Below are positions 1 through 64,000 of a stretch of DNA of 64,000 nt, in pieces; the first letter of the stretch is position 1; each line of letters starts with the position of its first letter. The stretch lies in the IMG/VR virus record IMGVR_UViG_3300032334_001923, positions 62,001-126,000 of that record. One strand, 5' to 3'. The translations under genes and the position numbers were made by a program. This DNA comes from a virus. The notes below the pieces were generated by a model, which saw only the letters and a list, made by a program, of their open reading frames with translations, did not search any database and was not told the DNA's origin.

Positions 1-35
1 TCGGTAACCCTAAAGGATTCACAGCAGAAATTTAA
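1..35 (+). CDS. 3' end of an upstream gene (partial)
   Basis: An open frame enters from the left edge and stops at TAA 33-35, ending in GNPKGFTAEI. It finishes six bases before the next start, the tight spacing seen through the whole operon. Too little is visible to say what the protein is; from the position beside baseplate genes a virion protein is likely, but that is inference. Confidence 0.45.
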   Translation, partial: GNPKGFTAEI

Positions 36-41
36 AAAAAC

Positions 42-332
42 ATGGCAAACACTAGTAACCGCAAAGAACAAAGAAAGCTTATTAAGCAATTGGGTCTTAA
101 TAAATCCAATGGTGGGATTAATGATTTTTCTCTAAATATAGAGATAGGAAAGGAAAAGCACCGTAGACACGTACAGGAAATGAAAAACAGAGAGATAATG
201 GAAAAGGTCTATACTAATCCTAGCTCAGTAGAATCACAGGATCTTTTTTTTTACAGGGGTCAAGATGGACCTGAATATTCCAATCTTCAGGATCTTTTAG
301 TTAATAGAAAATGGGACGAAACAGAGGATTAA
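42..332 (+). CDS. Small charged hypothetical protein
   Basis: This 96-residue protein is very hydrophilic, with a Lys/Arg-rich N-terminal half and an acidic C-terminus. No signal peptide, membrane segment or known motif is visible. The start has an A-rich upstream tract (a run of seven A) and no Shine-Dalgarno sequence. It lies seven bases before the next gene and is therefore probably co-transcribed with the baseplate genes. In T4-like tail operons a small protein here could be a chaperone or assembly factor, but nothing in the sequence proves it. I do not recognise the family. Confidence 0.6.
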   Translation: MANTSNRKEQRKLIKQLGLNKSNGGINDFSLNIEIGKEKHRRHVQEMKNREIMEKVYTNPSSVESQDLFFYRGQDGPEYSNLQDLLVNRKWDETED

Positions 333-339
333 TAAGTAA

Positions 340-669
340 ATGACTAAAAAAATCAGCATAAACCTATACGTATCAAAATATTCACCCAAGGAGGCTCGAA
401 AAAGATCCTGCTTGGACTGTGATTTTTATATAGTAGACATCTCCAAAATAATAAGGGATTTAGGATACGAAACCAGCGAACTGACCAGTGAATCTGAATT
501 TATCCTAAATTACACCATTCGCAAGAAAATTATTCAGGGAATATATAGTACGAAGTGTGATAGCATACTCGTTTGCTATAAAAGCGTAACCCCTGAATTC
601 TTAGAAAATCTAGAGAATTTTCTAGAGGAGCTTACAGATTCAATCGAGTACACTATCCACAGTTTGTAA
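340..669 (+). CDS. Hypothetical 109-residue protein
   Basis: Soluble alpha/beta-looking protein with a Cys pair near residues 24-27 (CLDC) and two further single Cys residues. No catalytic signature is visible. It is tightly linked to the neighbouring genes (7 bases from the previous stop, 18 bases to the next start), so it belongs to the same transcript as the tube- and hub-type proteins downstream. No family was recognised; a small tail assembly factor is possible from context only. Confidence 0.6.
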   Translation: MTKKISINLYVSKYSPKEARKRSCLDCDFYIVDISKIIRDLGYETSELTSESEFILNYTIRKKIIQGIYSTKCDSILVCYKSVTPEFLENLENFLEELTDSIEYTIHSL

Positions 670-687
670 AAAAATTGGATAGTTTTA

Positions 688-2550
688 ATGCCCAACGGAA
701 ATCAAGGTTATAACAGATCCTCCTTCGGTCTAATTGACGAGGCTTTATATAATAGTAACGCCAACGCCATTGTATCGAGGTATAGTAACTTGGGAACCAA
801 TAATCCCAACAAAGGACCTACTGCACGTTCACTCTTTTATGAGGCGGGAAAAAGATATCCAGGTAAATATGGACAATTTTTGCTATATTCTCTGGGAAAC
901 TTTTCTAATGATTTTATAAATGCCTATTATAGATCGGAATCATCTGAATATAATAGCAGCATCTCTTCAGTTGAGTCAAAAAATCCAACTGCTGGATTTC
1001 TAGTTAGACAAACAGGACAGAATGAACAAATACTTCTTCAAAACAGAGGAATTCTTAGTGGAGTAGTTTCTGCTAATGCCTATAACGGAGCTATCGTTGG
1101 CGGGCTTGCCGCACCGTATTATTGGAAGGATTTTCTTTATTGCAAATACTATGGTGCAATTCCTAACAATTACATGATTACCTTAAGAAGGTTTCCTCAC
1201 CCTATTCTGGATAACTTCAGTATTCCTGATGCCGTTAAAAACGGATCTGCATTTTCGGAAGAAGGATCTGGAAGACCGGTAGCCCAAGCAGTTACTTGGT
1301 TTGGAGGAAACACTGGAAACAGTCTTAACTCATTAATTCAATTCTCAACGGGTATATCTTGGAAAGATGCCAGCCAGGATATAACTAAAACCCAAGAGGC
1401 CTTTTCTAAAGGACTCTGGTTTGATGGGCCTGCCAATTTAGTTGGAAAAGTAACGGACGCACTAGGGACTAAAGGGCTCACCGATGTGGCTAAATCTTTT
1501 ATTGATGGAGCTATAGCTGCTTCAGATCCATCTCAAACAATTACCAATGCAATCAGAGTAAAAGGTCTTAGAGATAGAGCTAAAGAGCAAGGCGGACTTA
1601 TGAGTGAATACATCTGGGTTCCTGTTGACGTTGTTAAGGGAGGACAAGTTAGAGATGTCGGATTACCTTTTACTTGGGGTGAGTTTAAAGTTACATTTGA
1701 GTATGATCTTACTTCAGTTGGAGAGGTAAACTCTAAAGCTGCCTTATTGGATATAATGGGGAATCTTTTATCAATTGGTACTAACTACGGTAACTTCTTA
1801 ACACCAGATATAAGATACAATAGTAATTTCCCAGTGGTTGGATTTCCTGGTGGGAATAAAGGTCTTGAACTCTATTACAAAGATCCGATATCCTGGTTTG
1901 TTAAATACGGAAAGGAGATAGCATCAATAGCTAATCCTGGAGGATCCAACGAGAACGGCGAGGGCGGTGAAGAGACCGGGCCTAGCAAATTAGAAGAGAT
2001 AAAGAGTCAACTTAAAAGTATACTTCAAGCATCTTCTGGAAGTTCTGCTAAATTACAGGAACTTGTTGAGAGCCTAGGAAAAAGTTTGGGTGCAGCAGGA
2101 TCTAGACTTATAAAACTTGCATTAACCTCAGAATTTCTTGAAACGTATCAGGCACCAATCTCACTTTTAACCGGTGCTCCGATAGGGGAATGGCACCTAA
2201 CAATAGGCAACCCGTGCAACCCTATAGCAATGATAGGAAATCTGATATGTAAGGGAGTAAATATAAGCTTTAGTGACGCACTAGGACCTGATGATTTCCC
2301 AACAAGCATTAAGGCTGAATTTACATTATCGCATGCAAGAGATAGAGAAAGAGGAGAGATTGAAAGCATATTTAATAGAGGTGATGGCAGACTTTATCAA
2401 TCATCTAATCCGACTTCGGCTTCTGTCCAATCATATACCGCTTACGCTGATGTTTCAGGAAATATGATGAATGAACAAACTGTTGAAAATTACTTTAACG
2501 GTACGGTGTGGCAGCGCGAGGGACTATTTCCAGAAAATTTGGGTCAATAA
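688..2550 (+). CDS. Virion protein with C-terminal tail-tube-like domain (gp48/gp54-like position)
   Basis: A 620-residue protein. The last third (about residues 480-600) carries a Gly-Asn-Pro/Ile-Gly-Asn-Leu patch followed by LGPDDFPTSIKAEFTLSHAR and an IESIFNRG segment. I associate this pattern with tail-tube-type beta-barrel domains of T4-like phages, where it marks tube or tube-initiator proteins. Residues about 420-470 are Gly/Glu/Ser-rich and look like a flexible linker. It lies directly upstream of a LysM-type protein and a hub-type protein, the order expected where tube meets baseplate. A role as tube initiator or tube-associated baseplate protein (T4 gp48/gp54) is inferred; another virion role is possible. 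Confidence 0.55.
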   Translation: MPNGNQGYNRSSFGLIDEALYNSNANAIVSRYSNLGTNNPNKGPTARSLFYEAGKRYPGKYGQFLLYSLGNFSNDFINAYYRSESSEYNSSISSVESKNPTAGFLVRQTGQNEQILLQNRGILSGVVSANAYNGAIVGGLAAPYYWKDFLYCKYYGAIPNNYMITLRRFPHPILDNFSIPDAVKNGSAFSEEGSGRPVAQAVTWFGGNTGNSLNSLIQFSTGISWKDASQDITKTQEAFSKGLWFDGPANLVGKVTDALGTKGLTDVAKSFIDGAIAASDPSQTITNAIRVKGLRDRAKEQGGLMSEYIWVPVDVVKGGQVRDVGLPFTWGEFKVTFEYDLTSVGEVNSKAALLDIMGNLLSIGTNYGNFLTPDIRYNSNFPVVGFPGGNKGLELYYKDPISWFVKYGKEIASIANPGGSNENGEGGEETGPSKLEEIKSQLKSILQASSGSSAKLQELVESLGKSLGAAGSRLIKLALTSEFLETYQAPISLLTGAPIGEWHLTIGNPCNPIAMIGNLICKGVNISFSDALGPDDFPTSIKAEFTLSHARDRERGEIESIFNRGDGRLYQSSNPTSASVQSYTAYADVSGNMMNEQTVENYFNGTVWQREGLFPENLGQ

Positions 2551-2562
2551 AAAGATAACGAA

Positions 2563-3153
2563 ATGGCTTTACTTATAGATACTTTAGTTGAAAATAAAAA
2601 TATATTTAATCCTTCTGCGGATTTGAATGCTGCTAAATATGGAATTTGGGATCTAACAAGATCTTCAGTTACTTTTAATGGGGTTAGTCCTGAATTAAAA
2701 TCTGTAGTTGTTGTTAGTGAATATTTCCAAATGAGACCAGATTTGATGGCGGTTCTAAACATGGGGGATCAGGGTAAAATGGGGACGCTATTGAAATTCA
2801 ATGGTATAAGTAATCCTTTTGCTATTAAAGAAGGTTTACTCCTAGCTATACCCACAACATCTACCACTGATGATATGATTAGAGCTAAAAAATTAATGAA
2901 TCAAAAAGCTCCTAATTCTAATACTAATACGAATCCAAATCAGACTTTTAGGAAAAATCAGGAGCAAAAAAAATTCGAGGTTAGTCCGGGTAGACAGAAA
3001 TTTTTACAAGACAAGATCAAGAATAAACCAGAGATGGTGCTTCCTCCTAACGTTGCTCAACCTAGTGATAAACCTGTTGTTAAGCAAGATGGATTTTTCA
3101 TCTTTGCTCCTAATGCAGGAGGAGGAGGATTCAACTCACCTTCAACAATCTAA
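2563..3153 (+). CDS. LysM-type baseplate protein (gp53 / gpX / Afp7-like)
   Basis: A 196-residue protein. Residues about 48-95 read like a LysM fold: a YFQMRPDLMAVLN helix, then 'N-G-I' and a closing 'GLLLAIP' strand, comparable to the N...L..G..L.IP end of LysM domains. In contractile systems a LysM-containing protein (T4 gp53, P2 gpX, Afp7) joins tube, hub and wedges. The C-terminal half is rich in Asn, Gln, Lys and Pro and looks disordered. The gene sits between a tube-like and a hub-like gene with gaps of 12 and 5 bases, which is the conserved position for this protein. The assignment rests on pattern plus synteny. Confidence 0.55.
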   Translation: MALLIDTLVENKNIFNPSADLNAAKYGIWDLTRSSVTFNGVSPELKSVVVVSEYFQMRPDLMAVLNMGDQGKMGTLLKFNGISNPFAIKEGLLLAIPTTSTTDDMIRAKKLMNQKAPNSNTNTNPNQTFRKNQEQKKFEVSPGRQKFLQDKIKNKPEMVLPPNVAQPSDKPVVKQDGFFIFAPNAGGGGFNSPSTI

Positions 3154-3158
3154 AAAAT

Positions 3159-4721
3159 ATGGCGGTTAAAGATCTAATACAAATAGTTAGTCTAGCTCTA
3201 AATAACATTAAGCTCGATGAGATCATTCAGATAGACAAGACTAATGGATCTTCTAATATAGGAGACCTTCAGAATCAAGGTGAAGTCGGAGATAAGATCA
3301 CCGGTCTTTATGCTCCTCTTATAACAATTAATGGTTATAACGTAACTAAATATTTAACCAAATTTCATTTAGACCTTAACGGGTTTCTTCCGACAGTAAG
3401 ATTTTCTTTTATTGCTGCAGAGAGTGTTTTTATCTCAGTTAACTATCCAAAGGATGGCGATATAGTTTCCGTTTACATGAGATCCCCTGGTGATTTTTAC
3501 AAGCCTCTTAGAATGGATTTTAATGTACTGAATGTTATAAGTGAGCCGTCAAGCAGATATTCATCAACAGGATCTGATCCTGACGGGAAGGGAATAAATC
3601 TAAGATTTACGATACTGGGTGAATGTAGAATACCTGGACTTTATACTTCTAGAATAAAGTCTTTCTCTAATCTGACCTCTAACGATTGTTTACTTGACGT
3701 TTCTCAGGAGCTTAATCTTGGATTTTCAACAAATGAAAAAAATACTTTAGATAGGATGACCTGGATATGTCCATCTTATTCTTATTACGATTTCATTCAA
3801 GAGGTTTCTCTCAGAGCTTATAAGGATGATCAGGGTAGTTTTTTTGATTGTTGGGTAGATCCATATTACAATCTCAACTTCGTAAACATGGGGAGCCAAT
3901 TTTCTTTCACTGGTGATCCTAAAGTAAATGCTGTATTCCTTCCAGGTTTTGCAGCAGGTGGAGCTCAAGCGGGAAGTGCTATACCAGGGTCTCCAGATCC
4001 GGATCCTGTTGAAATGCCGTTAGTTCTTACTAACCTAGTTGGATATGGCACAATCCCTTATTTCGTTAACGGGTACACGCTTACATCTAGAGCAGGAGCA
4101 AATACAAATAGGATGGGTTATATTACGGAGATTGGTTTCTATGATGAAACCTCTACTGATAAAGATCCTTCTAAAAAATACATCAAGTATGACATAGAAT
4201 CTCAGACACAAGAAGATATTGGCATAGGAACAATTTTGCAGAAGGGCAGAGCAAGAGATAACGAGTATAAAAACGAGAAAAGAATAGAATGGCTAGGGGT
4301 ATTTAATCCAAAAATTTCTCAGAACGATGGAGTGCATGAAAACTATTTTCATGCAAAATATCAAAATTTAATAAACCTCTCAGATTGCACTAAAATGACT
4401 TTAGAGGTTGAATTGGCTAACTATTTTCCTGGAATTTATAGAGGACAAGTGTTACCTGTAACAATCTATGTAAACGATGGAGGTGTGAGACAACAAAATG
4501 CTGGAGATCAGAAGAATTCTGAAAGTAATACAGCTCTATCTCCTGTTGTGGATAATTTCCTTTCCGGAAATTATGTTGTTGTTGGAATTAGCGTTTCTTG
4601 GAGCTATGCAAGTCCTGGAATGAGACAGCACTTAACATTAGCAAAACGTCAATGGACTGCTAATTCATCAGGATCACTACCAAAGGCTTTCCCTATTTCA
4701 ATTTCAAAGAAATTGTTTTAA
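3159..4721 (+). CDS. Baseplate hub protein (gp27 / gpD-like)
   Basis: A 520-residue, beta-rich protein. The middle (about 190-250) contains TWICPSYSYYDFIQEVSLRA followed by FFDCWVDPYYNLNFVNM, resembling the hub core in which a helix precedes a strand that binds the neighbouring hub domain. No lysozyme motif is present. The downstream genes include an OB-fold spike (7081), and the upstream gene is LysM-type, which is the hub neighbourhood of contractile tails. The hub trimer would form the tail end platform that carries the spike. Family-level similarity was judged by eye, so fold prediction would be the decisive test. Confidence 0.55.
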   Translation: MAVKDLIQIVSLALNNIKLDEIIQIDKTNGSSNIGDLQNQGEVGDKITGLYAPLITINGYNVTKYLTKFHLDLNGFLPTVRFSFIAAESVFISVNYPKDGDIVSVYMRSPGDFYKPLRMDFNVLNVISEPSSRYSSTGSDPDGKGINLRFTILGECRIPGLYTSRIKSFSNLTSNDCLLDVSQELNLGFSTNEKNTLDRMTWICPSYSYYDFIQEVSLRAYKDDQGSFFDCWVDPYYNLNFVNMGSQFSFTGDPKVNAVFLPGFAAGGAQAGSAIPGSPDPDPVEMPLVLTNLVGYGTIPYFVNGYTLTSRAGANTNRMGYITEIGFYDETSTDKDPSKKYIKYDIESQTQEDIGIGTILQKGRARDNEYKNEKRIEWLGVFNPKISQNDGVHENYFHAKYQNLINLSDCTKMTLEVELANYFPGIYRGQVLPVTIYVNDGGVRQQNAGDQKNSESNTALSPVVDNFLSGNYVVVGISVSWSYASPGMRQHLTLAKRQWTANSSGSLPKAFPISISKKLF

Positions 4722-4744
4722 GGATAAATATAACAAACTATTAG

Positions 4745-7078
4745 ATGTCATTAGGAGCAACAGATAAACAAAGGAGTCTCTTTCTAAAGGGATTTAAACT
4801 ATCGAAGCAAGGAAATTACGAAGATCCAACATATCTTGGATTTAAGGTACTCTTTGATTTCGGATCACTCCCAGTTGGTGCAGATGATGGTCTTCCTCCA
4901 AGTCCCCTTTTAAAGCAGGGCAGTTACTTATCAGGTGAAACTGGTTTAAACACGATGTACGCAACAAATCCGTTTGGACAACCCCAGTACGATTATAAGA
5001 CCTCAGGTCCTGATGGACCCGTAGCTTTTTACTCTGCTGCTTCTTATCTACAACAAAGAGAAGCTAATTTTCTAAATGGTGGGAGAAGATCTGATATGCT
5101 TATTCAGTTTACCAACAACTTAAGAGATCTTGTAACTAATTATCCTTGGTTCTTACAATCTATATCCGGACTGGATAATTTAAGTAAAGTTGCTAGACCT
5201 GGATTTCAGGATTCAGAGTCAGGTGGATTCAATCCGCATAGAACAGCTGGAAAAACTCTTGAATTTAAAACCCTAGAGTCTTTAAATCTTAGAATGACCG
5301 CTCTGGCAAATCTTTATAATCAAGCAACTTTTGATTATGACAACATGAGAGAGCTGGTTCCTAGAAACCTGAGAAAGTTCACTATGTATATCATGGTTTC
5401 TGAGATAAGAAATTTCTTTAAAACCTCTAGATTACTTGGTGCGTCCGCTGCTCTTCAAACAATAGATAACTTTGCTAATCTTTTAGGATCTGGAAATAAT
5501 CCAGGAAGCAATATAGCAAGCAGCGAAATAGGAAATCTTAATAATGAATACTCAAGAGAAAATTCAAATATCAATCCTGCAAGTTCCTTCAACTCTTTTG
5601 TTGGAAACATATTAGGACAGGCGGGGGTAGATAACGATTTTGCTTTACTTAAAAATCAGCAGGATCAAAGCGGTATAAAACCGGTTATAATATTTGAATG
5701 TAAGAATTGCGAATTTGATTTCACCGAGAGCACACCGATACAATCTTCGATTTCTCAAGGATCTGAAAGTCCCTCTGTGACAACTCAATCTTTTAAAATT
5801 CACGTGGGTAAGGTTAGAATAAAATCTCAATTCCCTAACATCAGACAAGACGGTAAACCTTTAATACTTGGGGATAGCTGGGATGGTGCAAGATCTTCAG
5901 TTCAATCTAATCCAAGAAACACACAAGACATCCTATCACTAGGTGGAGAGCTATTGACAAATTTTGTTAGCAATTCATTAAATGATTTAATCAATGAAGG
6001 AGTTGCTAATCTAAATCAAAGTCTAAGCGGTGCAAACCAATTAGTTTTAGGAAATGCTTACAGCTTTAATCCTAGTCAAGTACTATCTAGTCTATCCTTT
6101 AATAGTGCACAGAATTTCTTAGATAATTTAGGAAGTGTAAATTCTTTAGCTACGAATGGATCTCTTCCGAATCCTCAAACAGCAGGATTAGGAGGTCCAC
6201 CAGAAAGGGTTTACACAAAACCTACAGGGGATTCCTATCCTGAAGTTCCCGGAAAATCCCTCGGAGTTCCTGATAGGGTTTATCCTCAGCCTAATGGGGA
6301 TGTTTACGCTGAGGTTCCAGGAAAAGATCTTGGAGTTCCTGATAGGGTTTATCCTCAACCAAACGGAGACCAATATAGTGAGGTTCCTGGAAAAGATCTT
6401 GGAGTACCAGATAGAGTGTATCCGCAACCTAGCGGAGATGCGTATGTTGAGGTTCCTGGAAAAGATCTTGGAGTACCAGATAGAGTGTATCCGCAACCTA
6501 GCGGAGATGCGTATGTTGAGGTTCCTGGAAAAGATCTTGGAGTACCGCAAAGAGTTTATCAACAACCAACCAGTGATGAGTATATTGAAGTACCAGGGAG
6601 AGATTTAGGAGTACCTGATAGGGTCTATCCTAAACCTACCGGGGATGTTTATTCCAATGTTCCAGGTAAAGATCTAGGAGTTCCTGATAGAAGCTATGAA
6701 TCTATAAACGAAAAAGTTTATCCCGATACTCCTGCAGGTAGTTCTCAAACTCCTCAAGCTGAAAGAGTTTATCCTGAATTGCAAAAGACCTCCGGCGGAT
6801 CTCAAATAGACTCCAAAGGTGTATATCCTGAGGATGCTAAGATTTATTCCAGAGGAGAAATAAGAAGTGAATCAAATGCTTTCACCGAAGCTCCACAGCC
6901 AGTTTATTCACCAAGACCTCTCCAAACTAAAAACAGGGGCGAAATAGGAAAAGTTTACCCTTCAACTGCTGGGGATTTCATTGTGGAAAAACCTTTAAAT
7001 TTAGGAAATTTAAAACCTCCTGACAAGTATAACATAAGCGAAGGTGGATTCAATACACCTAAATCTGAATTTGAGTAA
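4745..7078 (+). CDS. Large virion protein with VYP-containing 23-residue tandem repeats
   Basis: A 777-residue protein. Residues 1-480 are Asn/Ser/Gly-rich and look like a structural domain; they include FECKNCEFDFTES at about 318-330. Residues about 482-650 consist of seven to eight copies of a 23-residue repeat built on LGVPDRVYPQP and EVPGKD, then a decaying tail with scattered VYP motifs to the C-terminus. Such Pro/Asp/Tyr repeats suggest an extended, possibly multivalent binding stalk. The gene sits between the hub and the spike, so it may be a hub-associated ruler, linker or fibre. No homologous T4 protein is recognised. Start ATG 4745 follows a 23-base gap; codon use matches neighbours. 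Confidence 0.7.
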   Translation: MSLGATDKQRSLFLKGFKLSKQGNYEDPTYLGFKVLFDFGSLPVGADDGLPPSPLLKQGSYLSGETGLNTMYATNPFGQPQYDYKTSGPDGPVAFYSAASYLQQREANFLNGGRRSDMLIQFTNNLRDLVTNYPWFLQSISGLDNLSKVARPGFQDSESGGFNPHRTAGKTLEFKTLESLNLRMTALANLYNQATFDYDNMRELVPRNLRKFTMYIMVSEIRNFFKTSRLLGASAALQTIDNFANLLGSGNNPGSNIASSEIGNLNNEYSRENSNINPASSFNSFVGNILGQAGVDNDFALLKNQQDQSGIKPVIIFECKNCEFDFTESTPIQSSISQGSESPSVTTQSFKIHVGKVRIKSQFPNIRQDGKPLILGDSWDGARSSVQSNPRNTQDILSLGGELLTNFVSNSLNDLINEGVANLNQSLSGANQLVLGNAYSFNPSQVLSSLSFNSAQNFLDNLGSVNSLATNGSLPNPQTAGLGGPPERVYTKPTGDSYPEVPGKSLGVPDRVYPQPNGDVYAEVPGKDLGVPDRVYPQPNGDQYSEVPGKDLGVPDRVYPQPSGDAYVEVPGKDLGVPDRVYPQPSGDAYVEVPGKDLGVPQRVYQQPTSDEYIEVPGRDLGVPDRVYPKPTGDVYSNVPGKDLGVPDRSYESINEKVYPDTPAGSSQTPQAERVYPELQKTSGGSQIDSKGVYPEDAKIYSRGEIRSESNAFTEAPQPVYSPRPLQTKNRGEIGKVYPSTAGDFIVEKPLNLGNLKPPDKYNISEGGFNTPKSEFE
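6191..6691 (+). repeat. 69-bp in-frame tandem repeat array
   Basis: Units of 69 bases begin at 6260, 6329, 6398, 6467, 6536, 6605 and 6674, with a diverged first unit before 6260. Each encodes LGVPDRVYPQP...EVPGKD with small variation. The units at 6398-6466 and 6467-6535 are identical at DNA level, which points to recent duplication; the others differ mostly at third positions, so the array is older than that last event. Copy number may vary between strains. Confidence 0.93.
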
Positions 7079-7080
7079 AT

Positions 7081-7758
7081 ATGCCAAGTGAAAAAACATA
7101 CCTTGGTAAAGTAGTTGACAATAAAGATCCACTTTACCAAGGAAGAGCAAAAATAAACGTTTTTGGAATCTTTGATGATATCCCAACAGAGGATCTACCT
7201 TGGGCCGAGCAGATTTCCGGTTTATCTTTTGGTGGATCTTACGGAGGTGGTAACACTTCTATTCCCAGAATAGGTTCTGTGGTAGCAGCTCATTTTGAAG
7301 ATGGTAATTACTACAAGATTAATTATCACTACATTAAAGAGATCTCTGAGGATCTTCTGGCAAAGCTTAAGGAGGAGAATTCATACGAGCTTGGCCAGTA
7401 TTTAATATACGACTCTGAATCTAAGCCTGGTCCACTTCATCTATATTACAATCAAAAAGATGGATTTGTTTTTGAACTCGGAGATGCTAAGGTTCAACTC
7501 GACACTCAAAACGGAGGAAATCTTAGAGTTGTTATCAAAATGGGCAAGGATGAAATACGGATGGAAGATAGCAAAGTGATTGTTAATTGTAATAACATAG
7601 AGCTCGGTGAAGGTGCTACAGAGAAGCTTGTACTCGGTAACAAATTCTTACAACTTTTCAATCAGCATACACACCCGACAGGGGTAGGTCCTTCAGGTGT
7701 TCCTGTAGTTCCAATGGTTGATGCACAGCATCTAAGTCAAGTATCTAAAACTAAATAA
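7081..7758 (+). CDS. gp5: Baseplate spike / gp5-gpV-like OB-fold protein
   Basis: A 225-residue protein. The N-terminus (YLGKVVDNKDPLYQGRAKINVFGIFDD) is the OB-fold of VgrG/gp5/gpV spikes; a PRIGSVVAAHFEDG strand follows. The C-terminal region (about 140-190) has short alternating strands (DEIRMEDSKVIVNCNNIELG) like a small beta-helix, then QHTHPTGVGPSGVPVVPM, a sequence typical of the tip of baseplate assembly protein V. It would form the membrane-piercing trimer under the hub. T4 gp5 carries a lysozyme domain between these parts; here none is present, so cell-wall degradation must come from another protein. It begins 3 bases after the preceding stop. Confidence 0.78.
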   Translation: MPSEKTYLGKVVDNKDPLYQGRAKINVFGIFDDIPTEDLPWAEQISGLSFGGSYGGGNTSIPRIGSVVAAHFEDGNYYKINYHYIKEISEDLLAKLKEENSYELGQYLIYDSESKPGPLHLYYNQKDGFVFELGDAKVQLDTQNGGNLRVVIKMGKDEIRMEDSKVIVNCNNIELGEGATEKLVLGNKFLQLFNQHTHPTGVGPSGVPVVPMVDAQHLSQVSKTK

Positions 7759-7760
7759 GA

Positions 7761-9227
7761 ATGCCAGCAGATTGGTCGTCATTTATAAAAAACGTAAGCG
7801 ATAAATTAAGTTCTCAGAGCATAAAGGGTCCTGAGGACCTGGCTGACTTTTTGACCAAACAATACACCTCTGCAACAGTAGGAAAGGCTCAATCACCATT
7901 CGGCAATACACATCAAAAAGGTCAAGATTCAATAATGTTGGCTGCTTTCTCAAAGGGATTTAAAATGTTAGAGGAGGAGAGAAGTCCAACGTTCCAAGAA
8001 AAACTATTAAATCCATTATACGAGAAATTGGATTCACCTCTTCCTGAAATAAACGCTAGCGATTTCGTAGACAAAACTGATCTTGATTTTAAGAAATGGT
8101 CAGTAGAGCAGGGAGCAGGAATACCAGATTTTACTTTCTCACAGCTGTTTGATACTTTTCCAAAGTATCCAAAGGATGAAAATGAATTGGTTGATAAATT
8201 ATCGGACAGCATACTTTCTAAATTTGATGGAAGTTCGGGATATCTTCTTTGGCTCAATTCTCTTGATGCCGGATATGAACGAGATTTGGGAAGAAAAGTT
8301 TTAGCTAAGATTAACGAGAAAACTAAAAATATTCTTAAAAGAGATCTAGTAGTCGGAGATCGGGTCGTTGCTACAGTTTCTGTTGCTTACGATTTTTATA
8401 ATAGCTTTAACCAAGGTAATAGAAAAGATATAGAGGGAACTCTCGTCTCTATCAGAACAGATTTAATGGGTAGAAAAAAGTATATCATTAAAATTCCGAA
8501 CTCATATGACTATATAGAAGCTGATGAATACTCGGTTGTAAGATTGATAAACCCTACCGATTTTTCTCAGTATAAATCGGAAGTTTTAACTCTAAAGATT
8601 TTTCAAGAAAGCCACTATAACAATCCTCAAAAAATACCTTCAAGATACACGGAAGATTTTATATTAAAATTTACCTACGTGAAGGGTATTGATAACAACC
8701 CTTCTAGATACACCTACAACTACGCATTTTTCGGAGCTCAGCTAAAGAAAGAAAGATATGCTGCTGAGTTTAGAAGAAATATCGATCTTAAAACTAAATG
8801 GGTTAATGAAATTGCTGATAAGTACAGAAATCAAGAGGATCCAAATAAACCAGAAGAAGATACAGAGGATCCTTATGAAATCATAGCAGGCGGGATTATA
8901 GCATATTGGAAATCCACTGTTTCTAGACCCCTTTCAGCTAATCCCCCAGTTCCCCCCTGTACTTTAGTACCCCCAGGAGGAGGGATCTACGTACCGATAT
9001 ATTACGGTGACAAGAAATCACTGGCCAATAATTTAAGGAGGGCTTTTAACACCGGAAAAATGCTCAGCAACCCCATAGATAAGAAAACCCCAGCTAAGCT
9101 AGTTGCTGCTGCTTTGGCCTTCTCTTTTGCAAAAAATCTACTAGAACTTAAGTTTATTTATTTAGGCGGGATTCCTTCCCCTGGAGGTCCAGTTCCTATG
9201 GTGGGTTTTGTTCCACTTGTGTTCTAA
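7761..9227 (+). CDS. Virion-associated hypothetical protein, spike-adjacent
   Basis: A 488-residue protein placed three bases after the spike gene and last in the hub operon. The N-terminal 200 residues are helical and charged; residues about 200-270 look beta-rich (KRDLVVGDRVVATVSVAYDF resembles a small SH3/OB-type barrel). The C-terminal 120 residues are unusual: Pro/Gly-rich stretches (PPVPPC, VPPGGGIYVP, GGIPSPGGPVPMVGFVPLVF) flank a helix rich in Ala/Leu. A short C-terminal tail that is hydrophobic and Pro/Gly-rich may insert in the baseplate. I do not recognise the family; a baseplate component is inferred from the context. Confidence 0.65.
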   Translation: MPADWSSFIKNVSDKLSSQSIKGPEDLADFLTKQYTSATVGKAQSPFGNTHQKGQDSIMLAAFSKGFKMLEEERSPTFQEKLLNPLYEKLDSPLPEINASDFVDKTDLDFKKWSVEQGAGIPDFTFSQLFDTFPKYPKDENELVDKLSDSILSKFDGSSGYLLWLNSLDAGYERDLGRKVLAKINEKTKNILKRDLVVGDRVVATVSVAYDFYNSFNQGNRKDIEGTLVSIRTDLMGRKKYIIKIPNSYDYIEADEYSVVRLINPTDFSQYKSEVLTLKIFQESHYNNPQKIPSRYTEDFILKFTYVKGIDNNPSRYTYNYAFFGAQLKKERYAAEFRRNIDLKTKWVNEIADKYRNQEDPNKPEEDTEDPYEIIAGGIIAYWKSTVSRPLSANPPVPPCTLVPPGGGIYVPIYYGDKKSLANNLRRAFNTGKMLSNPIDKKTPAKLVAAALAFSFAKNLLELKFIYLGGIPSPGGPVPMVGFVPLVF

Positions 9228-9258
9228 TTTTTTGGACTTTCTTAGAAACTTAAGTTTC

Positions 9259-9266
9259 GATATATA
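9259..9266 (+). promoter_or_regulatory. GATATATA box before the S1-like gene
   Basis: The sequence CGATATATAGTATAAT lies in an 82-base AT-rich gap, 43 bases before the start at 9310. The same core recurs before other genes that follow a gap. It is a candidate phage promoter element; no transcription data are available. Confidence 0.45.
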
Positions 9267-9309
9267 GTATAATAAATAATATTCAACTAACCTTTTAAAA
9301 CTAAAAAAA

Positions 9310-10473
9310 ATGAATTTTAATCCAGCAGAAAACTTTGATTGGGATATTCCAAATGGGCTTGCGTTTAACACTAAAATTAGAATCCCTGAGGGATCTAAGG
9401 TTTATTGTCATGCTCCATATGCACAGGAGTTAGCCGATCTTTATTTTGCCACTTTTTCACAACAACCAGATTTCGTAGGTAAGGATCTTGATGACGGAGA
9501 AGTTTACGTTTGTAAAATCACCACTCTAAGAGAAGACACTGCATTGGCCCAAACAACATCAGGTCAGACGATCTATATAGATCTTAAAAAAGAAAATAAA
9601 GATGCCCAAAGATTTAACCTTGAGCCTCACGATTTTAAAATTGGAGACGAACTTAAAGCTAGAGTTAGAAAAATAGGAGGTAGCTACTCAGGATCTGTTA
9701 TGGACTATTACATCCATAGTCTTAGAGTTGAACTCTTTGAACAGGTCAAGAAAGAGACAAGTGCTTATAAAGTTAAAATCGAAAGCATCAACAAGGGCGG
9801 TTACATTGTTGACCTCTCCGGCATTAAATGCTTCCTTCCCGGATCTCTTGCTGCTGCTAATAGAATTACCGATTTTGAATCTTATATAGGAAAAGAAATC
9901 CACGTTATGGTGGAAGGCTACGTCGAAGCAAAAGACATCTTTATAGTTTCTTATAAGAAATACCTTAACAGGATTATGGATTCCAAAATACAGGATCTTG
10001 ATCTTACTAAGAAGTATAAAGGTTATGTTACAGGAAAAAGTGAATTTGGTGTATTTGTTGAGTGGGAAGAGGTCTACACTGGTCTTATCCACAAAACCGA
10101 ATTCGAGGAGAATTCGACAATGTCTTCATTTACTCCTGGCGATGAAATTGAGTTTTACGTAAAAGAGATTAAAGATAACAATAGACTGACCCTAACACTA
10201 GAGAAGCCTCTAGAAAGAAATGTTATAGTTCACGATCTTGACAGACAAGTTAAAGAAGGAACCTGCGAACCTCTAGAAGCTAAAGTTAAGCACAAAAGGA
10301 AAAACGGAATCCTGATTGAGCTAGTCCCTCATGGTCTAATGGCTCTTATTCCCCAAGATAAATTAGGAAAGAAAACAAAAAACCTAAAATCTGGTGATGA
10401 ACTAGTAGTTTCAATATACGATGTTGAACCAACTACTGGTAAAATATTTGCTGAGCCTAATAATGACCAATAA
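9310..10473 (+). CDS. Multi-S1-domain RNA-binding protein (ribosomal protein S1-like)
   Basis: A 387-residue protein made of about four OB/S1-type repeats: a diverged one at about 55-135, then about 151-222 (KVKIESINKGGYIVDLSGIK, then FLPGSLAA), 234-300 (YKGYVTGKSEFGVFVEW, then GLIHKTEF and FTPGDEIEFYVKEI) and 320-385 (EAKVKHKRKNGILIELVPHG, then LIPQDKL). The glycine-rich turn followed by a 'GLIH/FLPGS' strand is the S1 signature. Such proteins bind single-stranded RNA; bacterial S1 brings mRNA to the 30S subunit. The phage copy has four domains rather than the usual six and lacks an obvious separate ribosome-anchoring module. It has its own upstream GATATATA box. A role in translation or RNA protection is inferred. 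Confidence 0.78.
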   Translation: MNFNPAENFDWDIPNGLAFNTKIRIPEGSKVYCHAPYAQELADLYFATFSQQPDFVGKDLDDGEVYVCKITTLREDTALAQTTSGQTIYIDLKKENKDAQRFNLEPHDFKIGDELKARVRKIGGSYSGSVMDYYIHSLRVELFEQVKKETSAYKVKIESINKGGYIVDLSGIKCFLPGSLAAANRITDFESYIGKEIHVMVEGYVEAKDIFIVSYKKYLNRIMDSKIQDLDLTKKYKGYVTGKSEFGVFVEWEEVYTGLIHKTEFEENSTMSSFTPGDEIEFYVKEIKDNNRLTLTLEKPLERNVIVHDLDRQVKEGTCEPLEAKVKHKRKNGILIELVPHGLMALIPQDKLGKKTKNLKSGDELVVSIYDVEPTTGKIFAEPNNDQ

Positions 10474-11869
10474 TAGAACACACTTTGACCAACTTAACGC
10501 TCTTAGCTCTTCCGTAATTGGATTTGAATTTGAGTTTTATACAAATATGCTTAAGGGCAAGGCTGCTGAAGCCTTGTCCAAGCTTTTGAATAAGAAGGTC
10601 GTAGTTTCTGAAAAATATCACTCCAATATTCCAGTTGATCAGAACACCTTTAAATTAGAACCTGACTATTCTGGTGGTGGAAAGATGGTGGAATTTATAA
10701 CCGGTCCGCTTCCATATAATGAGGCTATTCCTGTTATGATAAAAACCCTTAAGTGGATAGACGAAAACGGATGGACTAATGATAGATGCGCTTTTCAATT
10801 CTCAGTAAGCTTTGATAAATTTAGAACTGATGTTAAAGATAAGATACAGAATATAGATAAGCTTAAATTTATTCTAGGCCTCGATGAGGGTAAAATCTAT
10901 GATAAATTTGGAAATAGAGCAAGAAACGTTTATGCTAAGTCCATAAAAAGAGTGGTTCCAAGAAATAGGTTTTCTATTCTTGAAAATATTACTCATATAG
11001 ATCCCAAGATGTTTAAGACCCCAGAAGACAAATATTACGGGGTAAACTTCACTAAACTGGATAAGGGATATCTTGAATTCAGATATCTAGGAAACAGGGA
11101 CTACCAGAAGAAAATAAAAGACATCAGAGAGATCATTGATTATGTGGTTCTTTACCTCTACGATCTACTTAGCAGAAGAATATCCGGTTACACTAAGGAT
11201 GATGTTGCTAAGCTTCAGACAATGATGAACGCTTATACTAAGGTTGTTAGATCTTTTAGCAATCCTGAATTCTTCTTTAGAAACTACCCAGATTTTCACC
11301 TTTTTGTTGATCTAAAAGGATGGGATGAAAATATTAAAACTTATTTCCCTTTAATTAGAGACAAAGTTTTTGATCTAATTGTTGAGGGAAACATCGCATC
11401 CGGATATTTTAATTACGATACCACAACTGGAAAATACCAGTTAAAAGACGCAAGAAGCAGGGATGCTTTTATCATAGAAGGAATAGATATGATAGAATGC
11501 GACATCAAAAACGGTGTTATTAAAAACTGCAATATTTACAACTGCGATATTAAAAAGTCATCATTAGAAGATTGCAGTGTTTTATCCGGCTCTAAGATAA
11601 CCTCATCTAAAGTTAAGACTACTATTGTAGAATATGGAAACGAACTCAATGACTGCTTTATTGACTGTGAAAATATGAATATAAACTGTAAAATAGAGGG
11701 TGGAGTATTCAGAGCTGGAAATTTAGGAGAAAATTCAGAGGTTAGCAAAGAAACACATAAAGTTAAAGGCTGGGACGAAATAAGAAAACAAAGATTCGTT
11801 ACAGATAGCAGATTAAAGGATCTTAATGATAAATACAATATCCCTAGGTTCGGGAATATGAACTATTAA
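10463..11869 (+). CDS. Amidoligase-like (ATP-dependent carboxylate-amine ligase) protein with C-terminal repeat domain
   Basis: ATG 10463 (overlapping the previous stop by 11 bases) is preferred to the in-frame ATG at 10421, which would overlap by 53 and add a non-conserved leader. The product has 468 residues. The N-terminal part has VIGFEFEFYT, then LEPDYSGGGKMVEFITGPL, and a CAFQFSVSFD strand, a layout I associate with glutamine-synthetase/GCS-fold amidoligases, where acidic residues bind Mg-ATP and the 'E-iv(S/T)-gPl' segment binds substrate. Residues about 335-435 form short Cys/Asn/Ile-rich units (CDIKNGVIKNCNIYNCDIKK) that look like a pentapeptide-type beta-helix. The substrate is unknown. 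The His of the usual HVHV motif appears to be replaced by QFSVS, so activity is uncertain. Confidence 0.5.
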   Translation: MTNNRTHFDQLNALSSSVIGFEFEFYTNMLKGKAAEALSKLLNKKVVVSEKYHSNIPVDQNTFKLEPDYSGGGKMVEFITGPLPYNEAIPVMIKTLKWIDENGWTNDRCAFQFSVSFDKFRTDVKDKIQNIDKLKFILGLDEGKIYDKFGNRARNVYAKSIKRVVPRNRFSILENITHIDPKMFKTPEDKYYGVNFTKLDKGYLEFRYLGNRDYQKKIKDIREIIDYVVLYLYDLLSRRISGYTKDDVAKLQTMMNAYTKVVRSFSNPEFFFRNYPDFHLFVDLKGWDENIKTYFPLIRDKVFDLIVEGNIASGYFNYDTTTGKYQLKDARSRDAFIIEGIDMIECDIKNGVIKNCNIYNCDIKKSSLEDCSVLSGSKITSSKVKTTIVEYGNELNDCFIDCENMNINCKIEGGVFRAGNLGENSEVSKETHKVKGWDEIRKQRFVTDSRLKDLNDKYNIPRFGNMNY

Positions 11870-11884
11870 AATAATCCAGCTTAA

Positions 11885-12682
11885 ATGACCCTAGATGAGT
11901 TAGTAAAAGAAATTGAAGACGCATTATCTTTTAGTTGTGCACTTCCTTACAATCTTAACAGAAGCGAAATAGAAAGAATTATCAAAAGAGCTAAAGAATG
12001 GTTTCACGATAATTACCAATATGCTGTAGAGGATAGAATATTTATTATTGCAAATTCAATCTTTAACCACAAGGAATTTAGAGCAACTAGACAGTTAAGA
12101 CTCCCTGATGCTATAGTAACGGTTTATGACGTTAGAGAAGTTGGAGGAAATGGAATTTCTGGCAACCCAGATAGAGACTTCAGTGATTCTAAGCTTTTAG
12201 GATCAGAGCTTCTTCTATCGCCCTTTGTTGGTGATAATCTAGTTTATAGAACCGTAATGTATTCATATTTTGACCTATCTAGAGCATATCTACTTGATAG
12301 CTTTGCTTTTAAATGGAATAAAAACAGCAAAAAATTAACCATTTTAGGTAGGGATCCAAACAGATCAGGAAAACCTGGATCTCCAAGCGGAAACCAGCTT
12401 GCACAGGGATTTGCTGGTACAGGGGGAAAGGACGTTTCTATAAGATGCTTTGTTGCATTGAATGATGAGGATCTCTTTGAAGACGAGCTTTTCGTTAGAT
12501 ATTGTATTGCTAAGTGTAAAATAGCACTTTCTCAAATGCTTGGGGTTTTTACGTATAATCTTCCAGGAGGAGTTCAGATAAATGCTGGCGAGATAGGTGC
12601 TCAAGGATCAACGGAACTTCAGGAGGTAATGGATATGATAAATGGAGAAAATACTCCTTCGTATTTCTTACAATGGAACTAA
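11885..12682 (+). CDS. Neck / head-completion-like protein (gp13-like)
   Basis: A 265-residue protein. The N-terminal 60 residues are helical (a KRAKEWFHDNYQYA segment), followed by a beta-rich middle. Near the C-terminus, ELFVRYCIAKCKIALSQMLG is followed by NLPGGVQINAGEIGAQGSTE. I relate this to the 'ALIKRQWG...LPGGVTLNG' segment of neck/connector proteins in T4-like phages, where the helix lines the neck ring. A terminator lies directly downstream, so this is the last gene of the transcript that started at or before 9310. If the assignment is right, a neck gene sits inside the baseplate cluster; another virion role is possible. Confidence 0.42.
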   Translation: MTLDELVKEIEDALSFSCALPYNLNRSEIERIIKRAKEWFHDNYQYAVEDRIFIIANSIFNHKEFRATRQLRLPDAIVTVYDVREVGGNGISGNPDRDFSDSKLLGSELLLSPFVGDNLVYRTVMYSYFDLSRAYLLDSFAFKWNKNSKKLTILGRDPNRSGKPGSPSGNQLAQGFAGTGGKDVSIRCFVALNDEDLFEDELFVRYCIAKCKIALSQMLGVFTYNLPGGVQINAGEIGAQGSTELQEVMDMINGENTPSYFLQWN

Positions 12683-12697
12683 TCAAATAAAACACTT

Positions 12698-12735
12698 AAA
12701 AAAGCCCTAGATTTACTCAAATCTGGGGCTTTTTA
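12698..12735 (+). terminator. Rho-independent terminator
   Basis: Inverted arms AAAAAAGCCCTAGATTT and AAATCTGGGGCTTTTT are separated by a 4-base loop (ACTC), with one mismatch, and the right arm ends in a T run. It lies 15 bases after the stop of the neck-like gene, in the largest gap (105 bases) of this part. Confidence 0.9.
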
Positions 12736-12762
12736 TTTATGTTGTGAGCGTTAAAAAATAGC

Positions 12763-12770
12763 GATATATA
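12763..12770 (+). promoter_or_regulatory. GATATATA box before gp25
   Basis: GCGATATATAATAAG lies after the terminator and 17 bases before the gp25 start. A terminator followed directly by this box is the best argument in the window that the box starts transcription. Confidence 0.5.
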
Positions 12771-12787
12771 ATAAGATTTTTTTAGCA

Positions 12788-13159
12788 ATGAGAGAGATTT
12801 ATAATAGAGACCCACTAGACCCAAGTTACAATCCATACCAGATTGAAACAACAGACCCTGTTGAAATCTGTGTGGGTCAACTTAAAATGATGCTTTTAAC
12901 AAATAAAGGTGAGGTTTTAGGAGATCCTAAATTTGGATTAAATTTGGAAGATCTGCTATTTAATTTAAACCTTTCTGAGAGTAGCATTAAAAAAGAGCTT
13001 GACCTCTTTTTATTAACTTACGTTCCTCTTTTTGGAAAACTGGGTGGCACATATTCACTTAAATTCTATCTAGGAACACAAAGAGATATAGCGGCTCTAG
13101 ATTTTTTACTTCCTGGAGATGGTGGTTTAGATCCGGTAGTAACCCTAAGAATAACTTAA
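12788..13159 (+). CDS. gp25: Baseplate wedge protein gp25
   Basis: A 123-residue protein with the gp25/gpW-like fold. Residues 20-45 (EICVGQLKMMLLTNKGEVLG) and the DPKFGLNLEDLLF segment match the family, in which 'G.r...P.fG..l..llf' is the conserved core and an Glu-Pro-Arg-like turn contacts gp6. The length is close to T4 gp25 (132). It forms, with gp6 and gp53/LysM proteins, the inner baseplate ring that couples to the first sheath disc. It is the first gene of a new transcript after the terminator, and is followed 9 bases later by the gp6-like gene, the universal order in contractile systems. Confidence 0.85.
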   Translation: MREIYNRDPLDPSYNPYQIETTDPVEICVGQLKMMLLTNKGEVLGDPKFGLNLEDLLFNLNLSESSIKKELDLFLLTYVPLFGKLGGTYSLKFYLGTQRDIAALDFLLPGDGGLDPVVTLRIT

Positions 13160-13168
13160 TTTATAAAA

Positions 13169-14896
13169 ATGAATATTTTTAAGAAGAATAATATCCTAAT
13201 CAACGGATTACTAAACGACACCTTCGTTTTTTTGCAGGACACCTATAACCAAACTGCAAATCTTTTCACGGTGGCTTCTGCTTGGGGACAAATTCTCTTT
13301 GTGGTTCAGAATCTTTCCCAGATGATTCTCTACTTTATAGAGGATTCCATTACCGAGCTCAATATGGAACAAGCCACTAGAGATTATTCGGTTAGAAGTT
13401 TGGCTAGAATAGCAGGCTATGATCCAGGAAGAGCAACAGCATCACAGGGTGAGGTTTCTATTGCTTGGAATGCAAGAGAATCTGACGTTGGAGGAGGATC
13501 TATAATATTAAATAATTACACACAGATCAGATGCCAAGAAAACGGTAAGCTTTATTCTTTAATTTTTGGATCACAAAAAGTAACCATTCCTCTTACCGGA
13601 GGTACCTCTCCTTTAAGATGTAAGATAGCTCAGGGATTTTTTCAGAGCAACATTGTAACCGGAACTGGACAGGCACTACAGAGCTTCAATATACCAGCAC
13701 AATCTGGATCTTATATAGACCAGTTCTATGTTGATGTTTACGTAAACGAGGAAAAATGGAAGAGATATGATTCTTTATATGATATTCCTCTTAACGGCAA
13801 AGGATACCTAGTAAAAACGGGAATACAGGAAGGTATAGACATTTACTTCGGAAACTCATATTTCGGATTAAATCCTCAGAGTGGATCTAGAATCAGAATA
13901 GAATACTTGCAAACAACTGGAGCTGCAGGGAACTCAAAATCGACAAAAGAAAAACCTCTCACCTATAAATTCAACACAACAGGAACTGACCTATTTGGAA
14001 AAGAAGTAGATGTTAACAACTACTTAAATATAATTCCAGGAGTAGATCCTATGTTCGGAACAAATCCAGAATCGACAAATCTAATTAGACTAGTGGCTCC
14101 AAAGACCAGTAGATCTTTTGTTTTTGCAAATGCTCAAAACTATGAAATTTTCCTAGATAAACTTGGTATATTTTCTCAGGTCCAGGCATTCTCAACTTTT
14201 GATGATGATTATCTTGATGACGATAACGTTGTTTACATTTATCTTGTCCCTGACATAACTTTAAACATAAGTTCAAACGAGGATTATTTCAGTGTTCCGG
14301 TAACTGACTTTTTATTATCTCAAGCTCAAAAAACCGCTGTATTGAATCTTATTCAGGATTCAGGATCAATGATAGCAACCACTGTTGTTAAAATAGTCGA
14401 GCCTATTATCACTAGATACACAGGAAACGTCATCATGACAATGTTCGAGGGCTACGATCCAGAGACTATAAAAACAGAAATCAGAAAAAGGATCTCAACT
14501 TATATGTTAAATCTTAAAAGAAGGGACACCATTCCTAAATCTGATATAATAGCAATCATAGAAGGTATTGATGGTGTTGACTCTGTTAATTTCTTTTTCG
14601 TCGGACAGAAAAATGAAGCAAACCAGTTAGCAGTTCAAAATTTAAGTAACGTTTCAGATATTCAGAAAGATCAGATCTTAGGAATGAACGACTTTGGAGA
14701 CATTGTAATTGGAAGAAATGAACTGGTTGTTTTAAGAGGTGGATGGTCAGATAGAAACGGGACAGTGTTTACTGAAAGTATCGTTGATGGCAAACCCGGT
14801 CCTTTAAACATTAGTATCTCCTCAGTGGTAAAGAAAAACTACAGAGCAGATCTTAATGCTGAAACCAAAAATGTAATTATAAAATCTTCTACATAA
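13169..14896 (+). CDS. gp6: Baseplate wedge protein gp6 / J-like
   Basis: A 575-residue protein that follows gp25 directly. The N-terminal 100 residues are helical and hydrophobic (residues about 25-70), followed by a beta-rich 'collar' and a C-terminal region with the J-like pattern: a YDPETIKTEIRKRISTYML helix, a Pro-Lys-Ser-Asp-Ile segment, and IIEGIDGVDSVNFFFV. In T4 and P2 this C-terminal part dimerises to form the inner wedge ring. Length is close to T4 gp6 (660). No truncation or frameshift is seen. Confidence 0.7.
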   Translation: MNIFKKNNILINGLLNDTFVFLQDTYNQTANLFTVASAWGQILFVVQNLSQMILYFIEDSITELNMEQATRDYSVRSLARIAGYDPGRATASQGEVSIAWNARESDVGGGSIILNNYTQIRCQENGKLYSLIFGSQKVTIPLTGGTSPLRCKIAQGFFQSNIVTGTGQALQSFNIPAQSGSYIDQFYVDVYVNEEKWKRYDSLYDIPLNGKGYLVKTGIQEGIDIYFGNSYFGLNPQSGSRIRIEYLQTTGAAGNSKSTKEKPLTYKFNTTGTDLFGKEVDVNNYLNIIPGVDPMFGTNPESTNLIRLVAPKTSRSFVFANAQNYEIFLDKLGIFSQVQAFSTFDDDYLDDDNVVYIYLVPDITLNISSNEDYFSVPVTDFLLSQAQKTAVLNLIQDSGSMIATTVVKIVEPIITRYTGNVIMTMFEGYDPETIKTEIRKRISTYMLNLKRRDTIPKSDIIAIIEGIDGVDSVNFFFVGQKNEANQLAVQNLSNVSDIQKDQILGMNDFGDIVIGRNELVVLRGGWSDRNGTVFTESIVDGKPGPLNISISSVVKKNYRADLNAETKNVIIKSST

Positions 14897-14899
14897 AAA

Positions 14900-15439
14900 A
14901 TGGCAAATCAAGAAAGTTACTCTCCATTTTTCCCCGGACAGGATAAAGGCGTAAATTACACGGTTGCTGGTCAGAAGCCTCAAACGACTAATACAACTTT
15001 TTACAATTCTAAGGATCTATATGAAACTATTTCTTTAGCAGAGGACAGAGCATATAATATAGGATGCTCTGGATATAGAATGGTTTTGGTTAGTGGTCAA
15101 GGTGTTTATAAATATGCTCCTTGCACAAATTCTCAAGATTATAAGAAATTGATGAAAGAAATGCCCAACATTCCAGTAGAAAGAAGATACTATGATTTTG
15201 ATCCAACGGATAACATCTATGATATTAGAGATAGTTTCAATGACGTTCTCCCTGATGGATTTGATTATAAAAGACAGGTTTTAAGAAGAACTCTATCCAA
15301 TGTTATTTACAGAGATCCTATAAAAGAAGGAATCCTGAATTATTTTGAGAGAGTATTTTTTGGTTTGATTGAATCAACTAAGCAGATCAAAAATTTCTTT
15401 AACTACACTGTAAAAAAGAATAATAGAAGGGTTTTTTAA
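14900..15439 (+). CDS. Hypothetical wedge-associated virion protein
   Basis: A 179-residue protein, three bases after gp6 and seven bases before the gp7-like gene. It contains an 'FFPGQDKGVNYTVAGQKPQT' start, a central NIGCSGYRMVLVSGQGVYKY strand pair with Tyr/Cys, and a basic C-terminus. In other contractile phages small wedge components are coded between the gp6 and gp7 equivalents. No recognised domain or signal peptide is present. A baseplate role is inferred only from position. Confidence 0.6.
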   Translation: MANQESYSPFFPGQDKGVNYTVAGQKPQTTNTTFYNSKDLYETISLAEDRAYNIGCSGYRMVLVSGQGVYKYAPCTNSQDYKKLMKEMPNIPVERRYYDFDPTDNIYDIRDSFNDVLPDGFDYKRQVLRRTLSNVIYRDPIKEGILNYFERVFFGLIESTKQIKNFFNYTVKKNNRRVF

Positions 15440-15446
15440 ATAGCTT

Positions 15447-18400
15447 ATGTCCAGTTTTTTCTATAGAAGACTTAATTTTTTCGATAAATCAGGTAAACCC
15501 CTGAATTTCGATTATATCGGCCCTACGGGTCCAACACCGTTGGACACCAACTTTACGTATATTAGTCAACCCAATCCTTATGGAATGGGACATGCTTATG
15601 TTGCTAATCTCAGCAGCAGCACCCCTTTAATTCAGATTCATATACAAGACCTAAACGGATTCTCTATAGAATCTTGGGCGGATGAGGCAATATCTTTTCT
15701 GGAACAGGGAGCAGATGTTTATTTTCACGGTAGCATCGTAGGCCAACAAGAATTTAAAGGTAAAGTACAGTCAATAACCAAAGTATTAGGTTTGGATTAT
15801 GTTCAGATCAATTTTGCTCCTGGCTACGTTTCTGGACAAACGATTATTAGTAACGGTAATCAGATTTACTTTAGAACAACATACGATCACAGACCAGGAG
15901 GTTATTATAAAGGAAACATATATTTTGAACCAGTTTCATCTGGACTCTATGAAAATGAACAGGTTTTTATAGTTCAGAATTTTCTATACCAACCTAACGG
16001 ACAGTACTACTACGGTCTTCCTCATACAGGGGTAACCGGTGCAACTGGATCTGGAAAATGGAGAAGTAGATGGTACAATGACAAATACGGTGAAACTGAT
16101 GTTTCTGAAATAATTTTCAGCTACAAGATAGAGGATCAGCTGGAAGGTGGAGACGGCCAACCGCTCATCGTTAGCTATCCGAACATACTTTTTGAAGTGG
16201 ATAAAAATTCATTCGACTATGTTTACGGAAACGGTTACATAGGAACGAATAGTATAACATCCTCAGCTTTAGCGGTGGACGTTGCATTAAACACAACTGA
16301 TCTTGCAGCTAATATTTATGAAAGAAAACTCATTATTGAGGACGTAACAGGGGGAACTGGATCTACTCCTCAGAAGGTTATAGAAATAGATTTTTACGGT
16401 CAGGTTATAGGGGAGGACGAAAGATTTGATGTTATGCTTCAGAATATGGGCAGAGCATTTTATCAAAGTGATTCTGTTATTCTTAGAGATCATGATCCCA
16501 AAGAGCCCCTTCCCAACTATATAGAGATAAACGAAAAAAGAAAAGAACTTCTAATAGCGGGAGAAGAGATTTTTCCTTATATAGGAAGTTATAAAGGTCT
16601 AATCAATGCTATAAAGTTTTTCGGATATCAGGATCTTAGGATTAAAGAATATTGGTTAAATCTTCAGTATAAAAAAGTTGAATCAGATTCACCAATCAAG
16701 AAGAATCAGGAATTTCTTAACGGTCTAAAGAGACAACAACAAACTCAAGGATATAGTCAGAGTTACCAGATTGCGGACGTATTAGATAATCCAAATTCAG
16801 GAAAGTATAAATTAGTTCAGACGTATGGTCCTAATAAGGACGGAGAATACGTTTTAAGTGTTGCTTCTGAAGACACATTGCTACCTAGTAGAACTTTTAA
16901 AAAGACCTCTTTATTTGGTCTTTACTACGATCTAAATAAAGATTCTGGAGAAGTTGATGATAATGGATATCCTGTCGTTGTAGATGCTTTTAAATTTACT
17001 CAGGAGGAGGTTTTAGTAAAACTATTCGCTCTTAAGGAGAGACTTAAAAGTGATTATCTACCACTGAATGCTAGAATAGTTGATATCACGGGTGAGGGTA
17101 TTTACTTTGATGTATACAACACCAGATCATGGACTGATGTAATGCAAAGACCTGATATTGATGCTGGTCTTTATTTCGATGTTAGATCTAATCCGGATTT
17201 CGGGTTTATTGAGGACCTTAGAAATTTCTCAGTTCGTCCACTTTCAACCTCTATACAAACGCCATCTAATTATTTCAATCAGTACAGCGCAAGTGTTAGT
17301 GTATCCGGTGGAACAGGTAGCGCAATATATTTTAACGGAATCCCAGCAACTGGACCAAACCCAACCTTATATGTAACCCAAGGTAAAACTTACGAATTCA
17401 CTATAGGAACAACCGGGTTTAATTTGTATTTAACAACTGATCCAACCCTGAGCTCTGTGGTAGATCCCGTTGGATTACAAAACAATGGAGCCACCTCTGG
17501 AGGATCTCCGATAGAGTGGTATGTGAATCCTCTTCAGGGATCACCTGTTTATTATTTCTCTCCTCAGAATCCTAGTTTATTAAATGGACAAATAGTTGTT
17601 CAAACATCGGAGATATCTGATCTTGGAAATATCATAGATCCTCTTTCAGCTCAACAGAACTACAGTGCAGACCAAAACACTTCTTTACTGAGTGCGATAG
17701 AGAATTTCTATAGATTGAAGCAACAGGGTGAAATAAAGGAATTAGGAGACGGTAAATACGATCCTCCGGCCTACATAGATCCTTCCACAGGACTCACGTA
17801 TAGAACTTCTATAGGAACTCCGATCGTTCTAGAATTGATCTTAGATAGATGGAGCTGGGACGAACTTAATGTTAACTGGACATCAATCATTTTACCTATT
17901 TTTAGGGTAGGCGACAGAGTTCAAGTTAGAGACCCAAACAATTTTGCATATCAAACTTTCGGAACTGTTACTTCGGTTAGTTATTCTACCGGTGTTTATG
18001 ACGTGTTCCTTGATAGCTTTTCTACTACTCTACAATATGACGAATCCCAATTATTTGCTAGCCTTCAGAATTATGGAATTCTCAACTGGGCAAATATAGA
18101 TTTTTCTAACATGGTTGAGATTGAGTGGATTCTCGATAAGGAGACAACCCAATCTGGAAGTCCTTATCATTTTGAATTTAGAGGTCTTATTCTTGATTTC
18201 TATAAGTTAGCTCACTTTGTTCCTTATACTGGTGAATATAAAGTCACCTGTAATATTTATGATGCCTTTAATGTTAAGAGCACAGTCATAAATCACGGAG
18301 CTCTTGTTGTTAGTCCTAAGACTATAGAAATAGATGCTTGGACTAGATACAGAGAATCTCAGAGTTATGAGTGGATTAATACAATAAAACAATGGGACGA

Positions 18401-20288
18401 CTATCAGTCTATCTGGGAGTATCCTGCTGAAGGATCTTCTATAGAGGTTTTAGAAAAAACAATACCTAGCGAAATCCTAGATTTTGCAACATACGGAAAT
18501 AAATCAGAAGATGGACAGGACGTTTATGTTAAAGTTAAAACTAAACCGATCGGTGCAACTGGTGCTATAGTTCTAACCCAAACAAATCTTGTGATCACTG
18601 ATATCTCATCATATCAGATCTCTCTTGGACAATATGGATATGCAACAGTTACAACATCAACTCCACACAATCTTTCAACTGGAGAGGAAGTTACGATTTT
18701 AAATACGATACCTCAGATAATTGGTAGATGGTCAGTAATAGTTCCATCAGGATCTACTAACACCTTTAAAATACCATTAGTTATAGAAAACACCTGGAGT
18801 GGAATTTTAGTTCAAACATCTCCTAATCGATTATCCGTCGACACCACCCCAGCTGGATATCAAAATCAATATCTGACAGGAGCTGGAACGATAATGATAA
18901 CCGTTGGCGGAAGGGATATCGGATCATCAGATTCTGGTGACTCCCTATATAAAACGGCAAATGCTATAGTATCGTCGGTAAACTCTTTAAAAACTTATCC
19001 CGATTACTTCGCTTCTTGTACTGATCCTAGTCAAGATCCAGTTACAATTATAATATCAGCTCAGGATAGTTTAGGAGCAGATCAGAATGGTGTCTCGATG
19101 AACGTGACTTCAACGGGTTCTGTTTCGATTGTTTATTCTTCTCCGAATCTCGATTATGGGGTTAGTCCAACTGAAACCTATGAATATTGGTACGAGTCAA
19201 GCGGTGTTTTACCTAATGCTAATCTTAAATACTGGGGAACTAAAAAATTAGATTGGCAGATTTTCACCGACAGCACATGGGATAATTCTTATGCTCACGG
19301 ATGGTATGATTTTGAATTCAATAACGATTGGCTGGGCGGATATGAACTTCATAATATAAAGCCAGGTGATAATGTAAAACTCAGTACAGGTAGTCCGACA
19401 TATCCATTTCCTATTGGGATAACAATACAGCCTGGTGTTTCTGCTTTAACTGTTCAGGAGGTTGCTGATCAGCTTAATTCATCTTCTGATAGATACGTTA
19501 CTGATTTTTACTATAGACCTATTCCGAACGAGTCCGGAAGTCTTCCCATAGATTCACCTCCTATAAACTTGGATATAAACAACTTCGGAATTCCGAATTC
19601 TTTATATCCTCCGCCTATTTCAGTAATCGGAGGAAGCCAGATCCTTATCGCTTCTTTTGGTATAACCGGAGGAACATCTATAACCACAACAACAAGTACC
19701 ACAACAACAAGTACTTCGACAACAAGTACTTCGACAACAAGTACTTCGACAACAAGTACTTCAACAACAACAAGTACAACCACAGCTCCTCCTCCTGATT
19801 GCTCTCTATCAGGAACGGCTTCTATGGTTTATCCGACGACTACAACAACTAGTACGACTACAATTGCTCCGACGACTACAACAACTAGTACGACTACAAT
19901 TGCTCCGACGACTACAACAACTACAACTATCGCACCTACAACAACTAGTACAACCACAGCTGGAACAGTTACGGTTCTGTTTGAGACAATTGTAGACGGT
20001 AGTGCTAGTGGTTCGACTACTTTTAGACTAATGAAAAATGGACTTACAGTCGTAAATATCATAAACCTCGACGTAAGTAACACCTATACATACAATGTTG
20101 GCGACACCATCGAAGCACGATTGATAACGGCTTCAGGTAACGTATATAGTGAAGTAGCTATCTATCAAGATCCATTTATCCTTCTAGATACCTCAGGATA
20201 TGGCGGAGGCACTCGTATTGCAGGACCTATTACAACATCAGGCGGACAAAGCTATACTGTTGAATGTGTAGCTAGTGCATTACCTTAA
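15447..20288 (+). CDS. Giant wedge/fibre-type virion protein (gp7-like position) with PKD-like and Thr-rich regions
   Basis: A 1613-residue beta-rich protein following gp25 and gp6-like genes, which is the position of T4 gp7. A segment at about residues 530-560 (SDYLPLNARIVDITGEGIYF) with 'ARIVD' resembles the gp7 family by eye. Residues about 890-975 look like an Ig/PKD fold (YTGEYKVTCNIYDAFN). Residues about 1411-1450 and 1463-1508 are almost pure Thr/Ser, interrupted by AP, and are followed by a small beta domain at the C-terminus. The Thr-rich segments look like mucin-type linkers carrying a distal adhesin module. It is longer than T4 gp7 (1032), with the extra length at the C-terminal end. 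Thr-rich linkers recur in the next gene. Confidence 0.6.
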   Translation: MSSFFYRRLNFFDKSGKPLNFDYIGPTGPTPLDTNFTYISQPNPYGMGHAYVANLSSSTPLIQIHIQDLNGFSIESWADEAISFLEQGADVYFHGSIVGQQEFKGKVQSITKVLGLDYVQINFAPGYVSGQTIISNGNQIYFRTTYDHRPGGYYKGNIYFEPVSSGLYENEQVFIVQNFLYQPNGQYYYGLPHTGVTGATGSGKWRSRWYNDKYGETDVSEIIFSYKIEDQLEGGDGQPLIVSYPNILFEVDKNSFDYVYGNGYIGTNSITSSALAVDVALNTTDLAANIYERKLIIEDVTGGTGSTPQKVIEIDFYGQVIGEDERFDVMLQNMGRAFYQSDSVILRDHDPKEPLPNYIEINEKRKELLIAGEEIFPYIGSYKGLINAIKFFGYQDLRIKEYWLNLQYKKVESDSPIKKNQEFLNGLKRQQQTQGYSQSYQIADVLDNPNSGKYKLVQTYGPNKDGEYVLSVASEDTLLPSRTFKKTSLFGLYYDLNKDSGEVDDNGYPVVVDAFKFTQEEVLVKLFALKERLKSDYLPLNARIVDITGEGIYFDVYNTRSWTDVMQRPDIDAGLYFDVRSNPDFGFIEDLRNFSVRPLSTSIQTPSNYFNQYSASVSVSGGTGSAIYFNGIPATGPNPTLYVTQGKTYEFTIGTTGFNLYLTTDPTLSSVVDPVGLQNNGATSGGSPIEWYVNPLQGSPVYYFSPQNPSLLNGQIVVQTSEISDLGNIIDPLSAQQNYSADQNTSLLSAIENFYRLKQQGEIKELGDGKYDPPAYIDPSTGLTYRTSIGTPIVLELILDRWSWDELNVNWTSIILPIFRVGDRVQVRDPNNFAYQTFGTVTSVSYSTGVYDVFLDSFSTTLQYDESQLFASLQNYGILNWANIDFSNMVEIEWILDKETTQSGSPYHFEFRGLILDFYKLAHFVPYTGEYKVTCNIYDAFNVKSTVINHGALVVSPKTIEIDAWTRYRESQSYEWINTIKQWDDYQSIWEYPAEGSSIEVLEKTIPSEILDFATYGNKSEDGQDVYVKVKTKPIGATGAIVLTQTNLVITDISSYQISLGQYGYATVTTSTPHNLSTGEEVTILNTIPQIIGRWSVIVPSGSTNTFKIPLVIENTWSGILVQTSPNRLSVDTTPAGYQNQYLTGAGTIMITVGGRDIGSSDSGDSLYKTANAIVSSVNSLKTYPDYFASCTDPSQDPVTIIISAQDSLGADQNGVSMNVTSTGSVSIVYSSPNLDYGVSPTETYEYWYESSGVLPNANLKYWGTKKLDWQIFTDSTWDNSYAHGWYDFEFNNDWLGGYELHNIKPGDNVKLSTGSPTYPFPIGITIQPGVSALTVQEVADQLNSSSDRYVTDFYYRPIPNESGSLPIDSPPINLDINNFGIPNSLYPPPISVIGGSQILIASFGITGGTSITTTTSTTTTSTSTTSTSTTSTSTTSTSTTTSTTTAPPPDCSLSGTASMVYPTTTTTSTTTIAPTTTTTSTTTIAPTTTTTTTIAPTTTSTTTAGTVTVLFETIVDGSASGSTTFRLMKNGLTVVNIINLDVSNTYTYNVGDTIEARLITASGNVYSEVAIYQDPFILLDTSGYGGGTRIAGPITTSGGQSYTVECVASALP
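19681..19970 (+). repeat. Thr-rich coding repeats (15-bp and 36-bp units)
   Basis: Between 19681 and 19785, ACAACAAGTACTTCG-type 15-base units are repeated in frame, encoding TTSTS. From 19833 a 36-base unit is present as two identical copies (19833-19868 and 19869-19904) with a partial third. They code for PTTTTTSTTTIA. The second type reappears in the next gene at 20927-20953 with at least 26 identical bases. Confidence 0.9.
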
Positions 20289-20299
20289 AAATTTAAAAC

Positions 20300-21295
20300 A
20301 TGGCATCAGTATTAATAACATTAACAACAGCAGGAACAGATACGGGACCTTTCAACCTGTATTCAAATACGGATGGATACGTTACCGCTTTTCAGACTAA
20401 CGTGTCTAAAATTCTTCTTATTGGTGGATATACATCTACCCTAGTTCCAAATGGAACAACCACCATAAGAGTGAAGTCAAACAACCCTGGACTTTGTACG
20501 AATTATGTGGATCTTGCAGTTTCTGGTATGACAACTACAACAACTACCACAACTGCTGCACCTATTGGATTCTATTGGCTTAACGGAGGATCAGCAAATT
20601 CGTTTAGTGGAGCTTTCATGAGATTGACAAGTCCTTACACGTCTTCCAATTTCTTGAACAATCAATCCCTTACAAGCGGAACAACAAAAGCTTGGACTTC
20701 ATCCCCTCCCATTCCTCTTGCATCTACAAATTCTAGTTTTTTCTTTACTGGTGTCCCTAGTAGTCTTAGTTTGACCGGAAATGCTACTCTCACGATGCTA
20801 CCAAGTAATACTAACACTAATACAAATCTTATTGTAGGTGCGACTTCAGCAAGTCTTAGTTGGACTGGGATTAATACCACGGGTCAAACAAGCATGCAGG
20901 TTACTATGTATACTAGCACTGCTGCGACAACTAGTACGACTACAATTGCTCCTAACTCTTATGTGTTAGATTATTCTGCTAATAAGAATATTCAGACGTG
21001 GACTTTGTCCATAAATGGATCTGCATCTTTCTATAATAGTGCTTTCCCGGCGGCTACTATTAATTATTTCTATATACCTACAACATATTCTGGAACATTT
21101 GTTCTTGCTTTTATTATGTTAGGCACACCTTCGTCTGTTAGTGCAGTCTTTACAGGAAGCGGAAGTGGAGGTCCTCATACTGCTACTACGGTCTACCAGT
21201 CTAGTTATGGAATTTATAGTGTTTATAAATCGACTTGGACAAGTAAAACTATTGGTGGAGGACCAGGAAATGGAATGTATATCACAATATTTTAA
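20300..21295 (+). CDS. Modular fibre/adhesin protein with Thr-rich linkers
   Basis: A 331-residue protein in three modules. Residues 1-75 form an Ig-like beta domain, a MTTTTTTTTAAP linker follows at about 75-88, a second beta domain spans about 89-205, then TSTTTIAP (about 212-219) and a third domain to the end. The linkers are the same type as in the upstream gene. It lacks catalytic motifs. Such short modules joined by Thr-rich linkers suit a receptor-binding or decoration protein. It begins 12 bases after the gp7-like gene and precedes the glycosyltransferase by 13 bases. Confidence 0.65.
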   Translation: MASVLITLTTAGTDTGPFNLYSNTDGYVTAFQTNVSKILLIGGYTSTLVPNGTTTIRVKSNNPGLCTNYVDLAVSGMTTTTTTTTAAPIGFYWLNGGSANSFSGAFMRLTSPYTSSNFLNNQSLTSGTTKAWTSSPPIPLASTNSSFFFTGVPSSLSLTGNATLTMLPSNTNTNTNLIVGATSASLSWTGINTTGQTSMQVTMYTSTAATTSTTTIAPNSYVLDYSANKNIQTWTLSINGSASFYNSAFPAATINYFYIPTTYSGTFVLAFIMLGTPSSVSAVFTGSGSGGPHTATTVYQSSYGIYSVYKSTWTSKTIGGGPGNGMYITIF

Positions 21296-21307
21296 CAATT
21301 AAAAAAT

Positions 21308-22282
21308 ATGCAAAAAAAAGTAATATTTATTAGTGTACAGCCAGACGATCCATACTTCTTTTGGCAGGTCGAGGTTTTTATACATAATTTTATGAAATCT
21401 GGTGTTCCTTCCCGCAATATACATGTTCTTTTTTCCTATGAGAATGAACCAAGTCAGGGATTATTGGAGTTAGCTCAGAAATATAAATTCATAAAATTCT
21501 TTTTTTACAAAAAAACTCCGGTTGATAATTTTGGATACATTCCTATTTTAAGACCGGATGCTCTAGAACAGCACTTTAGAAAATTCCCTCATCTAGCTAA
21601 CGAGATTTTTTTCTATCACGATTCTGATATAATCTTTAGAGAACTTCCTAATTTCGATTCTTTAAAAGATGATGAATTCTGGTATCTTAGTGACACGATC
21701 TCCTATATAGGTGGAGACTATATTAAATCTAAATCAGATTCTCTGCTAACAGAGCTCTGTCAGGTAGCAGGAATCGATAGATCGGTAGTTGAAGAAAACG
21801 AGAATAATTCAGGGGGAGCACAATATTTACTAAAAGAAATAGATGCTGACTATTGGGCTGATGTGAATAAAGTAACCCTGGATCTTTATAAATATATGTC
21901 AGAGAGGGAAGTAGAAGAGAGAAAGACATTAACAGAGGAGCAGCTAATATCTTACAACCCTATTCAGAAATGGTGCGCTGATATGTGGGGGGTTTTATGG
22001 TGCGGATGGAAGAGAGGACTTAAATCTAAGATCACTCCGGAATTTGGATTCAGCTGGGGCTCTTCAAGTTCTCAAGAGTGGAGTTATTTTAAGATCATGC
22101 ACAATGCAGGAGCTATGAATAATGAAGGAGGAAAAAGATTTTACAAAGCGGAATACATGACAAAAAGTCCTTTTGATGCAGATCTATCGTCAATAGATCC
22201 TGCTAATAACACATGGAACTATGTTCAAGCAATACTCTCAGCAAAAGAGAAGAGAAAGTCTCTTTGGGAGGGGTCTTTATAA
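21308..22282 (+). CDS. GT-A type glycosyltransferase (peptidyl-O-glycosyltransferase-like)
   Basis: A 324-residue protein. A DxD motif lies at D105-D107 (YHDSDIIF) in a hydrophobic strand, typical of GT-A enzymes that bind a nucleotide sugar with a metal ion. The N-terminus (FISVQPDDPYFFWQVEVFIH), then YIPILRPDALEQHF and the DxD strand, resembles by eye the layout of plant/algal hydroxyproline- and serine-O-glycosyltransferases. Later segments NNSGGAQYLL and KWCADMWGVLW could form the acceptor site. No membrane segment is present. Placed between adhesin genes with Thr-rich linkers, it may modify virion proteins; modifying host glycans or DNA is an alternative. No other sugar gene is nearby except a truncated gmhA. 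Confidence 0.68.
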   Translation: MQKKVIFISVQPDDPYFFWQVEVFIHNFMKSGVPSRNIHVLFSYENEPSQGLLELAQKYKFIKFFFYKKTPVDNFGYIPILRPDALEQHFRKFPHLANEIFFYHDSDIIFRELPNFDSLKDDEFWYLSDTISYIGGDYIKSKSDSLLTELCQVAGIDRSVVEENENNSGGAQYLLKEIDADYWADVNKVTLDLYKYMSEREVEERKTLTEEQLISYNPIQKWCADMWGVLWCGWKRGLKSKITPEFGFSWGSSSSQEWSYFKIMHNAGAMNNEGGKRFYKAEYMTKSPFDADLSSIDPANNTWNYVQAILSAKEKRKSLWEGSL

Positions 22283-22306
22283 TAAGAATATATAGAAGAA
22301 ACTAAA

Positions 22307-24073
22307 ATGGCAAACACACCCACAGGGATAAATCAGGGAGATTTTATTTATTTCTACGACACGAGCACAGGAAACGTGACCGGGTGGGATTGGTATTTTC
22401 CTGGAGGTACTCCAACAGGAAGTTTTTCTTTCGCTCAGTTGGTTAATTATTACAATGTTAATACAAACGGATATCCCGTTAGTCTTAGTGTTACCGATGG
22501 CGTTATAACATCATCAGTTACAGAGAATAATTTGATAGTGGTATCACCAGAACAGATATCACCTTCACTTTTAATCAGTACCCCGATTGGTCCTTTCCCT
22601 TCAGGCACTGCTAATCTGAGTGAAAGCATTACTTTTACAGCAACCGGTGGAACCGGATCTGGGATTCAATATTACACGTGGAACCTACCAGGTACAGCAG
22701 GATTCACGGGAACGTCACCTTCAGTAACCACCAACATTTATGACTGGTTGACTCTGACAGGGTCTGATCTTGGTGCTTTGTATAGCACATATTTTGCATC
22801 TGCTCAGGTTTCTTTATCGACAGTGGTTGGTAATACCTTTGTTGCATCTAATTCGCTAACGTATAATAAGAGTGGAATAGCCGAGAGCTTCAATCTTTGT
22901 GATGTTAATGTGACTGGACCTACAGCTCATAACATCCAATACTATCAAGTTTCTCCTTACAATCTAGCAACTATAAACACGTCAACTATTGGTTTACTAG
23001 GATCTTCATATCTAGTCATGGAAACAAAACAACTAGATTCTAGCTACACTATAAATAACTTGTCATCCCATGTGGAAGGTGAGACTGTTAATTTTTACTC
23101 TCCGAGTATGGACATAATGACCAATTCAGAGGGAAGAATCCCTGGACTGGTCGTGGCTTCAGGTTCTGCTTTTAGTGTGATGGGGGTATCGGTTCCTCCT
23201 CTCAACAGATACACGGTTGGTAAGTATATGTGGCCTAATGATATTAGCGGAGTTCTAGGGAATCAATTTTATTTTGCTGACTCGTCAGGAGCATTAACAA
23301 CCCCTTTAACTGTGGGAGCATCAGGAGATTATACCAAAAGATGCTGGTCTGATGATGCCCTTGATCTCTTCTTGAACGATGTCTCTTATGCTAGTGTCAG
23401 TTCTAAAAGCTGGGAGAATTCTCAATCAGCTTTGCCCTCTAAGGTTAACGGTGTCGATGGCGGATTAAACTCTCGTGGACCTTGCTATCCAGCAAGCATC
23501 GCAATGGGTGGAATTGATGTTGCGATTACCCTTAGATTTTACGGAGGACCTACTAGATCATGGACTGGTTCATCGCTTTTAGGAAGCTTGGTCATTAACG
23601 TAAGCACTTCGAATGCGAGAGGAAATTCACCAGACGGAACTATTCTGCTGGCTCAGGACACTGGATATTACACACAAAAGGGATTAGCTTTCAAACTGAA
23701 CTCTGCTTTCTCCTCCGCAAATTTAACCCCTTATATGAGTGCAGTGGCTAGCAAATATCTTGCAACATACGAACTTATGCCAGAAGTTGACCGTGATGAA
23801 TTTAACGGGCTTCAGGTTTCAATAATTGATGAGTATGTTACTAGCGCCAAAGGGTCTTTACCTATACTGAGTGCGGGAAGCATCCCCGATGGCTACTTTA
23901 TAACCAAAGTTGAATTTACTAATACCGCTGGAAGTTGGACTAGTCCTTTTACTGGTTATCCCTCATATAATTGGCTGGGTTTTTATTTAGACGGTCTAGA
24001 CTTATTTCTTTTCAACCTGGCAAACTCAACATATGATTCAGGACCAAGAAGAGGTTGGTTTTTCACAGGATAA
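22307..24073 (+). CDS. PKD-domain virion/adhesin protein
   Basis: A 588-residue protein. The N-terminal 80 residues form a clear PKD-type Ig fold: GDFIYFYDTSTGNVTGWDWY followed by FPGGTP and YPVSLSVTDG. A second PKD-like unit spans about 90-180 (SESITFTATGGTGSGIQYYTWN). The remainder is a long beta-rich region with no recognised catalytic motif. PKD domains commonly act as spacers in Bacteroidota surface proteins and in phage adhesins. A GAATATATAG sequence lies 10-20 bases upstream. The gene lies between the glycosyltransferase and the propeller protein, consistent with a fibre or whisker role. Confidence 0.65.
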   Translation: MANTPTGINQGDFIYFYDTSTGNVTGWDWYFPGGTPTGSFSFAQLVNYYNVNTNGYPVSLSVTDGVITSSVTENNLIVVSPEQISPSLLISTPIGPFPSGTANLSESITFTATGGTGSGIQYYTWNLPGTAGFTGTSPSVTTNIYDWLTLTGSDLGALYSTYFASAQVSLSTVVGNTFVASNSLTYNKSGIAESFNLCDVNVTGPTAHNIQYYQVSPYNLATINTSTIGLLGSSYLVMETKQLDSSYTINNLSSHVEGETVNFYSPSMDIMTNSEGRIPGLVVASGSAFSVMGVSVPPLNRYTVGKYMWPNDISGVLGNQFYFADSSGALTTPLTVGASGDYTKRCWSDDALDLFLNDVSYASVSSKSWENSQSALPSKVNGVDGGLNSRGPCYPASIAMGGIDVAITLRFYGGPTRSWTGSSLLGSLVINVSTSNARGNSPDGTILLAQDTGYYTQKGLAFKLNSAFSSANLTPYMSAVASKYLATYELMPEVDRDEFNGLQVSIIDEYVTSAKGSLPILSAGSIPDGYFITKVEFTNTAGSWTSPFTGYPSYNWLGFYLDGLDLFLFNLANSTYDSGPRRGWFFTG

Positions 24074-24097
24074 CAAACTTATAATATATAATTTCAA

Positions 24098-27000
24098 ATG
24101 CCAAGTGCTTCATTAAATATCAATCAAATAGCTTTAGACTCTCAGTTTTATGTTTGGGGATCGGGAGAAGATGTCAGAAGATTCAACGGATCTTCATGGG
24201 AATATTACAACTATCTAAATTCAGCTGTGCCTGGACCCTTTGGTGGTTCATTTTCACTGGACACCAGAACCGTCTCTATAGACCCCGAGGAGAAACTTTG
24301 GTGTGGAGTTGCTGAAGGCCCAACATCAGGGTTCAATGAAGTTGCGGTTTTCTATATCAACACAAACGACGTTGATGAAGGTGAATCTTGGAGATTTTCA
24401 GATCTTGGAGATTTTGGAGGAATCCCACAAGAAACATCTTTCGTCTATGCTTGTCCATTTGGTGATGACGTTTACGCTTTTGTTACCCCTCTTAATGGTA
24501 TAGGTGGAACTGCAGGAATTTCTAATTATACTAGATTCTACGGGGTTACCGGAGGGAGACTTTTTTACCATCTGAAAGAGACGGGTCAATGGAAAGAGAC
24601 AATTCCAAATTATCCTTGGCCACATATCTATGACATGCAAGCTAAAGGTATAGACGGAAAAAGTTATTTCTATTATGTTGCAACCAACGAGGGACTTATG
24701 ACAATTCCTCAGGGAAGTCTTTCCACTGTTGAACTTACTGACGGAACTCAAATAATTAAACAAGCACAGGTTTACAACACCCACACATCAGGAATAATCT
24801 CTGATAACGTTTATGCTCTTGACCTTGACGAAGACGGGAATCTTTGGATGGGTACAGATAAAGGCCTTTCATTTTTTAACGGGCATGGATTCTGGAACTA
24901 TGGAACAACTGGACCTGTGACTGCGATTAAATCTAGACCTAACGGCCACGTGTTCTACTCAACAGGGGATGGCGAGCTTGGCCAGGGTGCTGGTCTTTGG
25001 CATTTTAACGGCAGTACACACACTTTATTTACAAATTCTAATTCTACCCTTTCAAGCAATAATATCATCGATATTGAGCTCGTAGGAGGCAATATAGATC
25101 AGTCTGGACTTATTGCTCACGAGAATGCCCTTTGGGTTCTAGAGTACAATGTGCTTTCTTCTTTTGATTATGATATTCCACATGTTTACGGGTCTTCCAA
25201 GTATGCTGGAGCTACCGGATGGAATTTCGTCTACTACAGTCCTACTGGAGGAACTAGTGCTCCTTTGCCTAAGGTGAACAAATATACTTGGACATATCCA
25301 GAGTGGAGGGTTTATCAAGATGATTATCTTGCTTCCAAACATCCTGGACTTGATCCGAGGAATTTATTCATGACCACGAAGCTGAGCGCTATAGCAGACG
25401 GCAGAGCAGGAAAACAGCCTTATTGGGATAATTTCCCTCTTCCAAGTTACGAACAGGAAGTTTGGGAAGGCAAGGTAACAGGTCCAACTTGGATAAAGGA
25501 AATAGCTCTAGTCGGAACTGATGCAGGATATGATTATCCTGATTTAAAAATAACTTGCTCTACAACTCTAAACGTTGATGGATCAACTAAATTGTATATT
25601 GGTGGAGAAATCTCCGGAAATACGACAGGGTATCTAGGTTATTATAATGATACCGAGCTAGCAACAGTTGTGAATCTAAATCCCACAATGGGAGGAAGTG
25701 CTGCTAGTGTGCTAGATTCCAATTCAGGATTTTTTGCTAAAATGGGATTCATTGCTTGCTATGATGAAGATGGGTATGTTGAATCCGTACTTCCTTTTAG
25801 AGGTTACTCAACTAAAATAGATTCACTGTCACCTTCTGCAGATGGGAATTCAATCATAGCTACCGGATCTTATAATTGGCTAATAGAAAACGGACCTTAT
25901 GTTTATCCCGGATGGCTTGGAGCAACAAATACTTATTTAGGTGGGCCTACAGGAGCTCCTATAGGTCTAACGAATATTAACGTTCCTGGTGCAACCACTG
26001 GGATTTACAACTGGATAACTTCAGTGGGTCAGACTGGGTCTAATTTCTTCTACACTTATAGTGGAGGATCAACAAGTACTCTAGTATACATCGGGGTTCT
26101 CGGACCTGGAGCTGGTAACCCCGGAGGAATCGATTTCGAATACAATGTGGGAGCTTTAACCCAATATGCCCATGATGTGAGTGCTATAACGGTCAACTTT
26201 ATTGACTTCAACATGACTGATTGGAGTAATGCTTATGAGCAACTCCCTACCGGATACGTGATAACAATTACTGACTATGTCGGAACAGGGGAAGTTCTTG
26301 CCAATTATACAATAGATTCAATAAATCTAGGGAATAACGGACCGGGAAGCACCGCAAAATTTAACGTTACATATCAAGGAGGAACCTCAGGGAACATAGA
26401 TTTCAATGTTATTACGTATTCTTTTCTTGGATTTGATGTTTATTCGTATCTGACTAGCTGCTTCCCTCTTGTACCTGCACTAGAAACAATTAGCAGTCAA
26501 GAATCTGCAAATATACACGCCCCTGGAGTTTTTGTAGCTCAGATTGAGAAAGACCTTGGCGATATAAGTTCATTTGCTGGTATAACTGGAGATTACACTT
26601 CTGATATCAGGAAGTCTTATAGAATAACCGACTTTAGAACTTTCCCTTCAGTTAACCAAGTCCCTTCCTCAACATCAGAAACTTTAAACTCGATATACTC
26701 AAAATCTGATACCAGTGCTAATTTTGTAAATGTCGCTATAGTTTCAGGAGCTACTGCTGCTCCTAGTTTATCTACATTGAAGAATTCGTGGAACAGAAAC
26801 AATGATAATCCATCTACTGTTGAAGTTTTAAAAGATCCGCTCTCTCAGAACTTCATGTCTTATGTGAGATTAAATGCTTCTGATTTTTCTTTACAGACAA
26901 CTGTTAATGCTGAGGGATCTACATCTGGGTACTTATACCAAGGAATAAATTCTTTGAACTCTCTATCCAATGAAGATACTGTTTTAATCACGGGTAATTC

Positions 27001-28204
27001 GTGTAAAGATTTCTCAATAGGTGGAATGGGATTAACTGGACCAACCTCATCTGTTCCTTATCCTTATTTTGCAATAATTTCAACGTCAGGTACAGGTGTT
27101 ACTGGGTATTTTATGAACGATGCCCAGCCTGGAACAGGATCTATAAATTCATCCAAGGATAGATCAACATATTACGTGACCTCAATATATGGTGGATCTG
27201 GTTCTTACTTTAGGGAAGATTTTGTAGCAGGATCTACCGGCACTTATCTTCTAACCGCTCAGATAACTGAACAAGGTGTTGTTAAAAATACTTTTGGTCC
27301 TCATTTGGAAACCTACGCTAGTAACATACAGAAGATTTCAGCTTCAGAGATCATGCCTAATGGCCAGTATTTTATTTCTTATTCCGACTATAGCATTGCC
27401 TCCTTTCACCTACAAAAATTCTTAAAATCAACTCAGGATGGAAGAATAACTGATACGAATTATTTCAGCGGACCTGATCCTTCTACATCTTTATTTAATT
27501 TTTCGGTATCTGATAAATCCGATATTTATATGTCTATAACATGGGGGAATTCCACCACAGCGCCTTTACCTTTTGGGTATAACTATCCTTATGGACTAGG
27601 CTCAGGAAACTCACAAGTTATTAAAGCTGAGCAATATAAGCCAGATTTAGGAATAAACTTAGGTGGTATAATTTCGAGACCCGGATCAGGCGCTTGGACG
27701 TGGTGTGATGTCCACTCAACAGACAACTATTTTGAAATACCTTTAATGTCTACGGTTATCCTAAACAACTATGCTTCCAATATCTATGGTAAGCAAAATA
27801 ACGTTTGGTCTCTAATAGATTCTTCTACTGATAATGATTTGCTGACTGTGAAATCTACACCTTACTTTATCTACACATTTACCCAACCTGGATTCTATAC
27901 GGTGAACAATCAAGTTGAAGATTCTCAAGGAAATGTTTATGAGGTTTCTAAACCTGGATTTATTAAAGTTGTGGACCATCTGGCTAAGAGACCTGATGAT
28001 CTAAGACCTGAATTTGTAGATTCAACTGACTATGGATACCCTCCGGGAGTGCCTTTCTATGAAAGAGATGAGGAAGCTAAGAAACTTGCAGCCGAGCTAT
28101 TAAAAGATGAAAAAGAAATCTTAAGTCAAGAAATTCAACCATTTGGCTCTGATCTTAAAATAGCTCCTAATCCGGATGCAACGTTTGATGAGTATGACTA
28201 TTAA
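24098..28204 (+). CDS. Virion protein with Reg_prop-like beta-propeller and C-terminal PKD-like domain
   Basis: A 1368-residue protein. Residues about 1-350 contain WD/Reg_prop-type blades, for example NVYALDLDEDGNLWMGTDKG then LSFFNG (237-262), PVTAIKSRPNGHVFYSTGDG (about 270-290) and IDPEEKLWCGV (about 63-73). The 'D..G.LW.GT..GL' blade is the signature of the two-component-regulator propeller, common in Bacteroidota sensor kinases. A PKD-like strand pattern (FTQPGFYTVNNQVEDSQGN) lies at about 1262-1280, and the last 60 residues are charged and helical. No kinase part exists, so a ligand-binding use is inferred. Its stop TAA overlaps the phoH stop on the other strand. Confidence 0.65.
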   Translation: MPSASLNINQIALDSQFYVWGSGEDVRRFNGSSWEYYNYLNSAVPGPFGGSFSLDTRTVSIDPEEKLWCGVAEGPTSGFNEVAVFYINTNDVDEGESWRFSDLGDFGGIPQETSFVYACPFGDDVYAFVTPLNGIGGTAGISNYTRFYGVTGGRLFYHLKETGQWKETIPNYPWPHIYDMQAKGIDGKSYFYYVATNEGLMTIPQGSLSTVELTDGTQIIKQAQVYNTHTSGIISDNVYALDLDEDGNLWMGTDKGLSFFNGHGFWNYGTTGPVTAIKSRPNGHVFYSTGDGELGQGAGLWHFNGSTHTLFTNSNSTLSSNNIIDIELVGGNIDQSGLIAHENALWVLEYNVLSSFDYDIPHVYGSSKYAGATGWNFVYYSPTGGTSAPLPKVNKYTWTYPEWRVYQDDYLASKHPGLDPRNLFMTTKLSAIADGRAGKQPYWDNFPLPSYEQEVWEGKVTGPTWIKEIALVGTDAGYDYPDLKITCSTTLNVDGSTKLYIGGEISGNTTGYLGYYNDTELATVVNLNPTMGGSAASVLDSNSGFFAKMGFIACYDEDGYVESVLPFRGYSTKIDSLSPSADGNSIIATGSYNWLIENGPYVYPGWLGATNTYLGGPTGAPIGLTNINVPGATTGIYNWITSVGQTGSNFFYTYSGGSTSTLVYIGVLGPGAGNPGGIDFEYNVGALTQYAHDVSAITVNFIDFNMTDWSNAYEQLPTGYVITITDYVGTGEVLANYTIDSINLGNNGPGSTAKFNVTYQGGTSGNIDFNVITYSFLGFDVYSYLTSCFPLVPALETISSQESANIHAPGVFVAQIEKDLGDISSFAGITGDYTSDIRKSYRITDFRTFPSVNQVPSSTSETLNSIYSKSDTSANFVNVAIVSGATAAPSLSTLKNSWNRNNDNPSTVEVLKDPLSQNFMSYVRLNASDFSLQTTVNAEGSTSGYLYQGINSLNSLSNEDTVLITGNSCKDFSIGGMGLTGPTSSVPYPYFAIISTSGTGVTGYFMNDAQPGTGSINSSKDRSTYYVTSIYGGSGSYFREDFVAGSTGTYLLTAQITEQGVVKNTFGPHLETYASNIQKISASEIMPNGQYFISYSDYSIASFHLQKFLKSTQDGRITDTNYFSGPDPSTSLFNFSVSDKSDIYMSITWGNSTTAPLPFGYNYPYGLGSGNSQVIKAEQYKPDLGINLGGIISRPGSGAWTWCDVHSTDNYFEIPLMSTVILNNYASNIYGKQNNVWSLIDSSTDNDLLTVKSTPYFIYTFTQPGFYTVNNQVEDSQGNVYEVSKPGFIKVVDHLAKRPDDLRPEFVDSTDYGYPPGVPFYERDEEAKKLAAELLKDEKEILSQEIQPFGSDLKIAPNPDATFDEYDY

Positions 28205-28857
28205 GAGTCTTTGAGAGCATTAAGAACTTCCTCAACAATCGGATCTCTATGATTTGTTTTCAATGAGATCATGGAAATTCCCTCTATAAAGCTTAGCTTT
28301 TTAGAAAGCCAATCAAATCCACTAAGTTTTTTGTCTTTTAGATCTATCTGGGAATTATCTCCTACGAATATCATCTTTGCACCCATACAAAGCCTTGTGA
28401 TAATCAGTTCAAGTTGGTTTTGTGTTATGTTCTGAGATTCGTCTATAACAACACAACAATCTGAAAAGTTTCTACCTCTCATAAATCCAATGGGTATAAC
28501 CTCTATATTTCCCTCCATGATCTCTTTGTCAATCTTATCCTTGCTGTAAAGAACATACATGTTATCATAAATGGATGCTGTATATGGAGCTAGCTTAGCG
28601 TCCTTGTCACCAGGAAGAAATCCAATATCTTCACCTGCTGTTACCGCGGGACGTGTGAGGATTATCTTTTTTACCTCTTTCTTAAAAAGAAGATCCAGTG
28701 CCACTTGGGCTGCTAGAAGAGATTTACCACTTCCTGCCTGTCCCTTTAAAAAGGATATCTTTGATTGTAGAATTTTGTCCTTCGCTGCCTTTTGCTCTTC
28801 GTTAAGTGCGATGTTAAATTTAATAGGGTTTTTAGGCTTTTTTGTGGAATTTTGCAT
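28201..28857 (-). CDS. phoH: PhoH-like ATPase
   Basis: A 218-residue P-loop ATPase with Walker A GQAGSGKS (39-46), an LTRPAVTAGEDIGFLPGD segment (about 67-84) typical of the family, Walker B VVIDESQN (136-143) and GDNSQID. The N-terminus lacks a PIN domain, as is usual for phage PhoH. Cellular relatives are linked to RNA metabolism; in phages the exact role is unknown. It is the only minus-strand gene in the window. Its stop codon overlaps the stop of the convergent 24098 gene inside TTAA, and a GATATATT box lies 27 bases upstream of its start, so it is probably transcribed alone. Confidence 0.93.
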   Translation of the reverse strand: MQNSTKKPKNPIKFNIALNEEQKAAKDKILQSKISFLKGQAGSGKSLLAAQVALDLLFKKEVKKIILTRPAVTAGEDIGFLPGDKDAKLAPYTASIYDNMYVLYSKDKIDKEIMEGNIEVIPIGFMRGRNFSDCCVVIDESQNITQNQLELIITRLCMGAKMIFVGDNSQIDLKDKKLSGFDWLSKKLSFIEGISMISLKTNHRDPIVEEVLNALKDS

Positions 28858-28884
28858 GGGCTATGTTTTTTTAGTTTATATAAC

Positions 28885-28892
28885 AATATATC
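28885..28892 (-). promoter_or_regulatory. GATATATT box upstream of phoH
   Basis: Read on the minus strand, ACGATATATTGTTATATAAAC precedes the phoH start by 27 bases. It differs from the plus-strand core only in the last base. It shows that the element turns with the gene, as a promoter would. Confidence 0.42.
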
Positions 28893-28963
28893 GTTTGTTA
28901 TTATTAAAATGAAAGGATAATTTTCCTTGTCCTTTTGTGGAATAAATTGCTGATTTCAAGCTT

Positions 28964-28989
28964 AAAGATACATCCAAGGTATCTTTTTT
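28964..28989 (+). terminator. Possible weak terminator or attenuator
   Basis: AAAGATAC (28964-28971) and GTATCTTT (28979-28986) form an 8-bp stem with a 7-base loop, followed by T residues. The stem is AT-rich, so it would be weak. On the plus strand it would stop transcripts that run antisense through phoH. Confidence 0.35.
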
Positions 28990-29039
28990 AGAGAGTTTTA
29001 TGTTTTGCCACTCCATATTTAGTAGTTGTCCGAGACATT

Positions 29040-29047
29040 GATATATA
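29040..29047 (+). promoter_or_regulatory. GATATATA box before the 29081 gene
   Basis: TTGATATATATTTCGC lies 33 bases before ATG 29081 and after the phoH divergence point, where a new plus-strand promoter is required. It shares the core found at the other boxes. Confidence 0.45.
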
Positions 29048-29080
29048 TTTCGCTCTAAAATGAAATAAAAAAATTAAAAA

Positions 29081-29995
29081 ATGGCAACAGTAAACATTAC
29101 AGAAATTTTGGGCTCCGACTCTATCTCGGGGTCTAGGATAACCATCAATTCAAACTTTTTAATCCTCCAGAACTGGATAAACGGATATATCACGGTTTTC
29201 GGGATAGACAGCGTGAATGGGATTTTGGATTTAACCTCGGCTTCGACCGGTAGGGTTAGTGCTAAGCAAGGCAGCTTTAATTCTCTAGCCCTTCCGTCTT
29301 CAGGTACAGCTTTGGCCTCAGTGAACTCTTCAGGACAAGCATCCTTTGCAAGCGTCGCAACAACCACACTAACTGCTTCTGGAGCTGTGACATTAAACGG
29401 ATCGGTAACTCTTTCATCTGCATCTATATTTACAGTAGGAGGTACCTCTAGCTTTAACGGGTCACTATCCGCTAACGGTGCTTTCTATTTAGGAACATCC
29501 CAATTAACAGGACACGTGATCGCTCAGAATACGATGTATCTTTCTGGGTTAACCGCAGGCTCTGCCTTCCCCGCAAATACTTCAGGTGGCGGAGGAGTTT
29601 ATACGTCTATGAATTCCCCTTATGCACTGACGGGACAAGAAGATGTTATTTACGCAAATTGCGGACCAACCGGATTTTATCTAAAAATGGTTAACGGGCT
29701 TTCTCCTTTCGGCGGTACATTACCTAACATACCTCAAGGATCTAGAATAACTATTATCAACACATCTTCTGCTACAGGGTATATCTGGACCGGAACTACG
29801 GGAGCTACCGCTTATTATACAGGGTTCAACACTGCCGCTTCTTATGGCGGATTTTCTTCAGGTGGTATAGTGGTAAACCAGAATAAGGCATACAGATCTT
29901 CAGTTACCCTTCAATGGGAACCTAGAGTTGGACAGGGACAAGCCAACCAAAACGGTTCTTGGGTAGTTTTGAGCTCTACTAATATGACAGTTTAA
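29081..29995 (+). CDS. Tail-fibre-type protein
   Basis: A 304-residue protein rich in Ser, Thr, Gly and Ala. The N-terminal ITINSNFLILQNWIN resembles the 'KIN.NF..IL.F' segment that opens the three collagen-like fibre proteins further on, suggesting a common attachment helix. Residues about 50-160 show regular short strands (TLTASGAVTLNGSVTLSSAS) compatible with a beta-helix or triple-stranded fibre. The C-terminal part contains Gly/Tyr-rich loops and may be a globular head. No catalytic motif is seen. It opens the second virion-protein operon. Confidence 0.62.
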   Translation: MATVNITEILGSDSISGSRITINSNFLILQNWINGYITVFGIDSVNGILDLTSASTGRVSAKQGSFNSLALPSSGTALASVNSSGQASFASVATTTLTASGAVTLNGSVTLSSASIFTVGGTSSFNGSLSANGAFYLGTSQLTGHVIAQNTMYLSGLTAGSAFPANTSGGGGVYTSMNSPYALTGQEDVIYANCGPTGFYLKMVNGLSPFGGTLPNIPQGSRITIINTSSATGYIWTGTTGATAYYTGFNTAASYGGFSSGGIVVNQNKAYRSSVTLQWEPRVGQGQANQNGSWVVLSSTNMTV

Positions 29996-30016
29996 TAATA
30001 AAAATTAGAAACCTTA

Positions 30017-32224
30017 ATGGCAAAGACACCTTTTATAAGACCGCTTCAAGTACAGGGAGGAACATTTTATTCTTTCTCATCTGCATCCGAGGATTTGTCA
30101 TTCTCCTTTAATAATTCAGTTAACAAATTTAGATTTTCGAAGTTTGCCTTATTGAATATTCCAAACATCGATAATGGCTATAGTTCTTCTTCACAAGATA
30201 ACCTTATTAGATTAAATGCTCCTGATGGAGCTTTTATAGACTATGCAACTTCAGCAGGAAAAATTATTACCGGAGACGGCAACATAGACTTCTCACAGAG
30301 TTTTCAAAGCTACTGCTTAAACTTTGAAACCACAGCGACTAGCACTGATGAATACGATTCTACACTTAAGCAGAACATATCAGAAAGAGTTTTCTTTAAG
30401 TGGCTCAAAGAAACGGGAGCTATGAGATGGAGACCCGCTGACTCTTCAGAGGTTTCTCCTGCTTTGAATCAATACACAGTTACTATAGTTAATGATCTTC
30501 CAGTAACACAAAAAAGATACGTTGAAGGGGATACCGCTTTAGGTACAACTGGGGCATACGGAATAACAGCGGGCACTTATAATAGAGTAGTTCAATACGT
30601 AGGAAGTCTTGATATTGTAAATACCGTTAAGAATTCTAATAACACTTATTCTGAAGTTTATGTTTACGTTCCGACTAAGGACGGAAATACCCCTACAGTA
30701 CTATTCAAAAACGTTGTAGATAAAAATTATTATCCAGATTACCAGTGGACTAATAATCCGACTAATCCTTTGAACGATGAATATCTATTCGGAAGAAATT
30801 ATGACGATATTAATCCTAGCGGTCTTACTACCCTAGCCATTTTTGATGATGATGTTTTAGGAGCACCAACATCTACATATTTTTATACGGGTACAAACGG
30901 AGCGACCGCTTCTGGGAACTGGTACACTCCAAGGGATACTGCTAACACTTATTTTAGTGATATTCTTTTCACTGATGCCTCTAATGACATCCTCACTAAA
31001 ACGTACAACAATAATTCTCTAACATACGTCAGATCTAGACTTGATTCAATAGGAATTGATTTCGATCCTAATTCATACCAGGGAATACTTACAAATCCTA
31101 GCATCAGCACTTTAGAAGAGTTTAATGCAACACCAGATGCTAACGACTTTGAATTCAACTGTGTTCTGGTTTATTATGACATCTACGATCCTGCTAACCC
31201 GGCAGATTCTGCAACCAATCTTTTTGGTGTTCTATTTTTAGATGACGTTAACACTTCGGGCGGAGACGTATACATTCCTAGACTTCAGAAATATAGACCT
31301 AATCCAGTAACTAAGCTTAACGGTAACTCTTATGGATTTAAGATCAATCTTAAATTTGACGTTGATATAGATCAAACTGGAGTTGAACAGGCAATAAACG
31401 ATTACTCCCCGTTTTCACTTTCTATGTTTATGGATGCTATGAACGTTCTTCAAGACGCAAGTTCATCTTTAAATAACGCTACAACGGATTTTATAGATTT
31501 AAGTGATAGGGTAACAAGTCTAGAAAACGTAACACTCAGCGCACCAACTTCAATAAATTTAGATAGAAGAATAAACTCTATAGAGCAAACTCTTGCTGCT
31601 AACCAAGCTTTATTAAGAAACACAAGCTCTATAATGCAGCTAATTAATCAAAACTATGATTTAGTAAGATCGATTCTAAATAATCAAACTAGCGTTGAAG
31701 TTTCATATAATTTAGATCTAATTAAACAAGGGGAAGGAATTATAGTAGACAGAAGCATCCCTAATCAAGTTTTTATTAATAACGATAACCAGGATTTTAA
31801 CATAGGGGCTAATAAAGGATACGGAACATTAACCCAGAATGGACTAAATGTAATTCCTTTAGTGGATTTCTCAAATTATTTTAAACATGTTAATAACGGA
31901 AATCCTTTAACCCTAACTGGTGATTTAACAATAAGAATAGATGATAGCCAGATTAATTGGAAAAAAGGACAAAGATTTAGAATGTCCTTCGGAGATGAGA
32001 TTTATCTTGGTAATTTTACTATAACAATCTTAACTGATGCTTTGGGACAATATCCTCTAGCAAATCCTACAGGAACATCATATTCAAAAGTCGTAATATC
32101 ACTGAATGATGCAACATTTGCTTCTTATGACTATTTACCGGTTATGGATATAGTTTGTATAGATCAAAGTAATCTGAAATTCCAAGTTGATTTAGTTGGA
32201 AAAAGTTTAACAAACAACGTATAA
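30017..32224 (+). CDS. Large virion protein with coiled-coil segment
   Basis: A 735-residue protein. The first 430 residues are beta-rich, with aromatic residues and Asp/Asn-rich loops. At about 490-570 there are heptad-like segments (DLSDRVTSLENVT; RRINSIEQTLAANQALLRNT) that predict a trimeric coiled coil, followed by a small C-terminal beta domain with a NWKKGQRFRMSFGDEIYLGN strand pair. The plan of shaft, coiled coil and head suits a fibre or baseplate-fibre connector. No known family is recognised. It is 21 bases after the fibre gene and 17 bases before the next large gene. Confidence 0.6.
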   Translation: MAKTPFIRPLQVQGGTFYSFSSASEDLSFSFNNSVNKFRFSKFALLNIPNIDNGYSSSSQDNLIRLNAPDGAFIDYATSAGKIITGDGNIDFSQSFQSYCLNFETTATSTDEYDSTLKQNISERVFFKWLKETGAMRWRPADSSEVSPALNQYTVTIVNDLPVTQKRYVEGDTALGTTGAYGITAGTYNRVVQYVGSLDIVNTVKNSNNTYSEVYVYVPTKDGNTPTVLFKNVVDKNYYPDYQWTNNPTNPLNDEYLFGRNYDDINPSGLTTLAIFDDDVLGAPTSTYFYTGTNGATASGNWYTPRDTANTYFSDILFTDASNDILTKTYNNNSLTYVRSRLDSIGIDFDPNSYQGILTNPSISTLEEFNATPDANDFEFNCVLVYYDIYDPANPADSATNLFGVLFLDDVNTSGGDVYIPRLQKYRPNPVTKLNGNSYGFKINLKFDVDIDQTGVEQAINDYSPFSLSMFMDAMNVLQDASSSLNNATTDFIDLSDRVTSLENVTLSAPTSINLDRRINSIEQTLAANQALLRNTSSIMQLINQNYDLVRSILNNQTSVEVSYNLDLIKQGEGIIVDRSIPNQVFINNDNQDFNIGANKGYGTLTQNGLNVIPLVDFSNYFKHVNNGNPLTLTGDLTIRIDDSQINWKKGQRFRMSFGDEIYLGNFTITILTDALGQYPLANPTGTSYSKVVISLNDATFASYDYLPVMDIVCIDQSNLKFQVDLVGKSLTNNV

Positions 32225-32241
32225 TATAAATATTAAAAGAA

Positions 32242-35200
32242 ATGGCAGGCACACAAAACTCAATAAGTTCTTTAATTGCTCAGTTTCTAAGACTGCAAAA
32301 GAACTCTTTGGAAATACTCAATGGATTGAATGAAGCTGCGGTTTCAACGAATGATACTGTTACTATCGAGGTTCTTGATGAGCAGGGTCTACCTAAAAAC
32401 GCAAACATTCCTTCTTATGGTTATTTAAGAGGGGAACTTCAGAGAATTGATAATAATATAAAATCATTAGCTGGAATCGGAGATTCTTCTTCCACAGTAA
32501 GAAACCCGGACGGAACATATTCGCAGGTCTTTAAAGTTGAGACTTTGAAGAATCCTCCAACACTTTCAAATCTACCGGTACCTAATACTTTTTATGTAAA
32601 AGATAATTGGTTCTTCGAAAGCTTTCTAAGCCCACTTCTTTATGTTAGTGTGAACGTAACTGGAAAGATCCCAGACAGTGCTGATAGAATTAATGTAAAA
32701 AGGATAATTGCTAACACCGATACTGAAGTTAAAAGAACTTATTTTGATTCAAACATTAAAGGAAGAAACGATCTTACTTATGATCAATACATAAAAGCTT
32801 TACAAGACAATGGAATTGGTTATTTTGTAGATGAAGACATAGTTAATCTTCCGCTAAGAGAAATAAGATACATTGGAAATTTTGGTGTTCTTTCTTATTA
32901 TGATGATTTAGTTTCTGTTAAAGATGCAAACGGAAACATTTACCAGGAGACTAGAAGAAATTACAAGCTAGATCAGTTAACTTATACTGACACTTTATCA
33001 ACGGTTAGAAACGGAAGAACACTGGATGTAAATGACAAAGTTTCAACCCCGGACGGAACACAGTATTTAATTACTGCGGTTAATAAAGATCAAAATTCAA
33101 TCCAGGCAAAAAGAGTTTCTGGATATGAAGCTATCCAATTAGGTGCAAATACTCTTTCGATTTCATCTACAGACTTTGGTCCTAGATACATTCAAGTTAA
33201 TGTTGGCTATAATGAGAGACAAGGGATTTTCTTTAAAACTATTGATGATTATTTTAATATACAAGGAGCTAACTGGTCAACCGGTATAGTTTTCTGGAGT
33301 AATGAACTTACGACTAAAAATTCAGACGGAGAAATAGTTACTTTAGAAAATTACTATCTCGCCGAAGTTTCTGATATGGGTAAAGTTTTCCTAGGAATGG
33401 CCAAGGAAAAAAAGGTTCCTGCAATTCAAGGACTTACTCCCAATGCACCACTTGTAACAACTGACAGCTTTAAAGTTGTACAGATAAACAAACAGGTAAC
33501 AGATTCTACTTCTATAAAAGTAGTTAACGACAAGCTTCAGGTTAAGAGCGGACTAAAATCAGAAATAGATTCTTTAGATGATGCTATTAATAAATCTAAG
33601 CTTCAGTTAAATACAGGATTAGCTACTTCTGACCAATTGGATGTTCAGATTGCAAGAGAAGGTGTGGATGCTAATAGCATACTAGGAGCTAATCTGACAG
33701 AGGCAAAAATAAAACAGAGAACAAATCCAATAGGGATTAACGTAGAATCTGTTAAAGCAAATCTCAATAACCTCATAAATGAGAGAGTTAAGAAGGTTCA
33801 ACTTTACGCTTCTATTGTTGATGAGGTTAGTACTATAGTTCAGGATGTACCTCAAATAGTTGCTGAGCCTAAGTATAGAGTTAGAGGATTCTGGCCTATA
33901 CCTGCTCCAAAAGTAAGTCCTTCTACCGGAGATCAGGCAGTCATTCAATTCTCTGTTAGATATAGATACCTGAGTGATAGCGGTTCTGCACAACCTTCAG
34001 AACAAATTGAATATACCGATATTGATGGCGTTAAAAAAGTTGGAGCTTTTTCCAACTGGGTCGAATATAAAACTGATATCAGGAAGAAAGCTTACGACGA
34101 CACTAAGGGTGTTTATGTTTGGGTTCCAGAAGCAACCGCAGATTCAAATATTCAAAATATAAATCAGTTAGATTTAGCTATAACAAAAGGAGAAAAGCTT
34201 GAAATCCAGATAGCTTCTATTTCTGAAGCTGGATGGCCAGACAATCCTTTGACTTCTGAATATTCGCCTTCTGTTGTGGTGTCTTTCCCTGACAACCTTT
34301 CAGTAAACGGAGTTACAAATCTTCTTAGAACCAACAACGAAGACTCTGCAGTGGTTAAGGTTCAAGCAAATCTTGATGCTCAAGGATTGCCTGTGCACCT
34401 TTCTCAGCAATTTACTTCAGGAGATAAAACTTACTTCCACGATTCTACAGGAATAGCCAGCGGATTCTTTACAAGCGCTGGATTGGTTATAAATCTGTTT
34501 GATAAAATAACAGACCTTCAGAATCAAATAAACACTCTTAAAGCTGGCATTACGCAAGCTAAAGGAGTTCTTGAAGTTTATATTGTTGACTCATCCGGAA
34601 ATAAAATTAAGATATCTAAAGGAGCTACAGCTAAGCTTAATGCTGGATTCTATTCAGATATCTACACCAGTCCACTTACAAGCGATGCGGGAAAAATTGC
34701 TTCTGTTAGTTACAGTATACAGCTTTTCAACCCCGAAGCTAGCCCTTTAGAGCTTGCTTCAATTATACCTGGTGGATTGGAAACTAGAGCACCTTCCACT
34801 ATAAGTGGGACTTACCCAGCTGGCTACAACGATAACTTAAGATATGGTGACGCTGCTATATCTATAACATCTCTAACTAAGCCAGATATAAGTTCAAATC
34901 AATCTTTCAGACAAGCACCACCTTATGCTTCTGCTAGTGCATATTCTCAGTTCATTTATCCTAGATATAAAAATATCGGATTTAATCAGGTTCTAGTTAA
35001 TAACCCATCGGTTGGAGATCTCGGAGCATACTTTACCTCTGTGTATACTCCTTCTTATGCTTATGATGGATCTGCTTCAACCACACAAATAAACTTCGGA
35101 GTTCCTGGGATTTATCCTCAAAATGGAACAATATTTACTCCCTATGATCCTGCAATCACCCCAGCATCTGTTCAGGGTGCAACCGCATCAAACATTTGGG

Positions 35201-35886
35201 GTGGAACATTCTCCGGCGTTACTGCTGGAAATCCTATCGGGGGTGGGGCAATATCAGAATTCTGTATAGACATTAGACACCCTTACTTAATATCTGTTGG
35301 TGCATCAAGCTCTTACACTACATATGATGATTTAGTTAAACCGTTTGAAACACCATTTGCATACGCTCCTTTTAGACACACACAGTCTTTCTGGGGTGAT
35401 ACCACATTAAGTGTTTATTGGGTACAACAGTCTTATAGAGCACCAATCACTTTTGCAGCTGGAGCTACAGCAGCAAGACAAGATGCAATGTATCCTGATA
35501 AGTTAGGATTCTCTTCGAATGACGAGTATCTAATAGGAAAATTCTCTTGCGGAGCTTATTTGTTCCTAGCACCTACTTCTGGATCTTATGTTCAGGTTCC
35601 TGGTACTAATAGTCTTTCCACTAAACAACTTCTATCTGGAGAACCTAATGCTATAAACGTTCCTCTAATATTCCAATTTAGAGCTGTTGATAAAGCAGGA
35701 TACATTGGAGGCTGGAGAAAATCAGGTAATCTTTCAAATATAACATACGCTAAGAAAATAGGAATTGACATACAGGTTCTTAACGGTGATGCTTTCTCGT
35801 TTGATGTACAGGTTACTGGATCATACCAAAATGATACATTAGTGGCTCCTAATTTCGATAGCGGATTAAGTGCTGTTAATTTTTAA
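32242..35886 (+). CDS. Very large virion protein with FN3-like middle domain
   Basis: A 1214-residue protein. The N-terminus is helical (ISSLIAQFLRLQKNSLEILN), then mainly beta. Residues about 545-690 look like a fibronectin-III fold (VIQFSVRYRYLSDSG ... AFSNWVEYKT ... LEIQIASISEAGWPDNP). A short predicted coiled coil lies near 750-775 (LFDKITDLQNQINTLKAGIT). The C-terminal 350 residues are Ser/Tyr/Pro-rich and beta-type. No enzymatic motif is visible. Neighbouring genes are also large virion proteins; a baseplate-periphery or fibre role is the simplest reading. Confidence 0.6.
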   Translation: MAGTQNSISSLIAQFLRLQKNSLEILNGLNEAAVSTNDTVTIEVLDEQGLPKNANIPSYGYLRGELQRIDNNIKSLAGIGDSSSTVRNPDGTYSQVFKVETLKNPPTLSNLPVPNTFYVKDNWFFESFLSPLLYVSVNVTGKIPDSADRINVKRIIANTDTEVKRTYFDSNIKGRNDLTYDQYIKALQDNGIGYFVDEDIVNLPLREIRYIGNFGVLSYYDDLVSVKDANGNIYQETRRNYKLDQLTYTDTLSTVRNGRTLDVNDKVSTPDGTQYLITAVNKDQNSIQAKRVSGYEAIQLGANTLSISSTDFGPRYIQVNVGYNERQGIFFKTIDDYFNIQGANWSTGIVFWSNELTTKNSDGEIVTLENYYLAEVSDMGKVFLGMAKEKKVPAIQGLTPNAPLVTTDSFKVVQINKQVTDSTSIKVVNDKLQVKSGLKSEIDSLDDAINKSKLQLNTGLATSDQLDVQIAREGVDANSILGANLTEAKIKQRTNPIGINVESVKANLNNLINERVKKVQLYASIVDEVSTIVQDVPQIVAEPKYRVRGFWPIPAPKVSPSTGDQAVIQFSVRYRYLSDSGSAQPSEQIEYTDIDGVKKVGAFSNWVEYKTDIRKKAYDDTKGVYVWVPEATADSNIQNINQLDLAITKGEKLEIQIASISEAGWPDNPLTSEYSPSVVVSFPDNLSVNGVTNLLRTNNEDSAVVKVQANLDAQGLPVHLSQQFTSGDKTYFHDSTGIASGFFTSAGLVINLFDKITDLQNQINTLKAGITQAKGVLEVYIVDSSGNKIKISKGATAKLNAGFYSDIYTSPLTSDAGKIASVSYSIQLFNPEASPLELASIIPGGLETRAPSTISGTYPAGYNDNLRYGDAAISITSLTKPDISSNQSFRQAPPYASASAYSQFIYPRYKNIGFNQVLVNNPSVGDLGAYFTSVYTPSYAYDGSASTTQINFGVPGIYPQNGTIFTPYDPAITPASVQGATASNIWGGTFSGVTAGNPIGGGAISEFCIDIRHPYLISVGASSSYTTYDDLVKPFETPFAYAPFRHTQSFWGDTTLSVYWVQQSYRAPITFAAGATAARQDAMYPDKLGFSSNDEYLIGKFSCGAYLFLAPTSGSYVQVPGTNSLSTKQLLSGEPNAINVPLIFQFRAVDKAGYIGGWRKSGNLSNITYAKKIGIDIQVLNGDAFSFDVQVTGSYQNDTLVAPNFDSGLSAVNF

Positions 35887-35909
35887 AAATATAAAAGCTG
35901 AGAGCTAAT

Positions 35910-38900
35910 ATGTCTCAATCTAAACTTTTTGATTACAATTCATCGTTTTCTGTAACGAGAACTAACCCTAAACTATCCGGGAATTTTAAAATCACGGTAG
36001 ATTCAAACGATGGAGTTTGGTTTAATTCCATAGACGCAAATCCGACTTTAAGCGATAATAGATTTAAAAAGTTTAATATCACCGGAGAGAATAGCTACTC
36101 CGTCGATCTTTTTAATTTTTTTGACCAAGGACAAATCTCTAAAGATCTAGTTTTCCAGGTAGCTAATTTTACTAACGGTGCCGCTCAATCTGCAGAGAAT
36201 TTTGCAGATCAGTATGATTTTTTTTACGGTAGCGGAGCTTCTGTTTTAGTGGATAAAAATTACAAAGAATCTTTTAAATATTTTGCACCGCTTTGGGTAA
36301 AGAATGAACTTCCTGATTTTTTTGTAATATTCAAATTACCAAATCCGTTAGATTATCCATATTCTAAGAATGTAACGACAATTAAATCTGGAACGAAATA
36401 TAAGATCATACAGGATTATAACAGCACATCTCCTTTTGTCATATCTTATGGCAAAAGCCCATCTGGTAATGATATCTATTACGGAGACGGTGATGTTTTC
36501 TCTGGTTTAAATAATTATTCCTCATACACAATAATCAGCGGAAGCGGAAAGGTTGCCGTATTTAACGAGCTAGCTTATCTTCCTGATGTTCTTGATGTTG
36601 AACAAACATTCAAGCAGAAGATTCTTAATAATTGTGCTGCGATCAAGACTTTTGATCTAAGAGAAAATACTAAGATAGGAAAATACATAAGATCCATATT
36701 TAACAATCCCCTCTTTTCTAAATCCCCTCTGGAAGTCAGTTGGGGATCTAATTCTTATACATATTTTAAAGGGGTAAGTTATAATGAAGGAGTTTTCACT
36801 AAAAAAGGAGAACTTTTAAGTTCCTTCCTAGCTTCTTCCGATTCCGATCCGATGATAGATTTTGAGGATTATGTCACTTCGGGATTTTCTAGAAACGGTG
36901 TTATATGTCCAAATATTCTAAATCTTGAATTTATATTCGACGATGACGAATCAAATCTGTATACCATTAACAGATACATCGGATTTTACGTTTCTAGAAA
37001 TGATATAGCTAGTGTTAGAATGAATGGTAGTTTTTTCTACGACTACAAAGATCTAGATGGTAATAATAACCTCCCTAAACCTTCCATAGATAATGTCGGG
37101 TATTATTATAACAATTACCCAACAATAATGGGATCTACTTCAGGGATCAGATTATTTTACGAAGAGGGAAGTGGATTTTTACCAGGATCTGATGATGTTA
37201 ATTTGTATAACCCGAATAAGCTTTTTTACATAACCGATAAGGAAGACAATTTTTATAGTCTTAAAAGAAATGAAGATTATTTAACTCCTGGTGGGAATTC
37301 ACCGGATTATTCCTACGGTCCTTTTAATTATAGCACAGATACTTTTTCTGCAACAGGATCCACTGGAGCAACTTCAGGGTCTGTTGTAATCGGAAATACT
37401 ATAACCAATCTTCTTAACTTCACAGGATCTGATACTAAAGTAGGAACAATACCAGGAATAAATGCAAAGGAGGCTGGAAGATCTTATGCAGAAGTGGAGT
37501 TTCTAAAACAGTATGATCTAAACAATCCTTTAACATTTAAAATATACTGGCCTAACGGATCGCAGTCAGAGGGCAGCAGAAAATATGACGTTGTGAGATC
37601 TGGTGATTTTTCTGCAATATTTCCTTGGGTCGAAGGAGCATATTATTTTACTGGAGATTCTTATTATTTCAATGCCTCTGCAGGTACAACTGAACAAATT
37701 GCAAGTGCTTTTTCCGGGGTAGTTAGACAGGTAGACCAGATAACTTGGGATTCTGGGTATGATTCTGCTTCTTCTGTGATAAGGCTCAAAAACCCAGGAT
37801 TCTATGGAAACACACAGTACTCCATTAGTGTTTTTGATAACTACGCATCTTTCTTAACTGTATATAAGGGGAATTGGTCAAACAGTTCAGCATATTCTAT
37901 TGGTGACGTTGTGATGTATGATAATTCGTATTATTCTTCGAACATCGCAATATCATCATCTAGCGGATCAGGAACAATCCCAGGAGGTACAGCTTGGAGT
38001 TCATATAAAACTTTTAGTCAGAGCGGATATGTTAAAATAAATGGGGTTGATGCTTCGGAACTAGACTACAATACGAATTTCGTGGGCGGGACTAAAACCA
38101 AAAACAATAGAATAATTTTTGATAATAAATATTCTAATTTGGTTCAACCTGGATATTTTATGAATACCACAACGGGGAGGTCTAAGATTACCAGTGTTAC
38201 CAAGTATGTCGATTCACCTAAAAAAGATCCAGACACCGAGAGTGTTATAGGATTTAATAATTTTAATTATCTTCTTGTTGCTAACCTTGAAGACGAAAAT
38301 GCTATAGTTGCATTAGGTTCTGATAATTCTTTCAATACATATTCTTCTGCAGTTTCTAAGATAGGAGTTTTTACATTCTTTGATACTAAAGAATTTGATT
38401 TTGATTTCTGGAGTTCAAATTACGGATACAATCCTGTCGGCGAAACCTTTAAATATTTCCAAATCCAAACAGGGATTACCGGTGCAATAGATCCGAATAT
38501 TCCATATCTAGTTAAATCTGGACAGGTCCTATATAATAACAATCTGTATGATCAGGGTGCTATATTCTATGGTGTAACCGGATACACTTCTTTCGAAAAC
38601 GCTAACCCTAGTATAGCTAAGGACGTTGTAGTTTTTCCTGCCCAGTACTCTAACATATCTTATAATCCTAGCGCTACTAGTTATCAAGATATAAAATACT
38701 ATAAAGATCTTGATGCCTTTATTGGATTTTTAGGAATACAGGAATTAAATCCGGATGCACTTAAATCTGGTGCAACTAAGGAGGAGATTTTCCTTCATGG
38801 TAAGCTCAACTCTGAATATGAGTATTTAAGAGAAAACTACACTCCAAGAAGAGCTAATCTATCTAGGATAGTTCCATATATAAATAAATGGGGTTATTAT

Positions 38901-41381
38901 TCTGGATTTGATGCTAGAGGTAATGAATATAGACTAAATTCAAGTCCAGCTTTTTCTCCCTTAAATTTTTCACCTACTTTAGATAGAATAGCATCAGATC
39001 CCCAATATCTAAGTCAGGAATGGCTTCTTCTTGAAAGACCACCAAGAAAGTTTCCTAAGGATTTAATGAACGATCAGAACAGTTATCTTGCTGGAAAGAT
39101 AGATCTTTTGAAAGCTAAAAGTGCAGATCCTAACGACTATCTTTATCTCCCTTCATATTTTACTGTTGAGCCTGAAGATTATGATGCTGAATTCAGGGAC
39201 ACATCTTTCTACACTAAAGAGCTATTTACTTCGTTAGAATACAATCCTGCATCTGGATATTACGAAACTCTTTTCAGAGGGGCTAAAATAGTATTTAAAA
39301 AGAGATCTAGTCTTACAACAGGTCAAACTGACGGATTGGATAAATACGTTCCAAACTTTAGAGGATATCAGGACTATAAATTCTCTGCAATTCTAAGAGC
39401 TATCCCTGAAGACAGCGACACTATACAACCTCCAGTAACTTATGAGGTCATAGAAAATACACAGCAGAAGTTTATACTTTTTGTTTGTAACGTTGTTATA
39501 AAAGATCATAGGGTATTTCCTTTAGGTTATACTGGAGGAACAGGAGGAGATCCTGTTTTAGACTACACTTCTCTTTATTCTATATCAGGTAAGAATAAAC
39601 TAAACTACCCTTTAGTTTCGGGTAATCCTTTTACTTCTATAGATGACATAAAACTAAGTGTTGCTCTAGATCTTTCTCTTGCTTCAGGTAGCTATGCTAA
39701 CACTACAGTTACTGGAGTGATAAACTCGATTAAGAGCACAGATTATGAAGTTGATCTAAGACAAGAGATACACACTTTCTATGTTGAGAACGCTTCGGGT
39801 GCAACATCGGGGGTTAGTTCAACTGGGGCTGGAAGTTTCTCCGTTCCTTCTATAAGTTGTTCTTACCCTTGGCCTATTGGGGTTGGTCCTTCTTATATAG
39901 AGTTTGGTAAAGTTGCAACTGCTTCCAACTACACCTTTACGATACCTTTCTCTCCGTCTAGTCCGGTAACAATCCCGGTTGGACCTTCTTCTATCTACAA
40001 GAATAAACCGGTTTTCCAGCTTTCTGGTGGTGATAGATACTACGAGTCTCTTTTAACCAGATGCACTGCTGCTTATATTTCTAAGAAAGTTAACTCAAGC
40101 TCTCCTTATATAAAATATAAAACGTATTACTGGGATGATGCTTTATCTAACACAATTCTTAAAGAAAACGATTTTGAAATCTATATAGAGAAACCAACAA
40201 AGGTAGTAAAAGTAAAAGGTAGTTCATACATTAAGACTAAAAACGGACCACAGGAACTAAAAGGTAATTCTAGCGTTACTGGATTCGAGGTAATAAAAGG
40301 TAATCCTAAGCTTCCTTCTATTATGCTTAGATACTCTGGAGGATATGAACCACTATTTAGGAAGGTCGTACATTTCGATAAAGATAAGACGGATACAATA
40401 TCCGGATCAGGTGGAACTATAGATCTATCTTTTAGAAATTGCAACTTTGCTCCAAATAAACTTTATTTTGGAATATCTAGAAATCTTAGCTATACTAAAG
40501 TTTCTTTGGGCTCTCCCATATTATCTCTTTCGAATTCATTCCCAGAGGGCCCAGTCTATCCTTATATAGGTCAATCTCCAATTGCTAGAAAAGATTTTAA
40601 TCTTTTCTCTTCAACTTGGGATCCTGGATATTATGAAAAATACAACACGGCAACAACATTTAGTGAGGTTGCAGGAACTAGATCGATGAAAGAATTTAAT
40701 ACTTTCTTTGGATCTAAAATGATGCAAACTCCAGATCCTGTTGGAATTTCAAATTATATAAATCTTGAGATATCAAGAACGTCCGGAGATTCTAGTGTTT
40801 CTAGCATTAATTCTCAAATAGATAGTTACATTAAATCGATTCAAAACATAACATCAGCCAACTCAGGCAGCGGGATAGGAAATGTCGGCCCTTATCTTTC
40901 TGGCGTTGATTACGATAAACTCGATTTAAACATTTTTCCTAACGCAGAGATAGTTTGGCAATATTTTTCAGAAACTAGAAGAATCTCTGGAACTATAAGA
41001 TTGGATAGAATGCTAAGAAGATATCTTCTGAATTCTGGGATCAAGCAAGTGTTTATAGATAATATGATTTCCGATTTTGGTGTTGGGAGTCCAAATTCTA
41101 TAAATGATGATGTTAACGGGTACATAGATCTAAATGTTTCTCCTATTTACGAAGGCGGTGAATTCGATCTATATGTTATGAAAACAGGAGAGCGAGATTT
41201 TCAGGTTAAAGAAACACTAAGAGGTGATATATTTAAAGCTGATAGATATAAAATGGGGTACTATCTAAATCAGAATTACAAATTAACAAAAGTAAACAAT
41301 TTAGTTTATAATTTCGAATTTCCTTTTGAGAGAAACTTCGATTATTCCCTATTGTTTAACTTCTCGATAACTAAAATTTAA
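35910..41381 (+). CDS. Giant virion protein (1823 aa) with internal carbohydrate-binding-like module
   Basis: The largest protein in the window. The N-terminus (FDYNSSFSVTRTNPKLSGNF) opens a beta-rich structure with many Tyr/Phe/Asp/Gly. At about residues 650-700 a small module reads GNWSNSSAYSIGDVVMYDNS, then YY and a closing Trp, matching by eye the 'W.....Y..GD.V.y.g..Y' pattern of CBM5/12-type chitin/carbohydrate-binding domains. The remainder has no motif I know. The C-terminus (about 1765-1823) is a beta strand region rich in Tyr. Together with the 32242 gene it makes 9 kb of virion protein; host-surface binding is inferred. Confidence 0.62.
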   Translation: MSQSKLFDYNSSFSVTRTNPKLSGNFKITVDSNDGVWFNSIDANPTLSDNRFKKFNITGENSYSVDLFNFFDQGQISKDLVFQVANFTNGAAQSAENFADQYDFFYGSGASVLVDKNYKESFKYFAPLWVKNELPDFFVIFKLPNPLDYPYSKNVTTIKSGTKYKIIQDYNSTSPFVISYGKSPSGNDIYYGDGDVFSGLNNYSSYTIISGSGKVAVFNELAYLPDVLDVEQTFKQKILNNCAAIKTFDLRENTKIGKYIRSIFNNPLFSKSPLEVSWGSNSYTYFKGVSYNEGVFTKKGELLSSFLASSDSDPMIDFEDYVTSGFSRNGVICPNILNLEFIFDDDESNLYTINRYIGFYVSRNDIASVRMNGSFFYDYKDLDGNNNLPKPSIDNVGYYYNNYPTIMGSTSGIRLFYEEGSGFLPGSDDVNLYNPNKLFYITDKEDNFYSLKRNEDYLTPGGNSPDYSYGPFNYSTDTFSATGSTGATSGSVVIGNTITNLLNFTGSDTKVGTIPGINAKEAGRSYAEVEFLKQYDLNNPLTFKIYWPNGSQSEGSRKYDVVRSGDFSAIFPWVEGAYYFTGDSYYFNASAGTTEQIASAFSGVVRQVDQITWDSGYDSASSVIRLKNPGFYGNTQYSISVFDNYASFLTVYKGNWSNSSAYSIGDVVMYDNSYYSSNIAISSSSGSGTIPGGTAWSSYKTFSQSGYVKINGVDASELDYNTNFVGGTKTKNNRIIFDNKYSNLVQPGYFMNTTTGRSKITSVTKYVDSPKKDPDTESVIGFNNFNYLLVANLEDENAIVALGSDNSFNTYSSAVSKIGVFTFFDTKEFDFDFWSSNYGYNPVGETFKYFQIQTGITGAIDPNIPYLVKSGQVLYNNNLYDQGAIFYGVTGYTSFENANPSIAKDVVVFPAQYSNISYNPSATSYQDIKYYKDLDAFIGFLGIQELNPDALKSGATKEEIFLHGKLNSEYEYLRENYTPRRANLSRIVPYINKWGYYSGFDARGNEYRLNSSPAFSPLNFSPTLDRIASDPQYLSQEWLLLERPPRKFPKDLMNDQNSYLAGKIDLLKAKSADPNDYLYLPSYFTVEPEDYDAEFRDTSFYTKELFTSLEYNPASGYYETLFRGAKIVFKKRSSLTTGQTDGLDKYVPNFRGYQDYKFSAILRAIPEDSDTIQPPVTYEVIENTQQKFILFVCNVVIKDHRVFPLGYTGGTGGDPVLDYTSLYSISGKNKLNYPLVSGNPFTSIDDIKLSVALDLSLASGSYANTTVTGVINSIKSTDYEVDLRQEIHTFYVENASGATSGVSSTGAGSFSVPSISCSYPWPIGVGPSYIEFGKVATASNYTFTIPFSPSSPVTIPVGPSSIYKNKPVFQLSGGDRYYESLLTRCTAAYISKKVNSSSPYIKYKTYYWDDALSNTILKENDFEIYIEKPTKVVKVKGSSYIKTKNGPQELKGNSSVTGFEVIKGNPKLPSIMLRYSGGYEPLFRKVVHFDKDKTDTISGSGGTIDLSFRNCNFAPNKLYFGISRNLSYTKVSLGSPILSLSNSFPEGPVYPYIGQSPIARKDFNLFSSTWDPGYYEKYNTATTFSEVAGTRSMKEFNTFFGSKMMQTPDPVGISNYINLEISRTSGDSSVSSINSQIDSYIKSIQNITSANSGSGIGNVGPYLSGVDYDKLDLNIFPNAEIVWQYFSETRRISGTIRLDRMLRRYLLNSGIKQVFIDNMISDFGVGSPNSINDDVNGYIDLNVSPIYEGGEFDLYVMKTGERDFQVKETLRGDIFKADRYKMGYYLNQNYKLTKVNNLVYNFEFPFERNFDYSLLFNFSITKI

Positions 41382-41383
41382 AG

Positions 41384-42970
41384 ATGCCTAATACCAATAT
41401 ACAAGCACTTAATTACGGTGACAATCAAAATCAGCTGATAAACAAGCTGAATAATAATTTTGACGAGGTTGTTGAATTCCACGGGGGAAGCCAGGGTTTG
41501 ACCGGACCAACAGGAAGTAGAGGTCCAATTGGTGAATCTGGTACTATCGGAATAACTGGTCTAACTGGACCTAGAGGAACAAGATGGTTTATTAACGCTA
41601 GTGTTAGTCCATCAGGCTCTGGAAATTATGTGGTCGAGGGAGATTATTGGATAGAATCTGTTACGGGACAAATCTACATTTTCACCGATACCGGGTGGAC
41701 ATACACTGGATATAACTTCAATGCAACTGGATCTCTATTTTCTTCCATAACTAGTAATTATGATGCTTCCATGAATCCCTCATCGGGACTCACTGGAGCT
41801 TCTATTGTAGAGAATCAAGTTAATCCTGAAAAATACACATTTGTAGTATCTGATAATGCACCAGAGTCGGACATTTTAAATGAGCTACTTTCTAAATTTC
41901 TTATTTCTACAAATCCTAATAGTAACTCTGGTCCTGTTTTAGAGTTTTCTAAAAGCAACATAGAGGATGGTACGATCTCTGATTATTTACAACATCCTAC
42001 TTTTAAATGGGCTAATTTCACTTCAGGTGACGATTCTATAATACTTAACGTTCCTGGAGGTATTTTTACTTTGGGTGCAAGTGGAGGATTTCAATCCTCT
42101 TCGAGAGACTATAATATAAATGCTTCAACTTCATTATCGGTAGAGTATGGTGCGACATCCGGATCTGGAATATTTTCAACCGGTGGATTTCAAATTAATG
42201 CACCTTCCGGTGATTTCAATTTAATAAGTTCTTTTTATAGTGTTACCGGAGGTTCCGGAACCTTCTCTAAACCTATAGAATCTACTTCAACACTTCCTGG
42301 TTCTGTTTCTTCCCTTTATGTTTCTATAGGAGGAACGTCGGGATTTAGAAGTACTAGATCTGGAGACAACTCAGGAACACTCTCGCATAATGTCTACCAC
42401 ATTAAACTTGAAAATAGTGACGGAACACAGTTTTATCTAGACACAAAAGGAAAACTAAAGACCAATAAGATCGACGAGGGACTTACAATTCCGGTTAATA
42501 CCCCTGGTATAACAGGCGCTAATAATTGGTTTGTGTTATCTGCACCGTATACTCCCGATAGTGCATACACTTCTTTGGAAAATGGTAATAACATAATATT
42601 TGCTCCGAATATAGGATCTACTGCTTCGTATGTCGGGGTTGCTTTTAACACTCTGATTGATTATTCGCTCGGTTCAACCGGAGGGGTTCTTCCTGGAGAA
42701 TCTATAGATATAAATGTTTACTGCGGATCTGATCAATATGTTGGTTATTGGGAAAATCAAGTAGATGGAGCTAATTATACCGGATTTAAGTATATTGGAT
42801 ATGGTTCGACCGCAGGGGTTACCACAGCGGTTACACTTCCATTTAAAGCTCAAGCTATAGATTTTACACTAACCAAGGGAGTAACTGGTCCTTTAACCAC
42901 AGTTTTTTATAAAGCATATAACACCGGAGTTGGTGGCGCTGGTGCCTCGGGGGGATATTTCAGTTTCTGA
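41384..42970 (+). CDS. Collagen-like fibre protein 1
   Basis: A 528-residue protein. Residues 10-33 (YGDNQNQLINKLNNNFDEVV) form the attachment segment shared with the next two genes. A collagen-like run of about nine Gly-X-Y triplets at 38-65 (GLTGPTGSRGPIGESG) follows, then a compact domain with GDYWIESVTGQIYIF and a Trp, the usual 'GD.w.d..tg.iy....gW' module after phage collagen repeats. The C-terminal 350 residues are beta-rich, rich in Gly, Ser and Thr. It starts two bases after the preceding stop. Probably a trimeric fibre. Confidence 0.72.
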   Translation: MPNTNIQALNYGDNQNQLINKLNNNFDEVVEFHGGSQGLTGPTGSRGPIGESGTIGITGLTGPRGTRWFINASVSPSGSGNYVVEGDYWIESVTGQIYIFTDTGWTYTGYNFNATGSLFSSITSNYDASMNPSSGLTGASIVENQVNPEKYTFVVSDNAPESDILNELLSKFLISTNPNSNSGPVLEFSKSNIEDGTISDYLQHPTFKWANFTSGDDSIILNVPGGIFTLGASGGFQSSSRDYNINASTSLSVEYGATSGSGIFSTGGFQINAPSGDFNLISSFYSVTGGSGTFSKPIESTSTLPGSVSSLYVSIGGTSGFRSTRSGDNSGTLSHNVYHIKLENSDGTQFYLDTKGKLKTNKIDEGLTIPVNTPGITGANNWFVLSAPYTPDSAYTSLENGNNIIFAPNIGSTASYVGVAFNTLIDYSLGSTGGVLPGESIDINVYCGSDQYVGYWENQVDGANYTGFKYIGYGSTAGVTTAVTLPFKAQAIDFTLTKGVTGPLTTVFYKAYNTGVGGAGASGGYFSF

Positions 42971-42976
42971 TATATA
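42969..42976 (+). promoter_or_regulatory. GATATATA box before collagen-like fibre 2
   Basis: TGATATATAGCAT overlaps the stop codon of the previous gene (TGA 42968-42970) and precedes ATG 42998 by 21 bases. It matches the box at 9259 over ten bases. Confidence 0.42.
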
Positions 42977-42997
42977 GCATAAGCTAAGTAATATAAA

Positions 42998-44743
42998 ATG
43001 CCAGATTTAAAATTATTAAGAATAGAGGACGGGGATTCACAAAAAGTTTTTGTTGATAAGATCAACTCAAACTTTTCTAATATTCTGTCTTTTGGTGGAG
43101 GACCTTACGGGAGAATAGGGAAAAAAGGTCCTCAGGGTGACCAAGGAACATTGGGTCCAGCTGGATCCTATGGAGATCCAGGACGGAGAGGTAATATATG
43201 GACGGTTGGTGGAACCTCGTATCCATCATCGCCTTTTAACGATGACTTCTGGATAGATGTTTTTAATTTCAATAAAGTTTATCAATATGAGAATGGATCT
43301 TGGTTAGATTACGGTTTAAATCTATCTGCTCAGGATCTATTTAGAATATATGGTCCTTTAGTTACTGCATCAAGCGGGGTTTCCAATAGGAACGGATATT
43401 TTATAACTTCACAAATACCGGAGAGTTATACTGTTGTATTAAGTGATAACAATTTCGATTCTTCACCTTCCGGAAATAGTGTCTATACTTTTAACCCTCA
43501 GTATTCTAAGATGGTGCTATCGGTTAACAGCAGTATAGAAACGAGAAAACTTTTAGAGTTCACTAAGGCAGATTATCAAATAGACCCAGCATTCTATTCT
43601 AAAACCCCAAGATTCCTTTGGTCAACAGGAACAACTGCTGACAGAGGCCAGTATGGATTGAAATTTGAATCCTATGGCGGATTTTCTTTAGATATACAAA
43701 ATGCAGCTTTAAACCTAGAATCAAATACTTCTAGTGTAAGATTTAATTCAACGGGCTTTAATATCAATCTAAACTCAACTAATCCTCTTACTATGACCTC
43801 TGCCGGAGGTAATATAGTTTTTGATTTTAGCTCGACCGGAACTGCTTTATTTTCGGCCTCTAATATAAAATACGCGAATAATACATTCACCGTTCCGGTA
43901 AGAACTCTTTTCATATCCGGATTTAAAGATGCAAATCCACCCCTTTGGCTGAATACCACGGTCGGGAGCGCATCTGGACTAAGACACAAGTCAACCGTTT
44001 CAACAAACAGGAACTCTTTCTTAATGAGGATCCTTGATATAACAGATGTTAATTCACCACAGTCAATATTCAACGTTTTATCAAACGGTGACGTTTATTA
44101 TAACAGAAAAATAGATTCAGTTCAACCGTCTCAGAGTGTAACTAACAGTGTTTCTGCAAATGTGACCGATAGTTACGGAACCAGAGCTTGCTATTGGACT
44201 ACAGTAATTCCAACAGTGGCTATGACTGCTCAAGGACAAAGTAATATGCTGATGTCCAACAACGGTGTTGATTTCGTTTTCGACCCTACTAGATTTAATG
44301 GTGACGGTTTGACAGGTAGTAACGCTGGAATATCTCTATGGCTTCCTTCAGCATTCGGAGGTACTGGATCAAACCGGGGATGGCTAAATCTTTTAGATGA
44401 CCATGAATGTATAACTATAAGAGTTAAAAGCTCTAGTAGTGATAAGATGTTCAGGTATATTGGAATTAATACTAACACCACACAGAATTCTACATTCCCC
44501 GATGGGACTACTAATCCTGGAGCAGTTGGTAACGGACAGGTAGTTGATTTAAGCAGTGGAGCTGGGGTCGGAGCATCTGCGGTAGATTTCACTATAATGA
44601 ACATATCAGGAACAGGACCAACTGGAGCTAGTTACAGATGGTTTAAAGTCTATTATTCTGCTTATGGTCCAAATCTATGGCTAGGATTTGGTGATCATGT
44701 AAAATGCGGGGTATTATATACAGTAAATTCAACACCTTTTTAA
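42998..44743 (+). CDS. Collagen-like fibre protein 2
   Basis: A 581-residue paralogue of the flanking fibre proteins. Residues 11-34 (DGDSQKVFVDKINSNFSNIL) are the shared attachment segment; residues 38-66 carry GPYGRIGKKGPQGDQG and further triplets (GPAGSYGDPGRRG). The post-collagen module contains FNDDFWIDVFNFNKVYQY. The remaining sequence is beta-rich and differs from its neighbours, so the three proteins share the base and differ at the tip. It has its own GATATATA box, unlike the first and third, which follow their neighbours by two or three bases. Confidence 0.72.
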   Translation: MPDLKLLRIEDGDSQKVFVDKINSNFSNILSFGGGPYGRIGKKGPQGDQGTLGPAGSYGDPGRRGNIWTVGGTSYPSSPFNDDFWIDVFNFNKVYQYENGSWLDYGLNLSAQDLFRIYGPLVTASSGVSNRNGYFITSQIPESYTVVLSDNNFDSSPSGNSVYTFNPQYSKMVLSVNSSIETRKLLEFTKADYQIDPAFYSKTPRFLWSTGTTADRGQYGLKFESYGGFSLDIQNAALNLESNTSSVRFNSTGFNINLNSTNPLTMTSAGGNIVFDFSSTGTALFSASNIKYANNTFTVPVRTLFISGFKDANPPLWLNTTVGSASGLRHKSTVSTNRNSFLMRILDITDVNSPQSIFNVLSNGDVYYNRKIDSVQPSQSVTNSVSANVTDSYGTRACYWTTVIPTVAMTAQGQSNMLMSNNGVDFVFDPTRFNGDGLTGSNAGISLWLPSAFGGTGSNRGWLNLLDDHECITIRVKSSSSDKMFRYIGINTNTTQNSTFPDGTTNPGAVGNGQVVDLSSGAGVGASAVDFTIMNISGTGPTGASYRWFKVYYSAYGPNLWLGFGDHVKCGVLYTVNSTPF

Positions 44744-44746
44744 AAG

Positions 44747-47053
44747 ATGCACTTTAATACTAAATATATTTTTCAAGGAGACTCAGAGAAAGAGATAGTC
44801 AAAAAGATAAACTACAATTTTGATCAGATTCTTTCTTTCGCTGTTGGCCCGGACGGACACGTAGGTGACAAAGGTCCAACCGGATACGCCGGACCTGCGG
44901 GAAAAAAAGGCGTACATGGAGGATCTGGTGCAAGGGGATCTTTATGGTTTAAGCAATCAACCGAGCCATCTTCATCTATAAGTAACCAATTCGATAAGTG
45001 GATAGATGAATCAACAAGTTCCAACGAGGTTAAAGAATATGGCCCAACAGGAAGCTGGAGTTACACAGGATACTCAATGTTTTCCTCCACTTACTTCAAA
45101 TCTTATTCAGGAATATCTGGACCTGCTGGGGTTACTGATAAATTCGTTATAGGATTTTCAAATTCTGGCGGATTAACTGCAAGTGAAACGAGTCTCGTTC
45201 TTTCCGACAAGACATTGAATATAACCAATTCAAATCCTAATAGAAGTAAACTGATCATTTCAACTCTTGATCAAACTTCCACCCCTGTACTTACATTTAC
45301 GAAAACAACTACAAATACTACGGGTGCTCCTTCGTTCTATTGGAAAAATACGGGAGCAGATACAGGTTTAGTTCTAAAATCTTCAGGCTCTTCCATTTCT
45401 TTTGTTTCTTCCCTAGGTCTAACCATAGATTCAAGTACAGCTAGAAGTATAATCTTTGGTACTTCTATGACTATGACAGCTAACAATGATATAAAAATTT
45501 CGGGATTAGGAGATTTTATACTTGGGACTAATACTACTATAGGAACTGGATCTGCTTTTGCCATACTTACTAGCAACATAGAAATGGCATCATCGTATTA
45601 TAGATCCAATGTACCTACTAAAATAAATAATTCGCAGTCTGGAGTTTTTACTTTGGATAACACCAAAAACGTAACTGGAACTTCAACATCTTATGGCATA
45701 CAGATGGAAGTTCAAAGTCAAGTTAATTTAAGGGGATTTGAATTTTTAGACCTAACTGGTTCTGCTATATTTTCGGGGAAAATAAAGGGTCCGGTGTCTT
45801 CTGGTAAATCTCTTCAAACAACTTTTGGCTCAACTGGGAATGCAGCAGCAGGATCTACAGGGGGCCCTTATTTTTATCATGTCAAAAGGCTTAAAGAAAT
45901 ACGCTCTGACGGTAGCACAGTAACATGTAGACAGTATTTCAATTCAAGCACTTCAACTACTTATAACATACCTAATGTAATAGATCTAGACTCTTTGACA
46001 CTGTGGGATTCCAATTACATCATGGTAACCCCAATAGGTACTGCTTTAAACTCATGGAATCCTCCAACAACATACGGAGTTTATTTAAAGATTCCTGCCC
46101 CTCTTTCACCTACAGCTCCTTTATTTTATAACGGAACTGCTACAAATTACAGAGTTTTCGTTAATGACATAAACCCAAGTAACAGTGCGCCTAACAACGA
46201 CATTAAAATAGTGGGTTTAGTTTGGGACTACACTAGATACACAGGAACTTCAGCAACTACGACCACTTATTATCTGACCTTTCCTAGAGAAAGAGACATG
46301 AATTTTTATCAGAGCTACGGTTGCTCTTATGTTGATCTTATATGGATGCCACTCACGAGTTCAACCAATGCTACACCTAAAATATTTTGGAAAACGTGTA
46401 ACGGGAGTGCAGGGTTTATCAACGTCACCAACTACTACACTGTGGGACAATTAGTTCCTCCTAGCTCTGGCGGTGGAAGTGTCGGAAATCCGCTATCTTC
46501 TTCCGGTGGAGGTGGGGTATCTTCTGGAGGAGGCGGTATCGGCGGTGGAGGATATGGAGGTGGATCACCTTCAGGAGGTGGAGGCTGCTTCTTGCCTGGA
46601 ACTCTTATAACTATGGCTGATGGATCTAAGAAACTAATCGAAGAAATTTCGATAGGAGATCTTGTGATGTCTTATGATTTCAACTCTGGAAAATTGACAG
46701 ATGATGTTGTTTCTGAAACATTCAATCTTGTAAATAACAATATAGTAGAATTTGTTCTAGAAAACGGGACATCTTTAAGAAGCACTTCGGATCACCCATA
46801 TTGGGTTGAAAATAAAGGCTGGTGTTCTTTTGATCCCATAGCAACTAAAGATAAATACAGCATAGATTCTGCTCTTATAGATGAGGATGATCTATTAACT
46901 TCGGATGATCTTAAACAGATTAAGATAATTTCGATTAAAAAACTGGAAATGTTAGAAAGCAAAGTGATAAACTTCCATGCGCTTAAGAATCAGAATTATT
47001 TTGCAGAGGGAGTCCTAGTTCATAATAAACAAATATTCATCCCTGCGGAGTAA
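44747..47053 (+). CDS. Collagen-like fibre protein 3 with C-terminal Hint domain
   Basis: A 768-residue protein. Residues 10-32 (QGDSEKEIVKKINYNFDQIL) are the shared attachment segment, then collagen-like triplets (about 35-64), a beta-rich body, a Gly/Ser-rich linker (about 572-613) and a Hint domain at 614-760. That domain begins with the catalytic-type Cys614 (GCFLPGTLITMADGS), has a TSDHPYW block with the Thr-x-x-His residues, and ends VHN760, followed by Lys and seven more residues. His-Asn with Lys as next residue rules out normal protein splicing but would allow N- or C-terminal self-cleavage. No homing endonuclease is inserted. It starts three bases after fibre 2. Confidence 0.78.
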   Translation: MHFNTKYIFQGDSEKEIVKKINYNFDQILSFAVGPDGHVGDKGPTGYAGPAGKKGVHGGSGARGSLWFKQSTEPSSSISNQFDKWIDESTSSNEVKEYGPTGSWSYTGYSMFSSTYFKSYSGISGPAGVTDKFVIGFSNSGGLTASETSLVLSDKTLNITNSNPNRSKLIISTLDQTSTPVLTFTKTTTNTTGAPSFYWKNTGADTGLVLKSSGSSISFVSSLGLTIDSSTARSIIFGTSMTMTANNDIKISGLGDFILGTNTTIGTGSAFAILTSNIEMASSYYRSNVPTKINNSQSGVFTLDNTKNVTGTSTSYGIQMEVQSQVNLRGFEFLDLTGSAIFSGKIKGPVSSGKSLQTTFGSTGNAAAGSTGGPYFYHVKRLKEIRSDGSTVTCRQYFNSSTSTTYNIPNVIDLDSLTLWDSNYIMVTPIGTALNSWNPPTTYGVYLKIPAPLSPTAPLFYNGTATNYRVFVNDINPSNSAPNNDIKIVGLVWDYTRYTGTSATTTTYYLTFPRERDMNFYQSYGCSYVDLIWMPLTSSTNATPKIFWKTCNGSAGFINVTNYYTVGQLVPPSSGGGSVGNPLSSSGGGGVSSGGGGIGGGGYGGGSPSGGGGCFLPGTLITMADGSKKLIEEISIGDLVMSYDFNSGKLTDDVVSETFNLVNNNIVEFVLENGTSLRSTSDHPYWVENKGWCSFDPIATKDKYSIDSALIDEDDLLTSDDLKQIKIISIKKLEMLESKVINFHALKNQNYFAEGVLVHNKQIFIPAE
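46586..47026 (+). other. Hint (intein/Hedgehog-type) domain, C-terminal in fibre 3
   Basis: Domain part of the 44747 gene: residues 614-760. Key residues seen are Cys614, the TSDH block and the His759-Asn760 end. The +1 residue is Lys, so it resembles bacterial intein-like type B or Hedgehog-type domains rather than a splicing intein. Confidence 0.75.
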
Positions 47054-47076
47054 TTTATAATATAAAAACAATAAAA

Positions 47077-47343
47077 ATGGCTTTATTAACAAAAAAAGAA
47101 AAGGATACGATCCTAAAATTCTCAGAAACCTACATCAAGCTTCACGGGGAGATAGTTGAAGTTGAAAAACATATAAAAGATCTGGAGCAAAGATCAGGAG
47201 ATCTAGTAAACGATCTTCAGTGTTGTAGAAAGAATGAGGCCGAATTTATGAGTAAGCTCGAAGCCAAATATGGCCCGGGGAAGTTAAACCCTATGACCCT
47301 TTGTTGGGAAAAAGAAATTATTAGAGATGAAGTACTTCAGTAA
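47077..47343 (+). CDS. Small coiled-coil protein
   Basis: An 88-residue, charged, helical protein with heptads (ETYIKLHGEIVEVEKHIKDL) and two adjacent Cys residues (CC, about 49-50). No signal peptide. It overlaps the next gene by 17 bases (start 47327 inside its 3' end), which suggests translational coupling with the membrane protein. It resembles small lysis or assembly accessory proteins only in general form. Function unknown. Confidence 0.62.
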   Translation: MALLTKKEKDTILKFSETYIKLHGEIVEVEKHIKDLEQRSGDLVNDLQCCRKNEAEFMSKLEAKYGPGKLNPMTLCWEKEIIRDEVLQ

Positions 47344-48169
47344 AGAAACACCAGGAAAAGTTTTCAGCCTGCTATCTAGCAGGATGGGACTTTTAGTAGT
47401 TATAGCAATCTTAATTATGCTATTTCTAAAACAATGCAACGAGAGAGCAGCAATCGAGGCAGAAGCAAAAAGAGAGCACAACAATTATCTGGCAGCTCAG
47501 GATAGTGTTAGAACTATAAGTAAGGATAAGGATCACCTCATCCAAGAAAAGTCTGCTTTTCAACTTAAAGTTTCAGAGCTTTCTAAAGATCAGAAGGATC
47601 TTATAGCTCAACTAGGACTAAAATCAAACGGTAGAGGAAATACACCTAGAACTGTTATTGAAACCGTAGTTGAGTATAGAGATACAGGGAGAGTGGTTTC
47701 TTCGGTTATTAAAGACGCATCTGGTGAATCTATTAATTTTGAATACGCACCGGAGATGAAGGGAAAGAATAAATTAGTTATATCAGGAAAAACTCCATAT
47801 AAAGTAAATCTTTTTAAAGATCCCGAAGACAGCACTAGATATTTAACCTCTGTTGATCCTGGACATACTGATTTAACAATTGCACAGAATATAGAATTGG
47901 TTACTGGAATATATCAAGATCCTAAGTCAAAGAGAATTATGACTAGAGTTAGCACAACTTTTCCTAATTTAACTTTTAGTGATGTTAACTCTTTTGATAT
48001 TACTGATAACCCAGAAACAAGAAAAAGTCTTAAGAACGCCAGAAAAGAATTCGGAATTGGATTCACAATAGGTTACGGAATGGCTTTATCAACAACAGGA
48101 GTTAAACCTGGATTAATATTAGGAGTTGGTTTCCACTATACCCCTAAGTTTCTCCAATTTGGAAAATAA
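47327..48169 (+). CDS. Membrane-anchored coiled-coil protein (possible spanin-like)
   Basis: A 280-residue protein. A single hydrophobic segment at about 20-37 (LLVVIAILIMLFL) follows a positively charged N-terminus, consistent with N-in membrane anchoring. Residues about 40-100 are a coiled coil. The C-terminal 50 residues (FGIGFTIGYG ... LILGVGFHYTP) form alternating amphipathic strands like a beta-barrel end or beta-tail. A membrane anchor with coiled coil and distal beta part is seen in spanin-like and tail-membrane proteins. The location between two Hint-carrying genes is odd for a lysis gene, so the role remains open. Confidence 0.6.
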   Translation: MKYFSKETPGKVFSLLSSRMGLLVVIAILIMLFLKQCNERAAIEAEAKREHNNYLAAQDSVRTISKDKDHLIQEKSAFQLKVSELSKDQKDLIAQLGLKSNGRGNTPRTVIETVVEYRDTGRVVSSVIKDASGESINFEYAPEMKGKNKLVISGKTPYKVNLFKDPEDSTRYLTSVDPGHTDLTIAQNIELVTGIYQDPKSKRIMTRVSTTFPNLTFSDVNSFDITDNPETRKSLKNARKEFGIGFTIGYGMALSTTGVKPGLILGVGFHYTPKFLQFGK

Positions 48170-48177
48170 TTAGAAAA

Positions 48178-50979
48178 ATGGCATATAGTACATCATCAAA
48201 ATACGTTCAGCTCACTCCATATCTTTTAATGGAGTATATGTATGCTGATCAACCTACCCCGGAAACATATTTTACGAATACCGGAGGATCCACTGTTACC
48301 TTTGATAAATTGATCAATGGGTACATGTCTGATGCTGTACAGATTTTTAATCCTCCAGCGGATTATAGCATAACCCAAAACGGTCCAGAAAATAGTGTGG
48401 TTAAGATAGCTGAGAATTCATTTGTGACCTTAGATTCTAACCTTATAATTCCATTTAATGATTATTCAGAATATCTTACTGACACCACGAATCTTCCGAT
48501 AACTTTTCCGTATAACTTAAGTGTTGTTTATGACACTATCAGATACCACCTCAGAGCGGGATACAATCTTCAGAATATAGATGGACTTATTATAGGAATA
48601 GATTTTCAGGATGTCGATTCTACTTATGTTACAATTTCTCAGATACTTTTAAAGAGAGGAACTGAACAGGAGTACACTTTAAATCCCAATCCTGTAACAA
48701 TTGGATCAAACATCTATGACAAGTTCTTTGAGATCAAGATACCTAGTTTAAAGAACATGAACGACACGTATCTTGCAACCCCAGCAAACTTCCAATCTGT
48801 TTCATTAGCGGGTTTATTAAGTGCTAGTGGAAACGGGTTTGTATATGGAGCTCCGATGAGAATATCTCTTTGGCAGGTTCAAAGTACTGATGATTTTGCA
48901 GGTTATGACAGATATAATTCTTCCAGAATAGCTCTTCTATCTTTAGAGGAGGAAGATCCTTTTGCAAACATAGGAGCCGTGATACAAGAATCCGATAAAG
49001 GAGAATTCTTTGAATATTTTGCAACCGATAATGAAGGATTCATAGAGGATTTTATTCTTTTCCAGAATTCAATAGGAAATAGCTATTACATAAGTCATCA
49101 GATAGAAGTACTTGAACAAATTGGTGCTGCAATTATAGAAACGTCTAGGTTTGAATCTATACAGACAACTGCTTATGATACACCTAACTACTATAGACCT
49201 ATAGTTAGAAATGCCGCCTATGCTGCATCTTTCTTTCTAAGATACACTATGTCTCTGGTTAATAATAAAGACCAAACAAGGGTAATTAGAATAGCATCAT
49301 ATTCATCTAATAATCCTTCTCAGTGGGGATTAAATATAACTCCAATTCAACTTAGTACTTTTCCGCAAGTTCAGAAAATATACAACAAGGTTTACAGTCA
49401 GCCCCAAATTAAACTTGGAGGGTTTAACACTCCACAACCTAAGGAGATATTGAAATTCACGAATGTTTACATCCAGCAGAATTTAATTAATTCCACTGCG
49501 ACTAATCTGGTTCTTCAAAACGGATCTCTTACCGAGACCCTTAGTTCCACCCCTAGTGTTGCAGTTGGTACTGGTAAATTAACGGTAACCCTTTCTCCTT
49601 TTGATAATTATTATAAATTCAAATTTATTAAGAGTGGAAGTGACGGAACCCCTGTTGCTGTAGATCTTAGCAATTCGCCTATTTATAATTTGGCCTTCCT
49701 GGATAATCAGGGAAATAAAATTTATGTTCCTACTCTTTCCGATCCAACTATAGCTAGACCTTCTTCAGGAGAATTGGCTTTTAAAGTTGATGAATCAACA
49801 TCAGTTAAGGTTCTTAAATTCAGTGACAGAAGATTCTTTATAGTAAGTGGAGGAGGAAATCCACTAGGTGCTACAGGATCAACGGTGGCTCTGGCTTCAA
49901 GTGTTGAAGCTGTTGCCTCCGGAAATCGTGAAAGATTAAGAGCAGTTCCTATTTCTAGTACAGATCCTGCTATAAATCTAGCCACTCAGAATTATAAAAG
50001 TCTTAACACGATCACTAAGACAACTAACACTTTAAACCCAGACTCAACTAAAAACAATCCTGCTAGTGTTATCTATTGGGGATATTGGAAGAAAGAAGGA
50101 GAATCTGATTTTGTAACAACCGTTACCACGGCAGGTGCAACTGGTGCAACTGGTGCTCCAGCTCCTGTAAGTAGTGGAACACAGGTTCTTGGAGATCTTG
50201 AGCCAGTAGTTATTATTCCTAGAAAACCATTTATCCGTACAATTAAACCTCCTGTTAGAGGCCAAATTCTAGAATCTAATCTTGGATTAACCGGACCTGT
50301 AGCGGTAAGCTCAGCAACAAATCGGTTAACAGGAAACGCTTTGATTTCTGCCCTTAGCGCTCAGATTCAAGGGTACAAAGATTCTGGATGGAAAGATCAA
50401 ACAATTATAGATTACTTCCTAATACCAGGAAATCCTGGGTATATCCAATATCCTGGATTAACTAAAGCTGAATTCATAAAAGCAGCAAGTGGAATTCTTT
50501 CCCCTACTTCTATCAGCGTTCTAACAAGACAATCAATCTCATCAAGTGGAGGCGCTAGTGGATGTCCAACCCCAGATATGAAAATTTATTTAGGTAAGGA
50601 TAATTGGGTTACTGCAGGAAACTTAGTTAAAGGAATGGAGGTTTACACAGTTCATGAAAAAACAGGGGAGTGGGGAATTTACAAAGTTGTTCATTCTGAA
50701 ATAATCAAGCAACCGGTGTTGGCTGTTAAAATAGGTGACAAGAGAGTAACCGTTTCAGCTTCCCATAAATTCTTAACGGATTCCGGAAAATATGAAGAAA
50801 CTATGGATCTGAAGATTGGATCTCTCATAAGAACTATAAATGGAACTGCCATCCTATCAGAGAAGAACTACATTGGTGAATCTGATGTTGTTAAAATAGA
50901 GGTACAGGGAGCACATACCTATATAATGGAGGGATTTGTTTCTCATAATAAAAGAGCAGCAGAAAAAATAGAAGAATAA
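48178..50979 (+). CDS. Virion protein with C-terminal Hint domain
   Basis: A 933-residue protein. The first 780 residues are beta-rich and of virion type, with a GATGATGA-type low-complexity stretch near 655. A Ser/Gly linker (SISSSGGASG) leads to a Hint domain at 796-924: Cys796 (GCPTPDMKIYL), VSASHKFL with the Ser-x-x-His block, and a SHN924 end followed by Lys and eight residues. Both Hint domains in this window therefore share N-terminal Cys, penultimate His, terminal Asn and a +1 Lys, but are diverged in sequence. No collagen part is present here. The start lies 8 bases after the membrane protein. Confidence 0.75.
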   Translation: MAYSTSSKYVQLTPYLLMEYMYADQPTPETYFTNTGGSTVTFDKLINGYMSDAVQIFNPPADYSITQNGPENSVVKIAENSFVTLDSNLIIPFNDYSEYLTDTTNLPITFPYNLSVVYDTIRYHLRAGYNLQNIDGLIIGIDFQDVDSTYVTISQILLKRGTEQEYTLNPNPVTIGSNIYDKFFEIKIPSLKNMNDTYLATPANFQSVSLAGLLSASGNGFVYGAPMRISLWQVQSTDDFAGYDRYNSSRIALLSLEEEDPFANIGAVIQESDKGEFFEYFATDNEGFIEDFILFQNSIGNSYYISHQIEVLEQIGAAIIETSRFESIQTTAYDTPNYYRPIVRNAAYAASFFLRYTMSLVNNKDQTRVIRIASYSSNNPSQWGLNITPIQLSTFPQVQKIYNKVYSQPQIKLGGFNTPQPKEILKFTNVYIQQNLINSTATNLVLQNGSLTETLSSTPSVAVGTGKLTVTLSPFDNYYKFKFIKSGSDGTPVAVDLSNSPIYNLAFLDNQGNKIYVPTLSDPTIARPSSGELAFKVDESTSVKVLKFSDRRFFIVSGGGNPLGATGSTVALASSVEAVASGNRERLRAVPISSTDPAINLATQNYKSLNTITKTTNTLNPDSTKNNPASVIYWGYWKKEGESDFVTTVTTAGATGATGAPAPVSSGTQVLGDLEPVVIIPRKPFIRTIKPPVRGQILESNLGLTGPVAVSSATNRLTGNALISALSAQIQGYKDSGWKDQTIIDYFLIPGNPGYIQYPGLTKAEFIKAASGILSPTSISVLTRQSISSSGGASGCPTPDMKIYLGKDNWVTAGNLVKGMEVYTVHEKTGEWGIYKVVHSEIIKQPVLAVKIGDKRVTVSASHKFLTDSGKYEETMDLKIGSLIRTINGTAILSEKNYIGESDVVKIEVQGAHTYIMEGFVSHNKRAAEKIEE
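50563..50949 (+). other. Hint domain, C-terminal in the 48178 gene
   Basis: Residues 796-924 of the 48178 product. Cys796, Ser-Ala-Ser-His and His923-Asn924 are in place; the residue after Asn is Lys. No endonuclease insertion fits in its 129 residues. Confidence 0.72.
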
Positions 50980-50985
50980 TAGATT

Positions 50986-51534
50986 ATGATTTTAAACCCG
51001 AAAGCTAATAGTTTTTACTTTAATTTCCCTAAAGGATTCTTTAGCGAGAGAGTAACTCAAAAGTATGAAAAATACATCAAAAGACAGCCAATACCTTTTG
51101 ATAATGTGCAGCAGTATGTAAACAGCACAATTCAATCTGTAGGGTTTCCTAGTATATCTATAGACACAGTTGAACAAGTTAGACTACTAGGTAAGAAGAT
51201 AAATTATAAAAGTTCAACCCCTATTCAGGATTTATTCTCAAGGGATTTCTCTATTAACTTTAAAATGGCGGACGGGTTCGTGAATTACTTCATACTTTTA
51301 GACACCGTCTTAGATTTTCTTAATTTTGAGAACCCCCAGTTATTTATACAGGATTTGCCTCTAAGAATAATGGACAATGAGGGGAACGTCCTCTTTTCAT
51401 TGACCTTCCAGGAGGTAATTTTCAGCTCCCTGAATAACATAGATCTATCTTATACTAACAATAGTCCAAACTTTACCGCATTCACACTAGGATTTAGATG
51501 TAACTACATAGACATAGTTACGGAGATAAAGTAA
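50986..51534 (+). CDS. Tail-tube-like protein
   Basis: A 182-residue protein. It contains YVNSTIQSVGFPSISID, then QDLFSRDFSINFKMADGFVN, NYFILLDTV, and FTAFTLGFRCNYIDI, the layout of phage tail-tube proteins, in which a beta-sandwich with an amphipathic loop builds stacked hexameric rings. The length is close to T4 gp19 (163). Since a tube-like domain also occurs in the 688 gene, this protein may be the main tube, a tube-terminator or a hub-ring protein. It lies at the end of the virion-protein operon, before a GATATATA box. Confidence 0.5.
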   Translation: MILNPKANSFYFNFPKGFFSERVTQKYEKYIKRQPIPFDNVQQYVNSTIQSVGFPSISIDTVEQVRLLGKKINYKSSTPIQDLFSRDFSINFKMADGFVNYFILLDTVLDFLNFENPQLFIQDLPLRIMDNEGNVLFSLTFQEVIFSSLNNIDLSYTNNSPNFTAFTLGFRCNYIDIVTEIK

Positions 51535-51535
51535 A

Positions 51536-51543
51536 GATATATA
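51536..51543 (+). promoter_or_regulatory. GATATATA box before the 51565 gene
   Basis: AAGATATATAAACTAAAC lies at the boundary between the virion and the replication regions, 21 bases before ATG 51565. It follows the stop of the tube-like gene by one base. Confidence 0.42.
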
Positions 51544-51564
51544 AACTAAACAAATTAGAAAAAT

Positions 51565-51795
51565 ATGAAAAGCTTCACTCAGAAAGTAAACGAAATGAAA
51601 TACGCACAGCCTCTAGGAGGTCAAAAAGACCAAATGAAGAACCTTTTGGTTGCTGCTGCTGGAAACGATCAAAGAGTATTAAACGATTTGGTAAACTGCT
51701 TAACTGACGACCAAATGGAGAAATGCTTCCAAAAGCTTTCTAAAGTTTATGGATACACTGGATCTTTTGGTCAGATCGTTCACCCTTCAATGTAA
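51565..51795 (+). CDS. Small soluble hypothetical protein
   Basis: A 76-residue helical protein, with two Cys (residues about 44 and 53). It begins MKSFTQKVNEM, vaguely like the T4 capsid-targeting peptide MKTYQEFIAE, though not close enough to claim. It is followed four bases later by the RuvC-like gene. Codon use is strongly biased to codons common in the region (Lys, Asn, Leu), compatible with high expression. No family was recognised. Confidence 0.62.
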   Translation: MKSFTQKVNEMKYAQPLGGQKDQMKNLLVAAAGNDQRVLNDLVNCLTDDQMEKCFQKLSKVYGYTGSFGQIVHPSM

Positions 51796-51799
51796 TTTC

Positions 51800-52519
51800 A
51801 TGTCAGAAGACAAAAATTTTGTAGGTATAGACTTTTCGATAAACTCACCAGCCTTTTGCTGTTTTAAAGACGGCAAATATATCTGGGGATCGTTAACTAG
51901 ATCCGATCGAACAAGCGAATCTCTAACAAAAAATTCAAAAAAACCGTTTTCTGTTCTAAGCACAGAAACCGATTTTCACCTGCATTTCTTGGATAAGAAG
52001 GAACTTCCCGAGGACTACACCGGAAGGGAGAGAACCAAGATAGTTTATTTTAACGAGATTGCAGAGAAACTATGGAATAGCATCTTAGAGATAATGGGTG
52101 ATTCTGAGTTCTTTGTAGCAATGGAGGGACTAAGCTTCTCTTCAAACGGAAATGCCCTAATAGACATCTCTATGGCAACTGCTCTTTTAAGAAAAAAGAT
52201 TATAGATAGAGTGAGTGTCGATAACTTTTATGTTTTTTCGCCAACCTCTATTAAAAAGTTTGCTCTAAAGGGGAATGCTAAAAAGGACGAGCTTTACGAA
52301 GCTCTTTGCAAAGTAAGCGACGGAACAAATCTGAAGAACTTTACTAATATATTAGAGTTCAACAAATCTGAATGGATAACTCCAAAAAAGGTTGTTAACA
52401 AACCAATTGATGATATTGTGGACGCAACTTGGATAACTTTATATTTAAAGGAAGAATTAAAGGGAAAATTAAAGGAAATTTATGGAATTAAAGGAAATTT
52501 TGAATCGACATCTGCTTGA
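51800..52519 (+). CDS. RuvC-like Holliday-junction/recombination nuclease
   Basis: ATG 51800 is chosen over an upstream in-frame ATG (51749) that would overlap the previous gene by 47 bases; the 239-residue product then begins directly before the catalytic strand. Motifs: VGIDFSINS with D11; FFVAMEGLSF with E109; VFSPTSIKKFALKGNAKKDE; and PIDDIVDA with D204/D205/D208. This is the RNase H-fold arrangement of RuvC-type resolvases, which cut four-way junctions and are used in phage DNA processing. T4 itself uses an unrelated endonuclease VII for this purpose, so a RuvC-like enzyme is a possible substitute. It overlaps the next ORF by 38 bases. Confidence 0.72.
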   Translation: MSEDKNFVGIDFSINSPAFCCFKDGKYIWGSLTRSDRTSESLTKNSKKPFSVLSTETDFHLHFLDKKELPEDYTGRERTKIVYFNEIAEKLWNSILEIMGDSEFFVAMEGLSFSSNGNALIDISMATALLRKKIIDRVSVDNFYVFSPTSIKKFALKGNAKKDELYEALCKVSDGTNLKNFTNILEFNKSEWITPKKVVNKPIDDIVDATWITLYLKEELKGKLKEIYGIKGNFESTSA

Positions 52520-52745
52520 GACCTCTGAAATATCAAATGACTTTTCTACAAACGAGGAGTATCTAAACTCCGTAACAGAGGCGGCCGAAATAATCATTAC
52601 AGCTTTACAGTCTAACAATAAAATAATCACTGCGGGGAACGGCGGGTCCATGTGTGATGCTATGCACTTTGCTAGCGAACTTAGTGGAAACTATAGAGAT
52701 GATAGAAGTCCTTTACCTACTATTGATATATCCAATTCATCTTAG
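52482..52745 (+). pseudogene. gmhA: Truncated phosphoheptose isomerase (GmhA/SIS N-terminal part)
   Basis: An 87-residue product. AGNGGSMCDAMHFASELSGN followed by YRDDRSPLPTIDIS is closely like the N-terminal half of sedoheptulose-7-phosphate isomerase (GmhA), which starts LPS-core heptose synthesis and is about 190 residues long. Here the frame ends at TAG/TAA-flanked DNA just where the family continues (ISDVSH...GNDF), and only 92 bases remain before the next gene, so the second SIS half is absent and not merely frameshifted. It is probably a deletion remnant; a new function of the short product cannot be excluded. It overlaps the RuvC-like gene by 38 bases. Confidence 0.72.
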
Positions 52746-52748
52746 ATA

Positions 52749-52837
52749 TGGTAGAAAAAAAATTATTTAAAATTAAACAAAATTAAGAGAAACAAAAGGA
52801 AAACAAAAACTAAAAACTAAAAATAAATTTTAAAATC
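52749..52837 (+). promoter_or_regulatory. A-rich untranslated leader of the SSB gene
   Basis: About 90 bases, dominated by A with few G and C and no stable hairpin, directly precede the gp32-like gene. In T4, gp32 represses its own translation by coating an unstructured A/U-rich leader of its mRNA. This leader has the same character; that it works this way is an inference. Confidence 0.5.
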
Positions 52838-53806
52838 ATGAGCAATTTAGACATTTTTAATCTCGACGCAGAAGCTTTTGTAACAAAAGCAAATCAACAA
52901 ACAAGTGGTAAAGAATTAGATTTTTACAAGCCTTATCCAGAAGACGGCAAGGATGGAGTTTACAAATCTTTGGTTAGATTTGTTCCTAACCAAGTAAATC
53001 CTGCTAAGTCTAAAATCCATAAGTACTATGTGTATTTAAACGATCCAGTTTCAGGAAATGGCTTCTCAGTAGACTGTCCATCAACAGTTGGAAAGAAATC
53101 AATTTTAAAAGACCTCTTTTGGAAATTGAAAAACTCACATTCGGCTGCAGATCAAGAACTTGCTAAGAAGTTCTCAAGAAAAGAGGACTACTATGCTTTA
53201 GTTCAAATCGTCCAAGATAAAAACAAACCTGAATTAGAAGGAAAGATTATGATCTTCAAGTTCGGTAAAAAAATCAACGATCTTATTGAAGCTCAACTTC
53301 AACCAGAATACGGAGATCCTTGCAATCCTTTTGACCTTTTCGGAGGAAGAGAATTTGCTGTTCACGTAAGAAAAGTAGGCGAATGGAACAACTACGATCT
53401 TTGTTCTTTTGTAGGTGAAAAAGCACCAATTAAAGTAAACGGATCTCCGATGTCAAAGAATCAAGATGACATGAACAAGATTCTTGAGTATTTAAAAACC
53501 GGTCCTCAAAATCTAACGTCTTTTGATTACAAAGATTGGGATGACGAGGTAACAGATAAGGTGATGACAGTTATTAAAAACACTGTACCTGAAGCAAGAA
53601 TCGTAAACGAGATCGTAGGATCTGTATCTAGCTCTTCTTCAAATTACAGCAAGCCTGCTCCGCCTGCAAGTTCTTCAGATGATATCTATAACGAAGTTAG
53701 CAACACTAAAGTTGGATCTGCTAAATCTGAGAGCGCTCAGTCTGCTCAGCAATCAGCTCCTTCTAAGTCTAGCTCTTCTTTAGAGGATCTTTATAACGAT
53801 CTTTAA
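52838..53806 (+). CDS. gp32: Single-stranded DNA-binding protein (gp32-like)
   Basis: A 322-residue protein. The core (about 35-235) holds SLVRFVPNQVNP, then KFSRKEDYYALVQIVQDKNK and GKIMIFKFGKKINDLI, which follow the gp32 OB-fold pattern. The C-terminus is a Ser/Pro/Ala-rich linker ending in the acidic tip EDLYNDL, as in SSBs that recruit partner proteins. The zinc-binding His-Cys3 set of T4 gp32 is not present: only one Cys (VDCPST) lies in that place, so the metal site is lost. It is flanked by an A-rich leader and a strong terminator, so it forms its own transcript, close to primase, UvsY-like and UvsW genes. Confidence 0.78.
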   Translation: MSNLDIFNLDAEAFVTKANQQTSGKELDFYKPYPEDGKDGVYKSLVRFVPNQVNPAKSKIHKYYVYLNDPVSGNGFSVDCPSTVGKKSILKDLFWKLKNSHSAADQELAKKFSRKEDYYALVQIVQDKNKPELEGKIMIFKFGKKINDLIEAQLQPEYGDPCNPFDLFGGREFAVHVRKVGEWNNYDLCSFVGEKAPIKVNGSPMSKNQDDMNKILEYLKTGPQNLTSFDYKDWDDEVTDKVMTVIKNTVPEARIVNEIVGSVSSSSSNYSKPAPPASSSDDIYNEVSNTKVGSAKSESAQSAQQSAPSKSSSSLEDLYNDL

Positions 53807-53819
53807 TCACAATATAAAC

Positions 53820-53857
53820 AAGGACAGTCTTTTTAGAGGACTGTCCTTATTTTTTTA
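53820..53857 (+). terminator. Rho-independent terminator after the SSB gene
   Basis: AAGGACAGTC (53820-53829) pairs perfectly with GACTGTCCTT (53839-53848) around a 9-base loop, followed by ATTTTTTT. It lies 13 bases after the gp32-like stop and ends two bases before the primase start. Confidence 0.93.
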
Positions 53858-53859
53858 AA

Positions 53860-54927
53860 ATGGAATTATCTAGAATAGAAGACTTAGTAAGAACAGTCCT
53901 ATCAAAGGAATTTAAGGGAGACCCTGCGAGACAGATTGTCTACAAAGCGGGTAATAGACTTAATTTCTCTTGTCCTTATTGTGGGGATTCTGTAAAAGAA
54001 GCAAAGAAGAAAAGAGGTAATTTCTATCTAGATACTTTATCTTATAAGTGCTATAATGGTGGGTGCGGGATATTTAAGGATTCAGCTTCTTTCTTTAAAG
54101 ATTTTTCTGTTTATTCTAGACTCAGTGGAGATGAAAGGGAGGAGATCAGAGGTGTATTGGAAGAGAATAGAAACAAAAGAAAGGTTTCCTATGGAAAAAT
54201 AGACGTGGGATTATTTTTCGAAAATGACATCACCGATATCATTATACCCCGAAGTGAATTCATTTCTCGTCTTAAGTTACAAGAGGTGGCAGGATCACAA
54301 ATACAAAGATACATCCAGAGAAGATCTCAGAGGACAGATTCTAGGTTTGCTTGGGATCAGAAGTGGCAAAAACTATATCTATTTAATCTTACTCCAGATG
54401 AAAAGATTGTAGGACTCCAGGTTAGAAATATGGAATCATTTAAAGGTTCCACTAAATACTTAACATATAAGCTGAGCGGCATTTATGAAAAAATTCTAAA
54501 AGAGACTAATCAGGAGATATTGGATAAAGCCAGAGAAGTTGATCCAATATCTAACGTCTTTGGAATAGGCTCACTTGATTTCAGCAGGGATATAACAATC
54601 TTTGAAGGCCCAATGGATTCTTGGTTATGGGAAAATTCTGTTGGTCTTTGCTCTCTAGAAAATAGATTCCCTTTTGATGTGGATAACAAAAGATTTTGGT
54701 ATGACTGGGATAAACCAGGTATACAGAAATCAATAGATCTTCTAGGAGCTGGAGAAACAGTTTTTAACTGGGGAAAATTTTTGGAAGAAAACAATATAAC
54801 AAAGAATAGAAAATGGGATTTGAATGACGTTGTTATTCATCTCAGAACAACCGGTAAAAAAATAAAAAGATTCGATAACTATTTTACAAATGATGTCCTT
54901 GACCTTAGATATTTTATTAATGAGTGA
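53860..54927 (+). CDS. gp61: DNA primase (gp61-like)
   Basis: A 355-residue protein close in length to T4 gp61 (342). A Zn ribbon is visible at the N-terminus: C38-x2-C41 (SCPYCGDS) and C64-x4-C69 (YKCYNGGCG). A Toprim-like catalytic core follows, with FEGPMDSW (E249, D253) and FWYDWDKPG as the second acidic motif. It makes RNA primers for lagging-strand synthesis and should work with a gp41-type helicase that is not in this window. It starts two bases after the terminator T-run, so its promoter must be read through or lie close to the SSB end. Confidence 0.78.
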   Translation: MELSRIEDLVRTVLSKEFKGDPARQIVYKAGNRLNFSCPYCGDSVKEAKKKRGNFYLDTLSYKCYNGGCGIFKDSASFFKDFSVYSRLSGDEREEIRGVLEENRNKRKVSYGKIDVGLFFENDITDIIIPRSEFISRLKLQEVAGSQIQRYIQRRSQRTDSRFAWDQKWQKLYLFNLTPDEKIVGLQVRNMESFKGSTKYLTYKLSGIYEKILKETNQEILDKAREVDPISNVFGIGSLDFSRDITIFEGPMDSWLWENSVGLCSLENRFPFDVDNKRFWYDWDKPGIQKSIDLLGAGETVFNWGKFLEENNITKNRKWDLNDVVIHLRTTGKKIKRFDNYFTNDVLDLRYFINE

Positions 54928-55171
54928 TCCTTCCTCCGGTTCAGATAAAACTGGAGAATGGGAGCATGAAATAGATAGAAGAAGTTCTCCAAAGAAAAAA
55001 TTCCCTTTAAAGATTAGAACAGATCTTAGCGATCTGAACTCTGAGTTTAAAGATCCAGAGGTGTCGGATCCACCAAAGAGAAAATCAGAGATGAAGAAGG
55101 AAGCTAGAGTGGTGGAAACAGGCAAGAGTAAAAATAGGGGTAAATCCAAAGACAAAACAAAACTTTTTTAA
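54920..55171 (+). CDS. Small charged, probably disordered protein
   Basis: ATG 54920 overlaps the primase stop by 8 bases and is preferred over ATG 54890. The 83-residue product is rich in Lys, Glu, Asp, Ser and Pro with blocks such as SSPKKKFPLKIRTDLSD and a very basic C-terminal tail (KSKNRGKSKDKTK). No fold is expected. It is placed between primase and the UvsY-like gene, so a small replisome accessory factor is imaginable. No family recognised. Confidence 0.55.
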   Translation: MSDPSSGSDKTGEWEHEIDRRSSPKKKFPLKIRTDLSDLNSEFKDPEVSDPPKRKSEMKKEARVVETGKSKNRGKSKDKTKLF

Positions 55172-55618
55172 ATGTCAACAGAAGAGAAAAAAGACTTTAA
55201 TAAAATATTCGAAGGTGAAAGAAATGAATGGAAGGAGAAGATCCAGGTGATTTCTTTACAGATGAAGGATATAAAGACACTAGCAAAAGCCCAGGTGGAT
55301 CTTTTTAGTCAAAGACAAATATTGCTGGAGTACAGCTATAAATTAGCATCCATAATTTCTAAACTAAACACAAAGTATAGAAGCGAAAAGTCTAGGAAGC
55401 TAAAGGATTACTCTGAAAACAACGATGTTCGATATGGATCTAACGAGAAGACTGTTTTAATAGAAGGAGATTTAAGCGAGATACTAGAAAAAATAGAATT
55501 GGTAGAAGGACATAGAAAATTTATAGATCAAACCACACAAACCGTGGATCACATGCTTTATGGTGTGAAGAGTCGCATTGCTCTTGAAGATTACCTAAGG
55601 GGCAACACAATTAAATAG
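55172..55618 (+). CDS. uvsY: UvsY-like recombination mediator
   Basis: A 148-residue helical protein, close to T4 UvsY (137). The sequence order fits: an N-terminal helix, Lys-rich region, then an acidic/Tyr patch (NDVRYGSNEKTVLIEGDLSE), followed by a 'EILEKIELVEGHRKFIDQ' helix and a short C-terminal helix. UvsY loads the RecA-like UvsX on SSB-covered ssDNA. The gene directly follows the previous stop and lies 12 bases before uvsW, as in T4, where uvsY and uvsW are neighbours. UvsX is not in the window. Similarity judged by eye. Confidence 0.6.
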   Translation: MSTEEKKDFNKIFEGERNEWKEKIQVISLQMKDIKTLAKAQVDLFSQRQILLEYSYKLASIISKLNTKYRSEKSRKLKDYSENNDVRYGSNEKTVLIEGDLSEILEKIELVEGHRKFIDQTTQTVDHMLYGVKSRIALEDYLRGNTIK

Positions 55619-55630
55619 AATATATAATAA

Positions 55631-57154
55631 ATGCTTAAATTCCAAGTTTCTGAAGACCAACAATGGATGATTCTTTTAGAGTCATTAGACGAGGTCGAGA
55701 AGAAACAAATAGAAATATCTCTCACAAAGAAGATCCACAACTTCTATTTTCATCCACTGGTAAAGAAAAAACTATGGGATGGGAATATTTGTTTTGTTGA
55801 AAAAAGGGGTGGCTACTGGAAAGTCCCAATAGGCCTCTGGAGAGAGGTTATGCAAATAGGGGAAGACTATAATATAAAGATTGAAATAAATGGTCTTGAC
55901 AACATCATCAATCCGAATTTAACCCTCGAGGAATACACTTCATGGGTTAATGACTTTTTTGCAGATTCCGATATAGAGCCAAGAGATTACCAGATAGAAA
56001 CAGCATGGAAGATTATAAAGTATAGATACTCAATTTCTGAGGTGGCAACGTCTTCTGGAAAAACCCTTATCTCCTTTATGATATTTGCTTATCTTAAATC
56101 TAAAGGACTGGTTCGTAAATTCATGATGGTTGTGCCTAGCACCAATCTTGTTTTTCAAGGAAGCGATGATTTCGATGATTATGGTCTTGCTAAGCTTGGA
56201 GTTAAGATTCAACAAATAGGTGGTGGTAATAAATTAAGGGAAGGATGTGATTTAATTATTGGAACATTCCAATCTCTAGTTAAACAAGACAAGGAATTTT
56301 TTGAAGAGATTGATGCAGTTTTTGTTGACGAAGCGCACCACACCAACTCCAATTCTATTAAGAAGATAGTTTCACATTGCATGCACTCTAAATGGAGATT
56401 CGGATTAACCGGAACTTTGACCAAAAGAGGCACTGCAGATTATCTAACCATTCAGCAATTTCTAGGACCACTCGTCGTGGAAATCCCACCGAGCTTTCTA
56501 TTTGCCAATAACTATGCAACTCCCGTTTCTATCAAGGTTGTTATTATGGACTGGTTAGAGAAAGAGTATAAAGAGAAACTAGCGGATCTTAAATTGAACA
56601 ACAACAACCTGGAGGGGAATGAAGTTTATAACATAGAAAGGAAACTTGTGATAGAGAGCAAGAAGCGTCTTAATTATGTAGTTGACTTCATCAGTAAAAC
56701 ATCTAAAAATTCACTGGTGTTATTCCAATCTGTAAAGGACGAATACGGAAAACAGATATGGAATTTAATCAGGGAAAAGAATAACGACAAAGAGGTTTTC
56801 TATGTTGACGGAGAAACCGATGAGGGATTAAGAGAAGAATATAAATCTAGAATGGGAGGGGGTAACAATAAGATTCTCGTTGCAACCTACGGTACGTTCT
56901 CCACAGGTATTTCCATAAATAACCTACATAATATCTTTTTAGTTGAGTCTTACAAGAGCGAAGTTCTCATAAAACAGAGCTTGGGTAGAGGTATGAGAAA
57001 AATGGAGGGCAAGGAAAAAGTTAACGTTATTGACTTCGTGGATGACTTTTCCACTCCTAAATACCAAAACTACCTTATTAAGCACGGAAATGCCCGTATA
57101 GAGATCTATAAAAAGGAGGGCTTCGAATACCGGGTTTTTAATATAAAACTTTAA
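55631..57154 (+). CDS. uvsW: UvsW-type ATP-dependent helicase
   Basis: A 507-residue superfamily 2 helicase, close to T4 UvsW (503). Seen: an N-terminal substrate-binding domain, a Q-like PRDYQ motif (118-122), Walker A ATSSGKT (139-145), DEAH at 233-236, motif III FGLTGTL and motif VI QSLGRGMRK near 454-462. UvsW drives branch migration, D-loop unwinding and replication-fork regression, and in T4 ends origin-dependent replication. A GAATATATAATAA stretch lies just before the start. No lesions are seen. Confidence 0.92.
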   Translation: MLKFQVSEDQQWMILLESLDEVEKKQIEISLTKKIHNFYFHPLVKKKLWDGNICFVEKRGGYWKVPIGLWREVMQIGEDYNIKIEINGLDNIINPNLTLEEYTSWVNDFFADSDIEPRDYQIETAWKIIKYRYSISEVATSSGKTLISFMIFAYLKSKGLVRKFMMVVPSTNLVFQGSDDFDDYGLAKLGVKIQQIGGGNKLREGCDLIIGTFQSLVKQDKEFFEEIDAVFVDEAHHTNSNSIKKIVSHCMHSKWRFGLTGTLTKRGTADYLTIQQFLGPLVVEIPPSFLFANNYATPVSIKVVIMDWLEKEYKEKLADLKLNNNNLEGNEVYNIERKLVIESKKRLNYVVDFISKTSKNSLVLFQSVKDEYGKQIWNLIREKNNDKEVFYVDGETDEGLREEYKSRMGGGNNKILVATYGTFSTGISINNLHNIFLVESYKSEVLIKQSLGRGMRKMEGKEKVNVIDFVDDFSTPKYQNYLIKHGNARIEIYKKEGFEYRVFNIKL

Positions 57155-57161
57155 TTTCGGG

Positions 57162-57169
57162 GATATATA
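57162..57169 (+). promoter_or_regulatory. GATATATA box before the accessory operon
   Basis: GGGATATATACATAAAA lies 8 bases after the uvsW stop and 20 bases before ATG 57190. It opens the block of genes whose products begin with capsid-targeting-like peptides. Confidence 0.42.
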
Positions 57170-57189
57170 CATAAAAATAATTAGGTTAG

Positions 57190-57783
57190 ATGCGCATAAA
57201 AAGATTTGATGATTTTAATAGTCCCCTTAACGAGTCACGCCATTCGTCAAGAGAATACAGCTACTCTGACTATTTTGAGGGTAAAAACAAGTTTAGCAAA
57301 TGGCTAAGAGGAGTTTCTAATAACCTTAAGTGGGATGCTAAAGAATTACAGGATCAAGCTGCAGATTCGAAAAGCAATATTAGCGGTGGACAAACTGTTA
57401 GCAGTATCAGATCTATTTTTCCCACACTGGGCAGAGTTATTTTTGGTGCCGGTGCCGCTGTAGCGGACTTCTTCTCCAAAGGAGACTCTAAGGACAGCTT
57501 AAGTAAACTTTCTAAGAAGGATATAAAAACCAAAAAAGAGGAGCTCTTAGATGACTGGGAGAAGAGACAACTTAAGGGCAAAAAGATAGAACAAACAGAC
57601 GCTGAAAAGTTTTACAAATCTGGAGTGTTAAAAGGTAAAGGGTATTTCGGAAAGGAATACAATCCCCTAAATCCTAAGAATGACGATGAAAGAGCCTATT
57701 CCGAATATCTGGGAGGTGCAATGTCAAGATACTATGATAAAATAGAAAATCCAATTTATGCTAAGAGAGAAAAAAGTTCTTAA
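57190..57783 (+). CDS. Putative internal head protein with capsid-targeting-like N-terminus
   Basis: A 197-residue basic protein. It begins MRIKRFDDFNSPLNES, in which LNE fits the (L/I)-x-E cleavage rule of T4 prohead protease and the overall form is similar to the MKTYQEFIAE propeptide of T4 internal proteins. A hydrophobic segment lies at about 78-97 (FPTLGRVIFGAGAAVADFFS), with Lys-rich charged sequence around. No enzyme motif is seen. If the propeptide is real, the product would be packaged with DNA and injected. It overlaps the next gene by 26 bases. Confidence 0.58.
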   Translation: MRIKRFDDFNSPLNESRHSSREYSYSDYFEGKNKFSKWLRGVSNNLKWDAKELQDQAADSKSNISGGQTVSSIRSIFPTLGRVIFGAGAAVADFFSKGDSKDSLSKLSKKDIKTKKEELLDDWEKRQLKGKKIEQTDAEKFYKSGVLKGKGYFGKEYNPLNPKNDDERAYSEYLGGAMSRYYDKIENPIYAKREKSS

Positions 57784-58696
57784 CTTCGAGGGATTCAAGA
57801 AGATGTTTGAAGGAGGGGCGGCAATAAAGTCATCCAGAAGAATCCGTGAGGATGAGTATCCAAAAACTCTAGAGCATATACAACAGGTTCTCTTTCCCAT
57901 TTTAGACATAAATCCAGCAGAAAAAGGCAATGAATACCTAGTAATAGGAAGTATAGGCAAGAAGAGCGATCCTTCAGAGACATCAGGAGATTTGGATATA
58001 GGTTACAACGGTGCTTGGTTTTCTCAAAAGGAGGGAATTCAGTATAAGGAGTGCTCCAAAAAAATCATGGACATTTTACAACCTGAGCTTGCTACTGTAT
58101 TGGGATTTGAACCAGAGATCAAATATATGCCAGGTCTTAATATAGTGAGTATAGGATGGCCTATAGAAGGAGATATAAACAAAGGCACGGTCCAACTGGA
58201 TCTTATTCCTTTATCAAATATCGAATGGGCCGAATTTATATACTATTCTCCAGACTATAAGAAGGGTGAGAGCAAATATAAGTCAGCTCACAGAAACTGG
58301 CTTTTCTCCGCTATTCTTTCTGCGAGAAGAAACGAACTGGAAAGGGATGAAGCGGGAGAGATCTTAGACTACGATTCTCCAGTGCTTATTTTAAGCGATG
58401 GTCTTTTCTGGCACACTAAATCTTATAAGGGAAAGATAAAAGCTAGACTTAAACACTCTCAAAAGATTCCAGGAAGCGAAAGATTCGTAACGAACAATCC
58501 CCAGGAATTTATAGATTTCACATTGGGCAAGGGATATAAACCAGAGGACGTTAAAAGCTTCGAGGATGTGTTTAAAATCATAAATTCTCCAAGTTTTGAC
58601 CTTTACGACAAACTTCCTGAAATAAAGGAAAGATATATTGAATACCTGGATCGAGTAAAATTACCGGTTCCAACTGAAATAAATCAGATCTCTTAA
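57758..58696 (+). CDS. Pol-beta-type nucleotidyltransferase
   Basis: A 312-residue protein. GSIGKKSDPSETSGDLDIGY gives the nucleotidyltransferase signature with G64-S65 and D78-x-D80; a third Asp occurs in VQLDLIP (D148). These three acidic residues bind the two metal ions. The N-terminus (KVLNFEGFKKMFEGGAA) resembles the propeptides of its neighbours, with M-F-E before Gly-Gly. The transferred nucleotide and substrate are unknown: tRNA-end, RNA-end, protein or small-molecule substrates are possible. It overlaps the upstream gene by 26 bases and is 28 bases from the next, so all three are probably co-translated. Confidence 0.72.
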   Translation: MLREKKVLNFEGFKKMFEGGAAIKSSRRIREDEYPKTLEHIQQVLFPILDINPAEKGNEYLVIGSIGKKSDPSETSGDLDIGYNGAWFSQKEGIQYKECSKKIMDILQPELATVLGFEPEIKYMPGLNIVSIGWPIEGDINKGTVQLDLIPLSNIEWAEFIYYSPDYKKGESKYKSAHRNWLFSAILSARRNELERDEAGEILDYDSPVLILSDGLFWHTKSYKGKIKARLKHSQKIPGSERFVTNNPQEFIDFTLGKGYKPEDVKSFEDVFKIINSPSFDLYDKLPEIKERYIEYLDRVKLPVPTEINQIS

Positions 58697-58724
58697 AATA
58701 AAATAAAGACTAATAAAATATTGT

Positions 58725-60716
58725 ATGTCGGGAATAACCCATTTATATGAGCTTTACAACAAGAAAGGAAAGGATTTTATAGACAGTCTTTTAAATTCTT
58801 ACGTGACCATCAACGAGAAGATTGACGGATCTGCATTTATCTTTGAAAGAGATGAAGAGAGCGGAAAGTTCAAATTTTACAAAAGAGATCAAAGAAACCC
58901 TATCACTCTTGTTGACAGGACTCTAATGAAGTATTACGAAAAACCTATCCAGTACATCGAATCACTTCCACCTCACATTATTCAAAGAATCCCTAGAGGT
59001 TGGAGATTCGGTCTAGAGTATCTGTCCACTGTTAATCCGGTAGAGATAGTTTATGATAGAGTTCCCAAGAATAATTTAATCCTCTCCTATATCCACACAG
59101 ATAAGGTTGACGATAGGTATAAAGGAACCATACAGAATAAAGAGGAACTTGACACCTGGGCAGATATCTTAGGTGTGGAAAGACCCCCGATTATTTTCCA
59201 GGGCAAATTAAACCCGGATCAGAAAGAGCAGATTCTAAATTTCCTTAGAACCCCTTTTGAAGATCTAGTAAAAGAATATAAGACTAGAAGCTTTGTAGCT
59301 TTTATCATAGGCGTACTTAATCCTGATTTAAAAACAACAGCCCTAAATATGGACTTGAATAAGCCTATAGAGGGAATAGTTTTCAGATTCGGTGAAGAAG
59401 GATCAAACCAAGAACCTATACTATCTAAAGTTGTAGATCCAGTATTTACGGAACTTGCTAAATCTAAAGCCAAGAAAAAGAAGGAGGAAAAGCCTAGCGA
59501 TTTCTTAGGAATAGCAATACTTGATGTTATGAATTTCATTCTTGAGAATGGAGTTGATTCTTTCGAGTTTAGTGGCGAAACAGAGGACGAGAGATACATC
59601 TCTTTCATCTCTGATGTTTTCTTTAAATTCTTGGAGGAATATTCAGAGAAGTATAAGAGCGCTGATTTCCAAGAGCCTGAATATCTTAAGAAGGAAGAAT
59701 TTAGACTTAATAAAGATATGCTAAAGGACAAAAGGGTACTTAAGTATATCGACGAAGACGAGTCTTTCGAATCTTTATATAAGCTCATTCTTAATTCATT
59801 CAGAAAGATAAAAAAGAGACCTGGTGGAATTATTACCACAGGGATCATGGACCAGTTTAATGATCTGGTTACTCAGATAGAAAAAAGAGTTGCTGTTAAG
59901 AAGAAAGAGACTGTAAACGAGTCTGAAATGATTTCTTTCTTAGACTTCAAAAAGAAGAACATAAAGAAAGTTGATTATCTAACAACAGAGTCTGACGAGT
60001 CTCAGGAATCACCAGAGAACGAGGATGATTGCTTCTATTCTTACAATGAGTTTATTTCAGCTTTAGAAAAAGTTGACACAACCAAAAAACCTAAATCTAG
60101 AGACATCTCAGAAGACGCAGACGAAAAGAAGGAACTCCAACCTGTTAATATGATAGTTGGGAGATTTCAACCTTTCCATAAGGGACATCTTAAGATGGCA
60201 CAAAAACTCAAGGAGAAAAATGATCTTCCTTGTATAGTTGCGGTTGTTCATCCTGACCATAATAAATCTAAAAAATCTCCATTTAAACAAGACCTAGTCA
60301 GAAGATACATGGAGGGTGTTATTAAAGAGAACCCTGATCTGATTAAAGGATTCTTTATAGTAAACAGAGGTCTTCTCGGAGTGATATACGGAACTGCTAA
60401 AGAACACGGATTCCTAGTAAAAACAATAGGAGCAGGTGCAGATAGAATAGAAGACTATAAAAAACAAGAGGAATATCTAAAGAAACACGGAAGTGATTTC
60501 CCTGAGGATATCCAAGTGGTTGAAACCCCTAGAACTGTAACTGCAACAGAGGTAAGAGAAAAACTTAAAGATGAGGACTTCCTAGGATTTAAAAAATTAG
60601 TACCGTCTTCGGTTGCTTCTTTTTACCAATCCCTAGTTTCAGCTTTAAACGAAACAGACGTCAAGGAGTCAGAAATCTCTGGAGAATCTGAAGATCTAAA
60701 AGAAATAGAAAAATAA
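58725..60716 (+). CDS. Fusion of ligase-type nucleotidyltransferase and NMN adenylyltransferase-like domain
   Basis: A 663-residue protein. The N-terminal part has motif I NEKIDGSAF with the AMP-accepting K32, a FYKRDQ segment, motif III WRFGLEYL, motif IV IEGIVFRF and a Lys-containing motif V LSKVVDP, the pattern of covalent-nucleotidyl DNA/RNA ligases. A charged, probably flexible linker spans about 395-470. The C-terminal part has VGRFQPFHKGH (478-488) and TATEVREKL (about 605-613), as in cytidylyltransferase/NMNAT enzymes of the NadM/NadR type. One reading is coupling of NAD use and NAD re-synthesis. The substrate of the ligase part and whether it uses ATP or NAD are unknown. Confidence 0.75.
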   Translation: MSGITHLYELYNKKGKDFIDSLLNSYVTINEKIDGSAFIFERDEESGKFKFYKRDQRNPITLVDRTLMKYYEKPIQYIESLPPHIIQRIPRGWRFGLEYLSTVNPVEIVYDRVPKNNLILSYIHTDKVDDRYKGTIQNKEELDTWADILGVERPPIIFQGKLNPDQKEQILNFLRTPFEDLVKEYKTRSFVAFIIGVLNPDLKTTALNMDLNKPIEGIVFRFGEEGSNQEPILSKVVDPVFTELAKSKAKKKKEEKPSDFLGIAILDVMNFILENGVDSFEFSGETEDERYISFISDVFFKFLEEYSEKYKSADFQEPEYLKKEEFRLNKDMLKDKRVLKYIDEDESFESLYKLILNSFRKIKKRPGGIITTGIMDQFNDLVTQIEKRVAVKKKETVNESEMISFLDFKKKNIKKVDYLTTESDESQESPENEDDCFYSYNEFISALEKVDTTKKPKSRDISEDADEKKELQPVNMIVGRFQPFHKGHLKMAQKLKEKNDLPCIVAVVHPDHNKSKKSPFKQDLVRRYMEGVIKENPDLIKGFFIVNRGLLGVIYGTAKEHGFLVKTIGAGADRIEDYKKQEEYLKKHGSDFPEDIQVVETPRTVTATEVREKLKDEDFLGFKKLVPSSVASFYQSLVSALNETDVKESEISGESEDLKEIEK

Positions 60717-60726
60717 CCAAATAAAA

Positions 60727-61272
60727 ATGAGAATCATAACTAATTTTGATGATTTTAATCCCTCTATGAATGAGTCAGACGGATTCGGAACATCACCATT
60801 CCTTCTAAAAAAGACCAGTGACGTTTATCACTACTTTTTCAACATCGAAAACGAAAATGGAACTGACAATGAAATGGGATATCACCTTATCATAGGAAAG
60901 TATTCTGACATCGAAGTAATCGATGGAGCAAAGAACTCGTATTGCGTTTTAACCCTAAACCAAGTTGCTCACGAAATAATAGACGATATTGCTGTTGACA
61001 AGGAAGATATTCCTTTAGCAAATGAAGATAAATTTAAAGCAAAAGGAAACGAGGTTTCTAGACTTATGGAGTACTGCTGCAAGTGTATTCAGAACTATCT
61101 TGAGCTTAACCCTAAAGTTACCAGAATATATGACGAGATCCAGGATAATCTAGTTTTTGAAGGTGAAGGAACATACATAGAGTTCATGAAATCCATAGTT
61201 ATTTCTTACCTGGGATCAAATTGGTCAGTACAGGAGGGAGCTTCTAAAAAATCAGTTTTAATCACTAGATAA
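60727..61272 (+). CDS. Hypothetical protein with capsid-targeting-like N-terminus
   Basis: A 181-residue acidic protein that begins MRIITNFDDFNPSMNES. It is near-identical in plan to the start of the 57190 gene (aromatic-Asp-Asp-Phe-Asn, then M/L-N-E-S). The rest is helical with Cys pairs (MEYCCKCIQNYL). No catalytic motif is recognised. It begins 10 bases after the ligase-NMNAT gene and probably is translated with it. An injected head protein is the proposed role, based only on the N-terminus. Confidence 0.58.
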   Translation: MRIITNFDDFNPSMNESDGFGTSPFLLKKTSDVYHYFFNIENENGTDNEMGYHLIIGKYSDIEVIDGAKNSYCVLTLNQVAHEIIDDIAVDKEDIPLANEDKFKAKGNEVSRLMEYCCKCIQNYLELNPKVTRIYDEIQDNLVFEGEGTYIEFMKSIVISYLGSNWSVQEGASKKSVLITR

Positions 61273-61326
61273 GGAAACAACGGAGGAATTTTTAACTATA
61301 ATAAACAAATTAAAAAAATTTAAAAC

Positions 61327-61509
61327 ATGGAAACATTCGAAAAAATGCAAGCTCTTTTGGAGCAGCTTAAACCAGACGCTCAAAAATTCTTTGAAAAAGG
61401 TAACGGTTCAGCGGGTACTAGAATTAGACAAAGTATGCAGGAACTTAAGAAATTAGCTCAAGATTTAAGAGCTGAAGTTCAAGAAGCTAAGAAAACTAAA
61501 ACTACCTAA
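61327..61509 (+). CDS. Histone H1-like (Hc1-type) DNA-binding protein
   Basis: A 60-residue helical protein. KFFEKGNGSAGTRIRQSMQE followed by LKKLAQDLRAEVQEAKKTK is the pattern of the Hc1-like histone H1 homologues that are common in Bacteroidota, which have 'KGN.aAGTR.R...QELK.LAq..R.EvQ'. These small basic proteins condense DNA. In a phage it may compact the genome in the capsid or bind host DNA. It follows a 54-base A/T-rich gap and precedes a small gene by 29 bases. Length equals the full family, so it is complete. Confidence 0.8.
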   Translation: METFEKMQALLEQLKPDAQKFFEKGNGSAGTRIRQSMQELKKLAQDLRAEVQEAKKTKTT

Positions 61510-61538
61510 TCTTTTTTTAAACCCCAAAAATATATATA

Positions 61539-61778
61539 ATGAGCTATTATTTAGTAAAAGTAAACACTGAATCAGGTGAAGTAAACAAAAAGGGAGATCC
61601 CGTAATGAAAAAATGGGAATTTCTCGTAGCAGGTGATTCTGTCACTGAAGTAGAAAAAAAAGTCGCAGAATATATGGACGGCACTGTTGGTGGATTTGAA
61701 ACCTTCGCGATTTCAAAAACCAAAATTGAAGCTGTCATATACGACAAAGATAAATATGCAGAAGAACTTCTCAACTAA
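61539..61778 (+). CDS. Small DUF4494-like protein
   Basis: A 79-residue alpha/beta protein. The arrangement of an N-terminal YYLVKVN strand, a GDPVMKKWEFLVAGDSVTEV segment and an AEYMDGTVGGFETFAISK section resembles by eye the Bacteroidota DUF4494 family, in which a strand, a 'yLVdA.sfteAe' helix and a final strand alternate. The function of that family is unknown. It overlaps the next gene by 23 bases. A short A/T-rich gap with ATATATA lies upstream. Confidence 0.5.
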   Translation: MSYYLVKVNTESGEVNKKGDPVMKKWEFLVAGDSVTEVEKKVAEYMDGTVGGFETFAISKTKIEAVIYDKDKYAEELLN

Positions 61779-62007
61779 TGAGGGAGACACCGGATCTTAT
61801 CCTCCCCCTCAGTCACCCATAGCAATTCAGCCAGGTGACACAGGATTTAAAACGGTAGGAAAGGGCTACAATCGATTCATTTGGACCTTTAGCGATTGGG
61901 ACAAAAGAAAAAAGAAGATCATAGATCCGGATAAAAATTGGGGGTTAGCTTCCAAACCGATGTCAAAATCCGAATGGGATAAAAAGAAGAAAGATCTATA
62001 TCTTTAA
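61756..62007 (+). CDS. Small hypothetical protein (83 aa)
   Basis: ATG 61756 is preferred; an upstream in-frame ATG at 61687 would overlap the previous gene by 92 bases. The product is Pro/Gly-rich at the start (GSYPPPQSP) and ends in a Trp-rich, Lys-rich part (RFIWTFSDWDKRKKK; SEWDKKKKDLYL). No domain recognised. A strong terminator starts ten bases after its stop, so it is the last gene of the accessory transcript. Confidence 0.5.
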   Translation: MQKNFSTNEGDTGSYPPPQSPIAIQPGDTGFKTVGKGYNRFIWTFSDWDKRKKKIIDPDKNWGLASKPMSKSEWDKKKKDLYL

Positions 62008-62016
62008 GCTATTTTT

Positions 62017-62049
62017 AAAAAAGGACTTATATTTATAAGTCCTTTTTTT
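62017..62049 (+). terminator. Rho-independent terminator
   Basis: AAAAAAGGACTTATA and TATAAGTCCTTTTTT form a 15-bp perfect stem with a two-base loop, ending in a T run. It closes the accessory operon; a GATATATA box follows at once. Confidence 0.92.
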
Positions 62050-62052
62050 ATT

Positions 62053-62060
62053 GATATATA
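62053..62060 (+). promoter_or_regulatory. GATATATA box before the CHAP-type gene
   Basis: TTGATATATAGTTAAAA lies directly behind the terminator and 21 bases before ATG 62082. It matches the 42969 and 9259 boxes over nine bases. Confidence 0.5.
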
Positions 62061-62081
62061 GTTAAAATCAAAAGAATATTC

Positions 62082-62876
62082 ATGATCCTATCTTTCGAAA
62101 GTTATTTATCTGAAAAAGAATCCTCATACTACACTTCGGTAATTGATTCTGTTAAGCTTATCAACAGTTTTTACTCAGCTGTTAAATCAACACAGGCGGA
62201 AGAATTACCCAGAGGTAGTAACAAAGGACCTAAGGTAGAGCCCCTTCTGAGAGGTGTTCAAGCGAACGCCGGAGACCCCTGGTGCGCAGCATTTGTTTAT
62301 GGTGTTTTGTCTAAAACCGCATTTTCAAAGGATATATTAAAAGATCAGATTCCAGCTGATGCAGCTGTTAGATTACACTGGGCAAATTCAAAAGGTAAAA
62401 AGATAGAGGTTTATCCAAAGACTATAGATACTATAGATATTAATTCTATTCTTCCTGGAATGGTTTTTTGCTATCTTAGTAAGGACAAAAAGACTGGAGG
62501 ATATCCTGGTCACGGGCATACTGGAATAATACTATCTGTGGATAAGGTAAATAAAACATGGACCGGGGTAGAAGGAAATACTAATCCGCTTGACGGCGGT
62601 AGAGAAGGCTACGGTACTTTCATAGTTTCTAGAAATTTATCGAATCCTAGCATAGCTAAAGATCGCGAAGATTATCCAGCTAGGCTTCTAGGGTTTATAG
62701 ATTATTTTGCCCCATATAGAAAAACCCCGGGATTCACGGAAGCACTCACATTAAAACTGAAATCTTTAACTAATGAACTATTACCAAAAACAAAGAATGA
62801 GATTGCATATCTAAAAACAAATCCCAAAGTTTTAAGCGACTACGAGAAAAATTATAATAACAGAAATAAATCATAA
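62082..62876 (+). CDS. CHAP-type peptidoglycan endopeptidase
   Basis: A 264-residue protein with a CHAP/NlpC-like cysteine-peptidase core: GDPWCAAFVYGVL with C68, then GHGHTGIILSVD with H144/H146, and GVEGNTN with E164/N166. The C-terminal 60 residues are helical and basic. It would cut peptide stems in the cell wall, either as endolysin or as a virion-borne enzyme. The N-terminus (MILSFESYLSEKES) is not a signal peptide but resembles the capsid-targeting-like peptides of the neighbours, with LSE as possible cut site. It is the first gene after the terminator. The spike protein (7081) lacks a lysozyme domain. Confidence 0.76.
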   Translation: MILSFESYLSEKESSYYTSVIDSVKLINSFYSAVKSTQAEELPRGSNKGPKVEPLLRGVQANAGDPWCAAFVYGVLSKTAFSKDILKDQIPADAAVRLHWANSKGKKIEVYPKTIDTIDINSILPGMVFCYLSKDKKTGGYPGHGHTGIILSVDKVNKTWTGVEGNTNPLDGGREGYGTFIVSRNLSNPSIAKDREDYPARLLGFIDYFAPYRKTPGFTEALTLKLKSLTNELLPKTKNEIAYLKTNPKVLSDYEKNYNNRNKS

Positions 62877-62880
62877 AGAT

Positions 62881-63258
62881 ATGCCAGCACTAAGTACATC
62901 ACAACAACGATTAATGGCCCAGGCCTATGCAATTAAGACAGGAGAACTTCAGCCTTCGGACTTAAACCCAAAATACAGAGATGAGATCGTTCAACTGGCT
63001 CAGAAGATGACTAAAAAACAGCTTAGCGATTTCGCTTCAACCAAGCATAAGAATTTAAAACATCATGTTTCAGAGGAGCAATTAAAGGATCTTTCTGTAA
63101 GTTTAGAACCAATCCCATCCGAGACTATGCCTAAATTCAACCCTCATGGTCCTGGTAAAATCGTTCCTTTTCTAGATCCAGATTCTAGACAGAGAAAGAA
63201 AGGAAAGAAAAATCTTCAAAATCTTAAAGACTATAGAGATTGGTCTAGTCAATCTTAA
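62881..63258 (+). CDS. DUF3008-like small protein
   Basis: A 125-residue protein. The first 60 residues follow the DUF3008 pattern 'MPA.S..QQ.lm..A...K.GE......i..lA..M....l.dFA.TKH..L', seen here as MPALSTSQQRLMAQAYAIKTGE ending in DFASTKHKNL. The remaining 60 residues are Pro-rich and basic, without known domain. Function of DUF3008 proteins is unknown; they occur in phages and bacteria. It starts four bases after the CHAP gene. Confidence 0.68.
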   Translation: MPALSTSQQRLMAQAYAIKTGELQPSDLNPKYRDEIVQLAQKMTKKQLSDFASTKHKNLKHHVSEEQLKDLSVSLEPIPSETMPKFNPHGPGKIVPFLDPDSRQRKKGKKNLQNLKDYRDWSSQS

Positions 63259-63271
63259 TTTGATTTAAAGT

Positions 63272-64000
63272 ATGGCTCAATTTCCTTCAAATCCTAGAAT
63301 TGGTCAGGCATTTTTAGCTGATGCAACCACTTTATATGTGTGGAGCGGATATCAGTGGGTTCTGGCAACAGTTGGTGGATCAGGAACTGGTTCTAACGGT
63401 ACCTCCGGGACCTCTGGTATACCTGGTTCTAGTTCAGGATCTAGCGGAAGCTCTGGAAGTAGAGGAAGTTCGGGAACATCAGGAACTCCCGGCTCTAATG
63501 GTTCATCAGGAACTTCTGGCTCTAATGGTTCATCAGGAACTAGCGGAACCTCTGGAAGTAGAGGAAGTTCAGGAAGTTCAGGAACATCGGGAACATCAGG
63601 AACATCAGGAGCGCAAGGAGGACCTGGAACTTCGGGGTCATCAGGAACTTCTGGCTCTAATGGATCTTCAGGAACTTCTGGCTCTAATGGATCTTCAGGA
63701 ACTTCTGGTTCGAGGGGATCTAGTGGATCTAGTGGATCTAGTGGAATCTCAGGAGCAACCGGGCCAGCGGGAGCTGGAGGAGCCTTGGGATATTATGGTT
63801 CTTTCTATGACACCACAACTCAAACAAATTCTGGGGTAACTGCAGCCAATAAGATAACTCTAAACTCTCTGGATATTGCTAATGGTGTTTCAGTTAATAA
63901 TAACTCGGAGGTTACCTTTGCATATCCTGGTGTTTATAATGTACAATTTTCATTACAAGTTAACAAGACCGATTCGGGAGATGATTTCATAGACATTTGG
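63272..64000 (+). CDS. Collagen-like Gly-Ser/Thr repeat protein with C1q-like head (cut by window edge)
   Basis: From ATG 63272 the frame stays open to the window end (243 codons). Residues 1-35 form a short domain with RIGQAFLADATTLYVWSGYQ, residues about 40-165 consist of some 40 Gly-X-Y triplets with X and Y mainly Ser, Thr and Asn and very few Pro (GTS, GSS, GSN, GSR), and the C-terminal part (from about 167) holds AYPGVYNVQFSLQVNKTDSG, resembling the C1q/TNF-type trimer head. It probably forms a trimeric fibre. It starts 13 bases after the DUF3008-like stop. Confidence 0.75.
   Translation, partial: MAQFPSNPRIGQAFLADATTLYVWSGYQWVLATVGGSGTGSNGTSGTSGIPGSSSGSSGSSGSRGSSGTSGTPGSNGSSGTSGSNGSSGTSGTSGSRGSSGSSGTSGTSGTSGAQGGPGTSGSSGTSGSNGSSGTSGSNGSSGTSGSRGSSGSSGSSGISGATGPAGAGGALGYYGSFYDTTTQTNSGVTAANKITLNSLDIANGVSVNNNSEVTFAYPGVYNVQFSLQVNKTDSGDDFIDIW
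63389..63780 (+). repeat. Gly-Ser/Thr triplet coding repeats
   Basis: Nine-base and eighteen-base units coding GTSGSS/GTSGSN are repeated through this stretch, with several near-identical blocks of about 30 bases, such as the GGAACTTCTGGCTCTAATGG block seen four times. High internal identity indicates growth and shrinkage by slippage or recombination. Confidence 0.85.

Follow-up and report, generated by a model that had tools for sequence, protein, structure and literature searches.

Predicted A-type BIL-like Hint domains at the C-termini of two tail-module proteins encoded by a viral contig

The tail module and its two Hint-bearing genes

The window analysed, a stretch of 64,000 nucleotides, belongs to a 127 kb viral contig (IMG/VR record IMGVR_UViG_3300032334_001923, positions 62,001 to 126,000) and contains a tail module that includes a baseplate wedge protein (phrog_219) and a tail-tube-like gene (phrog_45). 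Two genes of this module, designated here P1 and P2, carry a C-terminal Hint domain behind a Gly-rich linker and end in a short tail that begins with Lys. The features of the two genes are as follows.

44747..47053, + strand: P1, an open ORF for a 768-aa fibre-like protein with a C-terminal Hint
46466..46585, + strand: P1 linker, Gly/Ser-rich, residues 574-613 (40 residues), Gly at -1
46586..47026, + strand: P1 type 1 Hint, residues 614-760 (Pfam PT-HINT, AlphaFold, and Foldseek with BIL2 as best match)
47027..47050, + strand: P1 tail KQIFIPAE after Asn760, 8 residues, Lys at +1
48178..50979, + strand: P2, an open ORF of 933 aa with a conserved body (residues ~1-780) and a C-terminal Hint
50524..50562, + strand: P2 short linker, residues 783-795, TRQSISSSGGASG, ending in ...SSSGGASG, Gly at -1
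50563..50949, + strand: P2 type 2 (CPTPDM) Hint, residues 796-924 (profile, AlphaFold, Foldseek)
50950..50976, + strand: P2 tail KRAAEKIEE after Asn924, 9 residues, Lys at +1
50986..51534, + strand: tail-tube-like protein (phrog_45, E 9e-11), directly downstream of P2

P1 is the third of three related fibre-like genes that lie in a row (41384, 42998, and 44747) and contain short collagen-like runs (residues 34-66 in P1), and its N-terminal family is common to the other two. The homologue of 42998 at one related locus (L037:4184-5901) is present as two ORFs where the near-identical locus L036 has one, which reflects either a frameshift or an assembly error. P2 matched no family in Pfam, NCBIfam, or PHROG, and fold comparison gave no clear solved relative of its body, whose fold is similar to that of uncharacterised proteins from Tenacibaculum phages and further myoviruses; a distant homologue sits among the baseplate genes of Flavobacterium phage MaF61. 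Flavobacteria are suggested as hosts by the relatives of this gene cluster. The position of P2 ahead of the tube gene raised the possibility of a tail sheath, which was rejected on the lack of a family match and of any sheath among the fold matches. Judged by their position in a contractile-tail gene module, P1 and P2 appear to be virion proteins.

The P1 domain (catalytic residues C614, T680-S-D-H683, and H759-N760) matches Pfam PT-HINT at 28.8 bits, above the 27.7-bit cut-off, and Intein_splicing and Hint below cut-off. Its AlphaFold model (mean pLDDT 90.5) is closest in the PDB to Tetrahymena BIL2 (6y75; target TM 0.92, rmsd 1.7 A by Foldseek), followed by the Clostridium BIL. The P2 domain (C796, S860-A-S-H863, and H923-N924) is identified as a Hint by its family profile and AlphaFold model. 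The profile aligns end to end with that of the P1 type (hhalign probability 98, E 6e-14) and matches PDB profiles of BIL 2lwy and DnaE inteins (E about 1e-6), and in the model a C-terminal part of ~140 residues matches PDB inteins and BIL (E 1e-8 to 1e-7, target TM 0.68-0.82), the fold matches being DnaB and gp41-1 inteins, BIL, and Hedgehog. The original prediction, made from the letters alone, had placed a Hint domain with these Cys, T/S-x-x-His, and His-Asn residues and a Lys at +1 at the end of both ORFs, behind a Gly/Ser linker and in fibre or tail proteins, and had held chance to be an unlikely source of the pair. Sequence, profiles, and predicted folds bear out the domains and their place behind a flexible linker, and the tail-module setting agrees, structure prediction having returned a Hint fold for P1 as well as P2, and chance occurrence of the two domains is excluded.

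Affinities, distribution, and exchange of the Hint module

Both domains match solved inteins and BIL domains in predicted structure, and their sequence features and predicted folds place them in the Hint superfamily as A-type BIL domains: an N-terminal Cys, a T/S-x-x-His block (with Ser for Thr in the P2 type), a C-terminal His-Asn, and no Cys, Ser, or Thr at +1 (0/19). A-type BIL domains such as that of Clostridium thermocellum (PDB 2lwy) share the Hint fold, Cys1, TxxH, His-Asn, and the lack of a +1 nucleophile, whereas the phage Hints, which are known from sequence and predicted fold, follow a Gly-rich linker on tail-module proteins and have only 6-40 residues after the Asn in P1/P2 and a near-constant Lys at +1/+2. 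A-type BIL domains are placed in variable protein regions (PMC7765530), and those considered here are likewise carried by variable C-termini, but the bodies of their host proteins are conserved across these phages whereas the A-type BIL criterion specifies variable regions of non-conserved proteins. BIL2 of Tetrahymena BUBL (PDB 6y75, 6tmm), which is also among the best matches of the P1 Hint by sequence, is flanked by ubiquitin-like domains in its ciliate protein, while the P1 Hint is followed by a short tail only. PT-HINT of bacterial polymorphic toxins, above whose cut-off P1 scores, differs in that no toxin domain follows the phage Hint, which is the last domain. The Hog domain of Hedgehog is similarly a C-terminal Hint that cuts off an N-terminal body via a thioester, but the phage Hints have no following domain and possess the final His-Asn. 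The inteins known from phage terminases, helicases, and RNR have the same fold but interrupt conserved enzymes and have C/S/T at +1, in contrast to the C-terminal P1/P2 Hints with K/I/V/L; a canonical intein was rejected for P1 and P2 on these grounds, the +1 residue being Lys and the domain being a C-terminal addition rather than a conserved-site insertion.

The Hints fall into two subfamilies, type 1 (CFxxGT...VLVHN, window P1) and type 2 (CPTPDM...SHN, window P2), which are separated in the tree by a long, fully supported branch and are 14% identical in a profile alignment. The two domains had been regarded as diverged copies; duplication of one from the other is rejected by the tree, and they represent separate acquisitions. 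IMG/VR scans gave 70 loci for P2 and 77 for P1, plus further sets for each Hint type, and the loci that were mapped retain the order of genes in the P1/P2 region. Among 55 distinct genomes in which both genes are complete, a Hint is found on both P1 and P2 in 6, on P1 only in 7, on P2 only in 1, and on neither in 41. The Hint begins approximately where Hint-free homologues stop, and hence constitutes an added C-terminal module. Hint labels on the P2 body tree require at least six changes, and the kind of Hint does not track the host protein, since the P2 of L036 bears a type 1 Hint and the P1 proteins of L025, L026, L033, L035, L052, L088, L102, and L107 bear type 2. In the clearest case, a stretch of ~460 nt at 82% DNA identity is common to the P1 gene of L046 and to P2 in L235 and L236; it runs from about ten bases ahead of the Hint through the second codon after the Asn, indicating that the module, including the Lys codon, has been traded between non-homologous virion genes. 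There is good support for regarding the Hint as an A-type BIL-like module that is conserved and can be exchanged.

Patchy presence and exchange as an exact cassette are also what a genetic passenger might exhibit, one that spreads among virion genes by recombination and excises itself with no benefit to the phage. We consider this improbable, given that no homing endonuclease domain is found within the module and that it sits at variable C-termini, unlike inteins at conserved active sites. Five pairs with finite dS gave Hint dN/dS values of 0.05-0.11, close to those of the bodies; in the pair formed by the window and L024 the P2 Hint gave 0.07 and the P1 Hint 0.32, the P1 value coming from nine substitutions only. 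In most of the pairs tested, purifying selection on the Hints is thus strong, which likewise speaks against a passenger, although selection for self-removal alone could yield the same signal.

Proposed self-removal and the Lys beside the final Asn

According to a review, A-type BIL domains have no +1 nucleophile, and cleavage dominates in them although splicing occurs; the route runs through a thioester at the N-terminal Cys and cyclisation of the C-terminal Asn, after which the freed amine attacks the thioester (PMC4031507). From this chemistry and from the reported use by BIL2 of a Lys epsilon-amine to form an isopeptide bond (PMC8616854), we infer that self-removal is the main event: the A-type BIL-like Hints of P1 and P2 are probably active and serve as C-terminal modules that remove themselves. 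Once the domain has folded, its first Cys would attack the Gly-Cys bond in an N-S acyl shift that converts the C-terminus of the body to a thioester, and cyclisation of the terminal Asn would break the Asn-Lys bond, allowing the Hint to leave. Hydrolysis would then be expected to give, as the main product, a body with a free Gly-rich C-terminus; alternatively, as a side product, the body could be joined to an amine, the nearest candidates being the Lys at +1/+2 and the tail once released. We infer not only the activity of the Hints but also the product mix, the presence of P1 and P2 in the virion, and the timing of the reaction in tail assembly. The original prediction had held that Lys at +1 makes normal splicing impossible; canonical transesterification is indeed ruled out, but splicing itself is not, as A-type BIL domains, which lack a +1 nucleophile, retain cleavage and, at lower frequency, splicing (PMC4031507).

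Support for self-removal comes from the predicted Hint fold and its comparison with solved structures, for both proteins, and from the conservation of Cys1, T/S-x-x-His, and His-Asn in 19/19 P1/P2 Hints (complete domains, non-redundant at 80% identity). The low dN/dS of the Hints, their addition and exact-cassette exchange as a C-terminal module, and the cleavage and partial splicing by A-type BIL domains of like features (PMC4031507) count in its favour as well. The retention of every catalytic position despite wide divergence elsewhere, as between the two types, also makes it very improbable that the Hint is a dead leftover or a plain structural or binding domain, a reading consistent with the lack of a canonical +1 nucleophile and with the few other phage Hints that lack the final His-Asn (L242, L254). 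Counted against self-removal are the 41 of 55 genomes without a Hint on either gene, from which it follows that the Hint is not essential to P1 or P2, together with the P1 dN/dS of 0.32 and the non-Gly residues at -1 in some relatives (Phe, Tyr, or Cys), which may slow N-terminal cleavage.

The residue at +1 in the 19 P1/P2 Hints is K in 10, I in 6, V in 2, and L in 1, and Lys occupies +1 or +2 in 18/19, compared with a Lys share of 1.5-2.8% at +3 to +10 (1.5% for the P1/P2 Hints). The same holds for 21/24 other single phage Hints with His-Asn and, read by eye, for 7/9 bacterial BIL-like relatives with His-Asn, while helicase-type inteins in the latter set have C, S, or T at +1; several Hint-array proteins terminate exactly at HN-Lys. 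Although shared descent inflates the counts, the Lys next to the scissile Asn belongs to the module and is no accident. The notion that Lys only blocks the reaction was rejected as too simple, Lys being the rule in these Hints.

This enrichment, and the isopeptide chemistry reported for BIL2, to which the P1 Hint is structurally closest, would fit ligation as the purpose of the domain, whereby a Lys side chain at +1/+2, or on a neighbouring virion protein, attacks the thioester and forms an isopeptide that seals the end or crosslinks tail subunits. The co-occurrence of Hints on P1 and P2 (Fisher p 4e-4, computed without phylogeny) points the same way, but is underpowered once phylogeny is considered and was set aside as proof of joint function. 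Moreover, the Lys used by BIL2 belongs to the next domain and is not at +1, and Lys at +1/+2, being found also on the bacterial BIL relatives, may instead aid Asn cyclisation or folding; we regard ligation as the purpose as unlikely. Slightly less credence is given to its more specific form, in which HN-Lys would be a built-in amine nucleophile and the C-terminal Hint a self-contained ligase that ends or crosslinks tail subunits by isopeptide, the cassette being traded between virion genes. Self-removal remains the preferred reading.

Other viral Hint proteins

A Gly-rich linker, Hint, His-Asn-Lys, and short tail are also found on members of the tail-protein family phrog_2048 (L246, L258), and a protein related to the L258 body carries the annotation 'minor tail protein L'. 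Open-access text searches, which did find inteins of phage terminases, of RNR, and of helicases, revealed no paper describing Hint domains on phage virion proteins, a weak form of evidence for novelty; a viral structure library includes, as names only, entries for uncultured phages called 'Hint domain containing protein'. Among GenBank phages, no isolated phage with an equivalent domain was found, and a pattern scan, which reaches close relatives only, detected no type 2 Hints in cellular genomes. The 'minor tail protein' of Escherichia phage ES (L318:3557-4366) was rejected as an equivalent, as its sequence, read by eye, combines the N-terminal part of an interrupted helicase-like protein with the N-terminal half of a Hint, and the annotation looks wrong.

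Self-catalysed cutting or joining may serve to finish phage tails. If the domains react, tail proteins would mature by self-catalysis without a separate protease, a role similar to that of self-cleaving tailspike chaperones, but by way of a thioester, which can also join proteins. Small natural Hints with a +1 Lys could furthermore serve as ligation tools.

Further Hint arrangements were encountered. Proteins of 2758-2918 aa (L120, L122, L123, L129, and L130) contain an internal type 2 Hint followed by 938-1096 residues, with phrog_358 before and phrog_5986 after the Hint in L120. Uncultured viral proteins of ~750-916 aa (L212:207-2936, L215, L224, L229, L230, L243, and ~30 further loci) end in three to four tandem Hints separated by junctions of a few residues (HN-KF-C, HN-RA-C, HN-SGPGDS-C), and their N-terminal ~300 residues are ATP-grasp-like by eye; a 2637-aa protein (L003:708-8621) has three tandem Hints, the first junction being a single Lys (HN-K-C). 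ORFs of 330-336 aa (L029:12068-13060, L045:14939-15949, L068:6793-7785, and L075:14939-15949) close with the N-terminal half of a Hint that follows VFVDE|C or VFIDE|C, which seems to be the DEAH box of the UvsW-like helicase (uninterrupted at that point in the window, 55631-57154), and are candidate split inteins. The Hints of L242 and L254 start with CFVAGT and end in ...ANGVLV or ADGVLV, with no His-Asn, one residue before the stop, and are possibly N-cleavage-only types. Finally, Pfam AXH (the ataxin-1/HBP1 module) matches phage Hints above cut-off, with E 2e-11 on P1 (46586-47026) and values down to 2e-41 on Hint arrays (L212, L227, L229), which suggests that AXH may be descended from, or share ancestry with, a Hint domain.
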